This document shows, in pieces, positions 1 to 64,000 of a stretch of 64,000 nt of DNA. Made by a program: the position numbers and the translations under genes. The notes beneath the pieces were generated by a model, which was not told the origin of the DNA, searched no databases, and saw only the letters and a program-made list of their open reading frames with translations. This DNA comes from Alkalimarinus coralli (GTDB lineage: Bacteria; Pseudomonadota; Gammaproteobacteria; Pseudomonadales; Oleiphilaceae): NCBI RefSeq assembly GCF_023650515.1, contig NZ_CP096016.1:1884001-1948000 (forward strand), given 5' to 3'. The stretch's first letter is position 1. Each line of letters starts with the position of its first letter.

Positions 1-850
1 TGTTAGAACCACTGAGTGACAGGATGTATAGCAACTCTTTAATGATTGAATCTGGTGCCGTTTTTGACGTAACCACCTTTCCGACATACACGAGCTCTTT
101 CGTGTAGCGTTCAATTCTCATCAATAGGCGCTTACGAGACTGGGTCGCCTCCATTTGCCGATCATTAATTGCCTGCCCGGCGATTGCCAGCAAACACCAC
201 AAACCAGACAAAGGAGAGTTACCACATAACTTGGATAACCCTAGTGCAGATCGAGTCAGAAGCTTAGTACTAACTGATAAATTTTGTTCACGAATAATAC
301 CCAGCAACGCTACTTGATACATATGCCTCAGGCGTCTCGCCCGAAGATCAAAGTCGGTGATCTCAGAAGCGTCAGCGATATCAAGATTAACGCAATGGTC
401 TACCTTGCGCTGCATATCTACATCAAAAAAGTGCGAATCTGGAAATGGCTTATTCTTAATTGCGACTCTTAGCTCGTTAATGATTGGTAAGAGTAATTCA
501 GGATGGTCTTCGCGCCGCTGCTGGTAGTATTCAATATAGCGCCTTAAAATAAACAATGCGTTATTGAGTGAAGTGAGCAAGTTGTTTTTGTCGTCAGTTG
601 CCCCCACAGGTACTTCATTAGCAAGAGAGACGGCTTCATGGCACAACAAAACCCCGCCTTGAATTTCAACAAGCACGAATATGCCGCGAAGCTGGTTAAG
701 GAAGTCTATACAGTTCTGTAAATCTTCGCCGCTTTCTCTGTTTTCCTGGAATCGCTCCAGGTTTTTCTCGGCCTGTTTAACGGTTGTTTCGATCTCTGAC
801 TGAACGAGTTCAAACGAATTAGCCTTCGCCCCTACTGAAGCTGCAGTCAT
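1..850 (-). CDS. fimL: FimL-type twitching motility regulator, N-terminal part (runs off the left edge)
   Basis: An open frame of 283 codons starts at ATG 850 and continues without a stop to base 1, so the C-terminus is missing. The protein begins MTAASVGAKANSFELVQ. It has a helical, Hpt-like segment at about residues 14-75, a motif HPELLLPIINELR near residue 115, and RRLRHMYQVALLGIIREQN near residue 180. This pattern is shared by FimL and the N-terminus of ChpA, which are known homologues. FimL is preferred because in Pseudomonas fimL lies close to dnaQ/rnhA, as here, and because no pilGHIJ genes precede it. No phosphoacceptor histidine motif is visible. FimL is known to support type IV pilus assembly and cAMP signalling. 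The gene has its own 490-bp upstream gap and is probably transcribed alone. The full ChpA kinase remains an alternative until the rest is seen. Confidence 0.72.
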   Translation of the reverse strand, partial: MTAASVGAKANSFELVQSEIETTVKQAEKNLERFQENRESGEDLQNCIDFLNQLRGIFVLVEIQGGVLLCHEAVSLANEVPVGATDDKNNLLTSLNNALFILRRYIEYYQQRREDHPELLLPIINELRVAIKNKPFPDSHFFDVDMQRKVDHCVNLDIADASEITDFDLRARRLRHMYQVALLGIIREQNLSVSTKLLTRSALGLSKLCGNSPLSGLWCLLAIAGQAINDRQMEATQSRKRLLMRIERYTKELVYVGKVVTSKTAPDSIIKELLYILSLSGSN

Positions 851-1343
851 ACACTACCAATTCCTAATTTTAATTGGACACCCACTTTTGGCTTTATTGC
901 CGCGCCTGTAAACCTCGTAAATCGTGTACCTTACAACTTAGAGGATCACTAATAATTTTTTATTTAACTTTAACTTATAACACATTTTTCATGTGATACA
1001 AGAAATTGACTGTATCAAAGCATTACTTTTAGTAACTTTGTATAAATTGCTTTTTAGCCTACCTATTTCGTTTATGTCTGCGGGAAACACCCCGTTTATT
1101 TTGTTAAGGATAGACTAAAACGAAACACTTAACCCAACAGGCAAGCGTAGCTGGTTTCAGTTCACTGATAGCATGATAAGGTTAAGTACATTGATGGCTT
1201 TCAGACTGAACCCTTCCCCCATCAAAACATAGTGTTAAAATCTGAGACATTAAGAAAAGGAGCACGGGGGAGAAATAGGCAATCAGGCCCTTGCAAATCG
1301 CTCTGAAAAGATATGATCCAAAAGCATATATCGAAAGAAAACG
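851..1343. other. Intergenic region between dnaQ end and fimL start
   Basis: About 490 bases without a credible gene, AT-rich in its lower half. The part next to fimL holds a dyad at 994-1017 and a smaller one (CACAT/ATGTG) around 981-994, so it is probably the fimL promoter region. Near 1080-1095 there is only a weak GC hairpin without a T run. No tRNA was seen, although dnaQ neighbours a tRNA gene in E. coli. An AAGGAG at 1255-1260 is not followed by a start codon. Confidence 0.5.
994..1017. promoter_or_regulatory. Dyad TGATACA-N10-TGTATCA upstream of fimL
   Basis: Perfect 7-base arms are separated by 10 bases, about 145 bases upstream of the fimL ATG. The spacing would suit a dimeric regulator binding one face of the helix. 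There is no direct evidence of function, and I cannot name a regulator. Confidence 0.3.
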
Positions 1344-2042
1344 CTACTGAGCCCTCCATATAGCGCTTCCAGACTGTTTTTCTATAGCATCCAGGCGACT
1401 TTCGTGATCCGCCAGCTCTTGTGCAGATGCCCTCAAAATCTGCAGGCTTGGGCGGTCTGAAGGCAAACGCTGTACGCCTGTAATTTCCTCAGAGGCATTA
1501 TCTCCACCCAGTGAGAGCATCGTCTGCCCCCCAGTCATGATTAGATAAACATCGGCCAGGATTTCAGAATCCAGCAATGCGCCGTGCAGGTCACGCATGC
1601 TGTTATCGATACCATAGCGCTTGCAGAGTGCATCCAAGCTATTGCGCTGCCCCGGGTGCTTCTTCCTCGCTAACGCAAGTGTATCGAGAACCCCACAATA
1701 CTGTTCTACTTTTCCAGGGCTATCTTGCAGCATCAAGAATTCATGGTTGATAAACCCAATATCAAACGCCGCATTATGTATCACCAGCTCTGCCCCATTG
1801 ATAAACGCCAGGAACTCTGCGGCTATATCTTTGAAGATTGGCTTATCGGCCAAGAATTCATTGGTAATACCATGGACTTCAATTGCACTACTTTCAACTT
1901 CTCGTTGAGGGTTAATATATTGGTGATAGTGATTCCCGGTTAATTTCCGGTCGATCACCTCAACACAACCGATTTCTATTATCCGGTGACCCTGTGATGG
2001 CTCCAGGCCGGTTGTTTCTGTATCTAGAACTACCTGTCTCAT
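1344..2042 (-). CDS. dnaQ: DNA polymerase III epsilon subunit (proofreading exonuclease)
   Basis: A 232-residue protein, close to the family length of about 240. It is the 3'-5' exonuclease that proofreads for the replicative polymerase and binds the alpha subunit through its C-terminus. The Exo I motif DTETTG is at residues 7-12, Exo II lies around HNAAFDIGF, and Exo III around HGALLDSEILADVYL, so this is a DEDDh-type active site. ATG 2042 is chosen over an upstream TTG at 2060 because AGGAAA lies about 10 bases ahead of it and homologues begin with M-R-Q/I-V-L-D-T-E-T. It follows rnhA by 60 bases on the same strand, the usual dnaQ/rnhA pairing. Confidence 0.95.
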   Translation of the reverse strand: MRQVVLDTETTGLEPSQGHRIIEIGCVEVIDRKLTGNHYHQYINPQREVESSAIEVHGITNEFLADKPIFKDIAAEFLAFINGAELVIHNAAFDIGFINHEFLMLQDSPGKVEQYCGVLDTLALARKKHPGQRNSLDALCKRYGIDNSMRDLHGALLDSEILADVYLIMTGGQTMLSLGGDNASEEITGVQRLPSDRPSLQILRASAQELADHESRLDAIEKQSGSAIWRAQ

Positions 2043-2102
2043 GCGACAAACTTTCCTCAACTGTTCTTATCGTGACCTTTGCCCAACGCCTGCGTTTGAT
2101 GC

Positions 2103-2558
2103 CTAATTGCTTTTGAGCACGGCATTAACACCCTTGTTCGCCAGTGCATCTGCCATTTCGTTCCCAGGGTGTCCGCTATGCCCTTTAACCCAGTGCCAAT
2201 TCAGCTTATGGCGCTGCACTTCTGCGTCAAGCGCTTTCCATAAATCATCATTCTTAACCGGCGTTTTCGACGAAGTACGCCAATCATTCTTTTTCCACCC
2301 GTGTATCCATGTGGTGATTCCTTTACGCACATATTGAGAATCAGTATAAATATCAACGTCACATGGACGGTTAAGTAACTGAAGCGACTTTATTGCCGCC
2401 ATTAACTCCATTCGGTTGTTCGTCGTATTGGGTTCTCCACCATAGATATGTTTTTTGTGTTGTCCCGACTTCAAGGCAGCCCCCCAACCTCCAGGCCCAG
2501 GGTTCCCTTTACATGCACCGTCGGTATAAATTATCACTTTGTCGCGCTGTAACCCCAT
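2103..2558 (-). CDS. rnhA: Ribonuclease HI
   Basis: A 151-residue protein; E. coli RNase HI has 155. It degrades the RNA strand of RNA-DNA hybrids such as R-loops and primers. The four acidic catalytic positions are visible: D13 in [16 protein letters not shown]51 in [10 protein letters not shown]73 in [10 protein letters not shown], and D137 in NEMADALAN. The handle-region histidine is within KGHSGHPGN. It starts at ATG 2558. It lies between the methyltransferase gene (92 bases upstream) and dnaQ on the same strand, and is probably co-transcribed with them. Confidence 0.96.
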
Positions 2559-2649
2559 TTGACGTTAACAACCTTAATGCGCTCAAAATTGGACAGGCAC
2601 ACTAAATCATTTAACGATAACTGGCAACCTCGCTTGAAGCAGGCTCAAT

Positions 2650-3405
2650 TTATGGTTTCATTCGGTTGGCAACGGGTAACCCTATCACTTTCGCTTTTTT
2701 CCAGTCAGGACGTCTGGCAATCGAACAACCTACCTGTTTCTTCGCAAGAACCATATAATAAGCGCCCAAAGGCACCCCACCTTTATCAAGCTGGTCTATG
2801 TACGAAAAACGCTCTAAAAAACGGTAGCTTTCAATCGGCGGCCTTAAGAAGTGGTAGTGAGTGCTGCATATTTCAAAATCAAGCAAATTTAACCAGTCTT
2901 CTATTCGATAACCCGAAATAAACCGCCCATTCCAAGGCGCTTTCTTTTTTCTCGACAGCAGCTTCCGCACTCCCCACATACTTAACGGGTTAAAGCCAAC
3001 GATAAGAATATGTCCACTTCCTCGTACAACTCTTGAGACTTCTCTCAATGCTTGATGAGGTGAAGAAGCAAAATCCAAGGTGTGGTGCAAAATAGCCAAA
3101 TCAATACTATCGTGACATAAACCAAGCTCATGGCTTTCGGTCACCAGCACATTTTCTGGCATATCTGGCTGCCATTGAGGTACAGCCATGATAGTGTGGC
3201 CAAGGCTACTGCTATTACCCATTGGTAACCGGTGGCTAACCAGCATTTCTAACTGCTGATACCCAAACATTCGTCCAATCAGGCGTTCGATATTGCGTCT
3301 CTGGTCAGATAAAAGAACCCGGCCGAGCGGCGTCTGGAACCATTGTTCAAATGTTTGCTGTATATGAACATAGTCACATTGAGAGTCACCCCGTTTGCGT
3401 CCCAT
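2650..3405 (-). CDS. YafS-type class I methyltransferase-like protein
   Basis: 251 residues with the later half of a SAM-methyltransferase fold: SIDLAILHHTLDFASSP, then a strand after ALREVSRVVRGSGHILIVGFNP, as in motif II/III regions of Methyltransf_11 proteins. The usual glycine-rich SAM loop (D/E-x-G-x-G) is not recognisable in the first 90 residues, so activity is uncertain. Position fits E. coli yafS, which lies between gloB and rnhA-dnaQ. AAGGGAGG is well placed before ATG 3405. The gene is divergent from gloB across a 180-base gap. The substrate is unknown. Confidence 0.75.
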   Translation of the reverse strand: MGRKRGDSQCDYVHIQQTFEQWFQTPLGRVLLSDQRRNIERLIGRMFGYQQLEMLVSHRLPMGNSSSLGHTIMAVPQWQPDMPENVLVTESHELGLCHDSIDLAILHHTLDFASSPHQALREVSRVVRGSGHILIVGFNPLSMWGVRKLLSRKKKAPWNGRFISGYRIEDWLNLLDFEICSTHYHFLRPPIESYRFLERFSYIDQLDKGGVPLGAYYMVLAKKQVGCSIARRPDWKKAKVIGLPVANRMKP

Positions 3406-3468
3406 ATAACCTCCCTTCCGCCATTACCAAATGTAATCTCAAACGAGCAGAGTTAATAAGCTTATTTA

Positions 3469-3488
3469 TTATAGTAGAGCTACTATAA
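3469..3488. promoter_or_regulatory. Palindrome in the methyltransferase/gloB divergent promoter region
   Basis: TTATAGTAG-AG-CTACTATAA has perfect 9-base arms. Each arm contains TATAGT, which resembles a -10 box, so the dyad could hold overlapping divergent promoters or an operator. It lies 63 bases from the methyltransferase start and 95 bases from the gloB start. Function is inferred from position only. Confidence 0.35.
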
Positions 3489-3583
3489 ACCTATACGGTT
3501 TAAAATCCATTCTTTAACCATTAAGATTGAGCTTATTTGAGTGGGAAGCAATCCTCTTCACAAATTTTAAAACGGACAAACTT

Positions 3584-4387
3584 ATGTTAACAGTACACCC
3601 CATCAAAGCATTCTCAGACAACTACATCTGGTGTATTGAAAACCCCGCAACAAGGCAGTGCGTAGTGGTCGACCCAGGCGATGCGAAGCCCGTAGTTAAA
3701 TACATGCAGGACAATCACCTGACACTTCATAGCATATTGGTTACTCATCACCACTATGACCATACTGATGGAATTGACCCGCTGCTGAAAGAAGCGGCAA
3801 AAACAGCAACGTCCGCTATAGATGTGTATGGGCCTGCGAACAGCAAAATCTCGCAGATTAATAACCCACTCACACAGGGTGATGAAATATCAATATTTAA
3901 CACTCAATTTAGAGTCAGTGAAGTGCCAGGGCATACACTTGACCATATCAGTTTCTTTTCGCCGTCTGACCCTCAACACAAAAGCCCTTGGCTGTTCTGT
4001 GGAGACACGTTATTTTCAAGCGGCTGCGGGCGCCTATTTGAAGGCTCCCCCAAACAAATGCTAACGTCACTGAAAGCACTTGCAAAACACCCAACTGATA
4101 CAAAGGTATACTGCACCCACGAATATACACTAGCCAATTTGGCATTTAGTGAAGCCGTAGCGCCTCATAACCAGAAAATCAAAGACTACGCCCAAAGCTG
4201 CCAGAAGAAGCGAGTAAATGGCTTACCTACCTTGCCAACATCCATTCAAACAGAGCTTGAAATTAACCCGTTCCTTAGATGTGACAAAGCGGAGATTAAA
4301 GAATCTGTATCGCGGCACTCAAATTTAGAAATGTTGTCAGAACTTGAAGTATTCACAGCACTTCGATCATGGAAGGACTCATTTTGA
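3584..4387 (+). CDS. gloB: Hydroxyacylglutathione hydrolase (glyoxalase II)
   Basis: 267 residues from ATG 3584; the family is usually 250-260. It hydrolyses S-lactoylglutathione to lactate and glutathione, the second step of methylglyoxal detoxification in the cytosol. The metallo-beta-lactamase signature HHHYDH is at residues 55-60, with further metal ligands in EVPGHTLDHIS, CGDTLFSSGCGR and THEYTLANL. The C-terminus ...LRSWKDSF is typical for the family. An upstream TTG at 3527 would add 19 residues with no homology, so ATG 3584 is preferred. The stop codon lies inside the terminal repeat of a small mobile element that follows. Confidence 0.95.
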   Translation: MLTVHPIKAFSDNYIWCIENPATRQCVVVDPGDAKPVVKYMQDNHLTLHSILVTHHHYDHTDGIDPLLKEAAKTATSAIDVYGPANSKISQINNPLTQGDEISIFNTQFRVSEVPGHTLDHISFFSPSDPQHKSPWLFCGDTLFSSGCGRLFEGSPKQMLTSLKALAKHPTDTKVYCTHEYTLANLAFSEAVAPHNQKIKDYAQSCQKKRVNGLPTLPTSIQTELEINPFLRCDKAEIKESVSRHSNLEMLSELEVFTALRSWKDSF

Positions 4388-4438
4388 GAGACTTTTCACG
4401 ACGATCGTTGTTACAAATACAGCCTGCAAAGGCCTCTT
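4384..4438. mobile_element. MITE-like element, internally deleted copy
   Basis: A 55-base remnant of the family also found at 11913-12078 and 59447-59590. The left end TTGAGAGACTTTTCACGAC matches the family terminal repeat TTGAGACCTTTGCACGAC with one extra base and one substitution. TTACAAATACAGC follows, matching the inner end of the 59-kb copy, and then a degenerate right end TGCAAAGGCCTC. The central part is missing. The left end overlaps the TGA stop of gloB. Confidence 0.6.
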
Positions 4439-4523
4439 TAGCAATATTGATCAATCAATTCACAAACCCTGTCACTGAGTCAGGAGTATGTTAAATTAAA
4501 AATAATTAATTACTCAGTGTAAG

Positions 4524-4552
4524 CTATTGACCCATTACGAACAGGTCAATAG
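4524..4552. terminator. Stem-loop between gloB and mltD
   Basis: CTATTGACC and GGTCAATAG form a perfect 9-base stem with an 11-base loop. Only a short ACTTT follows, so it is at best a weak intrinsic terminator for the gloB transcript. It could also be a leader structure for mltD, whose start is about 105 bases downstream. Confidence 0.35.
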
Positions 4553-4657
4553 ACTTTGCCATCGTCGGGAGCTATCGATTCAACTAGCAGTTCTCTCGCC
4601 TACGCAGTGCTTTTGCACGACTTAAAGTACCGACTTTTTCTCAGATTGTGCGTTTTA

Positions 4658-6448
4658 ATGATTCGAATTTCACTTTTTATCTTACTGTTCTGTTCAATAT
4701 CTGCATGCTCCACTTCCCCTACTAATGGGGACAATGAGAGTAATACTCACAACGAGCCACAAGCTGAGTCCACAGATAAGCCATTCTCCTCAATATTTTC
4801 TCTGTTTGAGTCGCAAGACTCAGCCGTTCAATCTGAAGAGATAGTCATTGCTGCCGAAGAAGGGAGTGAAGAAGCCAGCCAACAAAGCACTCACGCCAAC
4901 CGCAACACTAAAGAGCTACTCATCAGCGGATGTTACGACGTTGACTGTGCACCAGTAACAACCAGGTTTGCAGACCGACTGGTTGAGGCCGAAATAAACA
5001 GCCCGCTGGATACAGCATCAGGAAGTCAGGATCTTTGGTTAAGAATGCGTAGTGGGTTCAAGTTAGACCTTGACCTGAATAACCCTCGCATTGAAATGCA
5101 GTTAAACTGGTATAAGAAACACCAACGTTACATAGATAGAACAACGGCGCGCTCTTCACGATATCTGCACTACATCGTACAAGAAACCGAAAAAAGAGGA
5201 ATGCCGCTGGAGCTTGCTCTTCTCCCCGTCGTAGAAAGTGCCTTTGATCCATTCGCGTACTCCCATGGCAGGGCGTCGGGTATATGGCAGTTTATACCCG
5301 GCACAGGCAAAGCGTTTGGCCTGAAACAGGACTGGTGGTATGACGGCCGACGCGACATTGTCGCATCTACTGACGCAGCCCTGACTTACCTTCAAGCCCT
5401 GGCCAACCGCTTTGATGGTGACTGGCTACTGGCATTGGCGGCTTACAACTCAGGTGGCGGTACGGTTTCAAAAGCCATTCGATATAACAAAAAAAGAGGC
5501 CGAAAAACTGACTACTGGTCTCTTAAACTACCAAGGGAGACCCGGGCTTATGTTCCTAAGCTACTAGCGATCTCCAAGCTTATAAAAGAGCCAGAAAAGT
5601 ATGGAATAACGCTAAAACCTCTACCAAACGAGGCCTATTTTGACATTGTTAAAGTCGGTTCTCAGATTGACCTGGCCCAAGCGGCCAAAATGGCCAATAT
5701 ATCTGTAGAAGAGCTATACCTTCTGAACCCGGGTTTTAACCGATGGGCAACCTCACCCATCGGCCCACATCGCCTGCTTATTCCCATAGCGAATACTGAA
5801 CAATTTAAAACGGCGCTGGCATCTATTCCAGCAAACCAACGACTCAGCTGGCAGCGTTACAGCGTAAAGTCCGGCGACTCCCTGATACGAATCGCCAAAA
5901 AGTATAACACCACCCCATCAGTCATTAAGCAGGCAAATAACCTTCGTTCCAATTTAATACGTCAGGGGCAAAAACTGCTTATTCCTGTGGCAGCGAAGGG
6001 GAACGCTTATTACTCATTCAGTTCTGACAATAGAATTCAGAAGAAACAAAACGCCGTTCCGAGAGGAAAAAGCAGATCCAAACTTGAATACACTGTTCGG
6101 GCTGGTGATACCCTTTGGGATATTTCGAGAAAGTACAAAGTAGGCGTCAGAAGCCTCGCCAAATGGAATAGCATGGCACCGACTGACCCGTTAAAGCCTG
6201 GCAAAAAGTTAGTCATCTGGACAAAAGCGGCTCCAGCAACGGTAGCAAGAGGTTTCTCCCCCCCTGGGCGTAAAAATATTCGAAAGATTGGCTATAAAGT
6301 GAGACGGGGCGACTCTCTGGCGCGTATTGCAGGTAAATTTAACGTTACAGTCAAACAAATAGTTACCTGGAATAATATTGACCCAAAAAAATATCTTAAA
6401 CCCGGCCAACGGCTTAAGCTGCATATTGATGTAACAAACGGCTCATAA
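4658..6448 (+). CDS. mltD: Membrane-bound lytic murein transglycosylase D
   Basis: A 596-residue lipoprotein that cleaves peptidoglycan glycan strands, leaving 1,6-anhydromuramic ends. The start at ATG 4658 gives MIRISLFILLFCSISAC, a lipoprotein signal with the lipidated Cys at residue 17; the frame opens earlier at 4556 but would bury this signal. An SLT lysozyme-like domain covers about residues 170-310, with catalytic Glu about residue 193 in PVVESAFDPFAYSHGRASG. A LysM-like stretch (about 330-380) and three clear LysM repeats (about 400-445, 478-521, 546-590) would bind peptidoglycan. It neighbours gloB, as in E. coli and Pseudomonas. Confidence 0.93.
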   Translation: MIRISLFILLFCSISACSTSPTNGDNESNTHNEPQAESTDKPFSSIFSLFESQDSAVQSEEIVIAAEEGSEEASQQSTHANRNTKELLISGCYDVDCAPVTTRFADRLVEAEINSPLDTASGSQDLWLRMRSGFKLDLDLNNPRIEMQLNWYKKHQRYIDRTTARSSRYLHYIVQETEKRGMPLELALLPVVESAFDPFAYSHGRASGIWQFIPGTGKAFGLKQDWWYDGRRDIVASTDAALTYLQALANRFDGDWLLALAAYNSGGGTVSKAIRYNKKRGRKTDYWSLKLPRETRAYVPKLLAISKLIKEPEKYGITLKPLPNEAYFDIVKVGSQIDLAQAAKMANISVEELYLLNPGFNRWATSPIGPHRLLIPIANTEQFKTALASIPANQRLSWQRYSVKSGDSLIRIAKKYNTTPSVIKQANNLRSNLIRQGQKLLIPVAAKGNAYYSFSSDNRIQKKQNAVPRGKSRSKLEYTVRAGDTLWDISRKYKVGVRSLAKWNSMAPTDPLKPGKKLVIWTKAAPATVARGFSPPGRKNIRKIGYKVRRGDSLARIAGKFNVTVKQIVTWNNIDPKKYLKPGQRLKLHIDVTNGS

Positions 6449-6512
6449 CGGCTGCGTAAACAAAACGCTGACAACGACAAACCTAACGCCTAAGTAGTAG
6501 ATATAACAACCC

Positions 6513-7955
6513 TTAGCTCTTGTTTGCCAGCACAGCCAGGCACATATTGACTTGAGCACAGAAATGCTTGAATCCATTAAAGTAAGCCTCGTTTAACGCC
6601 CGCTTACTTTCACCCAGGTCAGCATATAGGAAACCAATGGGCTTTCTGTTGGCCTTTATAGGCGATATCAAGAATTGACGAACCCCTGTTACGGCAATAT
6701 AGCCGGGCGTGACGGCAGCCGTCAGCTCTTTGAACTGTGGATTGCCAATCCAAGTGGGTTTACCGGCGCTAAACAGCTGGAACAAAAAGCCAGATCGGCT
6801 TTTAACAAAATTGAATTTAAATTTACTGCGCCACTCATCTGTTCCCTCACCTAAAACATATTTGGCAGAAATGACTTCACGTCCTTTATCAAATATGGCT
6901 AAGCAAACTCTTTCTAAACCGACCCCCCGATGCAGTCCTTCAAGTATCATTTGAAAAAGCGAGTTCATATCAACCCCCTCCATCATCATACTCGTTAGCT
7001 CCTGCAAGATTTGGAGCTGTAGTTCCGGGTTTGGCTCATGACTGCTTTTTGCTTCAAGGCTTGCGTCATCTGCTGCCTCAATGGAGCGACTGCTGGGTAT
7101 CATTGCAACAAGAACATCGCTACCATAATTGGCTGCGACCTCAGCGGCCTCATTAGCACTTTCCTGAACCATTGCCTCAACATCTTTTGCGCCACTATTG
7201 GTAAATGCTGAAATTTTCTTAATCAACGCTTTCATTTCGGGTGAATCCCACCCTTTTTTCGATGCCTGGCTAACTTCTTCTCCAATTAATACCGCATCGG
7301 CTTTACGAGACATCTTAGAGGAAGGCTGCAAAGACTCCTGTAACACGCCCCCAAGCCTCCAGTTTTTTACCAGCGCTAGCGCCAAACGTTTAAAACTGAC
7401 ACCAATAACTCTTTCTGCAATACGGTCACGCTCTTTATCTGTCGCCCCCTCCTCGACTTGCTCATTAAGTTCTGCGACTTCGCTCTCTCCACTAGACAGC
7501 ACTAACATTTCAGCCAAGTGCAATAACAGGGTCGCGACAAAGACCTCTTCTTTGCCGTCCGCAGACATTTTTGTACAGATGTTTCGCGCCTGTATAGCAG
7601 CATGTATAGAGTCAGCCATCAATTCGAAAAGCCTGGTTGAGGGCTGCCCCTGGAGTATACTCTCAAGCACTTTGATCGTAATACATATGCTTTTGATGGT
7701 ATTGAAGCCGACCGTCAGAATAGATCGACTGACCGTCGTTACCGGGCTACCGGTTGGGTTAAAGTGGACAGTATTTGCAACCTTCAGCACCTGAGTGGTT
7801 AATGAGGCGTCTTTTAAAATAACCTCAGCCAACTGATTAGCTGATGTTTCATCAGACGATGTCAGCTCATTGAGTTCTGCAAGAACAGATGTAAGTACAA
7901 CACCTTCTTCGCTGTCCAGGCGCTCGACCCATGCCGCCAACCCCTTTTTATCCAC
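6513..7955 (-). CDS. HDOD-GAF signalling protein
   Basis: 480 residues. An HDOD domain spans about residues 18-215 (ILKDASLTTQVLKVANTV, then SRSILTVGFNTIKSICI). A linker follows, then a GAF domain at about 320-475 (LQELTSMMMEGVDMNSLF, RVCLAIFD). HDOD proteins lack the phosphodiesterase HD pair and act as signalling scaffolds; GAF domains bind small ligands. The start is taken as GTG 7955 because GGAGG is six bases ahead of it, whereas the two upstream in-frame TTG codons abut the GGAGG. It converges with mltD and diverges from the Yej-type transporter genes. I cannot assign a pathway; motility or c-di-GMP regulation is plausible. Confidence 0.8.
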   Translation of the reverse strand: MDKKGLAAWVERLDSEEGVVLTSVLAELNELTSSDETSANQLAEVILKDASLTTQVLKVANTVHFNPTGSPVTTVSRSILTVGFNTIKSICITIKVLESILQGQPSTRLFELMADSIHAAIQARNICTKMSADGKEEVFVATLLLHLAEMLVLSSGESEVAELNEQVEEGATDKERDRIAERVIGVSFKRLALALVKNWRLGGVLQESLQPSSKMSRKADAVLIGEEVSQASKKGWDSPEMKALIKKISAFTNSGAKDVEAMVQESANEAAEVAANYGSDVLVAMIPSSRSIEAADDASLEAKSSHEPNPELQLQILQELTSMMMEGVDMNSLFQMILEGLHRGVGLERVCLAIFDKGREVISAKYVLGEGTDEWRSKFKFNFVKSRSGFLFQLFSAGKPTWIGNPQFKELTAAVTPGYIAVTGVRQFLISPIKANRKPIGFLYADLGESKRALNEAYFNGFKHFCAQVNMCLAVLANKS

Positions 7956-8086
7956 CAACAACCTCCAGTTGCACTGAATTAAATGAAATATTTTTAAGTT
8001 AGTTTAACTTTAATATAGCTAATGATCCTGATAAGGTATTGATAGTTTGATATTTCGCCCCAAAAAATAATAACTTCCGGACTCAA

Positions 8087-10003
8087 ATGCGCGATTTTAT
8101 AAGGCCGTTAATGGTGCGTTTTTCACCCTTATTTGTGCTTACCTACCTTATCTTAAAAACATCGACTATTAGCGCTGAAAGTATTATTGAGAGCCACGGT
8201 TTTGCACTGTATGGCGACCTGAAGTACCCCTCTGACTTTTCTCACTTTGATTATGTTAATCCAGACGCGCCCAAAGGTGGGCACATAAGGTTGATGGGGT
8301 TCGGAACATTTGACACCTTAAACCCTTATACGCTCAGAGGCATCAGCCCGATAAATACCCCTGGGCAATACATGTATGGCTTTTCTGAAGAGACCGATAC
8401 ACTATTGTCGGGCACTGACGGCACAACACGCTCCGGAGACGAACCTCAATCTGCCTACGGCCTTATTGCAGAGTCTATTCGCTACCCCGCCAACCTCAGT
8501 TGGTGCATATTTAAGATCAGAGAAAGTGCACGTTTCCAAGACGGCCACTCGATAGACGCTGAGGATGTGTTATTTTCATGGCAAACACTAATCAACAAAG
8601 GGCACCCGCAATTTCGCCAAAACCTAAATGGCATTAAGGACGTTGTTGTTCTGGATAAGCGGGCTGTCAAAGTTCTTTTTAAAGATGAGAACGCTGGCTC
8701 AGACCTCCTAAGGTTCGGCGAGCTTCCCATCCTTCCTAAACACTATTGGCAAGACAAAGATTTCACCAAGACAACGCTGAAGCCTCCCGTTATAAGTGGT
8801 CCATACAAAATAAAGGCTTTGTCCCCGGGAAAGTTCATCACCTTTGAGCGTAACATCAACTACTGGGGTAAGGATCTTCCGGTTAACAAAGGAAGGTATA
8901 ATTTCGATACCATTCAGTTCGATTACTACCGGGATCAAACCATTGCTTTTGAGGCGTTCAAAAGCGGAGAGTTCGACGCATTTTACGAATACACCGCCAA
9001 GAATTGGGCTGCCGGTTATAACTTTCCAGCACTGAAGAGCAAAAATGTCATTAAAGAAGAGATTCCTCATCAGATTCCAGCTGGTACACAAGGCTTGTTT
9101 TTTAATACCAGGAAGCCCCTTTTTCAGTCAGCAGAAGTTCGTCAGGCGATAGCTCTGCTCTTCGATTTTGAGTGGACTAACAAAAATATATTTCATGATG
9201 CATATACCCGAAACAGTAGCTACTACCCAAACTCCATCTATGACTCATCACGATCCAAACCTGACGCGAAAGAACTTGAGTTGCTAGAACCGTATCGCAA
9301 CCAACTGCCCGAAAGTTTGTTCTCAACTCCTTTTTCGCACAACCATTTATTAACAGCCAGCGCGTCCCCTAAAAGCAGTTCAGGCAGAGCAAGCTCGGGA
9401 AGAAAGAGTTCAGGGCGAGGAAGTATCAGGGCAAGACAAAAACAAGCGCTTAATCTATTCAAGAGTGCCGGTTGGCAGCTCAAAAACGGGATGCTTTATG
9501 ATGCCAACTCACAAACCCACTTCAAATTTGAAATACTTATTAGGCAGGCTGGATTAAAAAGAGTGATTGAGCCGTTTATTGAAAATTTAAGAAAAACAGG
9601 TGTCAACGCTTCAGTCAGACTGGTTGAGGCAAATCAATACAAAGTCAGGCTTGATAATTTTGACTTCGACATGACAACATTCGTGCTGGCTCAAGGCCTC
9701 TCTCCAAGCCATGAGCAACGTGAATATTTTCACTCTTCAACCAGAGAAATAAAAGGAAGTCGAAACTATGCGGGAGTCAACCATTCGGCCGTTGACCACT
9801 TAACTGAATCAATTGTTAAAGCGAAAAACCGTCAACAACTTATAACCGCGACGAAAGCACTTGATCGTGTGCTACTATGGAATCACTATATAATTCCAAA
9901 TTGGCACTTGAATTATCACCGTATTGCCTACTGGGATAAATTCAGTAAACCCGATCAACAACCGCCTTATAAGCTGGGTTTTGAAAATTGGTGGATCAAA
10001 TAA
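8087..10003 (+). CDS. Extracellular solute-binding protein, family 5 (YejA-like), first copy
   Basis: 638 residues with an N-terminal signal peptide ending near TSTISAES (about residue 31). Family 5 binding-protein sequence follows (ESHGFALYGDLKYPSDF, YVNPDAPKGG). It would deliver peptides or similar compounds in the periplasm to the YejB/YejE permeases encoded downstream. It is a paralogue of the next gene, sharing DYVNPDAPKGG/EYANPKAPKGG and EAFKSGEFDAFYEYTAKNWA/EAFKAGEYDFRVENTAKNWA. At about residues 423-450 it has a Ser/Gly/Arg-rich insert with three SSGR repeats where the paralogue has a shorter loop. It starts at ATG 8087. Confidence 0.88.
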   Translation: MRDFIRPLMVRFSPLFVLTYLILKTSTISAESIIESHGFALYGDLKYPSDFSHFDYVNPDAPKGGHIRLMGFGTFDTLNPYTLRGISPINTPGQYMYGFSEETDTLLSGTDGTTRSGDEPQSAYGLIAESIRYPANLSWCIFKIRESARFQDGHSIDAEDVLFSWQTLINKGHPQFRQNLNGIKDVVVLDKRAVKVLFKDENAGSDLLRFGELPILPKHYWQDKDFTKTTLKPPVISGPYKIKALSPGKFITFERNINYWGKDLPVNKGRYNFDTIQFDYYRDQTIAFEAFKSGEFDAFYEYTAKNWAAGYNFPALKSKNVIKEEIPHQIPAGTQGLFFNTRKPLFQSAEVRQAIALLFDFEWTNKNIFHDAYTRNSSYYPNSIYDSSRSKPDAKELELLEPYRNQLPESLFSTPFSHNHLLTASASPKSSSGRASSGRKSSGRGSIRARQKQALNLFKSAGWQLKNGMLYDANSQTHFKFEILIRQAGLKRVIEPFIENLRKTGVNASVRLVEANQYKVRLDNFDFDMTTFVLAQGLSPSHEQREYFHSSTREIKGSRNYAGVNHSAVDHLTESIVKAKNRQQLITATKALDRVLLWNHYIIPNWHLNYHRIAYWDKFSKPDQQPPYKLGFENWWIK

Positions 10004-10024
10004 TAATATCACTCGGTATATACA

Positions 10025-11905
10025 ATGATTTCTATGCTTCTCACTTATATTAAACAGCATTCAACGTCTTTCTTCGAGACCGCAGCACGCCAAAAACTTG
10101 TATGTTGTACGGTGTTGTTAACGCTCTCAGTTGCAACGTATGCATCAGAGAAAAGCTCTGTCAGCAACAGCCAAAAAACAACACCTCGGCATGCCGTGGC
10201 CATGCACGGTGAAGTGAAATACCCGGCAGATTTTACTCACTTTGAGTACGCTAACCCCAAAGCCCCCAAAGGTGGAAAAGCACGACTTGGCGTTGTCTCG
10301 AACAGCTATGACAGCTTTCACCCCTTTGTACTTAAAGGTGTTCCGGCAGCAGGCGTGAGCCACTATTTATACGACACCTTAACCGTACAATCTGAAGATG
10401 AGGCGTTTAGTCAATACGGGCTAATAGCCGAAAAAATAGAGATGCCTGAAGATCGCAGCTGGGTTGTCTTTCATATAAACCCGAAAGCCCGCTTTCAAGA
10501 CGGCAAGCCGGTTACACCGGAAGACGTTATTTTTACATTTAACAGCCTTATCGAACATGGTGCGCCCTTTTATAAGGCCTATTATGGTGATGTGTCGAAT
10601 GTGTCAAAAGTCGCACCAAATCAAGTAAAGTTTGACTTCAAAAACAATGAGAACCGCGAGCTTCCGCTTATACTTGGTCAACTTCCAGTACTACCAAAGC
10701 ACTACTGGGACACACGGGATTTTTCAAAGTCGACGCTCGATGCACCAATAGGAAGTGGCGCATACAAAATCAAGTCTTTTAATACGGGGCGATCCATCAC
10801 ATACGAACGAGTTAAAGACTATTGGGCAAAAGACCTTCCCGTTAGAAAAGGACACTATAATTTCGATGAAGTTATCTATGAGTACTATGGCGATCAAACA
10901 ATCGCTCTAGAGGCCTTTAAAGCGGGTGAATACGATTTTAGAGTGGAGAACACAGCAAAAAACTGGGCGACAGCCTACACCGGAGAGAAGTTTGATAAAG
11001 GCATTATCGTTAAGGAAGAGGTCAAGCACCAACAACCTGTCGGTATGCAAGCATTCATCTATAACACGCGACGTAAGATTTTTAGTGACCCTAAGGTTAG
11101 AGAAGCATTAGGTTACGCATTCGACTTTGAGTGGACAAATAAACAGCTGTTTTTTGGCCAGTACAAACGCACTAACAGCTATTTTGAAAACTCAGAGCTG
11201 GCGTCAGAAGGCTTACCCAGTGAAGCAGAGCTAAAAATACTTAACGCCTTTAAAGACCAACTACCTGCCAGCATATTTACCACGGCAAATGAGGTACCTA
11301 AGACTGATGGTTCGGGCAATATTCGTAAAAATCTGCGTAAAGCATTAAAGCTACTTAAAGAAGCTGGCTGGTCCATTAAAAACAGGAAACTGGTCAACAA
11401 TGCGACATCTGAGCCATTTACATTTGAAATACTGCTCTACCAAAAAAGCTTTGAGCGCATAATTCACCCCTTCACAAAAAACCTTGAGAAGCTGGGTATC
11501 GACGCAAAAATTCGCCTGGTTGACACCAACCAGTATATCGGTCGTATCAGGAAATACGATTACGACATGTTTATCATGACGCTGGCGCAGTCTAACTCAC
11601 CAGGTAATGAACAACGTGATTACTGGTATTCAAGCAATAAAGATATTCCCGGCACTCGTAACTATATTGGTGTATCTGACCCCGTTGTAGACCAGCTGGT
11701 CGATATGATCATTGCCGCACCTGACAGAGATTCTCTTGTGACCCGAACACGGGTACTAGACCGGGTGTTGCTGTCAAAACACTATGTAATTCCGCAATGG
11801 CACCTCCCTAAACAGCGTATTGCTTATTGGAAAACACTAAACCACCCAAAAGTCTTTCCAAAATCCGGTGTTAATTTTGATACCTGGTGGACAAGAATCA
11901 ACTAA
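10025..11905 (+). CDS. yejA: Peptide-binding protein YejA, second copy
   Basis: 626 residues. The hydrophobic signal segment is about residues 24-40 (VCCTVLLTLSVATYASEK), followed by an SBP_bac_5 domain (MHGEVKYPADFTHFEYANP, WVVFHINPKARFQDGKPVT). YejA is the periplasmic component of the YejABEF importer, known in E. coli for uptake of microcin C-type peptide conjugates. It begins 21 bases after the first binding-protein gene and ends 204 bases before yejB, a gap filled by a small mobile element. Which of the two paralogues is the functional partner of YejBE cannot be told from sequence. Confidence 0.87.
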   Translation: MISMLLTYIKQHSTSFFETAARQKLVCCTVLLTLSVATYASEKSSVSNSQKTTPRHAVAMHGEVKYPADFTHFEYANPKAPKGGKARLGVVSNSYDSFHPFVLKGVPAAGVSHYLYDTLTVQSEDEAFSQYGLIAEKIEMPEDRSWVVFHINPKARFQDGKPVTPEDVIFTFNSLIEHGAPFYKAYYGDVSNVSKVAPNQVKFDFKNNENRELPLILGQLPVLPKHYWDTRDFSKSTLDAPIGSGAYKIKSFNTGRSITYERVKDYWAKDLPVRKGHYNFDEVIYEYYGDQTIALEAFKAGEYDFRVENTAKNWATAYTGEKFDKGIIVKEEVKHQQPVGMQAFIYNTRRKIFSDPKVREALGYAFDFEWTNKQLFFGQYKRTNSYFENSELASEGLPSEAELKILNAFKDQLPASIFTTANEVPKTDGSGNIRKNLRKALKLLKEAGWSIKNRKLVNNATSEPFTFEILLYQKSFERIIHPFTKNLEKLGIDAKIRLVDTNQYIGRIRKYDYDMFIMTLAQSNSPGNEQRDYWYSSNKDIPGTRNYIGVSDPVVDQLVDMIIAAPDRDSLVTRTRVLDRVLLSKHYVIPQWHLPKQRIAYWKTLNHPKVFPKSGVNFDTWWTRIN

Positions 11906-11912
11906 AATAACC

Positions 11913-12078
11913 TTGAGGCCTTGATACGACGTTGTGAGCGAAGCAAAGACCAGGCAAAGAATGACGGAAAAAGCGCAGTTTATATGTAATAAATCCCGGT
12001 CAACCCCGGGGGCGCGCACAATCATGAGTCATTTTTAACACCGTATTTGCGAGCGTAATAGTCAAACAAAGGCCCCAA
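11913..12078. mobile_element. MITE-like element, copy inside the yej operon
   Basis: 166 bases. The terminal repeats are TTGAGGCCTTGATACGAC at 11913-11930 and, on the other strand, TTGGGGCCTTTGTTTGAC at 12061-12078. Between them GTGAGCGAAGCAAAGAC, AAAGCGCAGT and TGAGTCATTTTT match the copy at 59447-59590 almost base for base. The middle differs and carries a GC-rich hairpin (CCCGG-CCGGG, about 11995-12010). There is no open frame inside and no obvious target duplication. It occupies nearly all of the yejA-yejB gap and could affect expression between them. Confidence 0.75.
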
Positions 12079-12109
12079 TCTTATATTAACCATCTGACAG
12101 AACCCATAT

Positions 12110-13198
12110 ATGTCTGTTTACATTTTAAGGCGCATACTTCTGATGATTCCAACGCTTTTTGGAATCATGCTGCTGAACTTCATTATTATTCAGGCCGCAC
12201 CTGGCGGCCCGGTAGAGCAAACTCTGGCCAAGTTGCAGGGAATGGACTCAAGCGTTCAAAACCGCATGGGCGATAGCATGTCTGCTGAAGTGTCTTCCTC
12301 AGGCGGCGAAGGTTCTGCCTACCGGGGCGCTCAAGGCTTGGACCCTGAGCTGGTTAAAGAAATAGAAAAACTCTATGGCTTCGACAAACCTCCCCACGAG
12401 CGCTTCTGGTTAATGATAAAAAGTTATCTCTATTTTGACTTTGGGGATAGTTTTTTCAGAGACCAGTCGGTCGTGGATCTGGTTGTTGAAAAAATGCCGG
12501 TGTCGATATCCATTGGCCTTTGGTCGACCTTAATTATCTATCTGATTTCGATACCGTTAGGCATTAAGAAGGCCGTTTACGACGGCTCCAAGTTTGATGT
12601 CTGGACCAGTAGCCTAATTGTCGTTGGCTATGCAATACCCGGGTTTTTATTTGCCGTTCTGTTAATCGTACTGTTTGCTGGGGGAACCTATCTAGACTGG
12701 TTCCCACTCAGAGGGTTAGTTTCAAACAATTTTGATGAGCTAACGCTATTTGGTAAGGTTGCAGACTATTTCTGGCATCTGGTTCTACCCATAACCGCAA
12801 ATGTCATTGGTGGATTCGCGACCCTGACACTGCTGACTAAAAACTCATTCCTTGACGAGATTCGTAAGCAATATGTCATTACTGCACGCGCCAAAGGGCT
12901 TGAGGAAAACAAAATACTCTACGGCCATGTATTCAGGAACGCAATGCTGATTGTTATTGCCGGGATGCCGGGGCTTCTGATGGCGCTATTCTTTTCAGGC
13001 TCACTCCTGATTGAAGTAATATTTTCACTGGACGGGCTTGGGCTGTTAGGCTTTGAATCTGCTCTGAATAGGGATTACCCCGTTATGTTTGGTACGCTCT
13101 ATATTTTTACACTAATGGGCCTATTTCTAAAATTGGCAAGCGATATCACCTATGTACTGGTCGATCCGCGTATTGATTTTGATAGCAGGGAGGGCTAA
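12110..13198 (+). CDS. yejB: Peptide ABC transporter permease YejB
   Basis: 362 residues, an inner-membrane BPD_transp_1 permease. The first membrane helix starts at residue 5 ([18 protein letters not shown]). A large periplasmic loop rich in Ser/Gly (about residues 40-80) follows, then the transport domain. The EAA-loop region lies around [25 protein letters not shown]. With YejE it forms the pore energised by YejF. It starts at ATG 12110 and ends three bases before yejE, so the two are translationally close. The length matches E. coli YejB (364). Confidence 0.95.
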
Positions 13199-13201
13199 GC
13201 A

Positions 13202-14233
13202 ATGAGTCGAAAGCCCTCAATAAACCCCATTACGCAAAGAAGAATTGATAATTTCAAAGCAAACCGAAGAGGCTATTATTCGCTTTGGGTATTTCTTTTT
13301 TTATTTTTGTTTACCCTTTTTGCAGAGTTCGTTTCGAACGACAAGCCTCTCCTGGTTTATTATGATGGCTCTGTATATATCCCCATTTTCAATACTTATA
13401 CCGAAACCGAGTTTGGCGGCGACTTCGAAACTGAAGCCGATTATCGTGACAGCTATATTCAGGACTTAATAAATGACAAAGGCTGGATGATATGGCCCCT
13501 CATTCGCTACAGTTACAAAACCATCAACTACGATCTGCCCGTTCCTGCACCGGCGCCTCCATCTAGCGAAAACTGGCTCGGAACGGATGATCAGGGACGA
13601 GACGTTGTGGCACGTCTTATCTACGGTTTCAGAATTTCAATTCTGTTCGCACTCAGCCTTACCTTTCTCAGCACCATTGTTGGCGTTATTGTAGGCGCGA
13701 CACAAGGCTATTATGGAGGAAAAGTAGACCTTGTTGGCCAGCGGCTCATCGAAATATGGTCAGGTTTACCAGTGCTGTATCTGTTAATTATTCTTTCCAG
13801 CTTTGTGCAACCCAGTTTCTGGTGGCTACTGGGAATTATGCTTCTTTTCAGTTGGATGGGGTTAGTCGACGTTGTAAGGGCTGAATTCCTAAGAGCCCGT
13901 AATTTTGAGTACGTGCGCGCAGCCAGAGCACTAGGGTTGAGCAATCGAGGGATTATGTTTAAGCATATGTTGCCCAATGCAATGGTCGCAACACTGACAT
14001 TCATGCCATTTATACTAACCGGCGCTATTGGAGGGCTCACCTCATTAGACTTTCTAGGCTTTGGTATGCCCTTGGGCTCACCTTCTCTGGGGGAACTCAT
14101 TGCTCAGGGCAAGTCGAACCTCCACGCACCATGGCTTGGAATATCGGCATTTGTGGTGCTATCGCTAATGTTAACGTTACTGGTGTTTATTGGCGAAGCG
14201 GTTCGGGACGCTTTTGACCCTAAAAAGGCATAA
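13202..14233 (+). CDS. yejE: Peptide ABC transporter permease YejE
   Basis: 343 residues; E. coli YejE has 341. An N-terminal OppC-type helix at about residues 25-45 (WVFLFLFLFTLFAEFVSND) is followed by a periplasmic segment and a conserved GTDDQGRDVVARLIYG motif. The EAA loop is near YVRAARALGLSNRGIMFKHMLPNAM. It pairs with YejB in the inner membrane. Spacing is 3 bases from yejB and 6 bases to yejF, so the three form one operon. Confidence 0.95.
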   Translation: MSRKPSINPITQRRIDNFKANRRGYYSLWVFLFLFLFTLFAEFVSNDKPLLVYYDGSVYIPIFNTYTETEFGGDFETEADYRDSYIQDLINDKGWMIWPLIRYSYKTINYDLPVPAPAPPSSENWLGTDDQGRDVVARLIYGFRISILFALSLTFLSTIVGVIVGATQGYYGGKVDLVGQRLIEIWSGLPVLYLLIILSSFVQPSFWWLLGIMLLFSWMGLVDVVRAEFLRARNFEYVRAARALGLSNRGIMFKHMLPNAMVATLTFMPFILTGAIGGLTSLDFLGFGMPLGSPSLGELIAQGKSNLHAPWLGISAFVVLSLMLTLLVFIGEAVRDAFDPKKA

Positions 14234-14239
14234 TCAGAG

Positions 14240-15856
14240 ATGGATAATCATTCACTAATTTCAGTTAACAACTTACATGTTTCCTTTTCTCAAAATGGTC
14301 AAACCATTAATGCAGTAAAAGGTGTATCACTTGAGATTAAAAAAGGGGAAACGCTGGCCATTGTGGGTGAGAGTGGCTCCGGAAAATCAGTGACCGCTCT
14401 ATCTATACTCAAGCTGTTGCCCTACCCGAAAGCATTTCACCCGAGTGGAGAGATCATCTACCAAAATAGAGACCTATTGAAGTGTGATGAAAAGTCGATG
14501 CGTTCAATCCGCGGCGATAAAATCAGTATGATTTTTCAAGAACCCATGACCTCTTTCAACCCCCTTCATACAATCGAAAAACAGATTAGTGAAACACTGT
14601 TGTTGCATAAAGGGTTAACTGGGAAAAAAGCACGAGATAGGGTTATAGAGCTGCTGACACTAGTCGGCATACCCTCCCCTGAATCCAGGCTCTCTTCATA
14701 TCCACATCAACTATCTGGTGGCCAGAAACAAAGGGTGATGATTGCCATGGCGCTGGCAAACGAACCAGAGCTTTTAATCGCTGACGAACCCACTACGGCA
14801 CTTGATGTGACCGTTCAAAAACAGGTTCTTGAGCTCCTTAAGGAACTTCAAACCAAATTGGGCATGGCTATATTGCTCATCACACACGACCTCAACGTCG
14901 TTAAGCATTATGCTGACCGGGTCATCGTCATGCACCTTGGCAAAGTCGTTGAAAAAGGAGAAACACAGGCGCTTTTCGAATCCCCTAAAGCTGACTATAC
15001 CAGAACACTGATAGACGCAGATCCAACAGGAACACCAGAGCCCGTTGCAGATGACTCTCCTGTTTTGTTAAGCACTGACGATTTAAATATATGGTTCCCA
15101 TTAAAAAAGAACTTTTTCGGTAAAACAACCTCATACTTTAAAGCCGCCAACAACATATCCATCTCCGTGCGTAAAGGGGAAACACTCGGCATTGTAGGAG
15201 AAAGCGGAAGCGGTAAAACAACACTCGGGCTTTCATTAGTCAAGCTCTTGCAAAGTAATGGCAGCATCAACTTTAAAGACCACCCGGTGCATACCTATAA
15301 CCAACAGCAATTCCGACCTCTCAGACGCGAAATTCAAATTGTATTTCAAGACCCCTATGGCAGCTTAAGCCCAAGAATGTCAGTTCAGCAGATCATCGAA
15401 GAGGGCCTGGTGATACATCAACTAGGTGATCAGGACGAAAGAGAAGCTAAAGTCATACAGGCATTAAAGGATGTTGAGCTGGATCCCGAAACCCGCCATC
15501 GCTACCCCCACGAATTCTCGGGTGGCCAGCGACAGCGAATCGCCATTGCCAGAGCACTGGTGTTACAGCCCGAGCTAATTATTCTCGACGAGCCTACTTC
15601 TGCACTGGATAGAACCGTGCAATCTCAAGTAGTCGAGCTGCTTAGAAACATACAACAGAAATATCAGATAAGTTATCTATTTATAAGTCATGACTTGGCG
15701 GTAGTGAAAGCGCTAAGCCACCGGGTGCTGGTGATGAAGCAGGGAGAAGTCGTTGAGTATGGAGATTGTCATCAAATTTTCGATAATCCCGATAAAGTCT
15801 ATACACAATCCCTGATTGAAGCTTCATTTTATAACGCTCAGGAAGCATCCAGGTAA
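14240..15856 (+). CDS. yejF: Duplicated ABC transporter ATPase YejF
   Basis: 538 residues with two complete nucleotide-binding domains. The first has Walker A GESGSGKS, signature LSGGQKQRV and Walker B LLIADEP. The second has Walker A GESGSGKT, signature [10 protein letters not shown] and Walker B LIILDEP. It powers import through YejB/YejE in the cytosol. The length fits E. coli YejF (529). It is followed 46 bases later by fabI, which may share the transcript although it also has its own strong ribosome binding site. Confidence 0.95.
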
Positions 15857-15902
15857 TTCAACTTATTCACTACCAAGTTCAACCGTACTCAAGGAGTATA
15901 AA

Positions 15903-16691
15903 ATGGGGTTATTAACAGGCAAAAAGGCATTAGTGGTAGGCATTGCAAGCAAGCTATCGATTGCTACCGGTATCGCCCGTGCGCTACATGAACAGGGTGC
16001 CGAGCTTGCGCTTACCTATCAAGGAGACAAACTTAAAAAGCGTGTTGAAGGGTTTGCAGAAGAATGGGGAACCGACTTGGTATTGCCTTGTGATGTGACG
16101 GACGATCAGCAAATAGAAGACCTTTTTTCCGCCATCGCCGAGAAATGGGATGGTATCGATATCATCATCCACTCCGTTGGCTTTGCTCCAGCAGATCAAC
16201 TCGACGGCAACTTTGTTGATATCACGACCCGAGAAGGGTTCAAAATCGCGCATGATATCAGCTCCTATAGTTTTATCGCGCTGGCAAAAGGTGGCCGTGA
16301 ACTCATGAAAGGGCGCAACGGCTCGCTATTAACCCTCACCTACCTGGGTGCCGAAAAAACACTGCCGAACTACAATGTTATGGGGCTGGCAAAAGCAAGC
16401 TTAGAAGCCAATGTCAGGTATATGGCGAACAGCCTTGGCCCGGAAGGTACTCGAGTTAATGCGATTTCAGCGGGCCCTATCAGAACGCTCGCGGCATCCG
16501 GTATCAAAAGTTTTCGGAAAATGCTCTCGGAAACCGAACAGCGAACCCCGCTTCGCCGGAACGTAACAATTGAAGAGGTCGGCAATACTGCGGCGTTTTT
16601 AACTTCTGACCTCGCAAGCGGCATTACAGGAGAGATTACCTATGTCGATGCGGGGTTTAATATTACAGCGATGGGAAACTTAGGCGATTAA
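15903..16691 (+). CDS. fabI: Enoyl-[acyl-carrier-protein] reductase (NADH) FabI
   Basis: 262 residues, the same length as E. coli FabI. It reduces trans-2-enoyl-ACP in the last step of each fatty-acid elongation cycle. The NAD-binding start [20 protein letters not shown] and the catalytic Tyr/Lys arrangement [26 protein letters not shown] are present (Y-x6-K). The start at ATG 15903 is decided by AAGGAG eight bases upstream; the open frame extends back into yejF but that part lacks homology. It is the molecular target of triclosan in related bacteria. Confidence 0.96.
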
Positions 16692-16884
16692 GGTCTACTT
16701 TTTCCAATAATTTTCGACTGTGTCACTGTAACGTTTTGTAAAAAGCATTACCTTCTATTGGCCTCATTACCCGCGTATATGGGGCCTATATCTCACAACA
16801 TTTAACGAACGTCTATTTATACCAAGACGACCTAACCTACCCGTTAGAGTCTAGACTGCCAAAGCAGCCAGTACGATTAACCAG

Positions 16885-17961
16885 GTGATTTCAGTGCAAC
16901 GATTTTATTCTCACATTATAGTTTTATTTTTTTTAGCATTCGGTATTAGCGGCTGCTCAAGTATGGGCGCGGCGATGAAGGCCAGCCCGTCGTTTGCAAA
17001 CTCGATTGGATTCGCTGAAATTCCATATGACGACCTCACCGAGCGTTATACCAATGAATATTCAAAATGGGCAGATGTTAACGGCCTTAAAATTCACTAT
17101 CAGGACGTTGGAGAAGGCCCAACAATCGTTCTTGTACATGGTATCATGTCCTCCCTGCAAACCTGGGATGACTGGGTTATGGAGCTTAGCAAGTCTTACA
17201 GAGTCATCAGCCTTGATGTGCCAGGGTTTGGCTTAACCGGGGCCCCCGAAGCGATAGATGACTTCAATGAGGATTATCTACTGAACACGTTTGCGAAGTT
17301 TATCGATGTTATCGAACTGGATAACTTCTCAATAGCGGGCAACTCATTGGGCGGATACATTGCAGCCCAGTACGCATCAGATTACCCCGACAGAGTCGAC
17401 CACTTGATTCTGCTCGATCCAATCGCATACCCTCAAGAGGTGCCTTGGGTAATGGATTTTGCAACCACTCCTGTAATTTCAACGATTGGCAATTACTTTC
17501 AGCCGCCTGTATTGGTAACCATGAATGTTAAGCAGGTTTATGGTGATCACCAGCGCATCGAGCGAAGGCATATGGATCGGTACGTCCATATGGCACAGCG
17601 CTCGGGGGCCAAAGCCTCTTATATAAAGATAATGGAAATTCTTAAAAGCCGAAGTACTGAAGAAGCACCACTGCCCTTTGCGCAAATAAAAGCACCCACT
17701 TTAATCATGTGGGGCGAGAAAGATGCCTGGGTTCCGCATGAATTATCTCAGCGCTGGAATGAGGACATAAGAAACAGCCAAGTGGTTATCTACCCGGGTG
17801 TTGGACATATGCCGATGGAGGAGATACCCGATAAGACCGTAATGGACGCAATCGCATTTCTCAATGGTGAAAAAGTGTCCCAACCCGCCCCCATATCAAA
17901 GGGTAAAGCGTTTAGTCAGCCAGGGGCGACTGAACGCCAGATAGAGGCAGTATCAAACTAA
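16885..17961 (+). CDS. Alpha/beta hydrolase lipoprotein
   Basis: 358 residues from GTG 16885. The N-terminus MISVQRFYSHIIVLFFLAFG is followed by ISGC, a lipobox, so the protein is probably anchored in the cell envelope. A second GTG three codons later is an alternative start. The hydrolase fold shows an oxyanion region LVHGIMSS, nucleophile Ser in GNSLGG, acid in WGEKDAWVP and His in GVGHMPMEE. The C-terminal 30 residues are Ser/Ala/Pro-rich. Substrate is unknown; lipases, esterases and haloperoxidase-like hydrolases share this plan. It stands alone between fabI and the convergent GGDEF/EAL gene. Confidence 0.82.
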   Translation: MISVQRFYSHIIVLFFLAFGISGCSSMGAAMKASPSFANSIGFAEIPYDDLTERYTNEYSKWADVNGLKIHYQDVGEGPTIVLVHGIMSSLQTWDDWVMELSKSYRVISLDVPGFGLTGAPEAIDDFNEDYLLNTFAKFIDVIELDNFSIAGNSLGGYIAAQYASDYPDRVDHLILLDPIAYPQEVPWVMDFATTPVISTIGNYFQPPVLVTMNVKQVYGDHQRIERRHMDRYVHMAQRSGAKASYIKIMEILKSRSTEEAPLPFAQIKAPTLIMWGEKDAWVPHELSQRWNEDIRNSQVVIYPGVGHMPMEEIPDKTVMDAIAFLNGEKVSQPAPISKGKAFSQPGATERQIEAVSN

Positions 17962-18003
17962 CCTTTAGACCGATTACCCTTTACGCTCTGCACCGAGCTA
18001 TTT

Positions 18004-18067
18004 ATGGTGAGTACTTGTTATGATGAGAACTTGTTATGGTGAGTACTTGTTATGATGAGTACTAACT
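18004..18067. repeat. Four tandem copies of a 16-bp unit
   Basis: Units start at 18004, 18020, 18036 and 18052. The consensus is ATGRTGAGTACTTGTT: copies 1 and 3 are identical, copy 2 has GAGAAC, and copy 4 ends GTACTAACT. The array fills the space between two convergent genes and its last unit runs over the stop codon of the GGDEF/EAL gene (18062-18064). It is too short and too regular to be a CRISPR. It may vary in copy number between strains. Confidence 0.8.
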
Positions 18068-20539
18068 GCCAGTGTGATTCCTTCTAGTGGAAGGAATCAC
18101 ATACTTGAACTGTAACTCTTCTGCCACTAAAGGCTCAGAAAAATAGAATCCCTGAACATAGTCGCACCGCATCTTTTGAATAATTTTCAACTGTTCTATT
18201 GTTTCTACACCTTCAATCGCCACATCAAAAGAGAGTGCTTTCGCTAACTCTATCATCGCATTAAGTACATCCCTATCGTTCAGGCTGGTTTCTATATTCT
18301 CTATATATGATCTATCGATCTTAATCAGCTTAACAGGAAACTTGCGAAGGAAAACTAATGATGAGCAGCCCGCCCCAAAGTCATCGAGTGCGGATTCAAC
18401 GCCCATCATGTTCAGCTGGTTTAACAGCTCAACGCCATTGTTAACATCGGCAATTAATGCATCTTCTGACAGCTCGATTTCTATATTATCCAAGCTTTGG
18501 CTGTGCTTACTAAACGTCTCGCGAATATCTTCAAGTATTCCATTTTTCATTAGATGCAAGGATGAAAAGTTAATCGCAATTTTCGTTGAGCCTAAGCCTT
18601 CGTTTTGCCACAAACCAAGTTGCTGACACACTTTCTCGATGACCAGCCGGCCAATGTCGATAACCATTCCGGAGTCTTCTGCAACAGGTATAAATTGCGC
18701 TGGTAACAGCACCCCCATTTCAGGGTGGTTCCAGCGCACCAGTGCCTCAAACCCAACAACTTCTCCATCTTTTAGGCGCACTTTAGGCTGATAAACCAGA
18801 AAAAACTCATCGTGCTCAATCGCATGTCGTAGTAAAGACTCAATCTCCAACCGCTTGGCAACGGCCTCATTAAGTGCTTTTGTAAAAAACTTATAGTTGT
18901 TGCGGCCTTTTTGCTTTGCTTCATACATTGCAAGATCGGCACTTTTAATCAGGCGATCAGCCGTTGTGCCATCAACCGGGTACATCGCTATACCAATACT
19001 TGCTCCGATATTAATCTCTGCCCCTGCTATTTCAAACGGGTGCGACAATACGTCCACAACTCGCTGGGCAACCATCGACGCCTGATGAGCCTGTTCTATA
19101 TCAGTCAGAATTATCGTGAATTCGTCTCCACCCAAGCGCACAACAATATCATTCCCCCACTCGGATGAAGTTTCGACCTTCCTTGAAACAACATCTGCAC
19201 CTCTTAAGCAGCTCTCTAGCCGAGTGGCCGTTTCTTTAAGTAGCTCATCACCCGCCTGGTGACCATAAACATCATTTGCTGTCTTAAAGTTATCCAAATC
19301 AATGAACAGTAATCCCAGAACCGATTGTGTGCGTTCGCAGTGATTAAGCGCTTTTTTAAGATTGGCATTAAATGTAATACGGTTTGGCAACCCTGTTAAA
19401 GAGTCATAGTATGCGAGGGTTTTGACTGTTTCAGTGCTTTCCGACAACCCTTTACTCAGGTCTTTAAAGTCCTCTGCAAGCAATGTCAGTTCCTCAGAAC
19501 CCAACGCACTGACGTCGTGGTCATATTCCCCCTTTTTAAATTTAACAAGCAACTTTCGAAGGATATCAATCGGGGTCGTGATCAGGCTATTAATCTGACT
19601 GCGCAATAAGATGTAGCTAATCAACATAGTAACGACTAAAAACCATGTAACGTATGTTTTAAACATGGCAGACGAAACGACCATATCGCTCTCGGCAATC
19701 ATCCCCACAAGATATAAATCCTGTATAAGACGCTTGTAACCACCGTAATACGTGCCGCTTTCACCGTTATATTGGTTGATAGAACTCGATCTGGACGAGA
19801 TAATTTGTTTAATCTGTTTCTTTAATACCTCCGACGACTCGGCTTCTACTGAGCTATTCGCACCAACGGGTGTGAAAACTACTTCACCCAGCTGGTTACT
19901 TAGAAAGTAGGCAATGCCCTGCTTTTGAACGCCTTCTTTAATTAAGTCATGGAGAAAGCGCATATCGACACTTATGAACAAGTAACCAATATTTTCTGAT
20001 CTGTTTTTTATATATTGATTCCCCGCATCGATGCGCTTGATTGCATGTGCTATGAGGTAATATATATTACCGTCCTGCTCAGGAATCCAGACCCCTTCAT
20101 GGTGATCGAGCCTTGCTTCAATCATTTGACGTATAAACCGAGCTTGAAAATCATGCTGTTCGAACACATCACTTACACTTTCGAGTAGCCGGCCATCTTT
20201 TCCAAACAGCGCTATTTCCGAGTAGTTGGGGAACGCTTTAATAAACTCTGTTAATGCATAGGTGACCTCTCCCGCTAAAGCAGGACTATCACTCAGTTGA
20301 TCTAAAGAGACGTAAGCTTTTAGCTTATCTGCATTAGCAAAAAGCGAAACATTTGAGACGGCTAATTTTAGCCTTGCGTGGGTGTCACTTCCCAATTGCA
20401 GTAGGGATGATTCCAGCTGGACGATAGAGAGGCGATGAGTTGCGCCTTTTAAATAAACGTAAGAAAGAGAGCTTGCTATCAACAAGGGCAAAAGTATCAT
20501 TGGCAATGTAAATAGCAGGAACTTCGATCTCAGTTTCAA
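18062..20539 (-). CDS. Membrane GGDEF-EAL protein (c-di-GMP synthase/phosphodiesterase)
   Basis: 825 residues. Membrane helices at about residues 8-30 and 298-315 flank a periplasmic sensor region (Cache-like). A short linker then leads to a GGDEF domain (about 395-555) with intact RLGGDEF at about 470, and an EAL domain (about 570-815) with EALVRW, DDFGAGCSSL and KIDRSYI. Both signature motifs are intact, so it could either make or degrade c-di-GMP. The start is a TTG at 20539, since no in-frame ATG exists before residue 15. It is the last gene of a DUF1631-PilZ-GGDEF/EAL operon, 23 bases after the PilZ gene. Confidence 0.92.
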   Translation of the reverse strand: MKLRSKFLLFTLPMILLPLLIASSLSYVYLKGATHRLSIVQLESSLLQLGSDTHARLKLAVSNVSLFANADKLKAYVSLDQLSDSPALAGEVTYALTEFIKAFPNYSEIALFGKDGRLLESVSDVFEQHDFQARFIRQMIEARLDHHEGVWIPEQDGNIYYLIAHAIKRIDAGNQYIKNRSENIGYLFISVDMRFLHDLIKEGVQKQGIAYFLSNQLGEVVFTPVGANSSVEAESSEVLKKQIKQIISSRSSSINQYNGESGTYYGGYKRLIQDLYLVGMIAESDMVVSSAMFKTYVTWFLVVTMLISYILLRSQINSLITTPIDILRKLLVKFKKGEYDHDVSALGSEELTLLAEDFKDLSKGLSESTETVKTLAYYDSLTGLPNRITFNANLKKALNHCERTQSVLGLLFIDLDNFKTANDVYGHQAGDELLKETATRLESCLRGADVVSRKVETSSEWGNDIVVRLGGDEFTIILTDIEQAHQASMVAQRVVDVLSHPFEIAGAEINIGASIGIAMYPVDGTTADRLIKSADLAMYEAKQKGRNNYKFFTKALNEAVAKRLEIESLLRHAIEHDEFFLVYQPKVRLKDGEVVGFEALVRWNHPEMGVLLPAQFIPVAEDSGMVIDIGRLVIEKVCQQLGLWQNEGLGSTKIAINFSSLHLMKNGILEDIRETFSKHSQSLDNIEIELSEDALIADVNNGVELLNQLNMMGVESALDDFGAGCSSLVFLRKFPVKLIKIDRSYIENIETSLNDRDVLNAMIELAKALSFDVAIEGVETIEQLKIIQKMRCDYVQGFYFSEPLVAEELQFKYVIPSTRRNHTGS

Positions 20540-20562
20540 ACTAAAGCACTCGAATCATTCAG

Positions 20563-20952
20563 TTAATCATTAAGCCAATTTGCAATCGCTAGCTTCCAGT
20601 CAATAATTTCCGTTCCTTCTGAATCAAATAACATTATCCCTGCAATGTACCCTGAGCCATCACTTAGCACTCGAACCCAGCGCACCTCTCCGGTCAATTC
20701 AAATCGATCACGACTATTAGGGAGCTCCAGTGTCATTTGATGGATCGCACCTGCGGTAAGTGCCTGATCCATTTGCACCTGCAAACCATTGGCAGAGAAG
20801 TCCAGCGTATTGCAAGCAACAACAACGGGCCGTTCACTGCTACCTGGAGATGGAGAGACCGTTTCAACATAGAGCATGGCTGTTCGTGTGATTCTGGACT
20901 CTTCACGCCTTTCGTCGTCGGCAACAAGATTGTTTATATCAAAGTTTTTCAC
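20563..20952 (-). CDS. PilZ-domain protein with intact c-di-GMP motif
   Basis: 129 residues. The PilZ signature is complete: RREESRITR carries RxxxR near residues 15-23, and DFSANG is the D/N-x-S-x-x-G motif near residue 52. These residues bind c-di-GMP in known PilZ proteins. The start is GTG 20952, preceded by a strong GGGGGG. The gene sits 12 bases after the DUF1631 gene and 23 bases before the GGDEF/EAL gene, so the receptor and a c-di-GMP enzyme are co-expressed. It is unrelated in role to the short type IV pilus PilZ at 62399. Confidence 0.88.
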   Translation of the reverse strand: MKNFDINNLVADDERREESRITRTAMLYVETVSPSPGSSERPVVVACNTLDFSANGLQVQMDQALTAGAIHQMTLELPNSRDRFELTGEVRWVRVLSDGSGYIAGIMLFDSEGTEIIDWKLAIANWLND

Positions 20953-20964
20953 CTACCCCCCTTT

Positions 20965-22698
20965 TTATTTTCCCACTCTTAGACGCCCAACAACTCTGGA
21001 CAATGTATCGTCAAACTCAGCCCCGCCACTAAGCAGTTCTATATCCCCTGAGATCATACGCTGCATTAGTTCGGGGGTTTTAATTTCAAACTTTTTAAGC
21101 CCCATTTTATCAACAAAAATGAGTTTATCTGTTGCATTGATTTTGACTACAAGTTTGTATTTCTGGTTTTCGTTCGCCTCAAATACCGATATCCACGACC
21201 CTAACGACATTTCAGAAATTAATTTTAGTGTGAGCTTCTCCTGCTCCAGGCGTTTTTTTTCAGCTGCTTTCAGCCGTTGCTCTTTTATCAGCTTAGCAGC
21301 TTCTGCCTCCTTCAACCGAGCAAGTTCTTCAGCTTTTTGCTTCTCAAGCTTCAAACGTTCTGCTTCTGCCTCAGCCTTTTCTTTCGCTTTTACTCTCGCA
21401 AGATGTTGAGCATTGGCAACCTTGCCAAGCCCTTTCAGGGTCTCAGTGAAAACCTGACTCAATAAATAACATGCCGGAATCTCTCGTATACGGCCTTGCT
21501 TTGTGGCACTCATAAATGATTCATAAGGCATAACCATAGACTTCATACCTGCATGATTCAGCCACAGGATTTCCCTTGAGTCCTCAAAATATGTTGAAAA
21601 TTTGAGCCGCGTAGTGCTGCTCTCATCTTTGATCAGGTACCACTTGCCCGATAATTTTTGAACTTCGGCTACCGTTGGGCAATACTCACTATCAAAATTA
21701 AGGGCCGGCTTTTCCATTTTTGCTTGCACACGCTCAATCTCGGCCCCCTGTAATACAGAGATTAGCAGCTGCTGAATAGACTCCCATTCATCATTTTTGA
21801 TCACAACATCATAATGACTGGCTTCGGCTGCCAGCTCATCTACCACACCCTCTGCCATACGGTACAAAGACTCTTTTTTGTCACTGACCGAATGAGAAAA
21901 GACCAGAATTATTTTCTCCGTCAGCTGCACAAGCGCCTGCCAGTCCACATCAGATACGCTTTTAAGAAGCGCATTTCTTAATACCCGTTGCCAGCTGGTG
22001 CTAATAAACTCTCCTATCTGCACCGGGAGCTTATGCGATTTTAGTAAACGATCTAATGTATAGAGGCTAAAATCAGACGCATATCTGGATTTGGCAGCCC
22101 CCTGTTCAGTCAGGACAAGCCGCTCAACCAGTTTAGCAACACGCAGGTCTTGCTTCGCTTGTGCTTCCGACCACTCAAGCCGTAGCTTATCGAATAAGTC
22201 TGGTGATTCTGAGCTAACTGTAAGCAGCTCTTCATGAACAACGCCTAAACGATCAATTACGGCCTGACTCACTCGTTTAGGTTCCGGTGTCCAACCGATC
22301 TGGCTGGCACATATTTCATCAATCAGAGCTAACACAGGGCTATCTTCAGAGCTAAGCAGTGTGGGATATTGAATAAAAATCCTGGCTAATACAAACCTCC
22401 AGCCACTCAGTACATTCTTTAGTTGATCATCAATGTTTGCCTTCCGATAAAAGACATCAGCAAGCCTGTCACACAAAAAAAGAGAATTATAAATACGGGG
22501 TGACAGGCCATAGGTTTCACTTTGCGCGCCGATTACTTTAATAAGCGATGACTCGCCCTTTAGCTGTGACCCACCTTGGGCGCATTGAATCAGAAGTTCA
22601 CAGATATTTGATATGACTTCTTCGGTTTCCTCATTGTTGTTGATTTCATATTTTAACTCTGGAATTCTCAACGCTTTGGTTATGTTACCGATTGACAC
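20965..22698 (-). CDS. DUF1631-type protein with charged coiled coil
   Basis: 577 residues, soluble and mostly helical. The body resembles DUF1631 proteins (LNVLSGWRFVLARIF-like and FISTSWQRVLRNALL segments), and a highly charged Lys/Glu/Ala coiled coil covers about residues 434-485. The C-terminal 80 residues look like a small beta-rich module, possibly a degenerate PilZ-like domain. DUF1631 proteins have no settled function but are often found with PilZ or c-di-GMP genes, as here. It starts at GTG 22698 with AAGGA upstream. It is first in the operon; a -10-like TATAAT and a palindrome precede it. Confidence 0.6.
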   Translation of the reverse strand: MSIGNITKALRIPELKYEINNNEETEEVISNICELLIQCAQGGSQLKGESSLIKVIGAQSETYGLSPRIYNSLFLCDRLADVFYRKANIDDQLKNVLSGWRFVLARIFIQYPTLLSSEDSPVLALIDEICASQIGWTPEPKRVSQAVIDRLGVVHEELLTVSSESPDLFDKLRLEWSEAQAKQDLRVAKLVERLVLTEQGAAKSRYASDFSLYTLDRLLKSHKLPVQIGEFISTSWQRVLRNALLKSVSDVDWQALVQLTEKIILVFSHSVSDKKESLYRMAEGVVDELAAEASHYDVVIKNDEWESIQQLLISVLQGAEIERVQAKMEKPALNFDSEYCPTVAEVQKLSGKWYLIKDESSTTRLKFSTYFEDSREILWLNHAGMKSMVMPYESFMSATKQGRIREIPACYLLSQVFTETLKGLGKVANAQHLARVKAKEKAEAEAERLKLEKQKAEELARLKEAEAAKLIKEQRLKAAEKKRLEQEKLTLKLISEMSLGSWISVFEANENQKYKLVVKINATDKLIFVDKMGLKKFEIKTPELMQRMISGDIELLSGGAEFDDTLSRVVGRLRVGK

Positions 22699-22725
22699 TA
22701 CTCTAAATCCTTGTCATTTATTTCA

Positions 22726-22744
22726 ATCAGGCACGATGCCTGAT
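22726..22744. promoter_or_regulatory. Perfect 19-bp palindrome ahead of the DUF1631 operon
   Basis: ATCAGGCA-CGA-TGCCTGAT has perfect 8-base arms. It lies 28 bases upstream of the GTG start of the DUF1631 gene and just downstream of a TATAAT on the minus strand (22765-22760). A repressor bound here would block transcription; alternatively the RNA would form a tight hairpin in the leader. No T run follows, so a terminator is unlikely. Confidence 0.45.
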
Positions 22745-22759
22745 GAATGTCTCAGTACA

Positions 22760-22765
22760 ATTATA
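22760..22765 (-). promoter_or_regulatory. -10-like box for the DUF1631-PilZ-GGDEF/EAL operon
   Basis: An exact TATAAT on the minus strand in an AT-rich stretch, about 62 bases before the GTG start. No convincing -35 box is seen at 16-18 bases upstream. The start of transcription would fall near 22753, just before the palindrome. Confidence 0.4.
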
Positions 22766-22845
22766 GTCTCGTTTTTAAAAACAAAAATGTATTAGCATCA
22801 ATTCTCTAATCTCAAAAAAATATGATAAATAAATAGCCACGGGCG

Positions 22846-22851
22846 TATAAT
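22846..22851 (+). promoter_or_regulatory. -10-like box for the 53-residue gene
   Basis: An exact TATAAT lies 30 bases before the ATG at 22882 and is bracketed by CGGGC (22840-22844) and GCCCG (22858-22862). The -35 position holds only TGATAA, a poor match. The bracketing dyad could be an operator over the -10 region. Confidence 0.4.
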
Positions 22852-22881
22852 GGAAGTGCCCGGTAAAACAGGGAGGATGCT

Positions 22882-23043
22882 ATGTATAACTTAACCTTAG
22901 ATCGTAGAAAGCATGAAAGGCGGTATCTCGGCACGTCAACAAAAGGAGCCAGGCCCTCATTGGACCGAAGGAATATAGAAAGAAGGTGCGATAACCGACC
23001 TCTAAATGAATTCCCTTATATACCCCAAGTAATTAGTTACTAG
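22882..23043 (+). CDS. Small basic protein with two DRRxxERR motifs
   Basis: 53 residues: MYNLTLDRRKHERRYLG..., ending ...PYIPQVISY. The motif DRRKHERR (residues 7-14) recurs as DRRNIERR (28-35), giving a strongly basic protein. GGGAGG is five bases before ATG 22882, a TATAAT is 30 bases upstream, and an intrinsic terminator begins nine bases after the stop. These signals make it a real gene despite its size. I do not recognise a function. The RRxxxR pattern recalls the c-di-GMP-binding arginines at the start of PilZ domains, and the gene is divergent from a PilZ operon, but no PilZ barrel is present. Confidence 0.75.
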   Translation: MYNLTLDRRKHERRYLGTSTKGARPSLDRRNIERRCDNRPLNEFPYIPQVISY

Positions 23044-23051
23044 GAATTAAG

Positions 23052-23079
23052 AACCCGCTAATTTGCGGGTTTCTTTTTA
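23052..23079 (+). terminator. Intrinsic terminator after the 53-residue gene
   Basis: AACCCGC and GCGGGTT form a 7-base stem with a 6-base loop, followed by TCTTTTT. It begins nine bases after the stop codon. Confidence 0.85.
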
Positions 23080-23292
23080 TTGATTCTCGTACACTTGGAC
23101 GCTCCCTCGGATTTGTATCACACTTCAGCTTTGCCTATATCTTGTGTCTTTTAGTATCACATCCTTGACTTGATCCGTTGCAATATGTCATCGAATAACG
23201 CAACATAGCATCACCTTTTATTGACCGCTCAGCGTCATGCCTCATAAGCTGAAGCCTTACAAGACTAATTAGATAACGGTTGGATCAAACTG

Positions 23293-24360
23293 ATGAGCAT
23301 TTCTTCTCTCGACAACGTCAATGTTGCCAGTCAGGAAATTTTAATTACACCTGACAAGTTAAAACAGGATATTCCATTAACTGAACTCGCTGAAAAAACA
23401 ATCACCGAGGGCAGAGAAACAATCAACAACATATTGGATCGAAAAGACCATCGCATATTTGTAGTTGTTGGCCCTTGTTCAATACACGACGTTGAAGCCG
23501 CCAAAGAGTATGCTGGCCGCCTGAAAAAGTTAGCAGAAGAAGTCAGCGATACGTTAGTTCTTGTCATGAGAGTTTACTTTGAAAAGCCAAGAACAACAGT
23601 TGGCTGGAAAGGATTAATTAACGACCCTCATCTGGATGACTCCTTTGAAATAGAAGAAGGTTTGCATATAGGCCGCCAGTTGTTAATGGACATTGCTGAA
23701 ATCGGGTTGCCAACGGCTACCGAAGCGCTAGACCCTATTTCACCGCAGTACTTGCAAGACACCATTACCTGGAGTGCAATTGGCGCTAGAACGACAGAGT
23801 CGCAGACTCACAGGGAGATGAGCAGTGGCTTGTCAGTTGCTATTGGGTTCAAAAACGGAACTGACGGTAGCTTGGATGTTGCTACGAATGCGCTTAACTC
23901 TGTTTCGCACCCCCATAGCTTCCTTGGAATCAACCCCGAGGGCCAAGTTGCTATCATTCGAACCAAGGGTAACCCATACTCACATATTGTGCTGCGCGGC
24001 GGTGGCGGTAAACCCAACTATGATTCGGTGAGCATCGCGTTATGCGAGCAACAGTTGGAGAAGTCGGGCCTGGCTAAAAATATCATGGTTGATTGTAGCC
24101 ACGCAAACTCTAATAAAGACGCCAACCTGCAGCCTTTAGTTGTACAGGATATTGCTCACCAGATTCTCGAGGGTAATAAATCAATTGTTGGGCTTATGAT
24201 CGAAAGCAACTTGAATTTTGGCAACCAGTCTATCCCAAAAGACCTGACTGAACTCAAGTATGGCGTGTCTGTTACTGATGCCTGCATTGATTGGGAAACA
24301 ACGGAAAAGACGCTAAAAGATATGCGCAACAAGCTTAAAGACGTGTTGCCAAACAGATAG
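23293..24360 (+). CDS. aroG: 3-deoxy-7-phosphoheptulonate synthase (class I DAHP synthase)
   Basis: 355 residues, AroF/AroG/AroH family (E. coli AroG has 350). It condenses phosphoenolpyruvate and erythrose-4-phosphate in the first step of the shikimate pathway. GPCSIHD (residues 60-66) holds the metal-binding Cys62. KPRTTVGWKGLINDP and RGGGGKPNYD are substrate-binding segments, and DCSHANSNKD lies near residue 270. Which aromatic amino acid inhibits it cannot be read with confidence, so the symbol marks the family only. The ATG is at 23293. A 249-base gap upstream shows no further gene or attenuator. Confidence 0.92.
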   Translation: MSISSLDNVNVASQEILITPDKLKQDIPLTELAEKTITEGRETINNILDRKDHRIFVVVGPCSIHDVEAAKEYAGRLKKLAEEVSDTLVLVMRVYFEKPRTTVGWKGLINDPHLDDSFEIEEGLHIGRQLLMDIAEIGLPTATEALDPISPQYLQDTITWSAIGARTTESQTHREMSSGLSVAIGFKNGTDGSLDVATNALNSVSHPHSFLGINPEGQVAIIRTKGNPYSHIVLRGGGGKPNYDSVSIALCEQQLEKSGLAKNIMVDCSHANSNKDANLQPLVVQDIAHQILEGNKSIVGLMIESNLNFGNQSIPKDLTELKYGVSVTDACIDWETTEKTLKDMRNKLKDVLPNR

Positions 24361-24391
24361 TTATTGCGCCCATCTCAGGATGGGCCGACGT

Positions 24392-24425
24392 AAAAAAAAA
24401 GCGCCTGATACCTGGCGCTTTTTTT
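24392..24425. terminator. Bidirectional terminator between DAHP synthase and cysG
   Basis: AAAAAAAAAGCGCC and GGCGCTTTTTTT form a stem around TGATACCT. With a T run on both strands it can end both convergent transcripts. Confidence 0.88.
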
Positions 24426-24450
24426 ACTCAAGGTTGGAATATCGTTTAAT

Positions 24451-25827
24451 TTAGTCCAACCATCTTAGTTTGCCTCTCAAACTAACCACTTCTCCGATAA
24501 TAATCAACGTAGGCGCTTTTACGCTTTTTGCCTTTACCATATCCGGCATCGTTGATAGTGTTCCGGTTACCACCTGCTGTTCTCTGGTTGTACCTTTAGA
24601 CACCAGTGCAATAGGCATGTCAGACGACATTCCATGTGCCATCAGTTGCTCACATATGATACTGAGACCAACCAAGCCCATGTAAAAAACGAGCGTTTGA
24701 TTTTCCTGAACGTAGTCTGACCATGGTAGATTACATGTATCATCCTTTAGATGTCCTGTAATAAAGCGAACAGACTGTGAAAAGTCACGATGAGTTAAAG
24801 GGATTCCAGCGTATGAAGAACACCCAGATGCTGCAGTAATGCCTGGTACAACTTGGAAAGGCACCCCGGCATCACTCAGTCGATCGATCTCTTCACCGCC
24901 GCGACCAAAGATAAAAGGGTCTCCCCCTTTTAACCTTAATACCCGCTTGCCCTGCTTGGCTAACGTAACAAGAAGCTCATTTATCTGCTGCTGAGGGAGT
25001 GTATGGTTGGCTCTCTCCTTGCCGACATCAACACGCTCTGCATCTGCCCTGACCAAATCAAGGATCGGCTGAGATACCAGGCGGTCATAGAGCACTATAT
25101 CTGCCTGTCTCATCAACCGAAGCGCCTTAAATGTCAGCAAGTCTGGATCACCAGGCCCTGCTCCAACAAGATAGACCTCACCGCCAGGTTCAAAATCCCC
25201 ATTTCTCAATGACGACTCTATAACTGCTTGTGACTCTTCTTCATGGCCAGAAAATATTTTTTCAGCGAAAAGCCCTTCAAGATGGTGCTCCCAGAAGCGT
25301 CTACGCTGATTAATATCAGGGAACTTGTCTCTAACCTGATCACGATATTTCGCAGCTACTTCCGCCAAACGACCAAAAGAAGATGGAATCGCCGATTCAA
25401 GGCGACTCCTCAGCAACCGTGTAAGAACAGGAAGAGAACCACTACTGGATACCGCGGCAATGACGGGAGAACGATCAATAATCGATGGAAAGATAAAAGA
25501 GCTGTTTTTTGCTTTATTAACAACATTGACAGGCAAGTTACGCGCAGTAGCAACAGACGCAATAGAGTCATCGGTTTCGCTGTCGCCAGTCGCAGCAACA
25601 ACAAGAACAACACTTTCAAGCAGCCTGGCCTCAAAAGTGTCGGCGATCAACGTTACCTTCTCATCATCAATTAAACGCTGTATAGACTTTATCGGTGCCG
25701 CAGCACATAGCTTTACATCTGCTCCCGCTTTAAGCAATAACTCCACCTTTCTTGCAGCGGCTTCATCGCCTCCAACTACCAGGGTCGATGCGTTTTTTAG
25801 ATCAAAATAGAGCGGTAAAAAGTCCAT
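24451..25827 (-). CDS. cysG: Siroheme synthase CysG
   Basis: 458 residues from ATG 25827; E. coli CysG has 457. It is a fused enzyme. The N-terminal part (about 1-205; LVVGGDEAAARKVELLL) is the precorrin-2 dehydrogenase/ferrochelatase. The C-terminal part (about 215-455; LVGAGPGDPDLLTFKALRL, LRLKGGDPFIFGRGGEE) is uroporphyrinogen III methyltransferase. It makes siroheme for sulfite and nitrite reductases. ATG 25827 is chosen over the ATG at 25839 because homologues begin MDFLPLF/MDHLPIF. It is the last gene of the ftsK-lolA-rarA-crcB-serS-cysG series. Confidence 0.95.
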   Translation of the reverse strand: MDFLPLYFDLKNASTLVVGGDEAAARKVELLLKAGADVKLCAAAPIKSIQRLIDDEKVTLIADTFEARLLESVVLVVAATGDSETDDSIASVATARNLPVNVVNKAKNSSFIFPSIIDRSPVIAAVSSSGSLPVLTRLLRSRLESAIPSSFGRLAEVAAKYRDQVRDKFPDINQRRRFWEHHLEGLFAEKIFSGHEEESQAVIESSLRNGDFEPGGEVYLVGAGPGDPDLLTFKALRLMRQADIVLYDRLVSQPILDLVRADAERVDVGKERANHTLPQQQINELLVTLAKQGKRVLRLKGGDPFIFGRGGEEIDRLSDAGVPFQVVPGITAASGCSSYAGIPLTHRDFSQSVRFITGHLKDDTCNLPWSDYVQENQTLVFYMGLVGLSIICEQLMAHGMSSDMPIALVSKGTTREQQVVTGTLSTMPDMVKAKSVKAPTLIIIGEVVSLRGKLRWLD

Positions 25828-25896
25828 AACTACTGCCATTAATTATGTAATGTGGAAATATAGAACAAAGGTCTCACTTTAAAATAGCGTCCGAAG

Positions 25897-27192
<1,296 letters not shown>

Positions 27193-27255
27193 TTATTAAT
27201 CTTGTAAACAGTTCTATTGTTGTTAAGCAATTAAGCGTTTCCAGCTGTAATACCG

Positions 27256-27630
27256 TCACATTAATTTGGCTAATGATATACCAGCCCATACTGCAAGTAT
27301 GCATAGTATAACGGAGCTTACTATATAGGTAACAGCATTTAGCAACAGCCCTTGGCTAATAAAATTGAACGCTTCTAACGAGAACGTTGAGAACGTCGTA
27401 AACGCCCCCAAAAAGCCCACAACCAATATAGATTTGAGTTCGGGGGAAACGTGCATTTTTTGTACAATAACGATATATAACACGCCAATAAAAAACGAGC
27501 CAACGACATTCACACAAAGGGTACCAAATGGAAAGTCTTTACCTAACCAGTCAGTCATAACCCCGATAACAAAGTATCGGGATAACGCCCCTAAAGCTCC
27601 ACCCAGAGCAATTGCAATTACCTGTAACAT
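27256..27630 (-). CDS. crcB: Fluoride channel CrcB/Fluc
   Basis: 124 residues with four predicted membrane helices, a typical single-gene Fluc channel that exports fluoride as a dimer of inverted subunits. Family motifs are GGALGALSRYF (residues 9-19), GTLCVNVVGSFFIG and GFLGAFTTFSTFSLE. The ATG is at 27630. The upstream gap shows no recognisable fluoride riboswitch, only short tandem repeats. Confidence 0.94.
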   Translation of the reverse strand: MLQVIAIALGGALGALSRYFVIGVMTDWLGKDFPFGTLCVNVVGSFFIGVLYIVIVQKMHVSPELKSILVVGFLGAFTTFSTFSLEAFNFISQGLLLNAVTYIVSSVILCILAVWAGISLAKLM

Positions 27631-27713
27631 AATTATTAATACTTGATTCTACGCCTGTAACGACGTGTTTTCAGTTAATTTCGACTAATCTTTTGTAACC
27701 AGAGCACTATACG

Positions 27714-27771
27714 ATACCGATTATTCAATACCGACAACACAATACCGACAATACAATACCGACAATACCGA
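27714..27771. repeat. ATACCGA repeats with 14-bp period
   Basis: ATACCGA recurs at 27714, 27728, 27742, 27756 and 27765, giving spacings of 14, 14, 14 and 9 bases. The intervening bases are similar (TTATTCA, CAACACA, CAATACA). It lies between the end of rarA and the start of crcB. It could be a multi-site protein-binding array or simple slippage. Confidence 0.75.
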
Positions 27772-27833
27772 TAGCGCTTATTAGCCAGTATTGCTTGTTA
27801 ACCACGGGCTTCATACTCCATTGACGCGCCAGT

Positions 27834-29216
27834 CTATGAGTACCGCTTATTATGGCTTAGCCTGTTTTGTTCCCTTAGCCAGCTTAGCTTGTCCGATATT
27901 TTCTTTTCCATGCCGCGCTCTGTAGGGTTGTAATATGTAGTTCCGCTCATTTCCTGAGGGAAGTAATCTTCTCCGGCGGCAAACGCATTGGGTTCGTCGT
28001 GAGCGTAACGGTATTCCTCTCCAAACCCAAGCTCTTTCATCAATTTAGTCGGTGCATTCCGCAAGTGTTCTGGAACGTCATAGGCAGGCGACGATTTCAC
28101 ATCAGCTTTGCATTGATTATAAGCACTATAAACCGCATTGCTTTTTGCTGCTACTGCAAGATAGATGATTGCTTGGGCTATCGTCAGCTCTCCTTCCGGT
28201 GCCCCTAGCCTTTGTTGGGTGTCCCAGGCATTCAGTGCTATTTGAAGCGCCCTTGGGTCTGCGTTGCCTATATCTTCGCTCGCCATTCTAACGACTCTAC
28301 GCGCTACATACAGTGGGTCACAACCGCCATCAATCATTCTTATGTACCAATACAACGCGCCATCTGGGTCTGAACCGCGAACAGATTTATGCAAGGCAGA
28401 TATCTGTTCGTAAAAGATATCTCCCCCTTTATCAAACTGTTTCAAGCTGGACTGCATCACCTCCTGTAAGACAGGCTTGGTAATGCGTTTTTCCCCATCT
28501 GATTCCTCTGCTAAATCTGAAGCAATTTCGAGAATATTAAGCGTTTTTCTTGCATCGCCATCCGCGCTCATGGCAATAAGCTCTACTAACTCAGGAGCAA
28601 TTTTTATATTTTCATGAACAAGCCCACGCGCATCGCTAAGGGAGTTGTTGATCAACCCTGACAATGACTCAACCGAAAGTTTTTTTAGCGTGTATACGCG
28701 AGCACGAGACAACAGTGCATTGTTGAGCTCAAATGATGGGTTTTCCGTTGTGGCCCCGATGAAAATAACGGTGCCATCTTCTACAAAGGGTAAAAACGCA
28801 TCCTGCTGGGTTTTGTTAAAGCGGTGTATTTCATCAACAAACAAAATAGTATCTTTTCCCGATACAGCTCTCTGATGCTTAGCTTGTTCTATAGAGGCCC
28901 GGATATCCTTAACGCCGCTTAAAACAGCAGAAATGCTCTCAAAGTTAGCATCGCAGCAGTCTGCTAACAGGCGCGCGAAACTGGTTTTGCCAACACCAGG
29001 AGGGCCCCATAAAATCATAGAGTGCAGCACACCCTTTTCAACGGCGACTCTTAACGGCTTATTTGCACCAAGTATATGATCCTGACCGATATATTCATCC
29101 AGATTTCTGGGCCGCATCCGTGAAGCTAAAGGCTGATACTGATTTAAAGAGCCTCGTTCCTGTTTTTTGGGGACAGGGTGCTCTCCCTCAAATAAGTCGC
29201 CTGAAGCAGAACACAT
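27834..29216 (-). CDS. rarA: Replication-associated recombination protein A (AAA+ ATPase)
   Basis: 460 residues, MgsA/WRNIP1 family, acting at stalled replication forks. Walker A GPPGVGKT is at residues 71-78, Walker B is in [10 protein letters not shown], and sensor 1 is in [11 protein letters not shown]. The C-terminal tetramerisation region contains [26 protein letters not shown]. The first 25 residues are a variable extension. The ATG overlaps the lolA stop in TAATG, which implies translational coupling to lolA. Confidence 0.95.
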
Positions 29217-29872
29217 TACTGAGTTAACTCACGGATAATGTCTGTACCCTCTGGTATAACAAACTCAAACTGTTTGTCAGACAGGCCTGTATTGATTTTT
29301 GCGTCATTAAAACCAATAGTGCTCTTCTGCCCAAGCGAATCTGTAAGCCGCATCTCAACCAATATATCTTTATCAAATCTCAACCGTAGAGACTCAAACA
29401 GCGAGTCAGCACCTTTGGGCATAAGCACATATTGATCGACTGTGTTGTCCCACTGTTTATGGTGAACCAGGTAACTCTCCCCCAGCTTTTTGACATCACC
29501 GCTAAACAATAAGGCCGGTGTATTTGATACTTGCTCAGACACGGGCTGAACCGTGGCCTGCTCAAGATCCGGGTCGTAAACGATAATATGCTGGCCGTCT
29601 GATACAATCACTTGCTCCAAAGGGGGCTCTGTATGCCAGTAGAACAATCCTGGACGCTTTGCCTTTAACACTCCGCGACTCTCTTGCACAGAAGCACCCG
29701 CCTTATCAACCACAAACTGAACAAAGTCAGCTTCAATGGATTGCAGTTTCTCAAGTCTCTGAATCAGAGAGGCTGTGGCTTCGCTGGCGGACACAGTGCC
29801 AGACGTAGAAAGCGTGATAACCAATAACGCTCTAAATAACCGACTGAAGAAGGGTGTTCTGTTTATATTCAT
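29216..29872 (-). CDS. lolA: Outer-membrane lipoprotein carrier protein LolA
   Basis: 218 residues with a signal peptide to about residue 30 ([17 protein letters not shown]). It is a periplasmic chaperone that carries lipoproteins from LolCDE to LolB. Family features are [25 protein letters not shown] and [18 protein letters not shown]. The ATG is at 29872, 18 bases after ftsK. It overlaps rarA by one base. Confidence 0.95.
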
Positions 29873-29890
29873 ATGTGACTGTTTCCTTTA

Positions 29891-32476
29891 TTAGTCCTTG
29901 GGAGGAGGGGGTGCAAGCACTTCTCTTGCGCCGTTATGGCCCGCCTCGCTCACGACGCCGGCTGCCTCCATCGCTTCAACAAGATTAGCCGCTCGGTTAT
30001 AGCCAATTTTAAGTTTGCGCTGAACAGACGAAATGGACGCACGCCTGGTCTCTGTAACAAACGCGACCGCCTCATCAAATAGTGCATCCTGTTCGTTATC
30101 ACCTGAGCTTTCTCCCGACAACCCCGGGATGGGTTCAGATGTATCGCCACCAGTTAGTATTTCCTCAAGATAATCGGGCTCACCGCGCTGTTTCCAGTCA
30201 TTGACCGTGCGATGCACCTCATCATCTGACACAAACGCACCATGAACTCGAATAGGCATACCCGTACCCGGAGGCATATAAAGCATATCCCCGTGACCCA
30301 GCAGTTGTTCTGCCCCACCCTGGTCAAGAATAGTACGAGAATCTATTCTTGAGGATACCTGAAAAGCGATTCGAGTCGGCACGTTTGCCTTGATAAGCCC
30401 CGTGATAACATCGACCGATGGGCGTTGCGTAGCCAAGATCAAATGGATACCCGCTGCTCGCGCTTTTTGAGCAATTCGAGCGATAAGCTCTTCAACTTTT
30501 TTGCCGACGATCATCATCATATCGGCAAACTCGTCAACAACCACAACAACACAGGGCAAGGTTGTTAGTTCGGGCCTATCTTCTTCGCCGTTTTGTAAAT
30601 GCTCATCGGGCTTCCAAAGCGGATCTTTAATCGGTTCCCCTGATTCAATCCCGTCTTTAACTTTACGGTTATATCCTCCCAGGTTACGCACCCCCAATGC
30701 AGCCATAAGGCGATAACGGCGTTCCATCTCTGCAACACACCAACGAAGGGAGTTAGCGGCTTCCTTCATATCTGTAACGACAGGCGTTAACAGATGCGGT
30801 ATACCATCGTATATCGAAAGCTCAAGCATTTTGGGGTCAATCATGATCAACCTGACTTCATCAGGTGTCGACTTATAAAGCATGCTCAACAGCATTGCAT
30901 TAACACCAACAGACTTACCCGACCCTGTTGTACCTGCAACCAGAAGGTGAGGCATTTTTGCGAGATCAACAACAACCGGGTCACCAGCTATGTCATTGCC
31001 AAGCGCCAGCGTTAACGGTGACTCCGAGTCATCAAAGCCTTTTGTCGACAATACCTCACTGAAACGAACCATCTGACGTTTCTCGTTCGGTATCTCAATA
31101 CCCACAACCGACTTGCCAGGAATAACCTCGACCACCCTCACACTCAATACCGCTAATGAACGCGCCAGGTCTTTGGCCAGATTTGAAATTCGGCTCACCT
31201 TTACACCTGCAGCAGGTTGAATTTCAAACCTTGTAATAACAGGGCCTGGATTAACTTCTACAACTTCAACCGAAACACCAAAGTCAGACAGTTTTTCTTC
31301 AAGCAATCGAGACAAATGCTCCAAGGCATCAGTTGAATAGCCAGCTTCTTTGACCTTTTCGGGTGGATCCAGCAGAGTAATGGGAGGCAACCTTCCGGCC
31401 TCAAAAGCAAACAGCGATCCTTGTTTTTCCTTCGCCATTCGTTTGCTCTCGGATGAACTGCTTTTCTTAAGAAAAGGAGAGATTTTTAGGCCTTTACCTT
31501 TTTTATTTTCGCCCCCCTCAACCTGACTTTCTCCTGAGGCTGGTGAACGCGCTTGAGTTTGATTTGTGGCTGGAGAACCAATCACGGGGTCTACCCGGCC
31601 AGAACGTCCTGCTTCAGGCTCGCTCCTGGATACACCCTCTTCTTTTCGGCGCTGTACTTTATTCTTTATTTTCCCGAGTAACGTCTTTGATTCGCCGTTG
31701 TGATCAGTATCAGTTACCTTATCGACTTCAGTTATCTTATCAACTAACAAAGGCGGTTCAGCAAGTTGACGTGTTAGTTTTTCTTCAGAAGCATTTGTTT
31801 TTTCAGTTTTGCGTCGCTGAGCAGTCTCTGCTCTTTGCGCCACTTTCTCCTTTAACAGCCTACACCATACGGCGACCTTACCGCCCAGCTGGATAGTTTT
31901 TTCACCGATATAGTCCATCAACTTAAGCCACGAAAGGCCTGTAAATATCGTAATCGAGAAAAGGAAAATGGCTACAAGTAGCAAACTGCTACCTGACAGG
32001 TTAAACGCAGACAACATACTGGAGGATATTTCGTGCCCGAGAACGCCCCCTGAAGATATCGGGAGCCCTGCGATGGAGTAAATTGCAAGCAATCCAGTCG
32101 CACTGATGAGCACTAACACAAACCCCATAAAGCGGACTAAAAAAAGAGGCCAATGAAATTCCATTTTTTTATGCCTATTGTGAAAAATAAGCCAGGCCTT
32201 ATAGGAGATAAGCAGAGGAAATAAATAAGCGACATAACCGAAAAAATAGAATAGAACGTTCGCGAACCATGCCCCCGTGCGGCCTGCGTAATTAGTCGCA
32301 ACCAAATTATGGCCGGTGTTGGCCCAGCCTGGATCTTCCGGGTTATAGGAGAAAAGCGCCATAAAAAGGTAAACGCATAACGCAACAAGCCCTATCAAAG
32401 CGCCTTCTCTAAAGCCCTGAGAAACGTACGCCTGAAACCGACCTTGTTTGTCTACTTTTGATTCTGTTTCTTTCAT
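29891..32476 (-). CDS. ftsK: DNA translocase FtsK
   Basis: 861 residues from ATG 32476. Four to five N-terminal membrane helices fall within residues 25-185, with a charged linker to about 360. The motor domain has Walker A GTTGSGKS at about 510 and Walker B in [11 protein letters not shown]. The C-terminal gamma winged helix (about 795-855, [20 protein letters not shown]) reads polar DNA motifs. It coordinates chromosome dimer resolution and division at the septum. A TTG at 32503 could add nine residues; neither start has a good ribosome binding site, so the ATG is preferred. The linker is much shorter than in E. coli FtsK. Confidence 0.96.
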
Positions 32477-32608
32477 AGTGCGTGGGGGTTTATTCAAATA
32501 CAAAGAGAAAGTGTATCGTTTCTAAAGCGCTAAATCACCTGCGTGGTTCAACAATTGAAAAGATAAACTAAGGATGACGCAGAGCAATAGAATTATTCTG
32601 AAGAAACT

Positions 32609-32633
32609 GCGCTATATATATGAAATATAGCGC
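32609..32633. terminator. Stem-loop downstream of metZ
   Basis: GCGCTATAT and ATATAGCGC form a perfect 9-base stem with a 7-base loop, 33 bases after the metZ stop on the minus strand. Only AGTTTCTT follows, so termination efficiency is uncertain. It separates the long biosynthetic run from ftsK. Confidence 0.45.
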
Positions 32634-32665
32634 GATTCACACCATTATGCGAACTTAACATTCTG

Positions 32666-33892
32666 TTAACTTAGGCCTGCTGCGACAAAGCCTAGCTGTA
32701 GATCCTTTTTTATATCCTCTACAGATTCCAAGCCAACAGAGACTCTGATAAGGTTATCTGTTATACCACTGCGCATCTTGCTTTCGTCAGATAAGCGCCC
32801 ATGTGTCGTTGTTGCGGGATGGGTTATCGTTGACTTGGTATCGCCAAGGTTAGCGGTAATAGACAAAAACTGTGTTCCATCTATAAACTTCCAAGCCTCT
32901 TCCTTTCCGCCTTTTATTCTAAACGATAAAACACCACCAAAGCCGCTCTGTTGCTGTTTTGCCAATTCATGTTGGGCATGCGTTTCAAGCCCTGTGTAAA
33001 AGACAGCTTCAACTGACGCCTTAGAACTTAGCCACTTGGCGATATCTAGCGCGCTTTCACTATGAGCTTTCATCCTTAAACACAGTGTCTCTAGCCCCTT
33101 CAGGAAAACCCATGCATTAAAAGGGCTCATTGTTGGGCCTGCTGAACGTAGAAAGCCAAAGACTTCTTCCATTTGCTGATTTTTGCCAACAACAACACCG
33201 CCTACACAGCGCCCCTGCCCATCAAGATACTTTGTAGCGGAGTGGATAACAATATCAGCGCCTAACAACAAAGGCCGTTGGAGTGCAGGCGTACAAAAGC
33301 AGTTGTCAACGACCAACAACGCATCGTGCTCGTGTGCGATACCGGCTAACAGCGTTATATCGGCAATTTCACACAACGGGTTCGAAGGCGTTTCAAGAAA
33401 TAACATGCGAGTGTTATCTCCAACAGCACTGCGCCACTGGTCCATATCCGTCAAATCAACAAATGTTGTCTCAATGCCGAACTTCGCCATATATTTTTCG
33501 AAAAACACGTTAGTCGTTCCGAACACACTTCTGGAACAAACAACATGGTCTCCTTGTTGCAGCAATGCCATGCAAGTACTTAAGATAGCAGCCATACCAG
33601 AAGCCGTTGCGACTGCTCGCTCTCCACATTCCATTGCGGCAATCCGCTCTTCAAACATCTGGACTGTAGGGTTGGTAAATCTGGAATAAATATTCCCTTC
33701 AGCCTCACCACTGAATCGAGCCGCCGCTTCTGCCGCGCTATTAAATACGAAGCTAGACGTTGGAAAAATCGCTTCACTATGCTCTAGCTCGTGAGTGCGA
33801 TGAACCCCTGCCCTTACAGCAATAGTTTCCAACTCAGCCCCGCTGATATCTGCAACAGGGATCGGACTGTCATTTTTTACGCTATTGGCCAT
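32666..33892 (-). CDS. metZ: O-succinylhomoserine sulfhydrylase
   Basis: 408 residues, Cys/Met metabolism PLP-dependent family. It forms homocysteine from O-succinylhomoserine and sulfide, a direct-sulfhydrylation route to methionine known in Pseudomonas. The PLP lysine is in HSATKYLDGQGR; other family motifs are YSRFTNPT and SGMAAI. The neighbour purF is only five bases upstream, the same purF-metZ order as in Pseudomonas, which supports metZ over cystathionine gamma-synthase. Confidence 0.92.
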   Translation of the reverse strand: MANSVKNDSPIPVADISGAELETIAVRAGVHRTHELEHSEAIFPTSSFVFNSAAEAAARFSGEAEGNIYSRFTNPTVQMFEERIAAMECGERAVATASGMAAILSTCMALLQQGDHVVCSRSVFGTTNVFFEKYMAKFGIETTFVDLTDMDQWRSAVGDNTRMLFLETPSNPLCEIADITLLAGIAHEHDALLVVDNCFCTPALQRPLLLGADIVIHSATKYLDGQGRCVGGVVVGKNQQMEEVFGFLRSAGPTMSPFNAWVFLKGLETLCLRMKAHSESALDIAKWLSSKASVEAVFYTGLETHAQHELAKQQQSGFGGVLSFRIKGGKEEAWKFIDGTQFLSITANLGDTKSTITHPATTTHGRLSDESKMRSGITDNLIRVSVGLESVEDIKKDLQLGFVAAGLS

Positions 33893-33897
33893 AATAA

Positions 33898-35418
33898 TTA
33901 GTCGTTGTTATGAAGATCGATAACAGCATTGTCATCATCAAATTCTTTGTTCTTTTTGCGTTTGCTACTTTCTTTACGCGCCAACTCAAGCTTCTCGAGA
34001 TACTCAGGAGTAATTTCGCCCGTTATGTAGTCACCATTAAATACAGAACAATCAAACCTTTCTATGGCGGCATTGCCTTCTTTAGCGCACTCAATGAGAT
34101 CATCAAGATCCTGATAGATCAGCCAGTCTGCACCAATTAACGCTTGAACTTCCTCTACTGTGCGCTCATGAGCAATCAGCTCGCTGGCGGCTGGCATATC
34201 AATACCATATACATTCGGATGGCGTACTTCAGGAGCCGCTGATGCAAAGTACACTTTATTGGCCCCTGCATCCCGCGCCATTTGCACAATTTCCTTACAC
34301 GTAGTCCCCCTAACAATTGAGTCATCTACCAACAGGACATTCTTTCCTTTAAACTCAAGTTCGATTGGGTTCAATTTTTGACGAACAGACTTTTTGCGCT
34401 GACTTTGACCCGGCATGATAAAGGTACGACCAATATACCGGTTTTTGATAAAGCCTTCTCTAAACTTGACCCCTAGCCTGTATGCCATTTGCATCGCCGA
34501 GGTTCGACTAGTATCGGGAATGGGCATCACGACATCAATGTCATTGTCAGGACACTCTCTCATCATCTTTTCAGCTAGCTTCTCACCCATTCGAAGCCTG
34601 GCCTTATAAACCGAAACACCATCAATGATAGAGTCTGGCCGCGCAAAGTAGACATGTTCAAAAATACAAGGGTTCAACCGGGGCGACTCTGCACACTGCT
34701 CACTATATAACTGCCCATCAGTTTCAATATAAATTGCTTCCCCAGGGTCAATATCTCTAACCAACGTAAAGCCTTCCGCACTCAGCGCAACACTTTCAGA
34801 GGCAATCATATACTCAGTACCCTGCTCTGTTTCTCTCTTTCCATAGCAAACAGGCCGAATACCATGAGGGTCTCTGAACGCAACGATACCGTAACCGGTA
34901 ACCATTGCAATGACAGCGTAAGCCCCTTTGCAGCGTTTATGAACCGCTTTAACCGCTTCAAAAATTTCTACCTGGGTTGGTACCAATTTGCCTTGCTTTT
35001 GCAGTTCGTGAGCAAACACATTAAGCAATACTTCGGAGTCAGAATTTGTATTGATATGCCTTAAGTCAGAACGAAGCAGCCCTTCTGCAAGTTCTAGCGT
35101 GTTGGTGAGATTGCCATTGTGCGCAAGTGTAATCCCATAAGGAGAGTTAACATAAAACGGCTGGGCTTCTGCGGAACTGGAAGAGCCTGCTGTAGGGTAT
35201 CGCACATGGCCAATCCCTACATTACCCACCAACCTTCGCATATGCCTGGTTCGAAATACATCTTTTACCAGGCCATTGTCTTTTCTGAGAAAAAAGCGAT
35301 CATCCTGATAAGTTACAATACCCGCGGCGTCCTGTCCCCGATGTTGTAAAACCGTCAGTGCATCATAAAGCATCTGGTTAACATTGGTTTTTCCAACAAT
35401 TCCTACAATACCGCACAT
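33898..35418 (-). CDS. purF: Amidophosphoribosyltransferase
   Basis: 506 residues; E. coli PurF has 505. It makes phosphoribosylamine from PRPP and glutamine, the first committed purine step. Cys2 in MCGIVGIVG is the N-terminal glutaminase nucleophile after Met removal. The PRPP-binding loop is [13 protein letters not shown]. The C-terminal 20 residues are Lys/Asp-rich. GAGG precedes ATG 35418. It follows cvpA by 123 bases and precedes metZ by five. Confidence 0.97.
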
Positions 35419-35541
35419 TAAAGCTACCTCACTTGGGCATAAACAAGATATTAAGTAAATCTTAACAGGTTTTAGGTAATAATTATGTCAACAAAACGAA
35501 CACAATATTATAATCGATTCCACAAATTATATTCTTACCCA

Positions 35542-36030
35542 TTAACTCATAAATACTGAGAATTGATCCTCGAAGACTGTCCGAGACCATTGCTCCAATA
35601 CCTGGAGCTTAGTAATCATCACTGATTGCTGCCACCACGAATCTTCAACGACAGGTGTAACACGTAACAGTGCTATCGTAACAATAACGATTATTAACCC
35701 TCTAGCCACACCAAATATAACCCCTAACAGCCGATCTGTAGTAGACAAGCCTGTAATCTTTATCAGCAGTCCAATAAGATTATTGATAATGGCACCAACT
35801 ATTAGCGTTCCAATGAACAATATCGCAAAAGCGGCAACCGCTCTAAGAACAACGGTATCTATCAGATCAATTAGAAGTGTCTGCAAATTTGGGTTGAATG
35901 TACGCGCAATAATGAAGGCGGCAACCCAGGTAACGAGAGATAAGGCTTCTTTAACAAAGCCTCGTTTGAGGCTAAAAAGGCTGGATAATACAATGATCGA
36001 CAATATAGACCAGTCTGCCCAATTCAACAT
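35542..36030 (-). CDS. cvpA: CvpA family membrane protein
   Basis: 162 residues with four predicted membrane helices (about residues 5-20, 28-47, 62-85 and 100-122). The family was named for colicin V production in E. coli; its members affect envelope behaviour and biofilm, but the molecular role is unsettled. The cvpA-purF pairing seen here is highly conserved. The ATG is at 36030. Confidence 0.92.
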   Translation of the reverse strand: MLNWADWSILSIIVLSSLFSLKRGFVKEALSLVTWVAAFIIARTFNPNLQTLLIDLIDTVVLRAVAAFAILFIGTLIVGAIINNLIGLLIKITGLSTTDRLLGVIFGVARGLIIVIVTIALLRVTPVVEDSWWQQSVMITKLQVLEQWSRTVFEDQFSVFMS

Positions 36031-36134
36031 ATAGATAATTCATCTAGGAACGATTTTAATGGCGCGCATTCTACCAAAGAAAAATTCACTTAACCAATGA
36101 CAATCTAAACTACTTACCCAATCTTACGTCACGG

Positions 36135-36812
36135 TTACTTGAAATGAACAACTAAACTATTTAGCTTAAACTGTTTATCTAGCTGTTTCTTGATTTTGTC
36201 TGCATACCCCTTATCGGCATAAGGGCCACTAAACACGCGAACCATTTCTGTTCCATCTCGATCGATTTTTTTTGTGTGCCCGTCAAACCCTTTTTTACGG
36301 AGGGTATCACGAAGAGCATACGCATTCTTATGATTGCCAAATGTACCCAGCTGCACCATCCATACATCACTAAGCTCTTTTTCTTTAAACACAGGCTTGG
36401 GTTTATTGCTGGTAATGACTGGCGATTTTTGCTGAGTTTGGGTGTTATCACTCGATTTAGGGGCAGCCTCTGTTAAATCTGCCTCTGTAGATAGCAGGCC
36501 AGTTTCAGGCTTACTGCTCACAACATCAGGCTTTGTGTTTGCAGCCTGGCTTCCGCTTTCATTTTCTGATGACACAACAGAAGAGTCTTCCACCGCTACA
36601 GCAACAGAATCACCCTCAGAGGGCTCAACGATTTTAAAACTCGGCTTCTGAGGCGTCTTTAATGTAATAACAGGCAGCTCAGGCTGCACGGGTATCGGTA
36701 TTAGTTGCGTTTTTGTTTTCTGGTGCGGCTTATCAAAAATCATTGGCAGAAATATAACAGCAAGTGACACTATGACCAGCGCACCAACGACTCTTTGCTT
36801 TAATCCATCCAT
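36135..36812 (-). CDS. dedD: SPOR-domain protein, DedD-like
   Basis: 225 residues. A short cytosolic start (MDGLKQR) is followed by a membrane helix at about 8-27, a Ser/Thr/Lys-rich periplasmic linker to about 145, and a C-terminal SPOR domain (about 148-225, WMVQLGTFGNHKNAYALRD). SPOR domains bind denuded glycan strands at the division septum. The position between folC and cvpA matches E. coli dedD. ATG 36812 with AAAGAGA upstream is preferred over a TTG at 36842. Confidence 0.88.
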   Translation of the reverse strand: MDGLKQRVVGALVIVSLAVIFLPMIFDKPHQKTKTQLIPIPVQPELPVITLKTPQKPSFKIVEPSEGDSVAVAVEDSSVVSSENESGSQAANTKPDVVSSKPETGLLSTEADLTEAAPKSSDNTQTQQKSPVITSNKPKPVFKEKELSDVWMVQLGTFGNHKNAYALRDTLRKKGFDGHTKKIDRDGTEMVRVFSGPYADKGYADKIKKQLDKQFKLNSLVVHFK

Positions 36813-36845
36813 ATTAATTCTCTTTAAATCTCTTATTCTCAAACA

Positions 36846-38159
36846 TTAGTGATCCAATAACTTAATATCAGATACAACATGAAAAGAGCCGAAGCAAATA
36901 ACAATACCATCATTTTCCTTTGCGGCGTTAACCGCATAATGAAACGCTTCTTTAATCTCGGCACTTTCAGTATAGTGTTGGCCACACTGAACCAGCGCGT
37001 TTGATATGTCAGAAAGATTCATTGCCCGAGAGAATGATAACGGGGCAATGAACCACTCATCAATCAGGCCGTCAATGCCTTCAACTATACCGCAAACATC
37101 CTTATCTGACAGCGCTGAAAACACAGCGTAAACAGGCCGCTGAGATTTAATGTCTGCCAACCGACGCGACAAAAATCTTGCCGCATGAGGGTTGTGACCA
37201 ACATCCAACAACACCAACGGGTCAGAGGCGTAGACTTCAAACCGGCCTGCAACAGAAAAGCCATCAAGGCCTTTCAAGCGATCATGGTCAACCCTAAAAC
37301 CTAAACATACCATTGCCTGGATAGCCGTTAAAATATTACTTTCAGGTAACAAGCTTCGGGGCATTTTTATACGGTTAACGCCGCCATCGCAATTAGAAAT
37401 ATATGCCTCTAAACGGCTATTATCGTCAGAAACACCAGATTGAAAAAGCCAGTTAAACGGTTCAGGCGTATCGGAAGCTCGTGACAAACCAAAGTCTTGT
37501 TGATAGATATACAGGGGTACATCTTTTGCTAACGCTTGCTGCACCACACTGGATGGAGGGTTATCTTCTCCATAAATTGCAGGAGTGTTCTTCCTGAATA
37601 TCCCCGCTTTTTCATAGCCAATACTTTCCCTGTTATCACCTAGCCACTCTGTATGATCGATATCGACTGAGGTAATAATCGCAAGATCCGCATCAACGAT
37701 GTTGACCGCATCAAGTCGACCTCCTAACCCAACTTCAAGAAGCACAACATCGAGCTTTTCACTCTCAAGACAGCTAATAGCACTGAGAGTACCAAATTCG
37801 AAGTAAGTTAGAGGGGTTCTGCCTCTAGCACACTCGACTTTCTCAAAGCTTTCAACCAGGCGCCGGTCATCGATTTGCACACCGTTAACTCGAACACGCT
37901 CATTATACGAAGTAATATGAGGGGAACTGTAAACCCCAACAGTTTTACCCGCATCCAGCAACAGCCGCTCAAGAGCTGCAATGGTTGAACCCTTGCCATT
38001 TGTACCCGCAACCACCACAACCTGGCTGGCAATACGCTCTATACCCAACGTTGAATAAACCGAGAGCGTCCGCTCAAGCCCCATCTCGATTTCAGAAGGG
38101 TGATTCTTTTCAATCCTTTCTAACCAGGCGTTAAGCGATTCTTTGTATGATTCACCCAT
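36846..38159 (-). CDS. folC: Dihydrofolate/folylpolyglutamate synthase
   Basis: 437 residues from ATG 38159. It adds glutamate to dihydropteroate and to folates. The ATP loop GTNGKGS is near residue 55. [14 protein letters not shown]-like sequence ([14 protein letters not shown]) and DHTEWLGD are Mur-ligase family features. The start [12 protein letters not shown] aligns with homologues and overlaps the end of accD by eight bases. An ATG at 38174 is possible but crowds a GAGG. Confidence 0.94.
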
Positions 38160-39042
38160 TGTCGGACTCGCCATCCTCAGCAGGCATTGGGCATCCTACT
38201 AACTTTGACAATAGAGAGGCTAATCTTGGCCTCATATCATGCCGGGATACAATCATGTCTATTACACCATGCTCTAACAAGAACTCACTTCTCTGAAACC
38301 CTTCTGGTAACTTCTCCCTAACAGTCTGCTCTATCACTCTCGGCCCAGCAAAACCGATAAGTGCATTTGGTTCGGCAATATTTATATCACCCAACATAGC
38401 CAGGCTCGCAGAAACACCACCAAATACAGGGTCAGTCATAACGGAAATAAAAGGAATTCCCATTGACTTCATTTTCTCAAGCACAGCTGCAGTTTTTGCC
38501 ATTTGCATCAATGATGCTAAAGCCTCTTGCATTCGGGCTCCCCCACTCGCACTGAAACAAACCAGTGGGATTCTTTTTTCCATCGCGATATAAGCAGCTT
38601 GAGCAAACTTCTCACCCACTACAGCCCCCATTGAGCCACCTAAGAAGTTGAACTCAAAGGCGACTACAACGACGGGCAACTGCATAATCTCGCCCTGAAA
38701 ACACACCAATGCATCTTTTTCGTTTGTTATCTTTTGGTTGGCTAGCAAACGATCTTTATACTTTTTGCTGTCCTTGAATTTTAGCCTGTCACTGGGTGCC
38801 AGTTCTGCTGCGATCTCGGCTCTGTTGTTAGCATCCAGAAAAATATCAATTCTCTTTCTAGCCGTTAGACGCATGTGATGCTGGCACTTAGGACAAACAT
38901 CAAGGTTTTTTTCCAGTTCAGGGCGGTATAGCACACTTTCACATTTGGGGCACTTCTTCCACAACCCTTCAGGAACTGTAGTTCTTTGTGATGATTCAGA
39001 CCTAATAACACTGGGAACGATTTTATCGAGCCAGTTACTCAT
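38152..39042 (-). CDS. accD: Acetyl-CoA carboxylase carboxyltransferase subunit beta
   Basis: 296 residues; E. coli AccD has 304. With AccA it transfers CO2 from biotin to acetyl-CoA to make malonyl-CoA. The N-terminal zinc ribbon shows CPKC twice (about residues 31-53). The crotonase-like core includes [21 protein letters not shown] and [12 protein letters not shown]-like sequence. ATG 39042 with AGGAG upstream is preferred over an adjacent GTG at 39045. It overlaps folC by eight bases. Confidence 0.96.
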
Positions 39043-39119
39043 CACCCCACTCCTTTTGTATTAAATTTAGCAAAACCATCAGCTACACCCCCTCCAAAAT
39101 TGAGGGATCATTCAGAATC

Positions 39120-39145
39120 AAAAAAGTAAAAGAACCTATTTACTT
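39120..39145 (-). terminator. Weak intrinsic terminator after trpA
   Basis: On the minus strand AAGTAAA and TTTACTT form a 7-base stem with an 8-base loop, followed by TTTT, 16 bases after the trpA stop. The stem has a single G-C pair, so it is weak and may only partly separate trpFBA from accD. Confidence 0.4.
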
Positions 39146-39161
39146 TACTTGATGTTTCCAT

Positions 39162-39968
39162 TTATTGAGCATTCATTGCCTTACGCATTGACGATACGAT
39201 ACTGAATATTTTGGATTTAATTTGTTCGTGATCTCCGATATTGTCAGCGATAGTATTGACTAAAACACTACCCACAATAACGCCGTCTGCAACAGATGAC
39301 ACTGCTGCTGCGGATTCAGCATCCTTTATTCCAAACCCGACCCCGACCGGAATTTCACTTTTGCCTCGGATAACAGCAAGTTTCTCTGCAACACTGCTCA
39401 CATCCAGGCTTGCTGAACCGGTAACACCCTTAACTGAAACGTAATAAACATAGCCAGAACTGGCATCGCAAATGGTTTTTATACGGTCATCAGTAGTGGT
39501 AGGGGCAATAAGGTAAACAGAGTCCAGGTTATTGCTCTTCATCTCGACGAGCAGCTCATGCCCTTCTTCAGGCGGAAGGTCTACCACCAACACCCCATCA
39601 ACACCTACTTCGGCTGCAGAGGAAGCAAACTCTTTATAACCCATTTTTACGATAGGGTTGAGATATCCCATTAATACAACTGGAGTATCGCTGTTTGTAT
39701 TTCGAAATGCTTTTACCATCAATAAAATATCATCAAGCGAAACGTTATGCTCCAGCGCTCGCTCACAAGCCAACTGAATAACAGGGCCATCAGCCATCGG
39801 ATCAGAGAATGGTATACCAAGTTCAATAATGTCAGCCCCCGCACTTACAAGCTCGTGCATCAGCTCCACCGTCAACCCGGGCTCTGGATCCCCCCCTGTA
39901 ATATAGGGGATCAACGCACTTTTCCCGCCACGCTTTAACTGCTCCATCACAGCTTTAATTCGACTCAT
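39162..39968 (-). CDS. trpA: Tryptophan synthase alpha subunit
   Basis: 268 residues, the same length as E. coli TrpA. It cleaves indole-3-glycerol phosphate and passes indole to TrpB. Catalytic Glu is in [18 protein letters not shown] and catalytic Asp in [11 protein letters not shown]. The phosphate-binding loop is [11 protein letters not shown]. It begins 21 bases after trpB and ends 119 bases before accD. Confidence 0.97.
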
Positions 39969-39989
39969 CAGATAATCCCCAAATAAAAT

Positions 39990-41210
39990 CTATACGGTTA
40001 TGCCGTCAATTTCCGCAATCGTATGCATATCTTTATCTCCACGTCCAGACAGGTTCACGATAATAACTTCTTCTTTATCCATCTGTTTGGCAAGTTTCAT
40101 TGCATACGCAATCGCATGGCTTGACTCCAAAGCTGGAATAATGCCCTCGGCTCTGGTCAGCGTTCTAAATGCATCAAGCGCCTCATCATCTGTCACTGCT
40201 ACATACTCTGCACGCCCTTCATCTTTCAACCAACTATGTTCGGGGCCAACCCCAGGGTAGTCCAACCCGGCTGAGACAGAGTGAGTCGCACTAATCTGGC
40301 CATTATCGTCAGACATTAAGTAGGTACGGTTACCATGCAACACTCCGGGCTCACCCGCACACAAGGGGGCTGCATGCTCTCCGGTTTCAAGCCCATGTCC
40401 TGCGGCTTCAACACCGTACATTTTTACCCCTTCATCTCCCACAAATGGGTAAAATAGGCCAATTGCGTTTGAACCTCCCCCTACACATGCAACCAACGCA
40501 TCTGGAAGTCTGCCCTCTTTGTCCAAGCACTGCTGTTTCGCCTCTTTACCGATAACGGTCTGAAAGTCCCTGACTAACATAGGGTAAGGGTGAGGGCCAG
40601 CCACCGTGCCAATAATATAGAATGTATCATCGACATTCGTTACCCAGTCACGCATTGCTTCATTCATCGCATCTTTTAGCGTGCGAGTTCCACTCTCAAC
40701 GGGGACAACTGTAGCCCCCAAGAGCTTCATTCTATATACATTCTGGGCCTGACGCTGAACATCCTCTGCACCCATAAACACTGTGCACTCAAGCCCAAGA
40801 CGGGCTGCAACTGTCGCCGTTGCCACGCCATGTTGACCTGCACCTGTTTCCGCAATAATCCTCGGCTTACCCAGATGTTTAGCGAGTAACGCCTGACCTA
40901 TTGTGTTATTTACCTTATGAGCTCCGGTATGATTCAAATCTTCACGCTTAAGATAGATCTTCGCGCCACCGACCTTATTAGTAAGCCTTTCTGCAAAATA
41001 TAAAGGCGATGGGCGGCCAACATAATCAGCCAGATCGCGATAGAACTCTTCCTGAAACCTGGGGTCATTCTTTAGCGTATTGTATTGCTCTTCTAATTGA
41101 AGAAGAGAAGGCATAAGTGTCTCTGATACAAACCGACCGCCAAACTCTCCAAAATGCCCGCTCGCATCAGGTATTTTCTGAAGCATATCATCAGTATATT
41201 TTGTCGGCAC
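39990..41210 (-). CDS. trpB: Tryptophan synthase beta subunit
   Basis: 406 residues. It makes tryptophan from indole and serine with PLP. The PLP lysine is in [11 protein letters not shown], the phosphate loop is VGGGSNAIG, and [12 protein letters not shown] is conserved. The start is GTG 41210 with GAGG six to ten bases upstream, inside the end of trpF. The two genes overlap by 20 bases, implying translational coupling. An ATG eight codons later is less well supported. Confidence 0.96.
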
Positions 41211-41823
41211 TTGCCACCTCTTTCATAAATTGATAAATCTTGTCATGATCTTTGATCCCTTTGCTGCTTTCAACGCCGCCGCTAATATCAACAGAAAAGG
41301 GCCTCACAGCAGAAATCGCTTCTGCCACATTTTCGGAGGTTAGGCCTCCTGCCAAAATAATTTTAGATCTATATTCACTTGGAATCAGCGACCAGTCAAA
41401 CAGGCTTCCGGTTCCTCCAGGTACCCCTGGAACATAACTGTCAATCAACACGCCAATAGCCCTTGCATGAGCATCTATTTCACTGAGAATGCTCTCTCTA
41501 CTTTTAGCTCGTATCGCTTTTATATACGGGAGGTTAAAAGACTCACAGTAAACAGAGTTTTCGTTACCATGGAACTGCAAGAGGTCTATATTAACGCGCT
41601 CTAAAACATCAGTAACCACATCACGGTCAGCGTCAACAAACAAACCGACCTTTGTAACAAATGGGGGGAGCTTGCCACAAATCTCAGCGGCACGTTCAAT
41701 GCTAACATACCTGGGACTCTTCTCGTAAAAAACAAAACCCAGTGCGTCAGCCCCCATTCCCGCTGCAGCCAAGCCATCTTCTTCCCTTGTAATACCGCAA
41801 ATTTTTACTCGTGTTCGAATCAT
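41191..41823 (-). CDS. trpF: Phosphoribosylanthranilate isomerase
   Basis: 210 residues, a stand-alone TrpF as in Pseudomonas (in E. coli it is fused to TrpC). It carries out the Amadori rearrangement in tryptophan synthesis. The catalytic Cys is in [12 protein letters not shown] and the catalytic Asp in [21 protein letters not shown] and [16 protein letters not shown] bind phosphate. It overlaps trpB and lies 82 bases from truA. Confidence 0.96.
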
Positions 41824-41905
41824 ACTCTATTCCGCAACAGAACTATTGCCAACACCCATAACAGTGAATAAGGTTATTATACGACCCTAAGCCGTTTTTA
41901 GTGAG

Positions 41906-42751
41906 TCAACTGCCTACATAATAAGGCTTAAGTAAAGAAGGACCCGGTTCCGAAGAAGGGATATGCCCCCCATCATAACCCACACCCACAAAATAAAGAC
42001 CATAGGGAGGCGCAGTAACGCCCCCGGCCGCACGGTCTTTCTCGTGCAATACCTCCTCTGCCCATCCCTCATGATGTTTCCCACAGCCTATCGCCATTAA
42101 TACGCCTGAGATGTTTCTCACCATATGATGAAGAAATGCGTTAGCCTGGATATCCAAGATTACAAAATCACCAAATCGCTGCACATTTAGGAACTCAATG
42201 GTACGAACAGGTGACTTTGCCTGACACCCAGCCGCCCTATAAGATGAAAAGTCATGTTCCCCGACAAGGCTCTTCGCAGCTGTAGCCATACGCCCTTCAT
42301 CCAATGGGCGATAGTTCCAAGTGACCGTCTCATTAAAGAGCGCGGGCCTGATTGGGCTATTATATATGACATAACGATAGCGCCTGTTAAGCGCAGAGAA
42401 ACGAGCATGAAATGAGTCAGGCACATTACCAACCCAGTGAACAGATATATCCCCAGGCAGGTTCGCATTTGCTCCCATAATCCAGGAACGAAATGATCGA
42501 GTAGCTATGGTATCAAAGTGAATAACCTGATGAGATGCGTGAACACCTGCATCAGTCCTACCCGCACATATTACATCTACCGGGCTGTTTGCAACTTTGG
42601 ATAGTGCAGCCTCTAAATGCTGCTGAACAGTAGGATGACCCGACTTCTGTGACTGCCACCCGTGATAACGACTGCCATTATACTCAAGTACTAACGCAAC
42701 ACGCCCAGAGCCAATTAAGGTTCCGGGCGTGTTAGATTCGACTAAACTCAT
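41906..42751 (-). CDS. truA: tRNA pseudouridine(38-40) synthase
   Basis: 281 residues; E. coli TruA has 270. It isomerises uridines 38-40 in the anticodon arm. The catalytic Asp is in CAGRTDAGVHASHQVIHFD. FLHHMVRNISGVLMAIG is the other conserved block. The ATG is at 42751. It lies 65 bases after fimV, with a partly paired dyad (42759-42768/42791-42800) in the gap, and precedes trpF, the order known from Pseudomonas. Confidence 0.96.
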   Translation of the reverse strand: MSLVESNTPGTLIGSGRVALVLEYNGSRYHGWQSQKSGHPTVQQHLEAALSKVANSPVDVICAGRTDAGVHASHQVIHFDTIATRSFRSWIMGANANLPGDISVHWVGNVPDSFHARFSALNRRYRYVIYNSPIRPALFNETVTWNYRPLDEGRMATAAKSLVGEHDFSSYRAAGCQAKSPVRTIEFLNVQRFGDFVILDIQANAFLHHMVRNISGVLMAIGCGKHHEGWAEEVLHEKDRAAGGVTAPPYGLYFVGVGYDGGHIPSSEPGPSLLKPYYVGS

Positions 42752-42816
42752 TAAATTGATCTACACCATAGCATTGCAGGTTTTACTAAGTGGTATAGAT
42801 TACCGATTTTGAAATA

Positions 42817-45800
42817 TTAGTCCAACGTTTTAAGAAGATCTTGAGCCTCCTTCTTCTGCTCGTCACTTCCCTCTAGCGCAACTTCTTCCAAAATATCCTT
42901 CGCGCCATCGCTATCACCCATATCAATATAGGCTCTTGCCAAGTCAAGCTTGGTGGCAGCCTCATCAGTGCCCGCTAGAAAATCAAAATCTTCATCTTCT
43001 GTGAGGTCTGACTCAAAACCTTCGCCAGAATCTGCTTTTTCATCAGCCGCAATTGGCTCTTCAGCTATGTCAAGCACACTATCGTCAACCTCAATCTCTT
43101 GTGGTGTCTCAACATCACTTGAAGTGCTTTCATCTAAAGTACTCTCATCTAAAATACTTTCATCTAAAATACTTTCATCTACAGTACTGTCATCGATATC
43201 CAACTCAGATGCTAATACATCAGTTTCTTGCAACGGAGCGTCTTCTTCACCCTCAATTGCCAAGGTGTCAGCTATATCTTCCAAGTCTTCAACGACAGTT
43301 GAATCAACGTCCAAAAGCGTACTATCAAGATCAGTTTCATCTACCGCGTCGGCTTCTTCAACCGAGTCCACTGATAACTCGTCCGACTCAGTAGTACTGT
43401 CACCTGCCTCAAAGTTAACATCTAGCTCAGAGTCAATTTTATCCAACTCTAAATCGAGATCATCAAGATTCAGCGCATCGTCTAAATCTCCTCCTTCTAA
43501 CGCTAACTCATCACTTTTTTCCTCAGGCTGAACTTCACTTGAACCTTCAATATCCAAGTCAATCTCATCCAACTCACTATCAATATCAGCCAGTTCCTGA
43601 TCAAGCGACAAGTCTGGTGATTCAGTCAGCTCAGTTTCATCAAGGTCGATATCCAACCCTTCTTCACTAATATCCACCCCTTCTTCGCTGATATCCAAGT
43701 CAAGGTCTTCACTGAGTAAGCTATCTTCTGCTGAAAGGCTTCCATCTTTAGACTCAAAATCTAAATCCAGATCAAGATCATCTACCTCAGCCGCCACGTC
43801 ATCCTTGGCAGGCTCTTCAATACTGATATCATCAAGCTCTAAATCCAATGGAGCAGTATCTGCTTCAGAAAGTGTTTCATCTGCCTCCAAATCTAACTCA
43901 TTAATATCAAAGTCAATATCAAGGTCATCCTCCGCCAATTCAGAATCAGCACCCGCACCATCGATGGAAAGCTCACTCTCGAGTTCACTCAGATCTGAAT
44001 CTACGTCAAGCACTTCGTCAGACACTTCTTCAACTTTTGTGGGCTCATATTCAATCACGCCCATGTCATCTTTTGAGTCTTCAGGCTCACTTTCTACATC
44101 GCCTGATAAAAGCTGGCTTTCCAAGTCGTCGATTGACACGATATCTTCAGCGTCAGGTAATCTGCTCTTAATCTCTGTTGCCTGCTCGATCGCATAATCA
44201 TCGTTTAATGCGTTAATTTCATTAAATTGCTTATCAAAAGACTCAAGTTCATTCGACTCAGCATAAACTTCCAGCAACTTAAGGCGGATATCTGTTCTTT
44301 GTGGTTCTGATGATATCGCCGTCTCTAACAACTGTGCAGCCTGATCCAAACGGCCATATGCGATATAAATGTCTGCTTCTGCAATAACATCTTCAGTTTC
44401 AGGCTGAGCAGGTGCTTCGGCTTCATCAACAGCCGTCTCACTTCCATCTTCAGGCAAGATTTCATCTTCATCTGCAGGTTCTTCTACATCAAAAATATCA
44501 CCTGGCTCTTCTCCCAACTCATTTCTAGTCTCGAAGAATTCTTGCTCCCTTTGTGCATTCCTGCGAGAGAGCAGCCAAACAATCAATAACAGTAGAATCA
44601 CCAGCCCTGCAGCTATCGCCTGATATAGTGGGTTTTTCAGAACCATATCAACCACAGACTGCAACGTCATTTCTTTTTGTACTGGCTCTTCTTTAACCGG
44701 TACTGGCGCTGCTTTAGGCTTAACAGCAGGTGTTTCCACTTTTGCTGCGGGGGCGTCTTTGCTCGGTTCTAACTCGCTAGAGCTTAACTGATCATCGACT
44801 TTAGCCTCTTCGCTTGCTACCTCAGAATCAACCACCTCAGAATCAACCACCTCTTCGTCTTTCTCAGATGACTCTACAGCCTCGATTTCTGAAGCAGGTT
44901 CAACCTCAGCAGAAGGCTCTGCTTCATCTGCTGTGGCTAACTTTTCATCCTGGCTTTCACCCGCCAACCCTTCAGTCTCTTCTATTTGCTCTTTGCCCAT
45001 TTGAGTCTGAAGATTAGCCAGCTGATCATCTTTCAGGGTCAGCAACCGCTGTAGCGTTTCCAGCTGTTCCTCAAGATCTTTAACACGACTATTAAGTTCT
45101 TCCTTTTCCAGGCTTGCTTGATCAAGCTTCTCAAGCGTAACGGCTAAATCGTTTTTAAGTGCTTCTGCGCTACCTTCAATGGCCGACTCTCCAGCATGCG
45201 CCCCCGACTGGTTATCAGCAGCGCTGCTTTTTTCTGCAACCACCAACTTAAGCTCATCACCTGTGCTTACTTCAGGAGCAGCCGAAGGTGTTTCAACCTT
45301 TGGTGTGGCATCAACAACATTCTTACCTAACGTGCGCGCTTCAAAGTCTCGATTCTGGGCAATAACACCTCTCACTGCATCTCTTTTTGAACGCTGCCTA
45401 ATCTCGTTAATGCCAGGAAGTCGGAGAACTTGTCCTTTTTTAAGACTGTTAATGTTGTTATTTATAAAAGAATCAGGATTTAAATCCTGGATGGCCAACA
45501 TTGTTTGCTGAGGCGTGACTGAACTATCAGGACGAACCTTTAGAGCGATAGCCCACATGGTATCGCTGTTGGTGGTCGGCCCATAGGTTCCACCACCCTG
45601 CTGACTGACACTGCTGAACTCAGGCTGCGAAGCGATGCTTTCAGTGACATTCTGCGATGAAGGCGACGACTCAATCACTTCAATTTCAGGCAGTTGATTG
45701 GTTGGGGTGGCCGTAGATGTAACCTGTCGAACCGGGGCAAGTGGTTCTTCTCCATATATTGGAGGGTCTATTAGCAGTGCATATTCTCTTAGAAGTCGGC

Positions 45801-46149
45801 CACTTGGCCATATTACTTCAACAAGAAAGTTAAGAAATGGTTCACGCACCGGTTTAGTCGTAGTCAACTCTACAACCATTTTTCCGTTTTCGTTGCGCTG
45901 AACCTCAAACCTGACATCAGAAAGGAAATATATTCTCTCCACGCCAGCATTCAAAAACTCTTCTCTTGACGCTAGACCGGGAAGTATTTCATTTTCTTCC
46001 AAGTCTCGAACATTAACCAATTCAATTTCAGCTTTGAGCGGTTGATTAAGGGTTGACTCTACTGAAGCCTCTCCCAGTCCTAAAGCCTGAACAACACCAG
46101 CACCTAAAACACCCGCTAGTGATAGAGCAACCGCAAGCTTGCGCATCAT
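42817..46149 (-). CDS. fimV: FimV-type polar motility/pilus assembly hub protein
   Basis: 1110 residues. The N-terminus carries a signal peptide (to about residue 22, VQALG) and a FimV N-terminal domain beginning LGEASVESTLNQPLKAEIEL. A LysM-like region at about 190-255 is followed by a coiled coil at about 330-385. A membrane helix at about 500-520 (AIAAGLVILLLLIVWLL) leads to a very acidic cytosolic half with TPR-like segments (AEADIYIAYGRLDQAAQLLE) and the conserved C-terminal domain LDLARAYIDMGDSDGAKDILEEV. FimV binds peptidoglycan and promotes pilus secretin assembly and cAMP signalling. Asp/Glu/Leu/Ser repeats (LDES, DLDLD) fill about residues 690-1050. Confidence 0.93.
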   Translation of the reverse strand: MMRKLAVALSLAGVLGAGVVQALGLGEASVESTLNQPLKAEIELVNVRDLEENEILPGLASREEFLNAGVERIYFLSDVRFEVQRNENGKMVVELTTTKPVREPFLNFLVEVIWPSGRLLREYALLIDPPIYGEEPLAPVRQVTSTATPTNQLPEIEVIESSPSSQNVTESIASQPEFSSVSQQGGGTYGPTTNSDTMWAIALKVRPDSSVTPQQTMLAIQDLNPDSFINNNINSLKKGQVLRLPGINEIRQRSKRDAVRGVIAQNRDFEARTLGKNVVDATPKVETPSAAPEVSTGDELKLVVAEKSSAADNQSGAHAGESAIEGSAEALKNDLAVTLEKLDQASLEKEELNSRVKDLEEQLETLQRLLTLKDDQLANLQTQMGKEQIEETEGLAGESQDEKLATADEAEPSAEVEPASEIEAVESSEKDEEVVDSEVVDSEVASEEAKVDDQLSSSELEPSKDAPAAKVETPAVKPKAAPVPVKEEPVQKEMTLQSVVDMVLKNPLYQAIAAGLVILLLLIVWLLSRRNAQREQEFFETRNELGEEPGDIFDVEEPADEDEILPEDGSETAVDEAEAPAQPETEDVIAEADIYIAYGRLDQAAQLLETAISSEPQRTDIRLKLLEVYAESNELESFDKQFNEINALNDDYAIEQATEIKSRLPDAEDIVSIDDLESQLLSGDVESEPEDSKDDMGVIEYEPTKVEEVSDEVLDVDSDLSELESELSIDGAGADSELAEDDLDIDFDINELDLEADETLSEADTAPLDLELDDISIEEPAKDDVAAEVDDLDLDLDFESKDGSLSAEDSLLSEDLDLDISEEGVDISEEGLDIDLDETELTESPDLSLDQELADIDSELDEIDLDIEGSSEVQPEEKSDELALEGGDLDDALNLDDLDLELDKIDSELDVNFEAGDSTTESDELSVDSVEEADAVDETDLDSTLLDVDSTVVEDLEDIADTLAIEGEEDAPLQETDVLASELDIDDSTVDESILDESILDESTLDESTSSDVETPQEIEVDDSVLDIAEEPIAADEKADSGEGFESDLTEDEDFDFLAGTDEAATKLDLARAYIDMGDSDGAKDILEEVALEGSDEQKKEAQDLLKTLD

Positions 46150-46570
46150 CTCTTCTTTCCTTTCTTGTTATACACTTTGCACTAAGTTTAAGAGCATTCA
46201 AACCATGAGCACTTTAATGTTAGATCATCAAATGAACTTTCAGGTTTAAAAAACTATTCCAGACAGTTGCTTTTATTCAATAATTTATGATTCGACACAA
46301 CTAGGTAACAAGTATTGTTTATAAACGGTGATTTTTCAATAATTCTTTGTGTTTCTAATTGTTACCTGTGAGCTTGGGACAGCAGAATTAACCAGATTGA
46401 CCGGTAATGAACGCGGCATTGCGTAAATCAGTCAACTGGCGTCAAGGCCATAAAATCAAAGCGAAGCTTGAAAAACACAATAGCGATGGGAATGAGGGGG
46501 AACAAAGAAGATAAGTGAAGTGTTAACCAAAGAGTGAAAGCCTCCACTCCTTGGTTATAAGACGATGAAA
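46150..46570. other. Intergenic region between asd and fimV
   Basis: About 420 AT-rich bases with no supported gene on either strand. It must contain the fimV promoter; I see no clear -35/-10 pair. The only structure noted is the stem-loop at 46525-46556 next to the asd stop. Confidence 0.5.
46525..46556. terminator. Stem-loop downstream of asd
   Basis: AACCAAAGAGTG and CACTCCTTGGTT pair over 12 bases with one G-T wobble and an 8-base loop, 15 bases past the asd stop on the minus strand. No T run follows, so it may be a terminator of limited strength or an mRNA 3'-end protecting hairpin. Confidence 0.5.
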
Positions 46571-47686
46571 TCAGTCGCGATTAAGAATGATTCTCAACAT
46601 TCTTCTTAGGGGTTCAGCAGCCCCCCAAAGCAGTTGGTCACCGACAGTAAAGGCGGAAATATACTCAGGCCCCATATTGAGCTTTCTTATCCTCCCAACG
46701 GGTACGCTAAGTGTTCCTGTGACTTTTGCAGGCGTCAACTCATTAACCGTTGCCTCTTTGTCATTAGGAATTACCTTAACCCAGTCATTTGAAGCTGCCA
46801 AGATAGCTTCTATTTCGGATACTGGGAGATCCTTTTTAAGCTTAATAGTCATCGCCTGACTATGGCATCGCATTGCGCCTATGCGAACACAAAGCCCGTC
46901 AACCGGGATTGGAGCTGAAGATAAGCCTAGAATTTTGTTGGTCTCTGCTTCTGCTTTCCACTCCTCTCTGCTCTGACCGTTATCTAACTGAGAGTCAATC
47001 CATGGAATCAAGCTTCCACCTAACGCAACACCGAAGTTTTCTGTCGGCAGAGCGTCTGATCGTATGGTTTCTGCTACGGTTTTATCAATTTGTAAAATTG
47101 CAGAAGCCGGGTCATCAAGCAAGTCTGCCACAGACGAATGTATAGCGCCCATCTGGCTGATCAACTCTCGCATATGGCGTGCACCACCGCCAGAAGCCGC
47201 TTGATAAGTCATAGGACTTACCCACTCGACTAAGTCTTTTTCAAATAAACCACCTAAAGCCATCAACATCAGGCTTACTGTGCAGTTGCCACCGACGTAG
47301 GTTTTTACGCCTTGTTCAAGCGCCTTATCGATCACATTACTGTTTACCGGATCCAGAACAATGACTGCATCTTCATCCATTCGAAGCGACGACGCAGCAT
47401 CAATCCAGTAACCTTGCCACCCGGACTCTCTTAATGAAGGATAGACAGATTTGGTATAGTCTCCGCCCTGGCAAGTAATAATAACGTCCATTTCCTTCAG
47501 AGCATCAATACTATTTGCATCCTGAAGCACAGACGTATTACTCCCTACCTCGGGAGCAGCCTGGCCCGCTTGGGATGTTGAGAAAAATACCGGATCAACT
47601 AAGTCAAAATCACTTTCTTCTCGCATTCTTTGCATCAGCACGGAACCGACCATGCCTCGCCAACCGACTAAACCTACTTTTTTCAT
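46571..47686 (-). CDS. asd: Aspartate-semialdehyde dehydrogenase
   Basis: 371 residues, the gammaproteobacterial Asd type (E. coli 367). It reduces aspartyl phosphate to the semialdehyde for lysine, methionine and threonine, and for diaminopimelate. The start [21 protein letters not shown] holds the NADP-binding loop. Catalytic Cys135 is in [10 protein letters not shown], and [11 protein letters not shown] holds substrate-binding residues. ATG 47686 is preferred over an upstream alternative start at 47704. It lies 100 bases after leuB, the same leuB-asd-fimV order as Pseudomonas. Confidence 0.96.
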
Positions 47687-47786
47687 GATAAATCTCAGTA
47701 CCACATTTGAATTTTTTGCAATCGCGTGCCTTACGCTATCAAGATTAGGGCCTCACATCAATGACACAAGGCCTTTACCTGGAAAT

Positions 47787-48875
47787 TTATTGAACTAATG
47801 TGCTTAAAGCACTAATTACTGCATCGCCCATATCAGACGTGCTCACTTTAGTTGTTCCTTCTGAATAGATATCTGCCGTTCTGAGCCCTTGATCAAGCAC
47901 GTTGCTAACCGCTTTTTCAATCAACTCAGCCGCCTTGTTTTCAGCCAGGCTGTACCGCAACATCATCGCCACCGACAGAATCGTTGCCAAAGGGTTTGCA
48001 ATACCCTGCCCCGCAATATCAGGCGCGGAACCATGACACGGCTCATACATTCCTTTACCTTCTTCATCAAGAGAGGCAGAAGGCAGCATCCCGATTGAAC
48101 CGGTTAACATCGCGGCGGCGTCAGACAATATATCTCCAAACATGTTGCCCGTTACTACTACGTCAAACTGCTTGGGTGCACGCACTAATTGCATTGCAGC
48201 GTTGTCGACATACATATGACTCAACTCTACGTCAGGATATTCTTTTGCAAGATCATCCATAATTTCACGCCATAGTACAGTTACCTCAAGCACATTAGCT
48301 TTATCAACAGAACATAGCTTGCCGCCACGCTTTTGTGCCGCTTCAAATGCAACACGCCCTATCCTTTTGATTTCACTCTCATTGTATACGTAGGTGTTGT
48401 AGCCTTCGCGGTCACCGTTTTCAAGCACGCGAATACCTCTAGGCTGACCGAAATATATACCTCCTGTTAACTCTCGAACAATCAGGATATCCAGCCCTGA
48501 GACAACATCTTGCTTTAGCGTAGATGCCTCAGCTAGCTGAGGGTATAAAATTGCCGGACGCAAATTGCCAAACAGCTTTAGATTTGAGCGCAAGCCCAAC
48601 AGCCCCTTTTCAGGCCTGATAGCCATATCCAACTCATCCCACTTTGGCCCTCCAACGGCACCAAGCAGGATAGCATCTGCGGCTTTGGCTTTTTCTAGCG
48701 TTACATCAGGCAAAGGCACACCAAATTCGTCAATAGCAGAGCCCCCCACTAAAGCTTTATCAATGGTGAGCCCCATTTCTAACGAGTCATTCAACAGATG
48801 CAGAACTTTTTCGGCTTCTGATACGATTTCAGGACCAATACCATCACCTGGCAATAACAATACATTTCTATTCAT
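47787..48875 (-). CDS. leuB: 3-isopropylmalate dehydrogenase
   Basis: 362 residues. It oxidises and decarboxylates 3-isopropylmalate in leucine synthesis. [12 protein letters not shown] is at the N-terminus. [10 protein letters not shown], the [16 protein letters not shown] substrate loop and [18 protein letters not shown] are conserved, and [15 protein letters not shown] binds NAD. The ATG is at 48875. It is 113 bases downstream of leuD. Confidence 0.97.
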
Positions 48876-48988
48876 TTCTATACCTTAAAAACTAAATACT
48901 TAAAAAATATTCTGTGTAAGCAAAACCTAGCGGTTACAGCGACTATTCTATGATTCATAACAGGCTTATGAATCAAACAGGCAAAAGC

Positions 48989-49636
48989 TTAACCTATTGC
49001 ATCAAACAACCAAGGTGACTCTTCCCTGCTTTTTCCTTCAAATGCTTTGATAGCCTCAGCATCTTCTAACGTTACGCCAATATCGTCCAACCCATTAATT
49101 AAGCAATGCTTTCTGAATGCATCCACGTCGAAAGAAATTGCATTGCCTTTAGGTGTTGTAATAACTTGTTTTTCCAGATCAATCGTAAGCTGGTACCCTT
49201 CGTTGTCGAATAGCTCTTCAAACAGTTGGTCAACAACTGATTCATCCAATGTAACGGGAAGGATGCCATTTTTGAAACAGTTATTATAAAAAATATCAGC
49301 AAAGCTAGGCGCTATAATGCAGCGAAAGCCATAATCCTCAAGCGCCCACGGTGCATGCTCTCTGCTGGAACCACAACCAAAATTCTGTCTCGCCAGCAGT
49401 ATCGTTGAATTTTTATAACGCTCCTGATTTAGCACAAACTCTTTATTCAACGGACGGCCTTCACAATCTTGATCAGGCTGACCTTCATCCAAATAGCGAA
49501 GCTCATCGAATAAGTTTTTGCCAAAACCTGTTCGCTTTATAGATTTCAAAAACTGTTTCGGAATAATCATGTCGGTGTCGACATTGGCACGATCCAATGG
49601 AGCAACAACACCGGTAACCTGGGTAAACTTTTTCAT
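48989..49636 (-). CDS. leuD: 3-isopropylmalate dehydratase small subunit
   Basis: 215 residues; the family is usually 200-215. It forms the swivel domain of isopropylmalate isomerase with LeuC. Conserved blocks are [30 protein letters not shown] and [16 protein letters not shown]. It starts at ATG 49636, 33 bases after leuC. Confidence 0.97.
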
Positions 49637-49669
49637 CTTCTAATCCTCTCTCGATTCTCGGTGTTGCTA

Positions 49670-51088
49670 TCAGCTCAAGTATTCTCTGACATCGACAAAA
49701 TGCCCGGCTATAGCTGCTGCAGCAGCCATGGCTGGGCTTACCAGATGAGTTCGCCCTCCAAAGCCTTGTCGTCCTTCGAAGTTCCTGTTTGAAGTAGATG
49801 CACAGTGCTCACCCTGGCCCAATTTATCAGCATTCATCGCAAGACACATTGAACAGCCTGGCTCTCTCCATTCAAGACCTGCATCCTTAAAGATAACGTC
49901 CAGGCCTTCCTCTTCTGCTTGCTTTTTAATCAAGCCAGAGCCAGGAACAACCAGTGCCTGCGTGAGTGATTCTGCAACTTTTCGCCCCTTAACAACCTTG
50001 GCTGCCACTCTCAAATCTTCAATTCGAGAATTAGTACAGGAGCCAATAAATACTCTATCGAGTTTGATGCTGGTAATAGGAGCGCCTGCTTCCAGCCCCA
50101 TATATTCCAGCGCTCTATTAATGCCTTCTTTTTGAACAGCGTCATCATGATCATCAGGGTCTGGAACATTATCATCTATGGCAACAACCATTTCGGGTGA
50201 TGTTCCCCATGTTACCTGAGGCTTAATGTCAGCCGCATTTAGTTCGACCACTTTGTCGAATACGGCATCGTCATCACTTTTTAGATCCGACCAAGCCTCT
50301 ACAGCCTTCTCCCAGTCGTCCCCTTTTGGCGCGTATGTACGACCTTTAACATAGTCGATAGTCGTGCTGTCTACAGCGATCATCCCAACCCGGGCACCGG
50401 CTTCGATGGCCATATTGCAAACCGTCATGCGGCCATCCATGGATAACGCACGAATAGCCTCTCCACCAAACTCAACAGCGTAGCCCGTACCTCCAGCTGT
50501 GCCTATTTTACCGATCACTGCCAACACAATATCCTTGCCGGAAATACCTTCCCCGACCTGGCCATTGACTTTAACCAGCATATTTTTCATTTTCTTCTGA
50601 ATCAGGCACTGGGTTGCCAACACATGTTCAACTTCAGAGGTCCCTATACCATGGGCTAAAGCGCCAAATGCACCATGGGTAGAGGTGTGTGAATCGCCAC
50701 AGACAACTGTCATTCCGGGTAGCGTTGCACCTTGCTCTGGACCAACAACATGAACGATACCCTGTCGCTCATCCAGCATCTTAAACTCTGTAATACCAAA
50801 TTCATCACAATTATCATCCAAGGTTTTAACCTGGATACGAGAGACAGGGTCTACGATACCTTCTACACCGCTAGAACGCTCTGTGGTCGGCACGTTATGG
50901 TCTGGCGTTGCCAGGTTTGCATCGATTCTCCATGGTTTACGGCCTGCCAACCTCAAACCTTCGAAAGCCTGGGGCGACGTCACTTCATGGAGTAACTGCC
51001 TGTCAATATAAATCAACGCTGAGCCATCCTCGCGCTGCTTTACCATGTGGGCATCCCACAACTTATCATAAAGGGTTTTTCCTGCCAT
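49670..51088 (-). CDS. leuC: 3-isopropylmalate dehydratase large subunit
   Basis: 472 residues; E. coli LeuC has 466. An aconitase-family enzyme with a [4Fe-4S] cluster that interconverts 2- and 3-isopropylmalate. Cluster ligands lie in [13 protein letters not shown] and [28 protein letters not shown] is conserved. A GGAGAGG precedes ATG 51088. The divergent LysR gene is 196 bases away, as in Pseudomonas, and may regulate it. Confidence 0.97.
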
Positions 51089-51284
51089 GATGACCTCTCC
51101 AACTCCAGATATATTTTAAGCATCAAGAAAACAACCACACTTGAGCCTTATGTTTGATTGAATTTTAATCCTCATGCTACGATAAAACAAATTCATATTT
51201 TTCATAACCAGCATAACCAAATAGAATACCAGAATTCGCTTACCGCTATTTGTGTAGTAAAGGAAAAGATTGTATGGGTATTGT

Positions 51285-52166
51285 ATGGATATAGATTCGC
51301 TAAACGCATTTATAAGCATTGTTGAAACGGGCTCCTTTTCAAAGGCTGCTGATGCAATCTCAGTAACCCAACCTGCTATCAGCAAGAGAATCCGAACCCT
51401 TGAGGAGGTTTTAAACTGTAAACTCTTCGAACGGGGGCAAAGAGACATTCAGTTAACCAAAGAGGGCGAAGAGCTACTACCTAGAGCAACGTCAATTCTT
51501 AGAGAGGTTCAGAATGCCAAACAGTCAATTTTAAATATTTCATCCGACATTTCCGGCCAGCTAACCGTGGTCGCCAGCCACCATATTGGCCTGCACCGGC
51601 TTCCGTTTGTTATCAAACCATTCTTACAGAAATACCCCGATGTCGATCTGAAACTTCTATTTATGGAGTCAGAAAATGCATTTGAGGCGCTCGACCACAA
51701 TCATGCAGATATTGGCTTCATAACGGTAACGCCTGGCGCTTACCCAAATTACGTAGAGCACGTGATCTGGAATGACCCAATGAGCATTGTCTGCGCGCCC
51801 GACCACGAGCTGGCAACAAGTCAAAGCACTTCTATAGAAAAGCTCTCTAAAGCAAGTGCCATCCTTCCATCCAAGACAACATTAACCTATCAAATCATTG
51901 AGAAACTGTTTGCCAGCCAGCAGCTCAAACTCAACGCGGCCATTCCAACCAATTATCTCGAGACAATAAAAATGATGGTGTCTGTCGGGCTTGGCTGGAG
52001 CGTACTACCCAATACGATGATTGATGAACATCTCGCCATTTTATCGACTCCTGAATATAGCCCTTCCAGAAAACTAGGCGCCGTAACACACAAACGAAAA
52101 ACAGTAAGCAACGCTGCAAAAGCGCTGATAGAGCAAGCTGAGAAGGTATGGGGCAACGAAGGCTAG
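51285..52166 (+). CDS. LysR-family regulator next to leuC
   Basis: 293 residues from ATG 51285. The N-terminal winged helix-turn-helix (about 1-60, SFSKAADAISVTQPAISKRI) is followed by an effector-binding domain (about 90-290, LTVVASHHIGLHRLPF). It is transcribed away from leuC, like the LysR gene upstream of leuC in Pseudomonas, so regulation of the leu genes is the natural guess. No clear T-N11-A operator was picked out in the 196-base gap. A TTG at 51270 would add five residues and has AAAGGAAAAG close to it. Confidence 0.88.
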   Translation: MDIDSLNAFISIVETGSFSKAADAISVTQPAISKRIRTLEEVLNCKLFERGQRDIQLTKEGEELLPRATSILREVQNAKQSILNISSDISGQLTVVASHHIGLHRLPFVIKPFLQKYPDVDLKLLFMESENAFEALDHNHADIGFITVTPGAYPNYVEHVIWNDPMSIVCAPDHELATSQSTSIEKLSKASAILPSKTTLTYQIIEKLFASQQLKLNAAIPTNYLETIKMMVSVGLGWSVLPNTMIDEHLAILSTPEYSPSRKLGAVTHKRKTVSNAAKALIEQAEKVWGNEG

Positions 52167-52171
52167 AACGA

Positions 52172-52205
52172 AAAAAGTCGCTTGCTGATAGCAAGCGACT
52201 TTTTG
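52172..52205. terminator. Bidirectional terminator between the LysR gene and phaC
   Basis: AAAAGTCGCTTGC and GCAAGCGACTTTT form a strong stem around TGATA, with A and T runs on the two sides, ending both convergent transcripts. Confidence 0.92.
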
Positions 52206-52231
52206 AAAGGTGGTGCGTGTATAAACCGCAA

Positions 52232-54040
52232 CTAGTTTTTAATTGCATCTGCAATGCGAAGCTTCACATAAGAACCTGGCGCATCTTCGATAACAGTTAA
52301 TTCCCGATCACCGGGTGTACGAGGCTCTACCTGTTCCCCCACATGTTGCTCTGACCAGGTTTTCCAATCATTCCACCAAGAGCCCTTGTTCTTAGTTGCA
52401 CTGTTTAACCACATATCCGGCTCAGCTGGGCATTCATTGTTTGTCCAGTAGCCATACTTCTCTTGAGCGGGTGGATTAACCACGCCAGCAATGTGTCCAG
52501 ACCCCGAGAGCACGAACTTAACGTCACCAGAGTGCAGCAAAGCGCCTTTATAAGTACTTTTCCACTTAGCAATATGGTCTTGAATGGTCGAAAGAAAGTA
52601 AGCGGGTGTCTTAATCTTGCTTATGTCAATTTTCACCCCATCAAGCTCAATTCCGCCAGGTTTAACAAGGTTATTCTCAAGGTACATGTTTCGCAGATAA
52701 TAACCGTGCATTTTTGCAGGCAAGTTGGTGCCATCTGAGTTCCAGTACAAGAGGTCAAATGGCGCGGGTTTTTCTCCTTTTAGGTAGTTATTAATAATAA
52801 ACGACCAAAAAAGATCATTTTCTCTTAGCATATTAAAACTAAACGCCATTGCGCGCCCATCATAATAGCCGACTTTATCCAACCGCTTTTCTATACTGCT
52901 GATGGAGTTATCATTAATAAAGACACCGATTCCGCCTGGGTCAGAAAAGTCTATAAGCGTTGTAAGGTAAGTGGCAGACTTAATCCGCTTCTTTCGCTTG
53001 GACGTCAGCCAGGCGAGCGTGCTGGCTAATAGAGTACCACCCACACAATAGCCGATTGCATTAACCTCTTTTTCGCCGGTTGCTTTCTCTATTGCATCAA
53101 GCGCATCCAGTGGCCCCCGCTTCATATAATCTTCAAAGCCTGTATCCCTTAACGCAGGCCCTGGATTAACCCAAGAGATGACAAAGACGGTATTACCCTG
53201 ATCAACCAGCCACTTAATGAGCGAGTTTTTTTCTTTCAGATCAAGAATATAGTATTTATTAATCCACGGTGGAATGATTAACAACGGAACCTTATTGACC
53301 TTTTCGGTTGTTGGCAGGTACTGAATAAGCTGCATCATTTCATTTTGATACACGACCTTTCCTGGCGTCGTCGCAACATTTTTCCCAACCGAGAAGGCAG
53401 AAAAGTCTGTCATTGAGACATTTAGCAATCCAGGGTTTTTCTTATAGTCATCCAAAAACTGCTTAAACCCATCTAGCAGGTTTATCCCGCCTGAAGAGAT
53501 GGTTTTTTTCAGAACCTCTGGGTTCGTTAAAGGGAAGTTGCTAGGCGACAAAGCATTCACTATTTGCCGGGAGTAGAACATAAACTGGTCATGGGTGTGA
53601 GTATTTGAATCTTCGAGTGAGTCAACTAATTCCATTACCGCTTTTGAATTTAACAAGTAGGCCTGCTTTATATAGTCAAACACCATATTGTCAGACCAGT
53701 CTTCACTCCCGAACCGATGATCTCCTTTATCTGGCATTACGATAGGGTCAGCCATTTTACCTACCAACCTATTCGCCGTAGCACCAATCAACTTTGCATG
53801 ATTTTTAACCAGCTCGACTTCCGTATGAGCCAAACGAAAAGGGTGTAACGTAAGCTGCTCCGCCATATCTCTGAAGGAGCCAACCATATCAAACAGTGTG
53901 TTTATCTGTGAGTCATCAATAGAAGGGTTTTTCTGTAGGAATTCCTCAAGTGCCTTGCGATATTGACCGGTGACGTTATCAAAACTTGAGAATATCTTCT
54001 TAACCGCATTTTTTGCTATATTACTTTCTGTGTCACTCAT
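52232..54040 (-). CDS. phaC: Class I polyhydroxyalkanoate synthase
   Basis: 602 residues. It polymerises hydroxyacyl-CoA into PHA granules. An N-terminal PhaC_N domain is followed by an alpha/beta hydrolase core with the lipase-like box GYCVGG, whose nucleophile is Cys332. The catalytic Asp lies in YWNSDGTNLP and His in SGSGHIAGVVNPP. The length and single-gene form fit class I (short-chain monomers). AGGAGGG precedes ATG 54040. The phasin gene is 185 bases upstream; phaA/phaB are not in the window. Confidence 0.95.
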   Translation of the reverse strand: MSDTESNIAKNAVKKIFSSFDNVTGQYRKALEEFLQKNPSIDDSQINTLFDMVGSFRDMAEQLTLHPFRLAHTEVELVKNHAKLIGATANRLVGKMADPIVMPDKGDHRFGSEDWSDNMVFDYIKQAYLLNSKAVMELVDSLEDSNTHTHDQFMFYSRQIVNALSPSNFPLTNPEVLKKTISSGGINLLDGFKQFLDDYKKNPGLLNVSMTDFSAFSVGKNVATTPGKVVYQNEMMQLIQYLPTTEKVNKVPLLIIPPWINKYYILDLKEKNSLIKWLVDQGNTVFVISWVNPGPALRDTGFEDYMKRGPLDALDAIEKATGEKEVNAIGYCVGGTLLASTLAWLTSKRKKRIKSATYLTTLIDFSDPGGIGVFINDNSISSIEKRLDKVGYYDGRAMAFSFNMLRENDLFWSFIINNYLKGEKPAPFDLLYWNSDGTNLPAKMHGYYLRNMYLENNLVKPGGIELDGVKIDISKIKTPAYFLSTIQDHIAKWKSTYKGALLHSGDVKFVLSGSGHIAGVVNPPAQEKYGYWTNNECPAEPDMWLNSATKNKGSWWNDWKTWSEQHVGEQVEPRTPGDRELTVIEDAPGSYVKLRIADAIKN

Positions 54041-54177
54041 ACACCCTCCTGGTGGTATTCTGCTTGTTATTTAAAGAGAGTCTTTAAAAAGCTATCTAGA
54101 TGCGCTGAAACTAGTGGTTTAATCCAATCAACTTAAAAGTACATGGATATTAACGAGTTAACCACCAGATAAGCAGT

Positions 54178-54206
54178 AGCACCCTTTAAGAAAAAAGAAG
54201 GGTGCT
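54178..54206. terminator. Stem-loop between phasin gene and phaC
   Basis: AGCACCCTT and AAGGGTGCT form a perfect 9-base stem, 20 bases after the phasin stop on the minus strand. The loop is A/T-rich but no T run follows the stem, so it is either a weak terminator or a stabilising 3' hairpin that allows higher phasin than synthase levels. Confidence 0.5.
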
Positions 54207-54225
54207 GAATGGTTTTAACTATCAG

Positions 54226-54606
54226 TTATGCTTTCGTTTCTTCTGCCTCAGCCTTATCTTCAGCACCCTCTTTTGGTGCCTTTGCCTGAGCAACAATCTC
54301 TTCTACCTGTGCTTTAAAGTCCATACCCATTTCACCAAGCGCCTTCATATCTTCAACAATTTTCTGGCTAAGCTCACTTGCGATTTCGCTCTGGTTTGAA
54401 CCAAAGTCCTTCAGACTGTCGATATCACGAATTTCAGTTACCTGCTTCCACTGCTTCATCGCAAGCTCAGCGTATGACTTTACAGCCCCTAACTGAAACT
54501 CAGCAACTTTCTCAATATTCGAAACCATCAAGGCGTTAATTTTTCCCATAGGCTCATAAAAAGAAGTCGCTTGAGTCGTCAAATTTTCTATCAAATTGTC
54601 AGTCAT
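54226..54606 (-). CDS. Phasin family protein
   Basis: 126 residues from ATG 54606, helical and amphipathic, with the Phasin_2-type pattern FYEPMGKINALMVSNIEKVAEFQLGAVKSYAELAMKQ split over residues 15-55. The tail is Lys/Glu/Ala-rich (from about 108). Phasins coat PHA granules. AGGTGG precedes the ATG; a GTG three codons upstream is an alternative. It is upstream of phaC on the same strand, which supports the assignment. Confidence 0.85.
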   Translation of the reverse strand: MTDNLIENLTTQATSFYEPMGKINALMVSNIEKVAEFQLGAVKSYAELAMKQWKQVTEIRDIDSLKDFGSNQSEIASELSQKIVEDMKALGEMGMDFKAQVEEIVAQAKAPKEGAEDKAEAEETKA

Positions 54607-54856
54607 AACATCCACCTGTATGTTTTAATTGTTGTGTCCCCTAGGAATGAGTGCTGGTCAGCTACCTCAAACCGCCATTCTATCTACTAGCAGCAAATGC
54701 GGGTACTAGCAATAAAGACAACTGCTATCTCTAAATACTACTTACCTTTTACTACACATTTATTACACCACCAGACACAAACATATTACTTGACAGGCGT
54801 CAAACATGCTATTAGTCGAAAAAATTCTTTCATGGGAAATACCAACCAACGCTCAG

Positions 54857-56002
54857 TCAACGATTATTCTGACTATGAATAAAACCGGCAAAAGCAATCA
54901 AAAGGGCAACCCCGGACGCAATAGCGGCCGCATTAAACGCGGTTGAGCTACCGTACTCGGTTACAATGATACCACTCAGTATTGCACCTAGCGCTCCACC
55001 AGCGCCAAAACTGACGCTGCTGTATATCGCCTGCCCTTGCCCCTGGTTGTCCGCAGGAAAATATTGATGCACGAATTGGATCGCAACCGCGTGCATTGCA
55101 CCAAAGGATGCGGCGTGCAGGCATTGAGCCAGCACCAAAAAAACTAACGAGTTAGAGATGCTTCCCACCAGGAGCCACCTAATTGTTGTCAACAGCAGCG
55201 ATGCAATAACAATACTCCTAAGGCTGAACGCTTTTAACAAATGATGCATGACGATAAACAGCAACACCTCTGCTATTACACCTATCGCCCATAAAATACC
55301 GATTGTTGCTCGACCATACCCCAGGTCTTCCATATAAATACTGTAAAATGTGTAATATGGGCCGTGAGACAGCTGCAGTAAAAAGTTAATTAACAGGAAG
55401 GCTATAATTAAAGGCGACTTAAGCGCCTCAATGAAACGGGCTCTTGAACGCTGACCGCCGTGATCTGGCTGCTCAAAACTAAAAAGACTACTCGCCCCGA
55501 TAAGCGCAATGATGACCAGCAAAAAGCCTGGCAGATTCGAAATAGCAATATGATCAAAGGCTGCGCCCAGTAAAACAACCGACGCAACAAACCCCAGTGA
55601 ACCCCACAACCTCACCCGGCTATAACGCTCTCGTCTGTCGCCTAATGAGTGTAGTGTTATGACTTCAAATTGAGGCAGAATCGCATTCCAGAAAAAACTG
55701 AACAGTGCCATTACTGACACATACCACCAAAATCCTTTGTCAATATAGAATGCCAGAAAGAATATAAACGTTAATAGAGCGCCATAGCGAACAAGTTCCA
55801 ACCGCTTACCATAATGGTCACCAACCCAACCCCAAATGTTGGGCGCGACCACTTTTGTAACCATTAGGACTGACGTTATTTGAGCAATTTCAATTGAACT
55901 GAAGCCTGCATCTTCGAGGTACAAGCCCCAATAAGGGGCTAGCCCACCTAAAAGTGCAAAGTAGAAAAAATAAAATGAAGAGAGTTTGAGGTAGAGCTTC
56001 AT
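54857..56002 (-). CDS. MFS transporter, HcaT/phenylpropionate-permease-like
   Basis: 381 residues with twelve predicted membrane helices. The N-terminus FYFFYFALLGGLAPYWGLYL and the later RVRLWGSLGFVASVV are typical of the MFS_1-like group containing HcaT. The substrate cannot be deduced. The ATG is at 56002. It is the downstream neighbour of aroC; the pairing may be only positional. The C-terminus ends GFIHSQNNR. Confidence 0.82.
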   Translation of the reverse strand: MKLYLKLSSFYFFYFALLGGLAPYWGLYLEDAGFSSIEIAQITSVLMVTKVVAPNIWGWVGDHYGKRLELVRYGALLTFIFFLAFYIDKGFWWYVSVMALFSFFWNAILPQFEVITLHSLGDRRERYSRVRLWGSLGFVASVVLLGAAFDHIAISNLPGFLLVIIALIGASSLFSFEQPDHGGQRSRARFIEALKSPLIIAFLLINFLLQLSHGPYYTFYSIYMEDLGYGRATIGILWAIGVIAEVLLFIVMHHLLKAFSLRSIVIASLLLTTIRWLLVGSISNSLVFLVLAQCLHAASFGAMHAVAIQFVHQYFPADNQGQGQAIYSSVSFGAGGALGAILSGIIVTEYGSSTAFNAAAIASGVALLIAFAGFIHSQNNR

Positions 56003-56068
56003 ATCACCTGAGTCATGAATATACCGCTCTACTCATCAAGGTCACCGCAACGTCCCCTATGCCATCAA

Positions 56069-57169
56069 CTATTCCGGGGACGCTGGAACAACGGGGGTTA
56101 GCGGGTTAACATCTGCATTTTGAGCGCGATTGCGCATAAAGTGATCCATTACCACCAATGCCATCATTGCTTCTGCAATAGGGGTGGCCCGGATTCCCAC
56201 ACAAGGGTCATGCCGACCATGTGTCGATACTTCTATTGGGTTTCCTTGTACATCAATGCTTTTTCCGGGGAGGTGTAAGCTAGACGTAGGTTTTAACGCG
56301 ATGCTGGCAACGATGTCTTGTCCGGTGCTAATGCCTCCGAGAATTCCTCCTGCATGATTAGACAGAAAACCGTCGGGAGTGATTTCATCGCGGTGTTCAG
56401 TTCCTTTTTGCGCGACGGACTCAAAGCCTGCGCCAATCTCGATACCTTTGACTGCATTAATGCTCATTAATGCATGTGCAAGCTCTGCATCGAGCCGGTC
56501 AAAAATAGGCTCTCCCAGACCCGGAGGAACATTACTGGCCACGACAACAATCTTGGCTCCGACAGAGTTCCCTTCTTTGTTTAGCGCCTTCATATAAGAT
56601 TCCATTTCCGGAACCTTGTCCACATCAGGGCAAAAGAACGGGTTGTTTCTCACCTCATCCCAATCAACTTTATCTATCGTTATAGGGCCAAGCTGAGATA
56701 GGTATCCCTTAACGTCTATACCTAAGCGTTCTTTAAGGTATTTTTTGGCTATTCCACCCGCCGCAACTCTCATTGCCGTTTCACGTGCAGAAGAGCGCCC
56801 TCCTCCACGATAGTCCCTCACTCCATACTTATGCATATAGCTATAGTCTGCATGGGCGGGCCTAAACGTATCTTTAATATTGGAATAGTCTTTCGAGCGT
56901 TGATCTGTATTTTCTATAACCAAACCGATAGGAGTGCCTGTTGTTTTACCTTCGAACACCCCGGAAAGAATCTTTACCTGATCCGCTTCGCGGCGTTGAG
57001 TTGTATAACGGGAGGTTCCCGGTTTTCTTCGATCCAGATCTCGCTGGAGATCCTCCTCAGATAACTCTAGCCCTGGCGGGCAGCCATCGACGATACAGCC
57101 TAATGCCAAACCATGACTCTCACCAAATGTGGTGACACTAAACAATTTGCCAAATGTATTACCAGACAT
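56069..57169 (-). CDS. aroC: Chorismate synthase
   Basis: 366 residues; E. coli AroC has 361. It makes chorismate from EPSP using reduced FMN, completing the shikimate pathway begun by the DAHP synthase at 23293. [18 protein letters not shown] is at the N-terminus. RPGHADYSY-like ([15 protein letters not shown]) and [20 protein letters not shown] are conserved, and [17 protein letters not shown] lies near the C-terminus. It follows prmB by 56 bases. Confidence 0.97.
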
Positions 57170-57225
57170 AGTATTGATTCTTTCAGTAGTAATCTAAACC
57201 TGTTCCAGGCAGATATGATTAAAAT

Positions 57226-58242
57226 TTAGGGTTGTAAAAGTTGCGCCTTATACTGATCGAGCTCTGCGGCACTCATAATAAAGACACCATGTCCGCCATG
57301 CTCAAACTCAATCCAAGTAAAGGGCACCTCGGGGTAAGCTGCTTCCAGCGCTTCCCAGCTATTTCCTGTTTCTACAATTAAAATACCATCATCCGTCAAG
57401 TGGCGTCTCGCCTCAGCCAGAATCCTGCGGACAATATCCAAACCGTCCTCGCCCGCAGCTAACCCCAGCCGGGGTTCATTACGAAACTCTTGAGGCATTT
57501 CAGATATATCTTTTGCATCTACATAAGGGGGGTTTGAAACGATTACTTGATATTTTTTGGTTACGTTTTCAAATACGTCAGATTGAATGCAGCTGACTCG
57601 CCCTGCCAGGCTGTGCTTTTCTATGTTGATCGCAGCAACCTCAAGCGCATCTTCTGAAAGGTCAACAAGGTCAACCCTTGCCTCTGGAAAGACCAAAGCT
57701 GAGGCGATACCAATACAGCCACTGCCGGTGCATAAATCAAGAATGTCTGTGACCGGGTCTGCCTTTAACCAGGGCTGAAAGCCGTTTTCGATCATTTCAG
57801 CAATGGGCGACCTTGGTACCAGAACTCGTTCATCAACATAAAATGGCAGCCCCATAAACCATGCTTCACCAACCAAATATGCGGCGGGCGTTCGATTTAC
57901 GACTCTGCTTTTGATTCTTGATAAAATGAGCCGCCTTTCAGTAAGCGTTAGACCACTGTCCATAACAACATCAGACATATCCCAAGGCAAGTGCACAGTT
58001 TTTAGGACTAATTGAACAGCTTCATCCCAGGCGTTATCAGTACCATGGCCATAAAATACATCAGCTTGATTGAAGCAGGATATAGCATAGCGGATATAAT
58101 CCCGAATGGTCGTTAATGCACCAACTACATCATCAGCAAACAACGCTTGAGTACCCTGGTGTTTCTTATCAGCGGTTTCGATAGCCGATGCTCCTGTAGT
58201 GCTACAATTGAATGACTGCGGGGATATATTTTCTACTGACAT
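57226..58242 (-). CDS. prmB: 50S ribosomal protein L3 glutamine methyltransferase
   Basis: 338 residues, longer than E. coli PrmB (310) because of about 35 extra N-terminal residues. It methylates a glutamine of ribosomal protein L3. The SAM-binding loop is [14 protein letters not shown] and the Gln-binding motif is SNPPYVDA near residue 237. The aroC neighbour matches the prmB-aroC order of enteric and Pseudomonas genomes and separates it from PrmC. ATG 58242 is preferred over a TTG two codons earlier. Confidence 0.93.
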
Positions 58243-58392
58243 TTTCAACCTAGTTAGACATTCGTAAAACGGTGCATTATAGCGCTATTGGTTCTGTCTG
58301 TCCTCATAGCAATAGCAGCGCTTAGTGGCGCAAATCATCCTCATAGACAAACTCAGTTGTTTATTTATGATTATCAATATTTAAGCTAAACA

Positions 58393-59418
58393 CTAGCAAA
58401 TACTTTGATCGGCACCAATGGAAGCCTGTTCTTCATGGGCTACTAGCGCTCTCTCAGTGAGCTCACGCCCGAGCCGAATCAACTCCGGCGCTTTGTGGTA
58501 GTCAAATGTTTTACAAGCTTCTTTGGGAATATTAACCAATACATCAGGCGGGTAACCCGCCAGTTTATACTGAGTAAGCGCACTCTGCATTGCCTCAAAT
58601 GACAGGTTCATAATATCCACCATACCAAACGGTAACCTGTGTGAGGCCTGAACTATTTCAAATTCACGCTGGGCTGTACCGATATCATTGCTCTGCTCCA
58701 CTATTGTTTGCTCAGCTTCCGGCTCCTCCATTGAGGCCTGTTCGCTGTGTGCGTCCTTATCAAACAATGACGATGCCTTACTCTTTACCTTTTCCATCCA
58801 CTGGTCGATTTTTGACTCTTCTTGAGGCGTGTATACATCACGAAGTTTAATATTCAGCCCATCCTCCCAACCGAGGTTTACGGCAACAATTAAGTCAGCA
58901 TGGGATGATATCGTTGGAAAGATCGGTAATGGATTTAGCAACCCCCCATCAACCAGTAATCGCTCGCGCAAAATAACCGGGGCCATTAAGCTCGGTATCG
59001 CGACCGATGCCCTAATTGCCTGATGCAGAGGTCCTTCTTGAAACCAGATCTCCTTATGGGCCAACAAGTCTGTTGCAACTGCGGTATAGGGTATAGGGAG
59101 TTCTTCAATATTTATTTCGCCAATCAATTCCCGAACAAAGGCAAACACTCTATTGCCCCTGATAGCGCCTGGAGATGTTAACGAAAGGTCGACAAGTTTG
59201 AGTACATCAAGCTGATCCAGGCCGGTTGCCCAGTCTTTGAACTCTTTGAGTTTATTCGCTGCATATACGCCACCGACCATCGCGCCAACAGAACACCCCG
59301 CAATAGCAACAATGTCATAGCCGCGTTCCTGCAATATTTCAATCGCCCCGATATGGGCATACCCTCTCGCCCCACCGCTTCCGAGTACCAATGCAACAGT
59401 TTTACCATGTCCGTTCAT
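58393..59418 (-). CDS. Patatin-like phospholipase (RssA/YlbK type)
   Basis: 341 residues. The oxyanion loop is GSGGARGYAHIGAI (from residue 13), the nucleophile Ser43 is in GCSVG, and the catalytic Asp is in VDGGLLNP, giving a Ser-Asp dyad. About residues 205-245 form an acidic, poorly conserved insert. Relatives are phospholipases or esterases of unknown substrate. The ATG is at 59418. A MITE-like element lies directly upstream (59447-59590), separating it from the DUF4892 gene. Confidence 0.88.
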   Translation of the reverse strand: MNGHGKTVALVLGSGGARGYAHIGAIEILQERGYDIVAIAGCSVGAMVGGVYAANKLKEFKDWATGLDQLDVLKLVDLSLTSPGAIRGNRVFAFVRELIGEINIEELPIPYTAVATDLLAHKEIWFQEGPLHQAIRASVAIPSLMAPVILRERLLVDGGLLNPLPIFPTISSHADLIVAVNLGWEDGLNIKLRDVYTPQEESKIDQWMEKVKSKASSLFDKDAHSEQASMEEPEAEQTIVEQSNDIGTAQREFEIVQASHRLPFGMVDIMNLSFEAMQSALTQYKLAGYPPDVLVNIPKEACKTFDYHKAPELIRLGRELTERALVAHEEQASIGADQSIC

Positions 59419-59446
59419 AACTGGTTCACGCCCACTTACTTACAAA

Positions 59447-59590
59447 TTGAGATCTATGCACGACTACTGTGCTTACAAATACAGCGTTAAAAAATGACTC
59501 AAAATGCTCATATATTACATATATACTGCGCTTTTTCGTCATTTTTTGCCTTGTCTTTGCTTCGCTCATAACGTCGTGCAAAGGTCTCAA
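59447..59590. mobile_element. MITE-like element, best-preserved copy
   Basis: 144 bases with terminal inverted repeats TTGAGATCTATGCACGAC (59447-59464) and, on the other strand, TTGAGACCTTTGCACGAC (59590-59573), 16 of 18 identical. Inner inverted repeats AAAAAATGAC (59489-59498) and GTCATTTTTT (59538-59547) would extend the fold into a long hairpin. No open frame and no clear target duplication are seen. Related copies lie at 4384 and 11913. Confidence 0.8.
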
Positions 59591-59603
59591 AGTTCTTATT
59601 GCC

Positions 59604-60506
59604 TTACTTATCGAGCACGATAACTTCTATTCTATTCCCTGACCGCTCCCCCTGATTAACAGGAACCAAGGGGCCTACACCGACTACCGAGAGCTTATTT
59701 GAATCAACGCCTCTTTTTCTCAATAGAGCCGCCATTATCTCGGCAGCTTCTTGAGATCTCGCTATAGCATCCGCACTGCTGGAATATCCATCCATTAAGT
59801 GCCCTACGATATAGATCATTGAACTGGGCGTTGCTTCTGAAAGCTCAATAACCTTATTAATATCAGCCATATCCGGGGTAATCGTGACAACACCACTTAA
59901 CTCATAACTAAAAACGAATATAGCGTTCTTTTTACCGAATACCCCTTGAACGATATCGGATGAGGCGGGCGATCTTAGCCTTAATGTTTCAACGTGTGTA
60001 TAAACACGCCTGTTGCCTCTTTCTACCGCATATACACTCACCAGCCATTGCTCATCCCCACGCTGAACAGCAGCCGCTAAATAGAACTGAGAGGCATCCT
60101 CACCGTATAGTTTGGCATTGCCAAACACATCTTGCGCCCAGCTGGTACTTCTTCCACAGTCGCGGCTCGCACATTGATAGATCACAGAGCCGCCTAACTG
60201 TTTTAATTCAGAAAAGTAGTGGTTAAACGCCTGCTCGGTGGTGTGCCCATCATTTACACGGTAAGTCTCTTTCTGGCCTTTAACATCAACCCTGAGTTCT
60301 TTTTCAATTCGAAGCTGGTTATTTATTCGCTTCGGTGCCGAAACCAGAACCAAGTAGTCTTTGTCATCAACCGAGTCAGATGACACGAGCCGAGAGTGTG
60401 TATAAGGTTCAACGGAAAATGGCTCAGCCATGGCTGGTTGAAATAGTAGCGCGAACAGCATTCCAGCTACTGCAAGCTGTCTGTTAAGACTAATAAAAAC
60501 ATTCAT
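59604..60506 (-). CDS. DUF4892/OmpA-like envelope protein
   Basis: 300 residues from ATG 60506, with a signal peptide MNVFISLNRQLAVAGMLFAL...PAMA cleaved near residue 27. The middle part resembles DUF4892 (DYLVLVSAPKRINNQLR, TTEQAFNHYF, Cys pair in YQCASRDCGRS). The C-terminal about 90 residues are OmpA-like (IYIVGHLMDGYSSSADAIARSQEAAEIM, DSNKLSVVGVGPLVPVN) and may bind peptidoglycan. GGA precedes this ATG; earlier in-frame starts at 60551 and 60545 would disrupt the signal peptide. Function is unknown. Confidence 0.75.
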   Translation of the reverse strand: MNVFISLNRQLAVAGMLFALLFQPAMAEPFSVEPYTHSRLVSSDSVDDKDYLVLVSAPKRINNQLRIEKELRVDVKGQKETYRVNDGHTTEQAFNHYFSELKQLGGSVIYQCASRDCGRSTSWAQDVFGNAKLYGEDASQFYLAAAVQRGDEQWLVSVYAVERGNRRVYTHVETLRLRSPASSDIVQGVFGKKNAIFVFSYELSGVVTITPDMADINKVIELSEATPSSMIYIVGHLMDGYSSSADAIARSQEAAEIMAALLRKRGVDSNKLSVVGVGPLVPVNQGERSGNRIEVIVLDK

Positions 60507-60638
60507 TCCAAGCTTACTATTCGCTCCAGGTCTAACCTTTACCATAGCCAATTCCTTTTTTATTGCCTGAACCAGATAATGTGATTAACCAGGCAGTTAA
60601 AGATAACCAATTTAAACCTATAACCTAAAACTGCGCAC

Positions 60639-61502
60639 CTAAGCTTTGTTTATAAAGTTGCTAACAATACGCGCTGTTTGAGCAACATCACCATCCAAGT
60701 GAAAATGATGATGTCCTGAAACCTCATGAGTTTCAATGTTTGACAAGTAAGAGAGCCTTAAGTTTTTGGTTTCATCCAGTGATACATACCCTTTGGATGC
60801 TGCGATCAGGCACACAGGGCACTCAATTCCGGCCATAAAGCCTTTTACTTGCAACTCCGTTAAGCGAACAAGTGAAGGTTCCCTTAGTCGAGCATCTGTT
60901 GACCAAACATAGCCGCCTTCTTTTCTAACCAGCCCCCTCTTCAATAACACCTCGGCAGCCGAACGTTTTATTTTGCCAAACCCGCCTAGCCTAGCCTCAA
61001 CGGCTTCATCAAAGGTTGGATAGACCGTCGGAGGACGAGAGCTTGATAGACAAATCTTGCTTATAGCCTTCTTTAACTGTTCTGCTACAGCCTCCTCTTT
61101 ATCCACCATGGGGCCAAACGAGTCCAACAGTATCAGCCGATGCACTAAACCGGGCACTGCGGCGGCAGTAAGCATTGCAATGATGCCCCCTAGCGAGTGT
61201 CCAAGCAGGCTGAGCTTAGTCAGGTTTAACGACTTTATAACACCTACAATATCTACAATATAGTCCATCAGGTGGTATATTTGGCCTTCTGGCCGGCGAT
61301 CACTCAAACCATGCCCCGGCAGGTCTATCGCTAACAAACGAATAGTTGATAAATTCATTTCTTCAGCCAAGCACTCAAAGGATGCGGCATTATCCAGCCA
61401 CCCATGAATAGCCAAAACCGTCTCCCCTTGAGGGTTTCCCCACTCAAGGGCCGCTAATGTCATACGGTCAGTCGTGATTGATACTTCAAGCGGTTTCATC
61501 AT
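60639..61502 (-). CDS. Cytosolic alpha/beta hydrolase
   Basis: 287 residues without a signal peptide. The oxyanion motif is AIHGWLDNAASF, the nucleophile Ser is in LGHSLGGIIAML, and the catalytic His is probably in EVSGHHHFHLDG near the C-terminus. The family resembles serine hydrolase/MEST-like proteins near tatD in pseudomonads. The substrate is unknown. Two adjacent ATG codons (61502, 61496 region) could serve as start. It lies 42 bases downstream of tatD on the same strand. Confidence 0.85.
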   Translation of the reverse strand: MMKPLEVSITTDRMTLAALEWGNPQGETVLAIHGWLDNAASFECLAEEMNLSTIRLLAIDLPGHGLSDRRPEGQIYHLMDYIVDIVGVIKSLNLTKLSLLGHSLGGIIAMLTAAAVPGLVHRLILLDSFGPMVDKEEAVAEQLKKAISKICLSSSRPPTVYPTFDEAVEARLGGFGKIKRSAAEVLLKRGLVRKEGGYVWSTDARLREPSLVRLTELQVKGFMAGIECPVCLIAASKGYVSLDETKNLRLSYLSNIETHEVSGHHHFHLDGDVAQTARIVSNFINKA

Positions 61503-61544
61503 TTTTTTGTATCTAAATTCATAAAGCGCATAGAGGCTAAAGAG

Positions 61545-62321
61545 CTACTGGGTGCGTTTAAACAGGGCTCGATAATTTTGCGACGTAGCCTCTGCTATGT
61601 GCTCGATAGACACTCCTTTTAACTCTGCAATACAACGAGCGACTTCTGACACATACTTGGGTTCATTGGGCTTACCTCTATATGGCACCGGGGCTAGATA
61701 AGGTGAGTCTGTTTCGATCAAAATTCTGTCGAGTGGTACATTTTTAACAACAGATCGCAGCTCCTCGGCATTTTTAAACGTCACAATGCCTGAAAAAGAG
61801 ATGAAATAGTTAAGATCCAGCGCTCTTTTCGCCATATCCCAATTTTCAGTAAAACAGTGGAGAACCCCACCAATGTTGATATCTCCTTCTTTTTTAATGA
61901 TCGCCAACGTATCATCCCTTGCGTCTCGGGTATGAACAATCACTGGCTTCTTGCACGCTTTTGAAGCATGTAGATGTATTGCAAAACGCCCCTGCTGTTC
62001 TGCTTTACGCTCTTCTCCGTAATAATAGTCCAGCCCTGTCTCGCCAATAGCTACCACTTTGGGATGGTCTGCTAATGTAAGGAGCCTTTCTACCGTAGGC
62101 TCTTCTCCAACATCAGTGCCGGGGTGGACACCGACTGACGCAAACACGTTTTCATAACGCTCTGCTGCACCAATCACCTTATCAATATTTTCAAGGTCAA
62201 TGGCCACACATAGCATCTCAGTAACACCCGCTTCGCCTGCTGCGTCTATGGCACCATCAAGGCCCGTGTCGTACTTATCGAGTTTTAAGCGATCAAGGTG
62301 ACAGTGAGAGTCTACGAACAT
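61545..62321 (-). CDS. tatD: TatD family metal-dependent hydrolase/DNase
   Basis: 258 residues. A TIM-barrel amidohydrolase with metal ligands in FVDSHCHLD (His6, His8), a Glu in AIGETGLDYY, His in VIHTRDA, and Asp in LIETDSPYLAP. TatD proteins act as 3'-5' exonucleases in DNA and RNA quality control. GGAGAAATAAATG gives a well-placed ribosome binding site at ATG 62321. The holB-pilZ-tatD order is that of Pseudomonas; close paralogues such as YcfH share the position. Confidence 0.92.
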   Translation of the reverse strand: MFVDSHCHLDRLKLDKYDTGLDGAIDAAGEAGVTEMLCVAIDLENIDKVIGAAERYENVFASVGVHPGTDVGEEPTVERLLTLADHPKVVAIGETGLDYYYGEERKAEQQGRFAIHLHASKACKKPVIVHTRDARDDTLAIIKKEGDINIGGVLHCFTENWDMAKRALDLNYFISFSGIVTFKNAEELRSVVKNVPLDRILIETDSPYLAPVPYRGKPNEPKYVSEVARCIAELKGVSIEHIAEATSQNYRALFKRTQ

Positions 62322-62333
62322 TTATTTCTCCAC

Positions 62334-62366
62334 AAAAAAAGGCTAGTAACACCAGTCTACCAGCCT
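62334..62366 (-). terminator. Intrinsic terminator after pilZ
   Basis: On the minus strand AAGGCTGGTA and TACTAGCCTT pair over 10 bases with one G-U wobble, followed by a run of T. It ends the holB-pilZ transcript 33 bases after the pilZ stop; its T run borders the tatD leader. Confidence 0.82.
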
Positions 62367-62398
62367 TCTAACAGTTTCTAAAATACACTACCTATTAC

Positions 62399-62749
62399 TT
62401 ACATCGTGTGGGTTGGCCTATCGGAGTTTAATGATCCGGCAAGGTATGTTTCTATCTTGTTCTTAGCCGTTTCATCTTCGCCATTAAACTGAACACCAAT
62501 ACCCGCAGCCCTGTTCCCTTGTGCGCCTTTTGGGGTCACCCAAATGACCTTACCCGCTACTGGTATTTTTTCCGGCTCATCCATAAGGTTTAGCAATAGA
62601 AAAACCTCATCCCCGAGGTTGTAGCTTTTTGAGGTGGGAATAAACAACCCACCGTTTTTGATAAAGGGCATATATGCCGCATAAAGCACTGCTTTATCTT
62701 TGATAGTTAGGGTCAATATACCGCTACGAGCACCAAAGCCAGGTGGCAT
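62399..62749 (-). CDS. pilZ: Type IV pilus biogenesis protein PilZ
   Basis: 116 residues from ATG 62749; Pseudomonas PilZ has 118 and is very similar (GARSGILTLTIKDKAVLYAAY, GDEVFLLLNLMDEP, SDRPTHTM at the end). PilZ is needed for pilus biogenesis through PilB and FimX. It lacks the RxxxR motif, as in Pseudomonas, so it should not bind c-di-GMP itself. AGGAAG precedes ATG 62749. The open frame extends 41 codons further upstream into holB, but that part has no homology. Confidence 0.95.
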   Translation of the reverse strand: MPPGFGARSGILTLTIKDKAVLYAAYMPFIKNGGLFIPTSKSYNLGDEVFLLLNLMDEPEKIPVAGKVIWVTPKGAQGNRAAGIGVQFNGEDETAKNKIETYLAGSLNSDRPTHTM

Positions 62750-62838
62750 TACACATTCTTCCTGTAGTTTTATTTTTGATATCTGTTCATTGTAGATAAA
62801 TACAAAAAATAATCCAGACTCTTCAACAAGATACCTGC

Positions 62839-63885
62839 CTAAGCAGTTCGCTTCTGCATTAACTCCCCCCAACCTACCAACAGGTTTTCTATCAGTATCT
62901 GATTATTAGGGTTTGTTTTTCGTGCCAGTAAATCGCTGGATGTCTGCACCTTATCTAGCAACCCATAAAAGTGGCTGGTCGGATGCTTGCCCGCAAGATA
63001 CTGAATCATTTTGAGCAGTTTTTCGTCTTTTACCAGCTTAGGGTTTTGCGTCATGGAATAACGTATAAGCTGCTGAACCCATGTAATATTCCACGCAAGC
63101 ACGACCTGAAGTTCATACTTTTGCCACTTTGCAGCCACCGAAACAGCCGTTGATTCCCGCTTAAGCACCTTCGCAAGATCAGCTATCATCGTCTGCTTTT
63201 GCGCTACCGCCTCACTTGCTGACAGTTGATATGCCTTGATAGGACTGCCCGCCGAAAGCTCCAGCAAGTCTTCATGAATGGAGCTATCAGGAAGTGCTGA
63301 CTTAAGCCACTCAAGCGACTGGTTATAATTTGGCAAAGGAAAATCGATTACCTGGCAACGCGACCGAATCGTCGCAAGCATTCTTCCCGGTTGATCAACA
63401 ACCAATATGATAAGCGATTTTTGCGAGGGCTCCTCCAACGACTTTAACAGGGCGTTCGCTGCATTATGATTCATTGCCTCCGCCGGATGTATAATCGCGA
63501 CCTTGTATCCCCCCTGCTGGCTCGACTTAGCAATGTACTCGTTCAGCTGGCGTATTTGATCTACCTTAACAACGGTCGACTTTTCCTCTGGCGAGAAATA
63601 ACGTATATCTGGATGAGCCTCTGCGCTGATCAAAGTGCAGTTTTTACATTTACCACAGGGGGCCGGGCTTTGCTGGGGAGCACTGTTTTCAAACGGCTGT
63701 TCGCATAACACCAAACTTGCGAGCGAGTTTGCAAATCGAGTTTTACCGGTGCCTTCTGTACCACTAAGCATTAATGCATGGGGGAGCCTACCGCTAGCAA
63801 ACACGGCACCAAGCTTAGCCCACTGAGAAGATTGCCACGGGTAAAAGTGCTCACTCGTATTTGTTAAAGTGCTGTCATCGCTCAC
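62839..63885 (-). CDS. holB: DNA polymerase III delta' subunit
   Basis: 348 residues, part of the clamp loader. The nucleotide-binding loop SGTEGTGKTRFANSL is near residue 41. A zinc module CGKCKNC lies near residue 76, and SRC follows in TIRSRCQVIDF. The start is GTG 63885; the only nearby ATG (63878) is out of frame. It is followed by pilZ, and in Pseudomonas tmk would lie upstream, just past the window edge. Confidence 0.94.
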   Translation of the reverse strand: MSDDSTLTNTSEHFYPWQSSQWAKLGAVFASGRLPHALMLSGTEGTGKTRFANSLASLVLCEQPFENSAPQQSPAPCGKCKNCTLISAEAHPDIRYFSPEEKSTVVKVDQIRQLNEYIAKSSQQGGYKVAIIHPAEAMNHNAANALLKSLEEPSQKSLIILVVDQPGRMLATIRSRCQVIDFPLPNYNQSLEWLKSALPDSSIHEDLLELSAGSPIKAYQLSASEAVAQKQTMIADLAKVLKRESTAVSVAAKWQKYELQVVLAWNITWVQQLIRYSMTQNPKLVKDEKLLKMIQYLAGKHPTSHFYGLLDKVQTSSDLLARKTNPNNQILIENLLVGWGELMQKRTA

Positions 63886-63922
63886 GCTACAGTTGAAACC
63901 TCTCTATGCTACCCGCTGTGGC

Positions 63923-64000
63923 TTACTTCGCTGATTTTTTAATTGCTTTTAACAACTTTCTGCTTTTAACTTTCATACTGTTTAAAAGCCTGAGCTGTTC
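63923..64000 (-). other. Possible C-terminal end of the gene upstream of holB
   Basis: The minus strand from the right edge is open for 25 codons (ending VKSRKLLKAIKKSAK) to a TAA at 63925-63923. A second frame is open for 10 codons, ending AFKQYES at 63966. Synteny predicts tmk here, but neither tail is diagnostic. I cannot say which frame is coding. Confidence 0.25.

Follow-up and report, generated by a model that had tools for sequence, protein, structure and literature searches.

A high-copy family of short non-autonomous elements in Alkalimarinus coralli and the occurrence of its folded core in other bacteria

The window (the whole 64,000-nucleotide stretch of the Alkalimarinus coralli genome analysed here) contains three related inverted repeats: a full-length copy, below called the focal copy, a copy of a longer form, and a short deletion derivative (Table 1). 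A sequence-only reading had linked these three places by shared sequences, all of which were found where it had put them, and the match of the 18-nt ends of the focal copy at 16 of 18 positions (89%) as well as its inner dyad AAAAAATGAC/GTCATTTTTT were reproduced. The copies had been said to encode no protein, and indeed no open reading frame of 90 aa or more lies within them. The longer-form copy is matched at 11943-12050 (36.6 bits) by R1, a covariance model of the 86-nt core built from 56 sequences. The flanks of the 4388-4436 copy, TTTGA and TTTAG, are alike in three of five bases. Its alignment with the 50-bp deletion form at locus L116 scores 28, the best of 2000 shuffles being 8, and a similar 50-bp form is found at L118; hence the possibility that it is a diverged full copy was rejected.

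Table 1. Copies of the element in the window, with the parts of the focal copy
Feature	Positions	Strand	Remarks
Full-length copy, 140 bp (focal copy)	59449..59588	-	ends set at GAGA/TCTC termini; terminal repeats 59449-59464 and 59573-59588
Target duplication, first copy, AAATT	59444..59448		four of five bases as in the second copy
Target duplication, second copy, AAAGT	59589..59593		right flank of the focal copy
Conserved folded core of the focal copy	59475..59560	-	covariance model R1, 97.7 bits; the 56 training sequences include this copy itself
Covarying stem S2, arm	59489..59498	-	partner 59538-59547
Covarying stem S2, arm	59538..59547	-	partner 59489-59498
Conserved internal-loop side TGAGCATTTTGA (minus-strand reading)	59499..59510	-	conserved columns of alignments A3 and A4
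Conserved internal-loop side GAAAAAGCGCAG (minus-strand reading)	59526..59537	-	conserved columns of alignments A3 and A4
Distal hairpin, stem TATAT/ATATA and 5-base loop	59511..59525	-	all 280 cells of the stem paired in A3
Longer-form copy, 162 bp, with extra GC-rich middle	11915..12076	+	ends and target duplication decayed
Deletion derivative, 49 bp	4388..4436		immediately 3' of the stop codon of ORF 3527-4387

The family turned out to be far larger than the three copies noticed in the window. The 30-base core, with at most three mismatches, has 84 matches (37 + 47) in the 4.83-Mb single-contig genome and none in the reversed control, which sets its genome-wide copy number at 84 or more. 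The ends of the element are 16 bp long, GAGACCTTTGCACGAC; an 18-base pattern formed by the end and two flanking bases yielded 179 matches at the same tolerance, compared to four in the control. The 144-base query produced 40 scored places and 58 matches, the reverse-strand self-likeness being counted in, and a profile constructed from 58 copies identified 87 distinct full-length copies among the loci retrieved.

Two full-length forms exist, of 136–143 bp (55 of the 87 copies) and 160–162 bp (32 copies). In the consensus of the longer form a 26-base G+C-rich piece stands in place of the ATGAG of the shorter one; in individual longer-form copies, e.g. L031, this insert holds the palindrome GGTCGACC, replacing part of the loop described below. 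Deletion forms of 39, 49–51, 77–84 and 127 bp and solo ends are present too, the forms of 39–51 bp having no core. Two forms of 39 bp, from two species of the genus (L113 2499-2537 and L092 1501-1539), each have a matching 5-bp duplication. A 39-bp form is what remains of a full copy after deletion between the direct repeats GCAAAG, and hence may never have moved at that length. We rejected the transposition of true 39-bp units in favour of in-place deletion, which is the simpler account and probably the origin of the forms at both loci.

The insertions have left a clear signature. The 5 bp outside the ends are exactly duplicated in 56 of the 87 full-length copies, whereas shuffled partners gave a mean of 1.4 and a maximum of 6 in 200 shuffles. 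Another 18 copies have four of the five bases alike, so that four or five bases match in 74 of the 87. Exact duplications of other lengths are virtually absent: none at 4 bp, two at 6 bp, and at most two at any other length from 4 bp upwards. The targets are A+T-rich. Identical copies occur at unrelated sites (L003 and L004), and five short-form copies have an identical partner, a sign that some insertions are recent.

At the focal site, the sister genome G004 retains matches on either side, and its intergenic gap is 145 bp shorter, which fits the 140 bp of the element plus 5 bp of the duplication. By its length this gap may be an empty site, of the kind the sequence-only reading had proposed to look for in sister strains, the flanks being too diverged for the exact junction. 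The other three genomes of the genus have no usable match across it. Genome-wide, two of the four contain short or partial matches to the element and two contain none. The location of the copies between genes, also claimed earlier, holds for 69 of the 87 genomic copies; 18 overlap a predicted reading frame by more than 20 bp, as judged by a crude ORF caller.

Many dispersed non-coding copies shorter than 500 bp, here 136–162 bp, bounded by terminal inverted repeats and a fixed 5-bp target duplication, are what defines a MITE. The dispersal, the fixed termini and the exact duplications mark the copies as insertions, and the repeats of the window are supported as copies of a non-autonomous DNA transposon. 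This is the first of two origins considered in the sequence-only reading, and the copies and target duplications that it had suggested seeking were both found, together with the identical copies at unrelated sites. The second, a hairpin-forming repeat spread by another route, is right in part as well, as the whole element folds into one long interrupted hairpin. REP and REPIN sequences are ruled out by the 16-bp ends with 5-bp duplications: such sequences are not known to have inverted-repeat ends with a target duplication.

The search for the transposase covered the IS4, IS5 and IS1182-type families (Pfam PF13751 and PF01609) and yielded 12 copies of one IS1182-type transposase (546-aa open frame) and, besides these, an apparently truncated one and a fragment. 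It is very improbable that this abundant element mobilises the MITE copies. Its copy number, its open frame and the pattern GAG..CT..T that its end has in common with the MITE end would fit such a role, but the ends themselves are GAGGCTGTGAAAGTAT against GAGACCTTTGCACGAC of the MITE, and the duplication is about 3 bp, as seen by eye in a palindromic repeat, against 5 bp. Having such ends and residing inside another palindromic repeat, it is no obvious partner of the MITE, and we rejected it as the driver for the differing ends and the apparently differing duplications. The twelve copies (e.g. L213, L217, L220) sit within the palindromic repeat CCTTGATTCCGC..GCTGCATCA with an apparent duplication of 3 bp; the IS1182-type element appears to target this other hairpin repeat of the genome.

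A transposase gene with the ends of the MITE, which the sequence-only reading had also proposed to look for, did not turn up among the transposases and solo ends that were inspected; by eye, no transposase frame accompanies the solo ends in the four such loci with listed ORFs. One solo end adjoins a two-gene pair (L115 2898-3461; 97 and 88 aa) that resembles, again by eye, a RelE/Phd-type toxin–antitoxin system. The driver IS would be expected to carry the ends GAGACCTTTGCAC and to generate 5-bp duplications. The anatomy of the family, that is, its copies, ends and duplications, demonstrates mobility, the enzyme excepted; the window element is a MITE whose enzyme was not found among the families searched.

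The interrupted hairpin forms on either strand of the focal copy, with z-scores of −7.2 (RNA) and −6.6 (DNA) for the minus strand and −6.8 and −6.0, respectively, for the other. We drew the structure of the core by hand from the aligned sequences themselves and assessed it on two alignments, A3, with 56 rows, four of them from the A. coralli genome (loci L158 and L149 being left out of A2 and A3), and A4, with 96 rows, 94 of them distinct. In A3, the covariation score is 0.398 (0.148 in shuffled alignments), the fraction of paired cells is 85.8% (70.9%), and the number of double-changed stem cells is 201 (71), none of 500 shuffles being as high by any of these measures. If the structure is slid by one to three columns, the covariation score falls to 0.049–0.107. 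The column pair 22–70 features all four Watson–Crick pairs (AT 17, TA 13, CG 12, GC 8). Two further measures, rated as the most robust to relatedness among the rows, did not rise above the shuffles: pairs changed on both sides (15 compared to 13.5, with 102 of 500 shuffles as high) and further pair types (50 compared to 45.7, with 32 of 500 as high). In A4 all five covariation measures exceed all 500 shuffles (score 0.524 compared to 0.161), although its rows were fitted to the covariance model and its covariation leans towards the latter. RNAalifold alone predicts only the distal stem with a short extension. In most relatives this stem is TTTAC/GTAAA, in the focal copy TATAT/ATATA.

The two sides of the internal loop, GAAAAAGCGCAG and TGAGCATTTTGA, largely face each other as mismatches. 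In A4, 22 of their 24 positions have the consensus base in at least 88 of the 96 rows, and the other two are an A in 83 and a C in 67 rows; some of this conservation follows from the choice of rows, many of which were picked by the exact loop pattern. Among the rows chosen by the model, both sides are exact in 30 of 48, with C or G allowed at one position. The longer form lacks the TGAG of the loop and has spread nonetheless, which counts against a strict need for the loop. The mismatches have another implication. The stems could covary through mutation alone, if template switching at quasipalindromes repeatedly perfected their arms, and such correction is known to act on long imperfect palindromes. 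However, the same correction should mend the mismatches of the loop, and these are retained at the positions just counted, some of the A4 rows having been chosen by the loop; hence we regard a purely mutational origin of the covariation as quite improbable.

It is also unlikely that the core is a structured RNA, that is, a one-strand element such as a terminator, mRNA stabiliser or sRNA that is transcribed and merely carried by the MITE. Such an RNA would agree with the covarying stems, the conserved loop and the stem formed by an A-run and a T-run, and the G-U to A-C counts can be read in its favour: 82:23 in the set that includes model-chosen rows, and 20:8 in stem S1 of A3. However, for S1 and S2 of A3 together the ratio is 36:29 (16:21 in S2), with 18:14 in the pattern-selected half of the rows and 18:15 in the other, so that near balance prevails among rows not chosen by the model, while the ratio of 55:8 in the model-selected rows comes from a selection biased towards G-U. 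We had initially considered these counts as proof of a fold at the DNA level, and this was dropped once the set with model-chosen rows had pointed the other way.

The genomic context does not favour a transcript either. Relative to co-directional flanking genes, 24 copies have the same and 25 the opposite orientation. Of the gaps containing a copy, 27 of 80 are between divergent genes, compared to 31 of 129 gaps without a copy, which is not a significant bias (P = 0.11); the 32 of 87 copies located between divergent genes, at first sight too many, are no significant excess over this baseline from the same genome. The lack of both biases favours, weakly, a role at the DNA level or one independent of orientation. 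Finally, no family of Rfam 15 reaches the gathering score in the window or at the element positions of 30 loci. The family sX9 was seen below the threshold on L132 only (22.9 bits, E 3.2) and did not recur in 20 further loci, so it was discarded. The family 5_ureB_sRNA exceeds its gathering score at L138 684-969 and L145 531-817, near the elements and not within them.

The core occurs far beyond the genus. Matches to the element are present in 25 of 163 genomes of the family (here and in the counts for the order and class below, the A. coralli genome is included), chiefly over the inner part, with different ends. The exact loop pattern (32 bases held fixed, with a gap of 3–9 bases between them) is found in 12 of the 390 genomes sampled from the order, belonging to ten genera, with none in the reversed control. 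The model R1, whose E-values are rough, has matches in 141 of the 369 genomes sampled from the class, representing 113 of 272 genera; the best match has E ≤ 1e-10 in 84 of these genomes and E ≤ 1e-15 in 45. In a sample of the phylum it matches 93 of 398 genomes, of which 61 are outside the class, mostly with weaker scores; the best of the latter (G962) has an E-value of 5.5e-15, and all 11 of its scored candidates match. The counts by E-value and, for the phylum sample, by kinship were made by hand from the listings. Since at most 12 (class) or 11 (phylum) candidates per genome were scored and the filters were stricter, the copy numbers are minimum values and weak members may have been missed.

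The named carriers of the core are plasmid records of Pseudomonas, Halomonas and Ca. Fukatsuia, and the loop pattern is present in two viral contigs. No match to the core was found in phages or in E. coli genomes. Searching viral contigs with the end motif gave three matches, one with a second end at four mismatches, and none of them has the core. A pattern scan of genome contigs gave three matches, in Flavobacterium and cyanobacteria, which we took as chance. Among the relatives scored by R1 (92 loci, a part of the full set), the plasmid elements of P. tremae and P. amygdali, of the P. syringae group, have 63.9 and 60.7 bits, respectively, and are flanked by CTAG. At L292 1501-1828, three whole or partial cores (89.5, 47.2 and 29.4 bits) are arranged in tandem about 130 bp apart, as nested insertions or an array. 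At L132, L154 and L155 (genomes G149 and G152, of one genus), core-bearing MITEs apparently reside, as judged by eye, inside a different palindromic sequence (GAAGCTNAAGCTTC-like), and the duplications TTTA, TGAA and TAAA, about 4 bp long, are seen there; a fourth locus, L133, has TTTA/TTCA.

The ends of the relatives are diverse and include CAGGCTGTTGAAAAAC, GGGAACCTCTGAAAAAC, GAGGGTGTTGCAAAAC, AGGGTGCCTCTATAAAT, CCTACTGTGTCACAAAG and AGGACTTACGCAAAACG. We analysed the flanks of 90 of 96 rows, excluding L292:1761, the minus-strand match at L240, L249 from the A. coralli genome, and three more with short flanks; at least one place is represented twice among the 90 (L170 and L288). Identical YTAR tetramers are located outside the ends (at least 9 of 12 positions identical) in 22 of the 90 relatives, compared to none for the control class RATY. 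A 4-bp duplication of the YTAR type is the rule for MITEs of the IS5-type family; the copies of the A. coralli genome have 5-bp duplications instead. The same core is therefore combined with at least two types of duplication and probably at least two types of transposase have moved elements carrying it. Judging by the compared sequences, this looks like a superfamily in which the ends and duplications change between lineages and the folded core stays, and the family of the window genome looks like a local burst of this widespread superfamily.

The diversity of the ends bears on the possibility that the element is an ordinary IS-derived MITE, its inner part being inherited ancestral filler and the likeness across genera a result of recent horizontal spread, not function. 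MITEs with IS-like ends are well known, the core is found on plasmid records and in two viral contigs, and the two stricter covariation measures in A3 do not clear the shuffles, all of which would suit such an origin. On the other hand, the core is better conserved than the ends, whereas recent spread would produce the opposite; the stems have the excess of double changes reported above, while the loop columns remain constant; and in MITEAba12, according to the part of the description available, it is mainly the ends that are conserved, with a variable centre (PMC6382973). On balance, we find inherited filler a rather improbable explanation.

The reading we consider probable is that of a MITE mobilised in trans, belonging to a superfamily with exchangeable ends whose inner hairpin is kept for its function. 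A transposase supplied in trans, perhaps lost, diverged or retained by relatives, would bind the 16-bp ends, cut, and insert the element into A+T-rich sites with a duplication of 5 bp. The superfamily would span the class and probably the phylum, the ends of 16–20 bp and the duplication varying by lineage and the 86-nt inner hairpin being retained. The ends may drift or be swapped to fit whichever transposase is available. We infer that the fold of the core has a function: the element would depend on the hairpin and therefore keep it, most likely in the form of a folded single strand or a cruciform, in the DNA or in the transcript, and a widely conserved host factor may recognise the mismatched loop, aiding copying of the element or its tolerance.

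A folded middle common to elements with quite different ends, from many other bacterial families, suggests that the fold may do a job of its own. A bolder version of this, which we put forward only tentatively as possible, is that one folded DNA or RNA module, with its loop fixed across much of the phylum, forms the functional centre of many MITE families served by unrelated transposases, being portable, separable from both the ends and the enzyme, and recognised by a conserved host factor and not by the transposase. If so, mobile elements would have a component of a new kind, to which short non-autonomous elements owe their success. A MITE is generally recognised by its ends, its centre counting as filler. 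In the present elements it is the centre that is conserved, given its covarying base pairs and conserved loop, the differing ends and duplications around it, and its presence in 141 of the 369 class genomes sampled. A functional core would give a handle on why some MITEs amplify, on the host factors involved, and on the way in which one transposase is exchanged for another. Moreover, R1 may be used as a model for annotating repeats where, as in the loci tested, no Rfam family reached the cut-off.

Literature searches by end strings yielded no match; among the listed matches to core strings, all were on other subjects by title; and searches by topic, most subscription journals lying outside their range, produced no description of the core. 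The known systems described below are compared on the parts of the reports available. REP/BIME sequences are intergenic palindromes, as are the elements here; however, they are 20–40 bp long and carry a GTAG or CGTC tag, whereas the elements of the window are insertions bounded by inverted repeats and have target duplications (PMC3733652). The R0 and R2 repeats of P. fluorescens are closer, being high-copy, hairpin-forming, intergenic and MITE-like, with ends matching a resident IS. These families of 89 and 110 bp abound in only one of three strains, the other two having few copies or none, and, unlike the window family, they have no class-wide core mentioned in the available part of the report (PMC2718517). 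MITEAba12 of Acinetobacter is a 113-bp MITE with IS-like ends of 16 bp, the same length as in the window element, but its duplication is 9 bp and its conservation, mainly in the ends with a variable centre, is the opposite of that in the window family (PMC6382973).

By its ends, size and target, and compared without its inner sequence, the closest published element is MITEPsy1 of Pseudomonas syringae (PMC3189936). It is about 100 nt long, contains no gene, has inverted ends and a 4-nt duplication, CTAG or YTAA, and has been mobilised experimentally; similar sequences were reported in P. stutzeri, strain HdN1, Marinobacter aquaeolei and others (PMC3189936). Its end CCTCTGAAAAAG (PMC3189936) resembles the GGGAACCTCTGAAAAAC type of the relatives found here, whereas the elements of the window family are longer, 140–161 bp, and have a 5-bp duplication and other ends.
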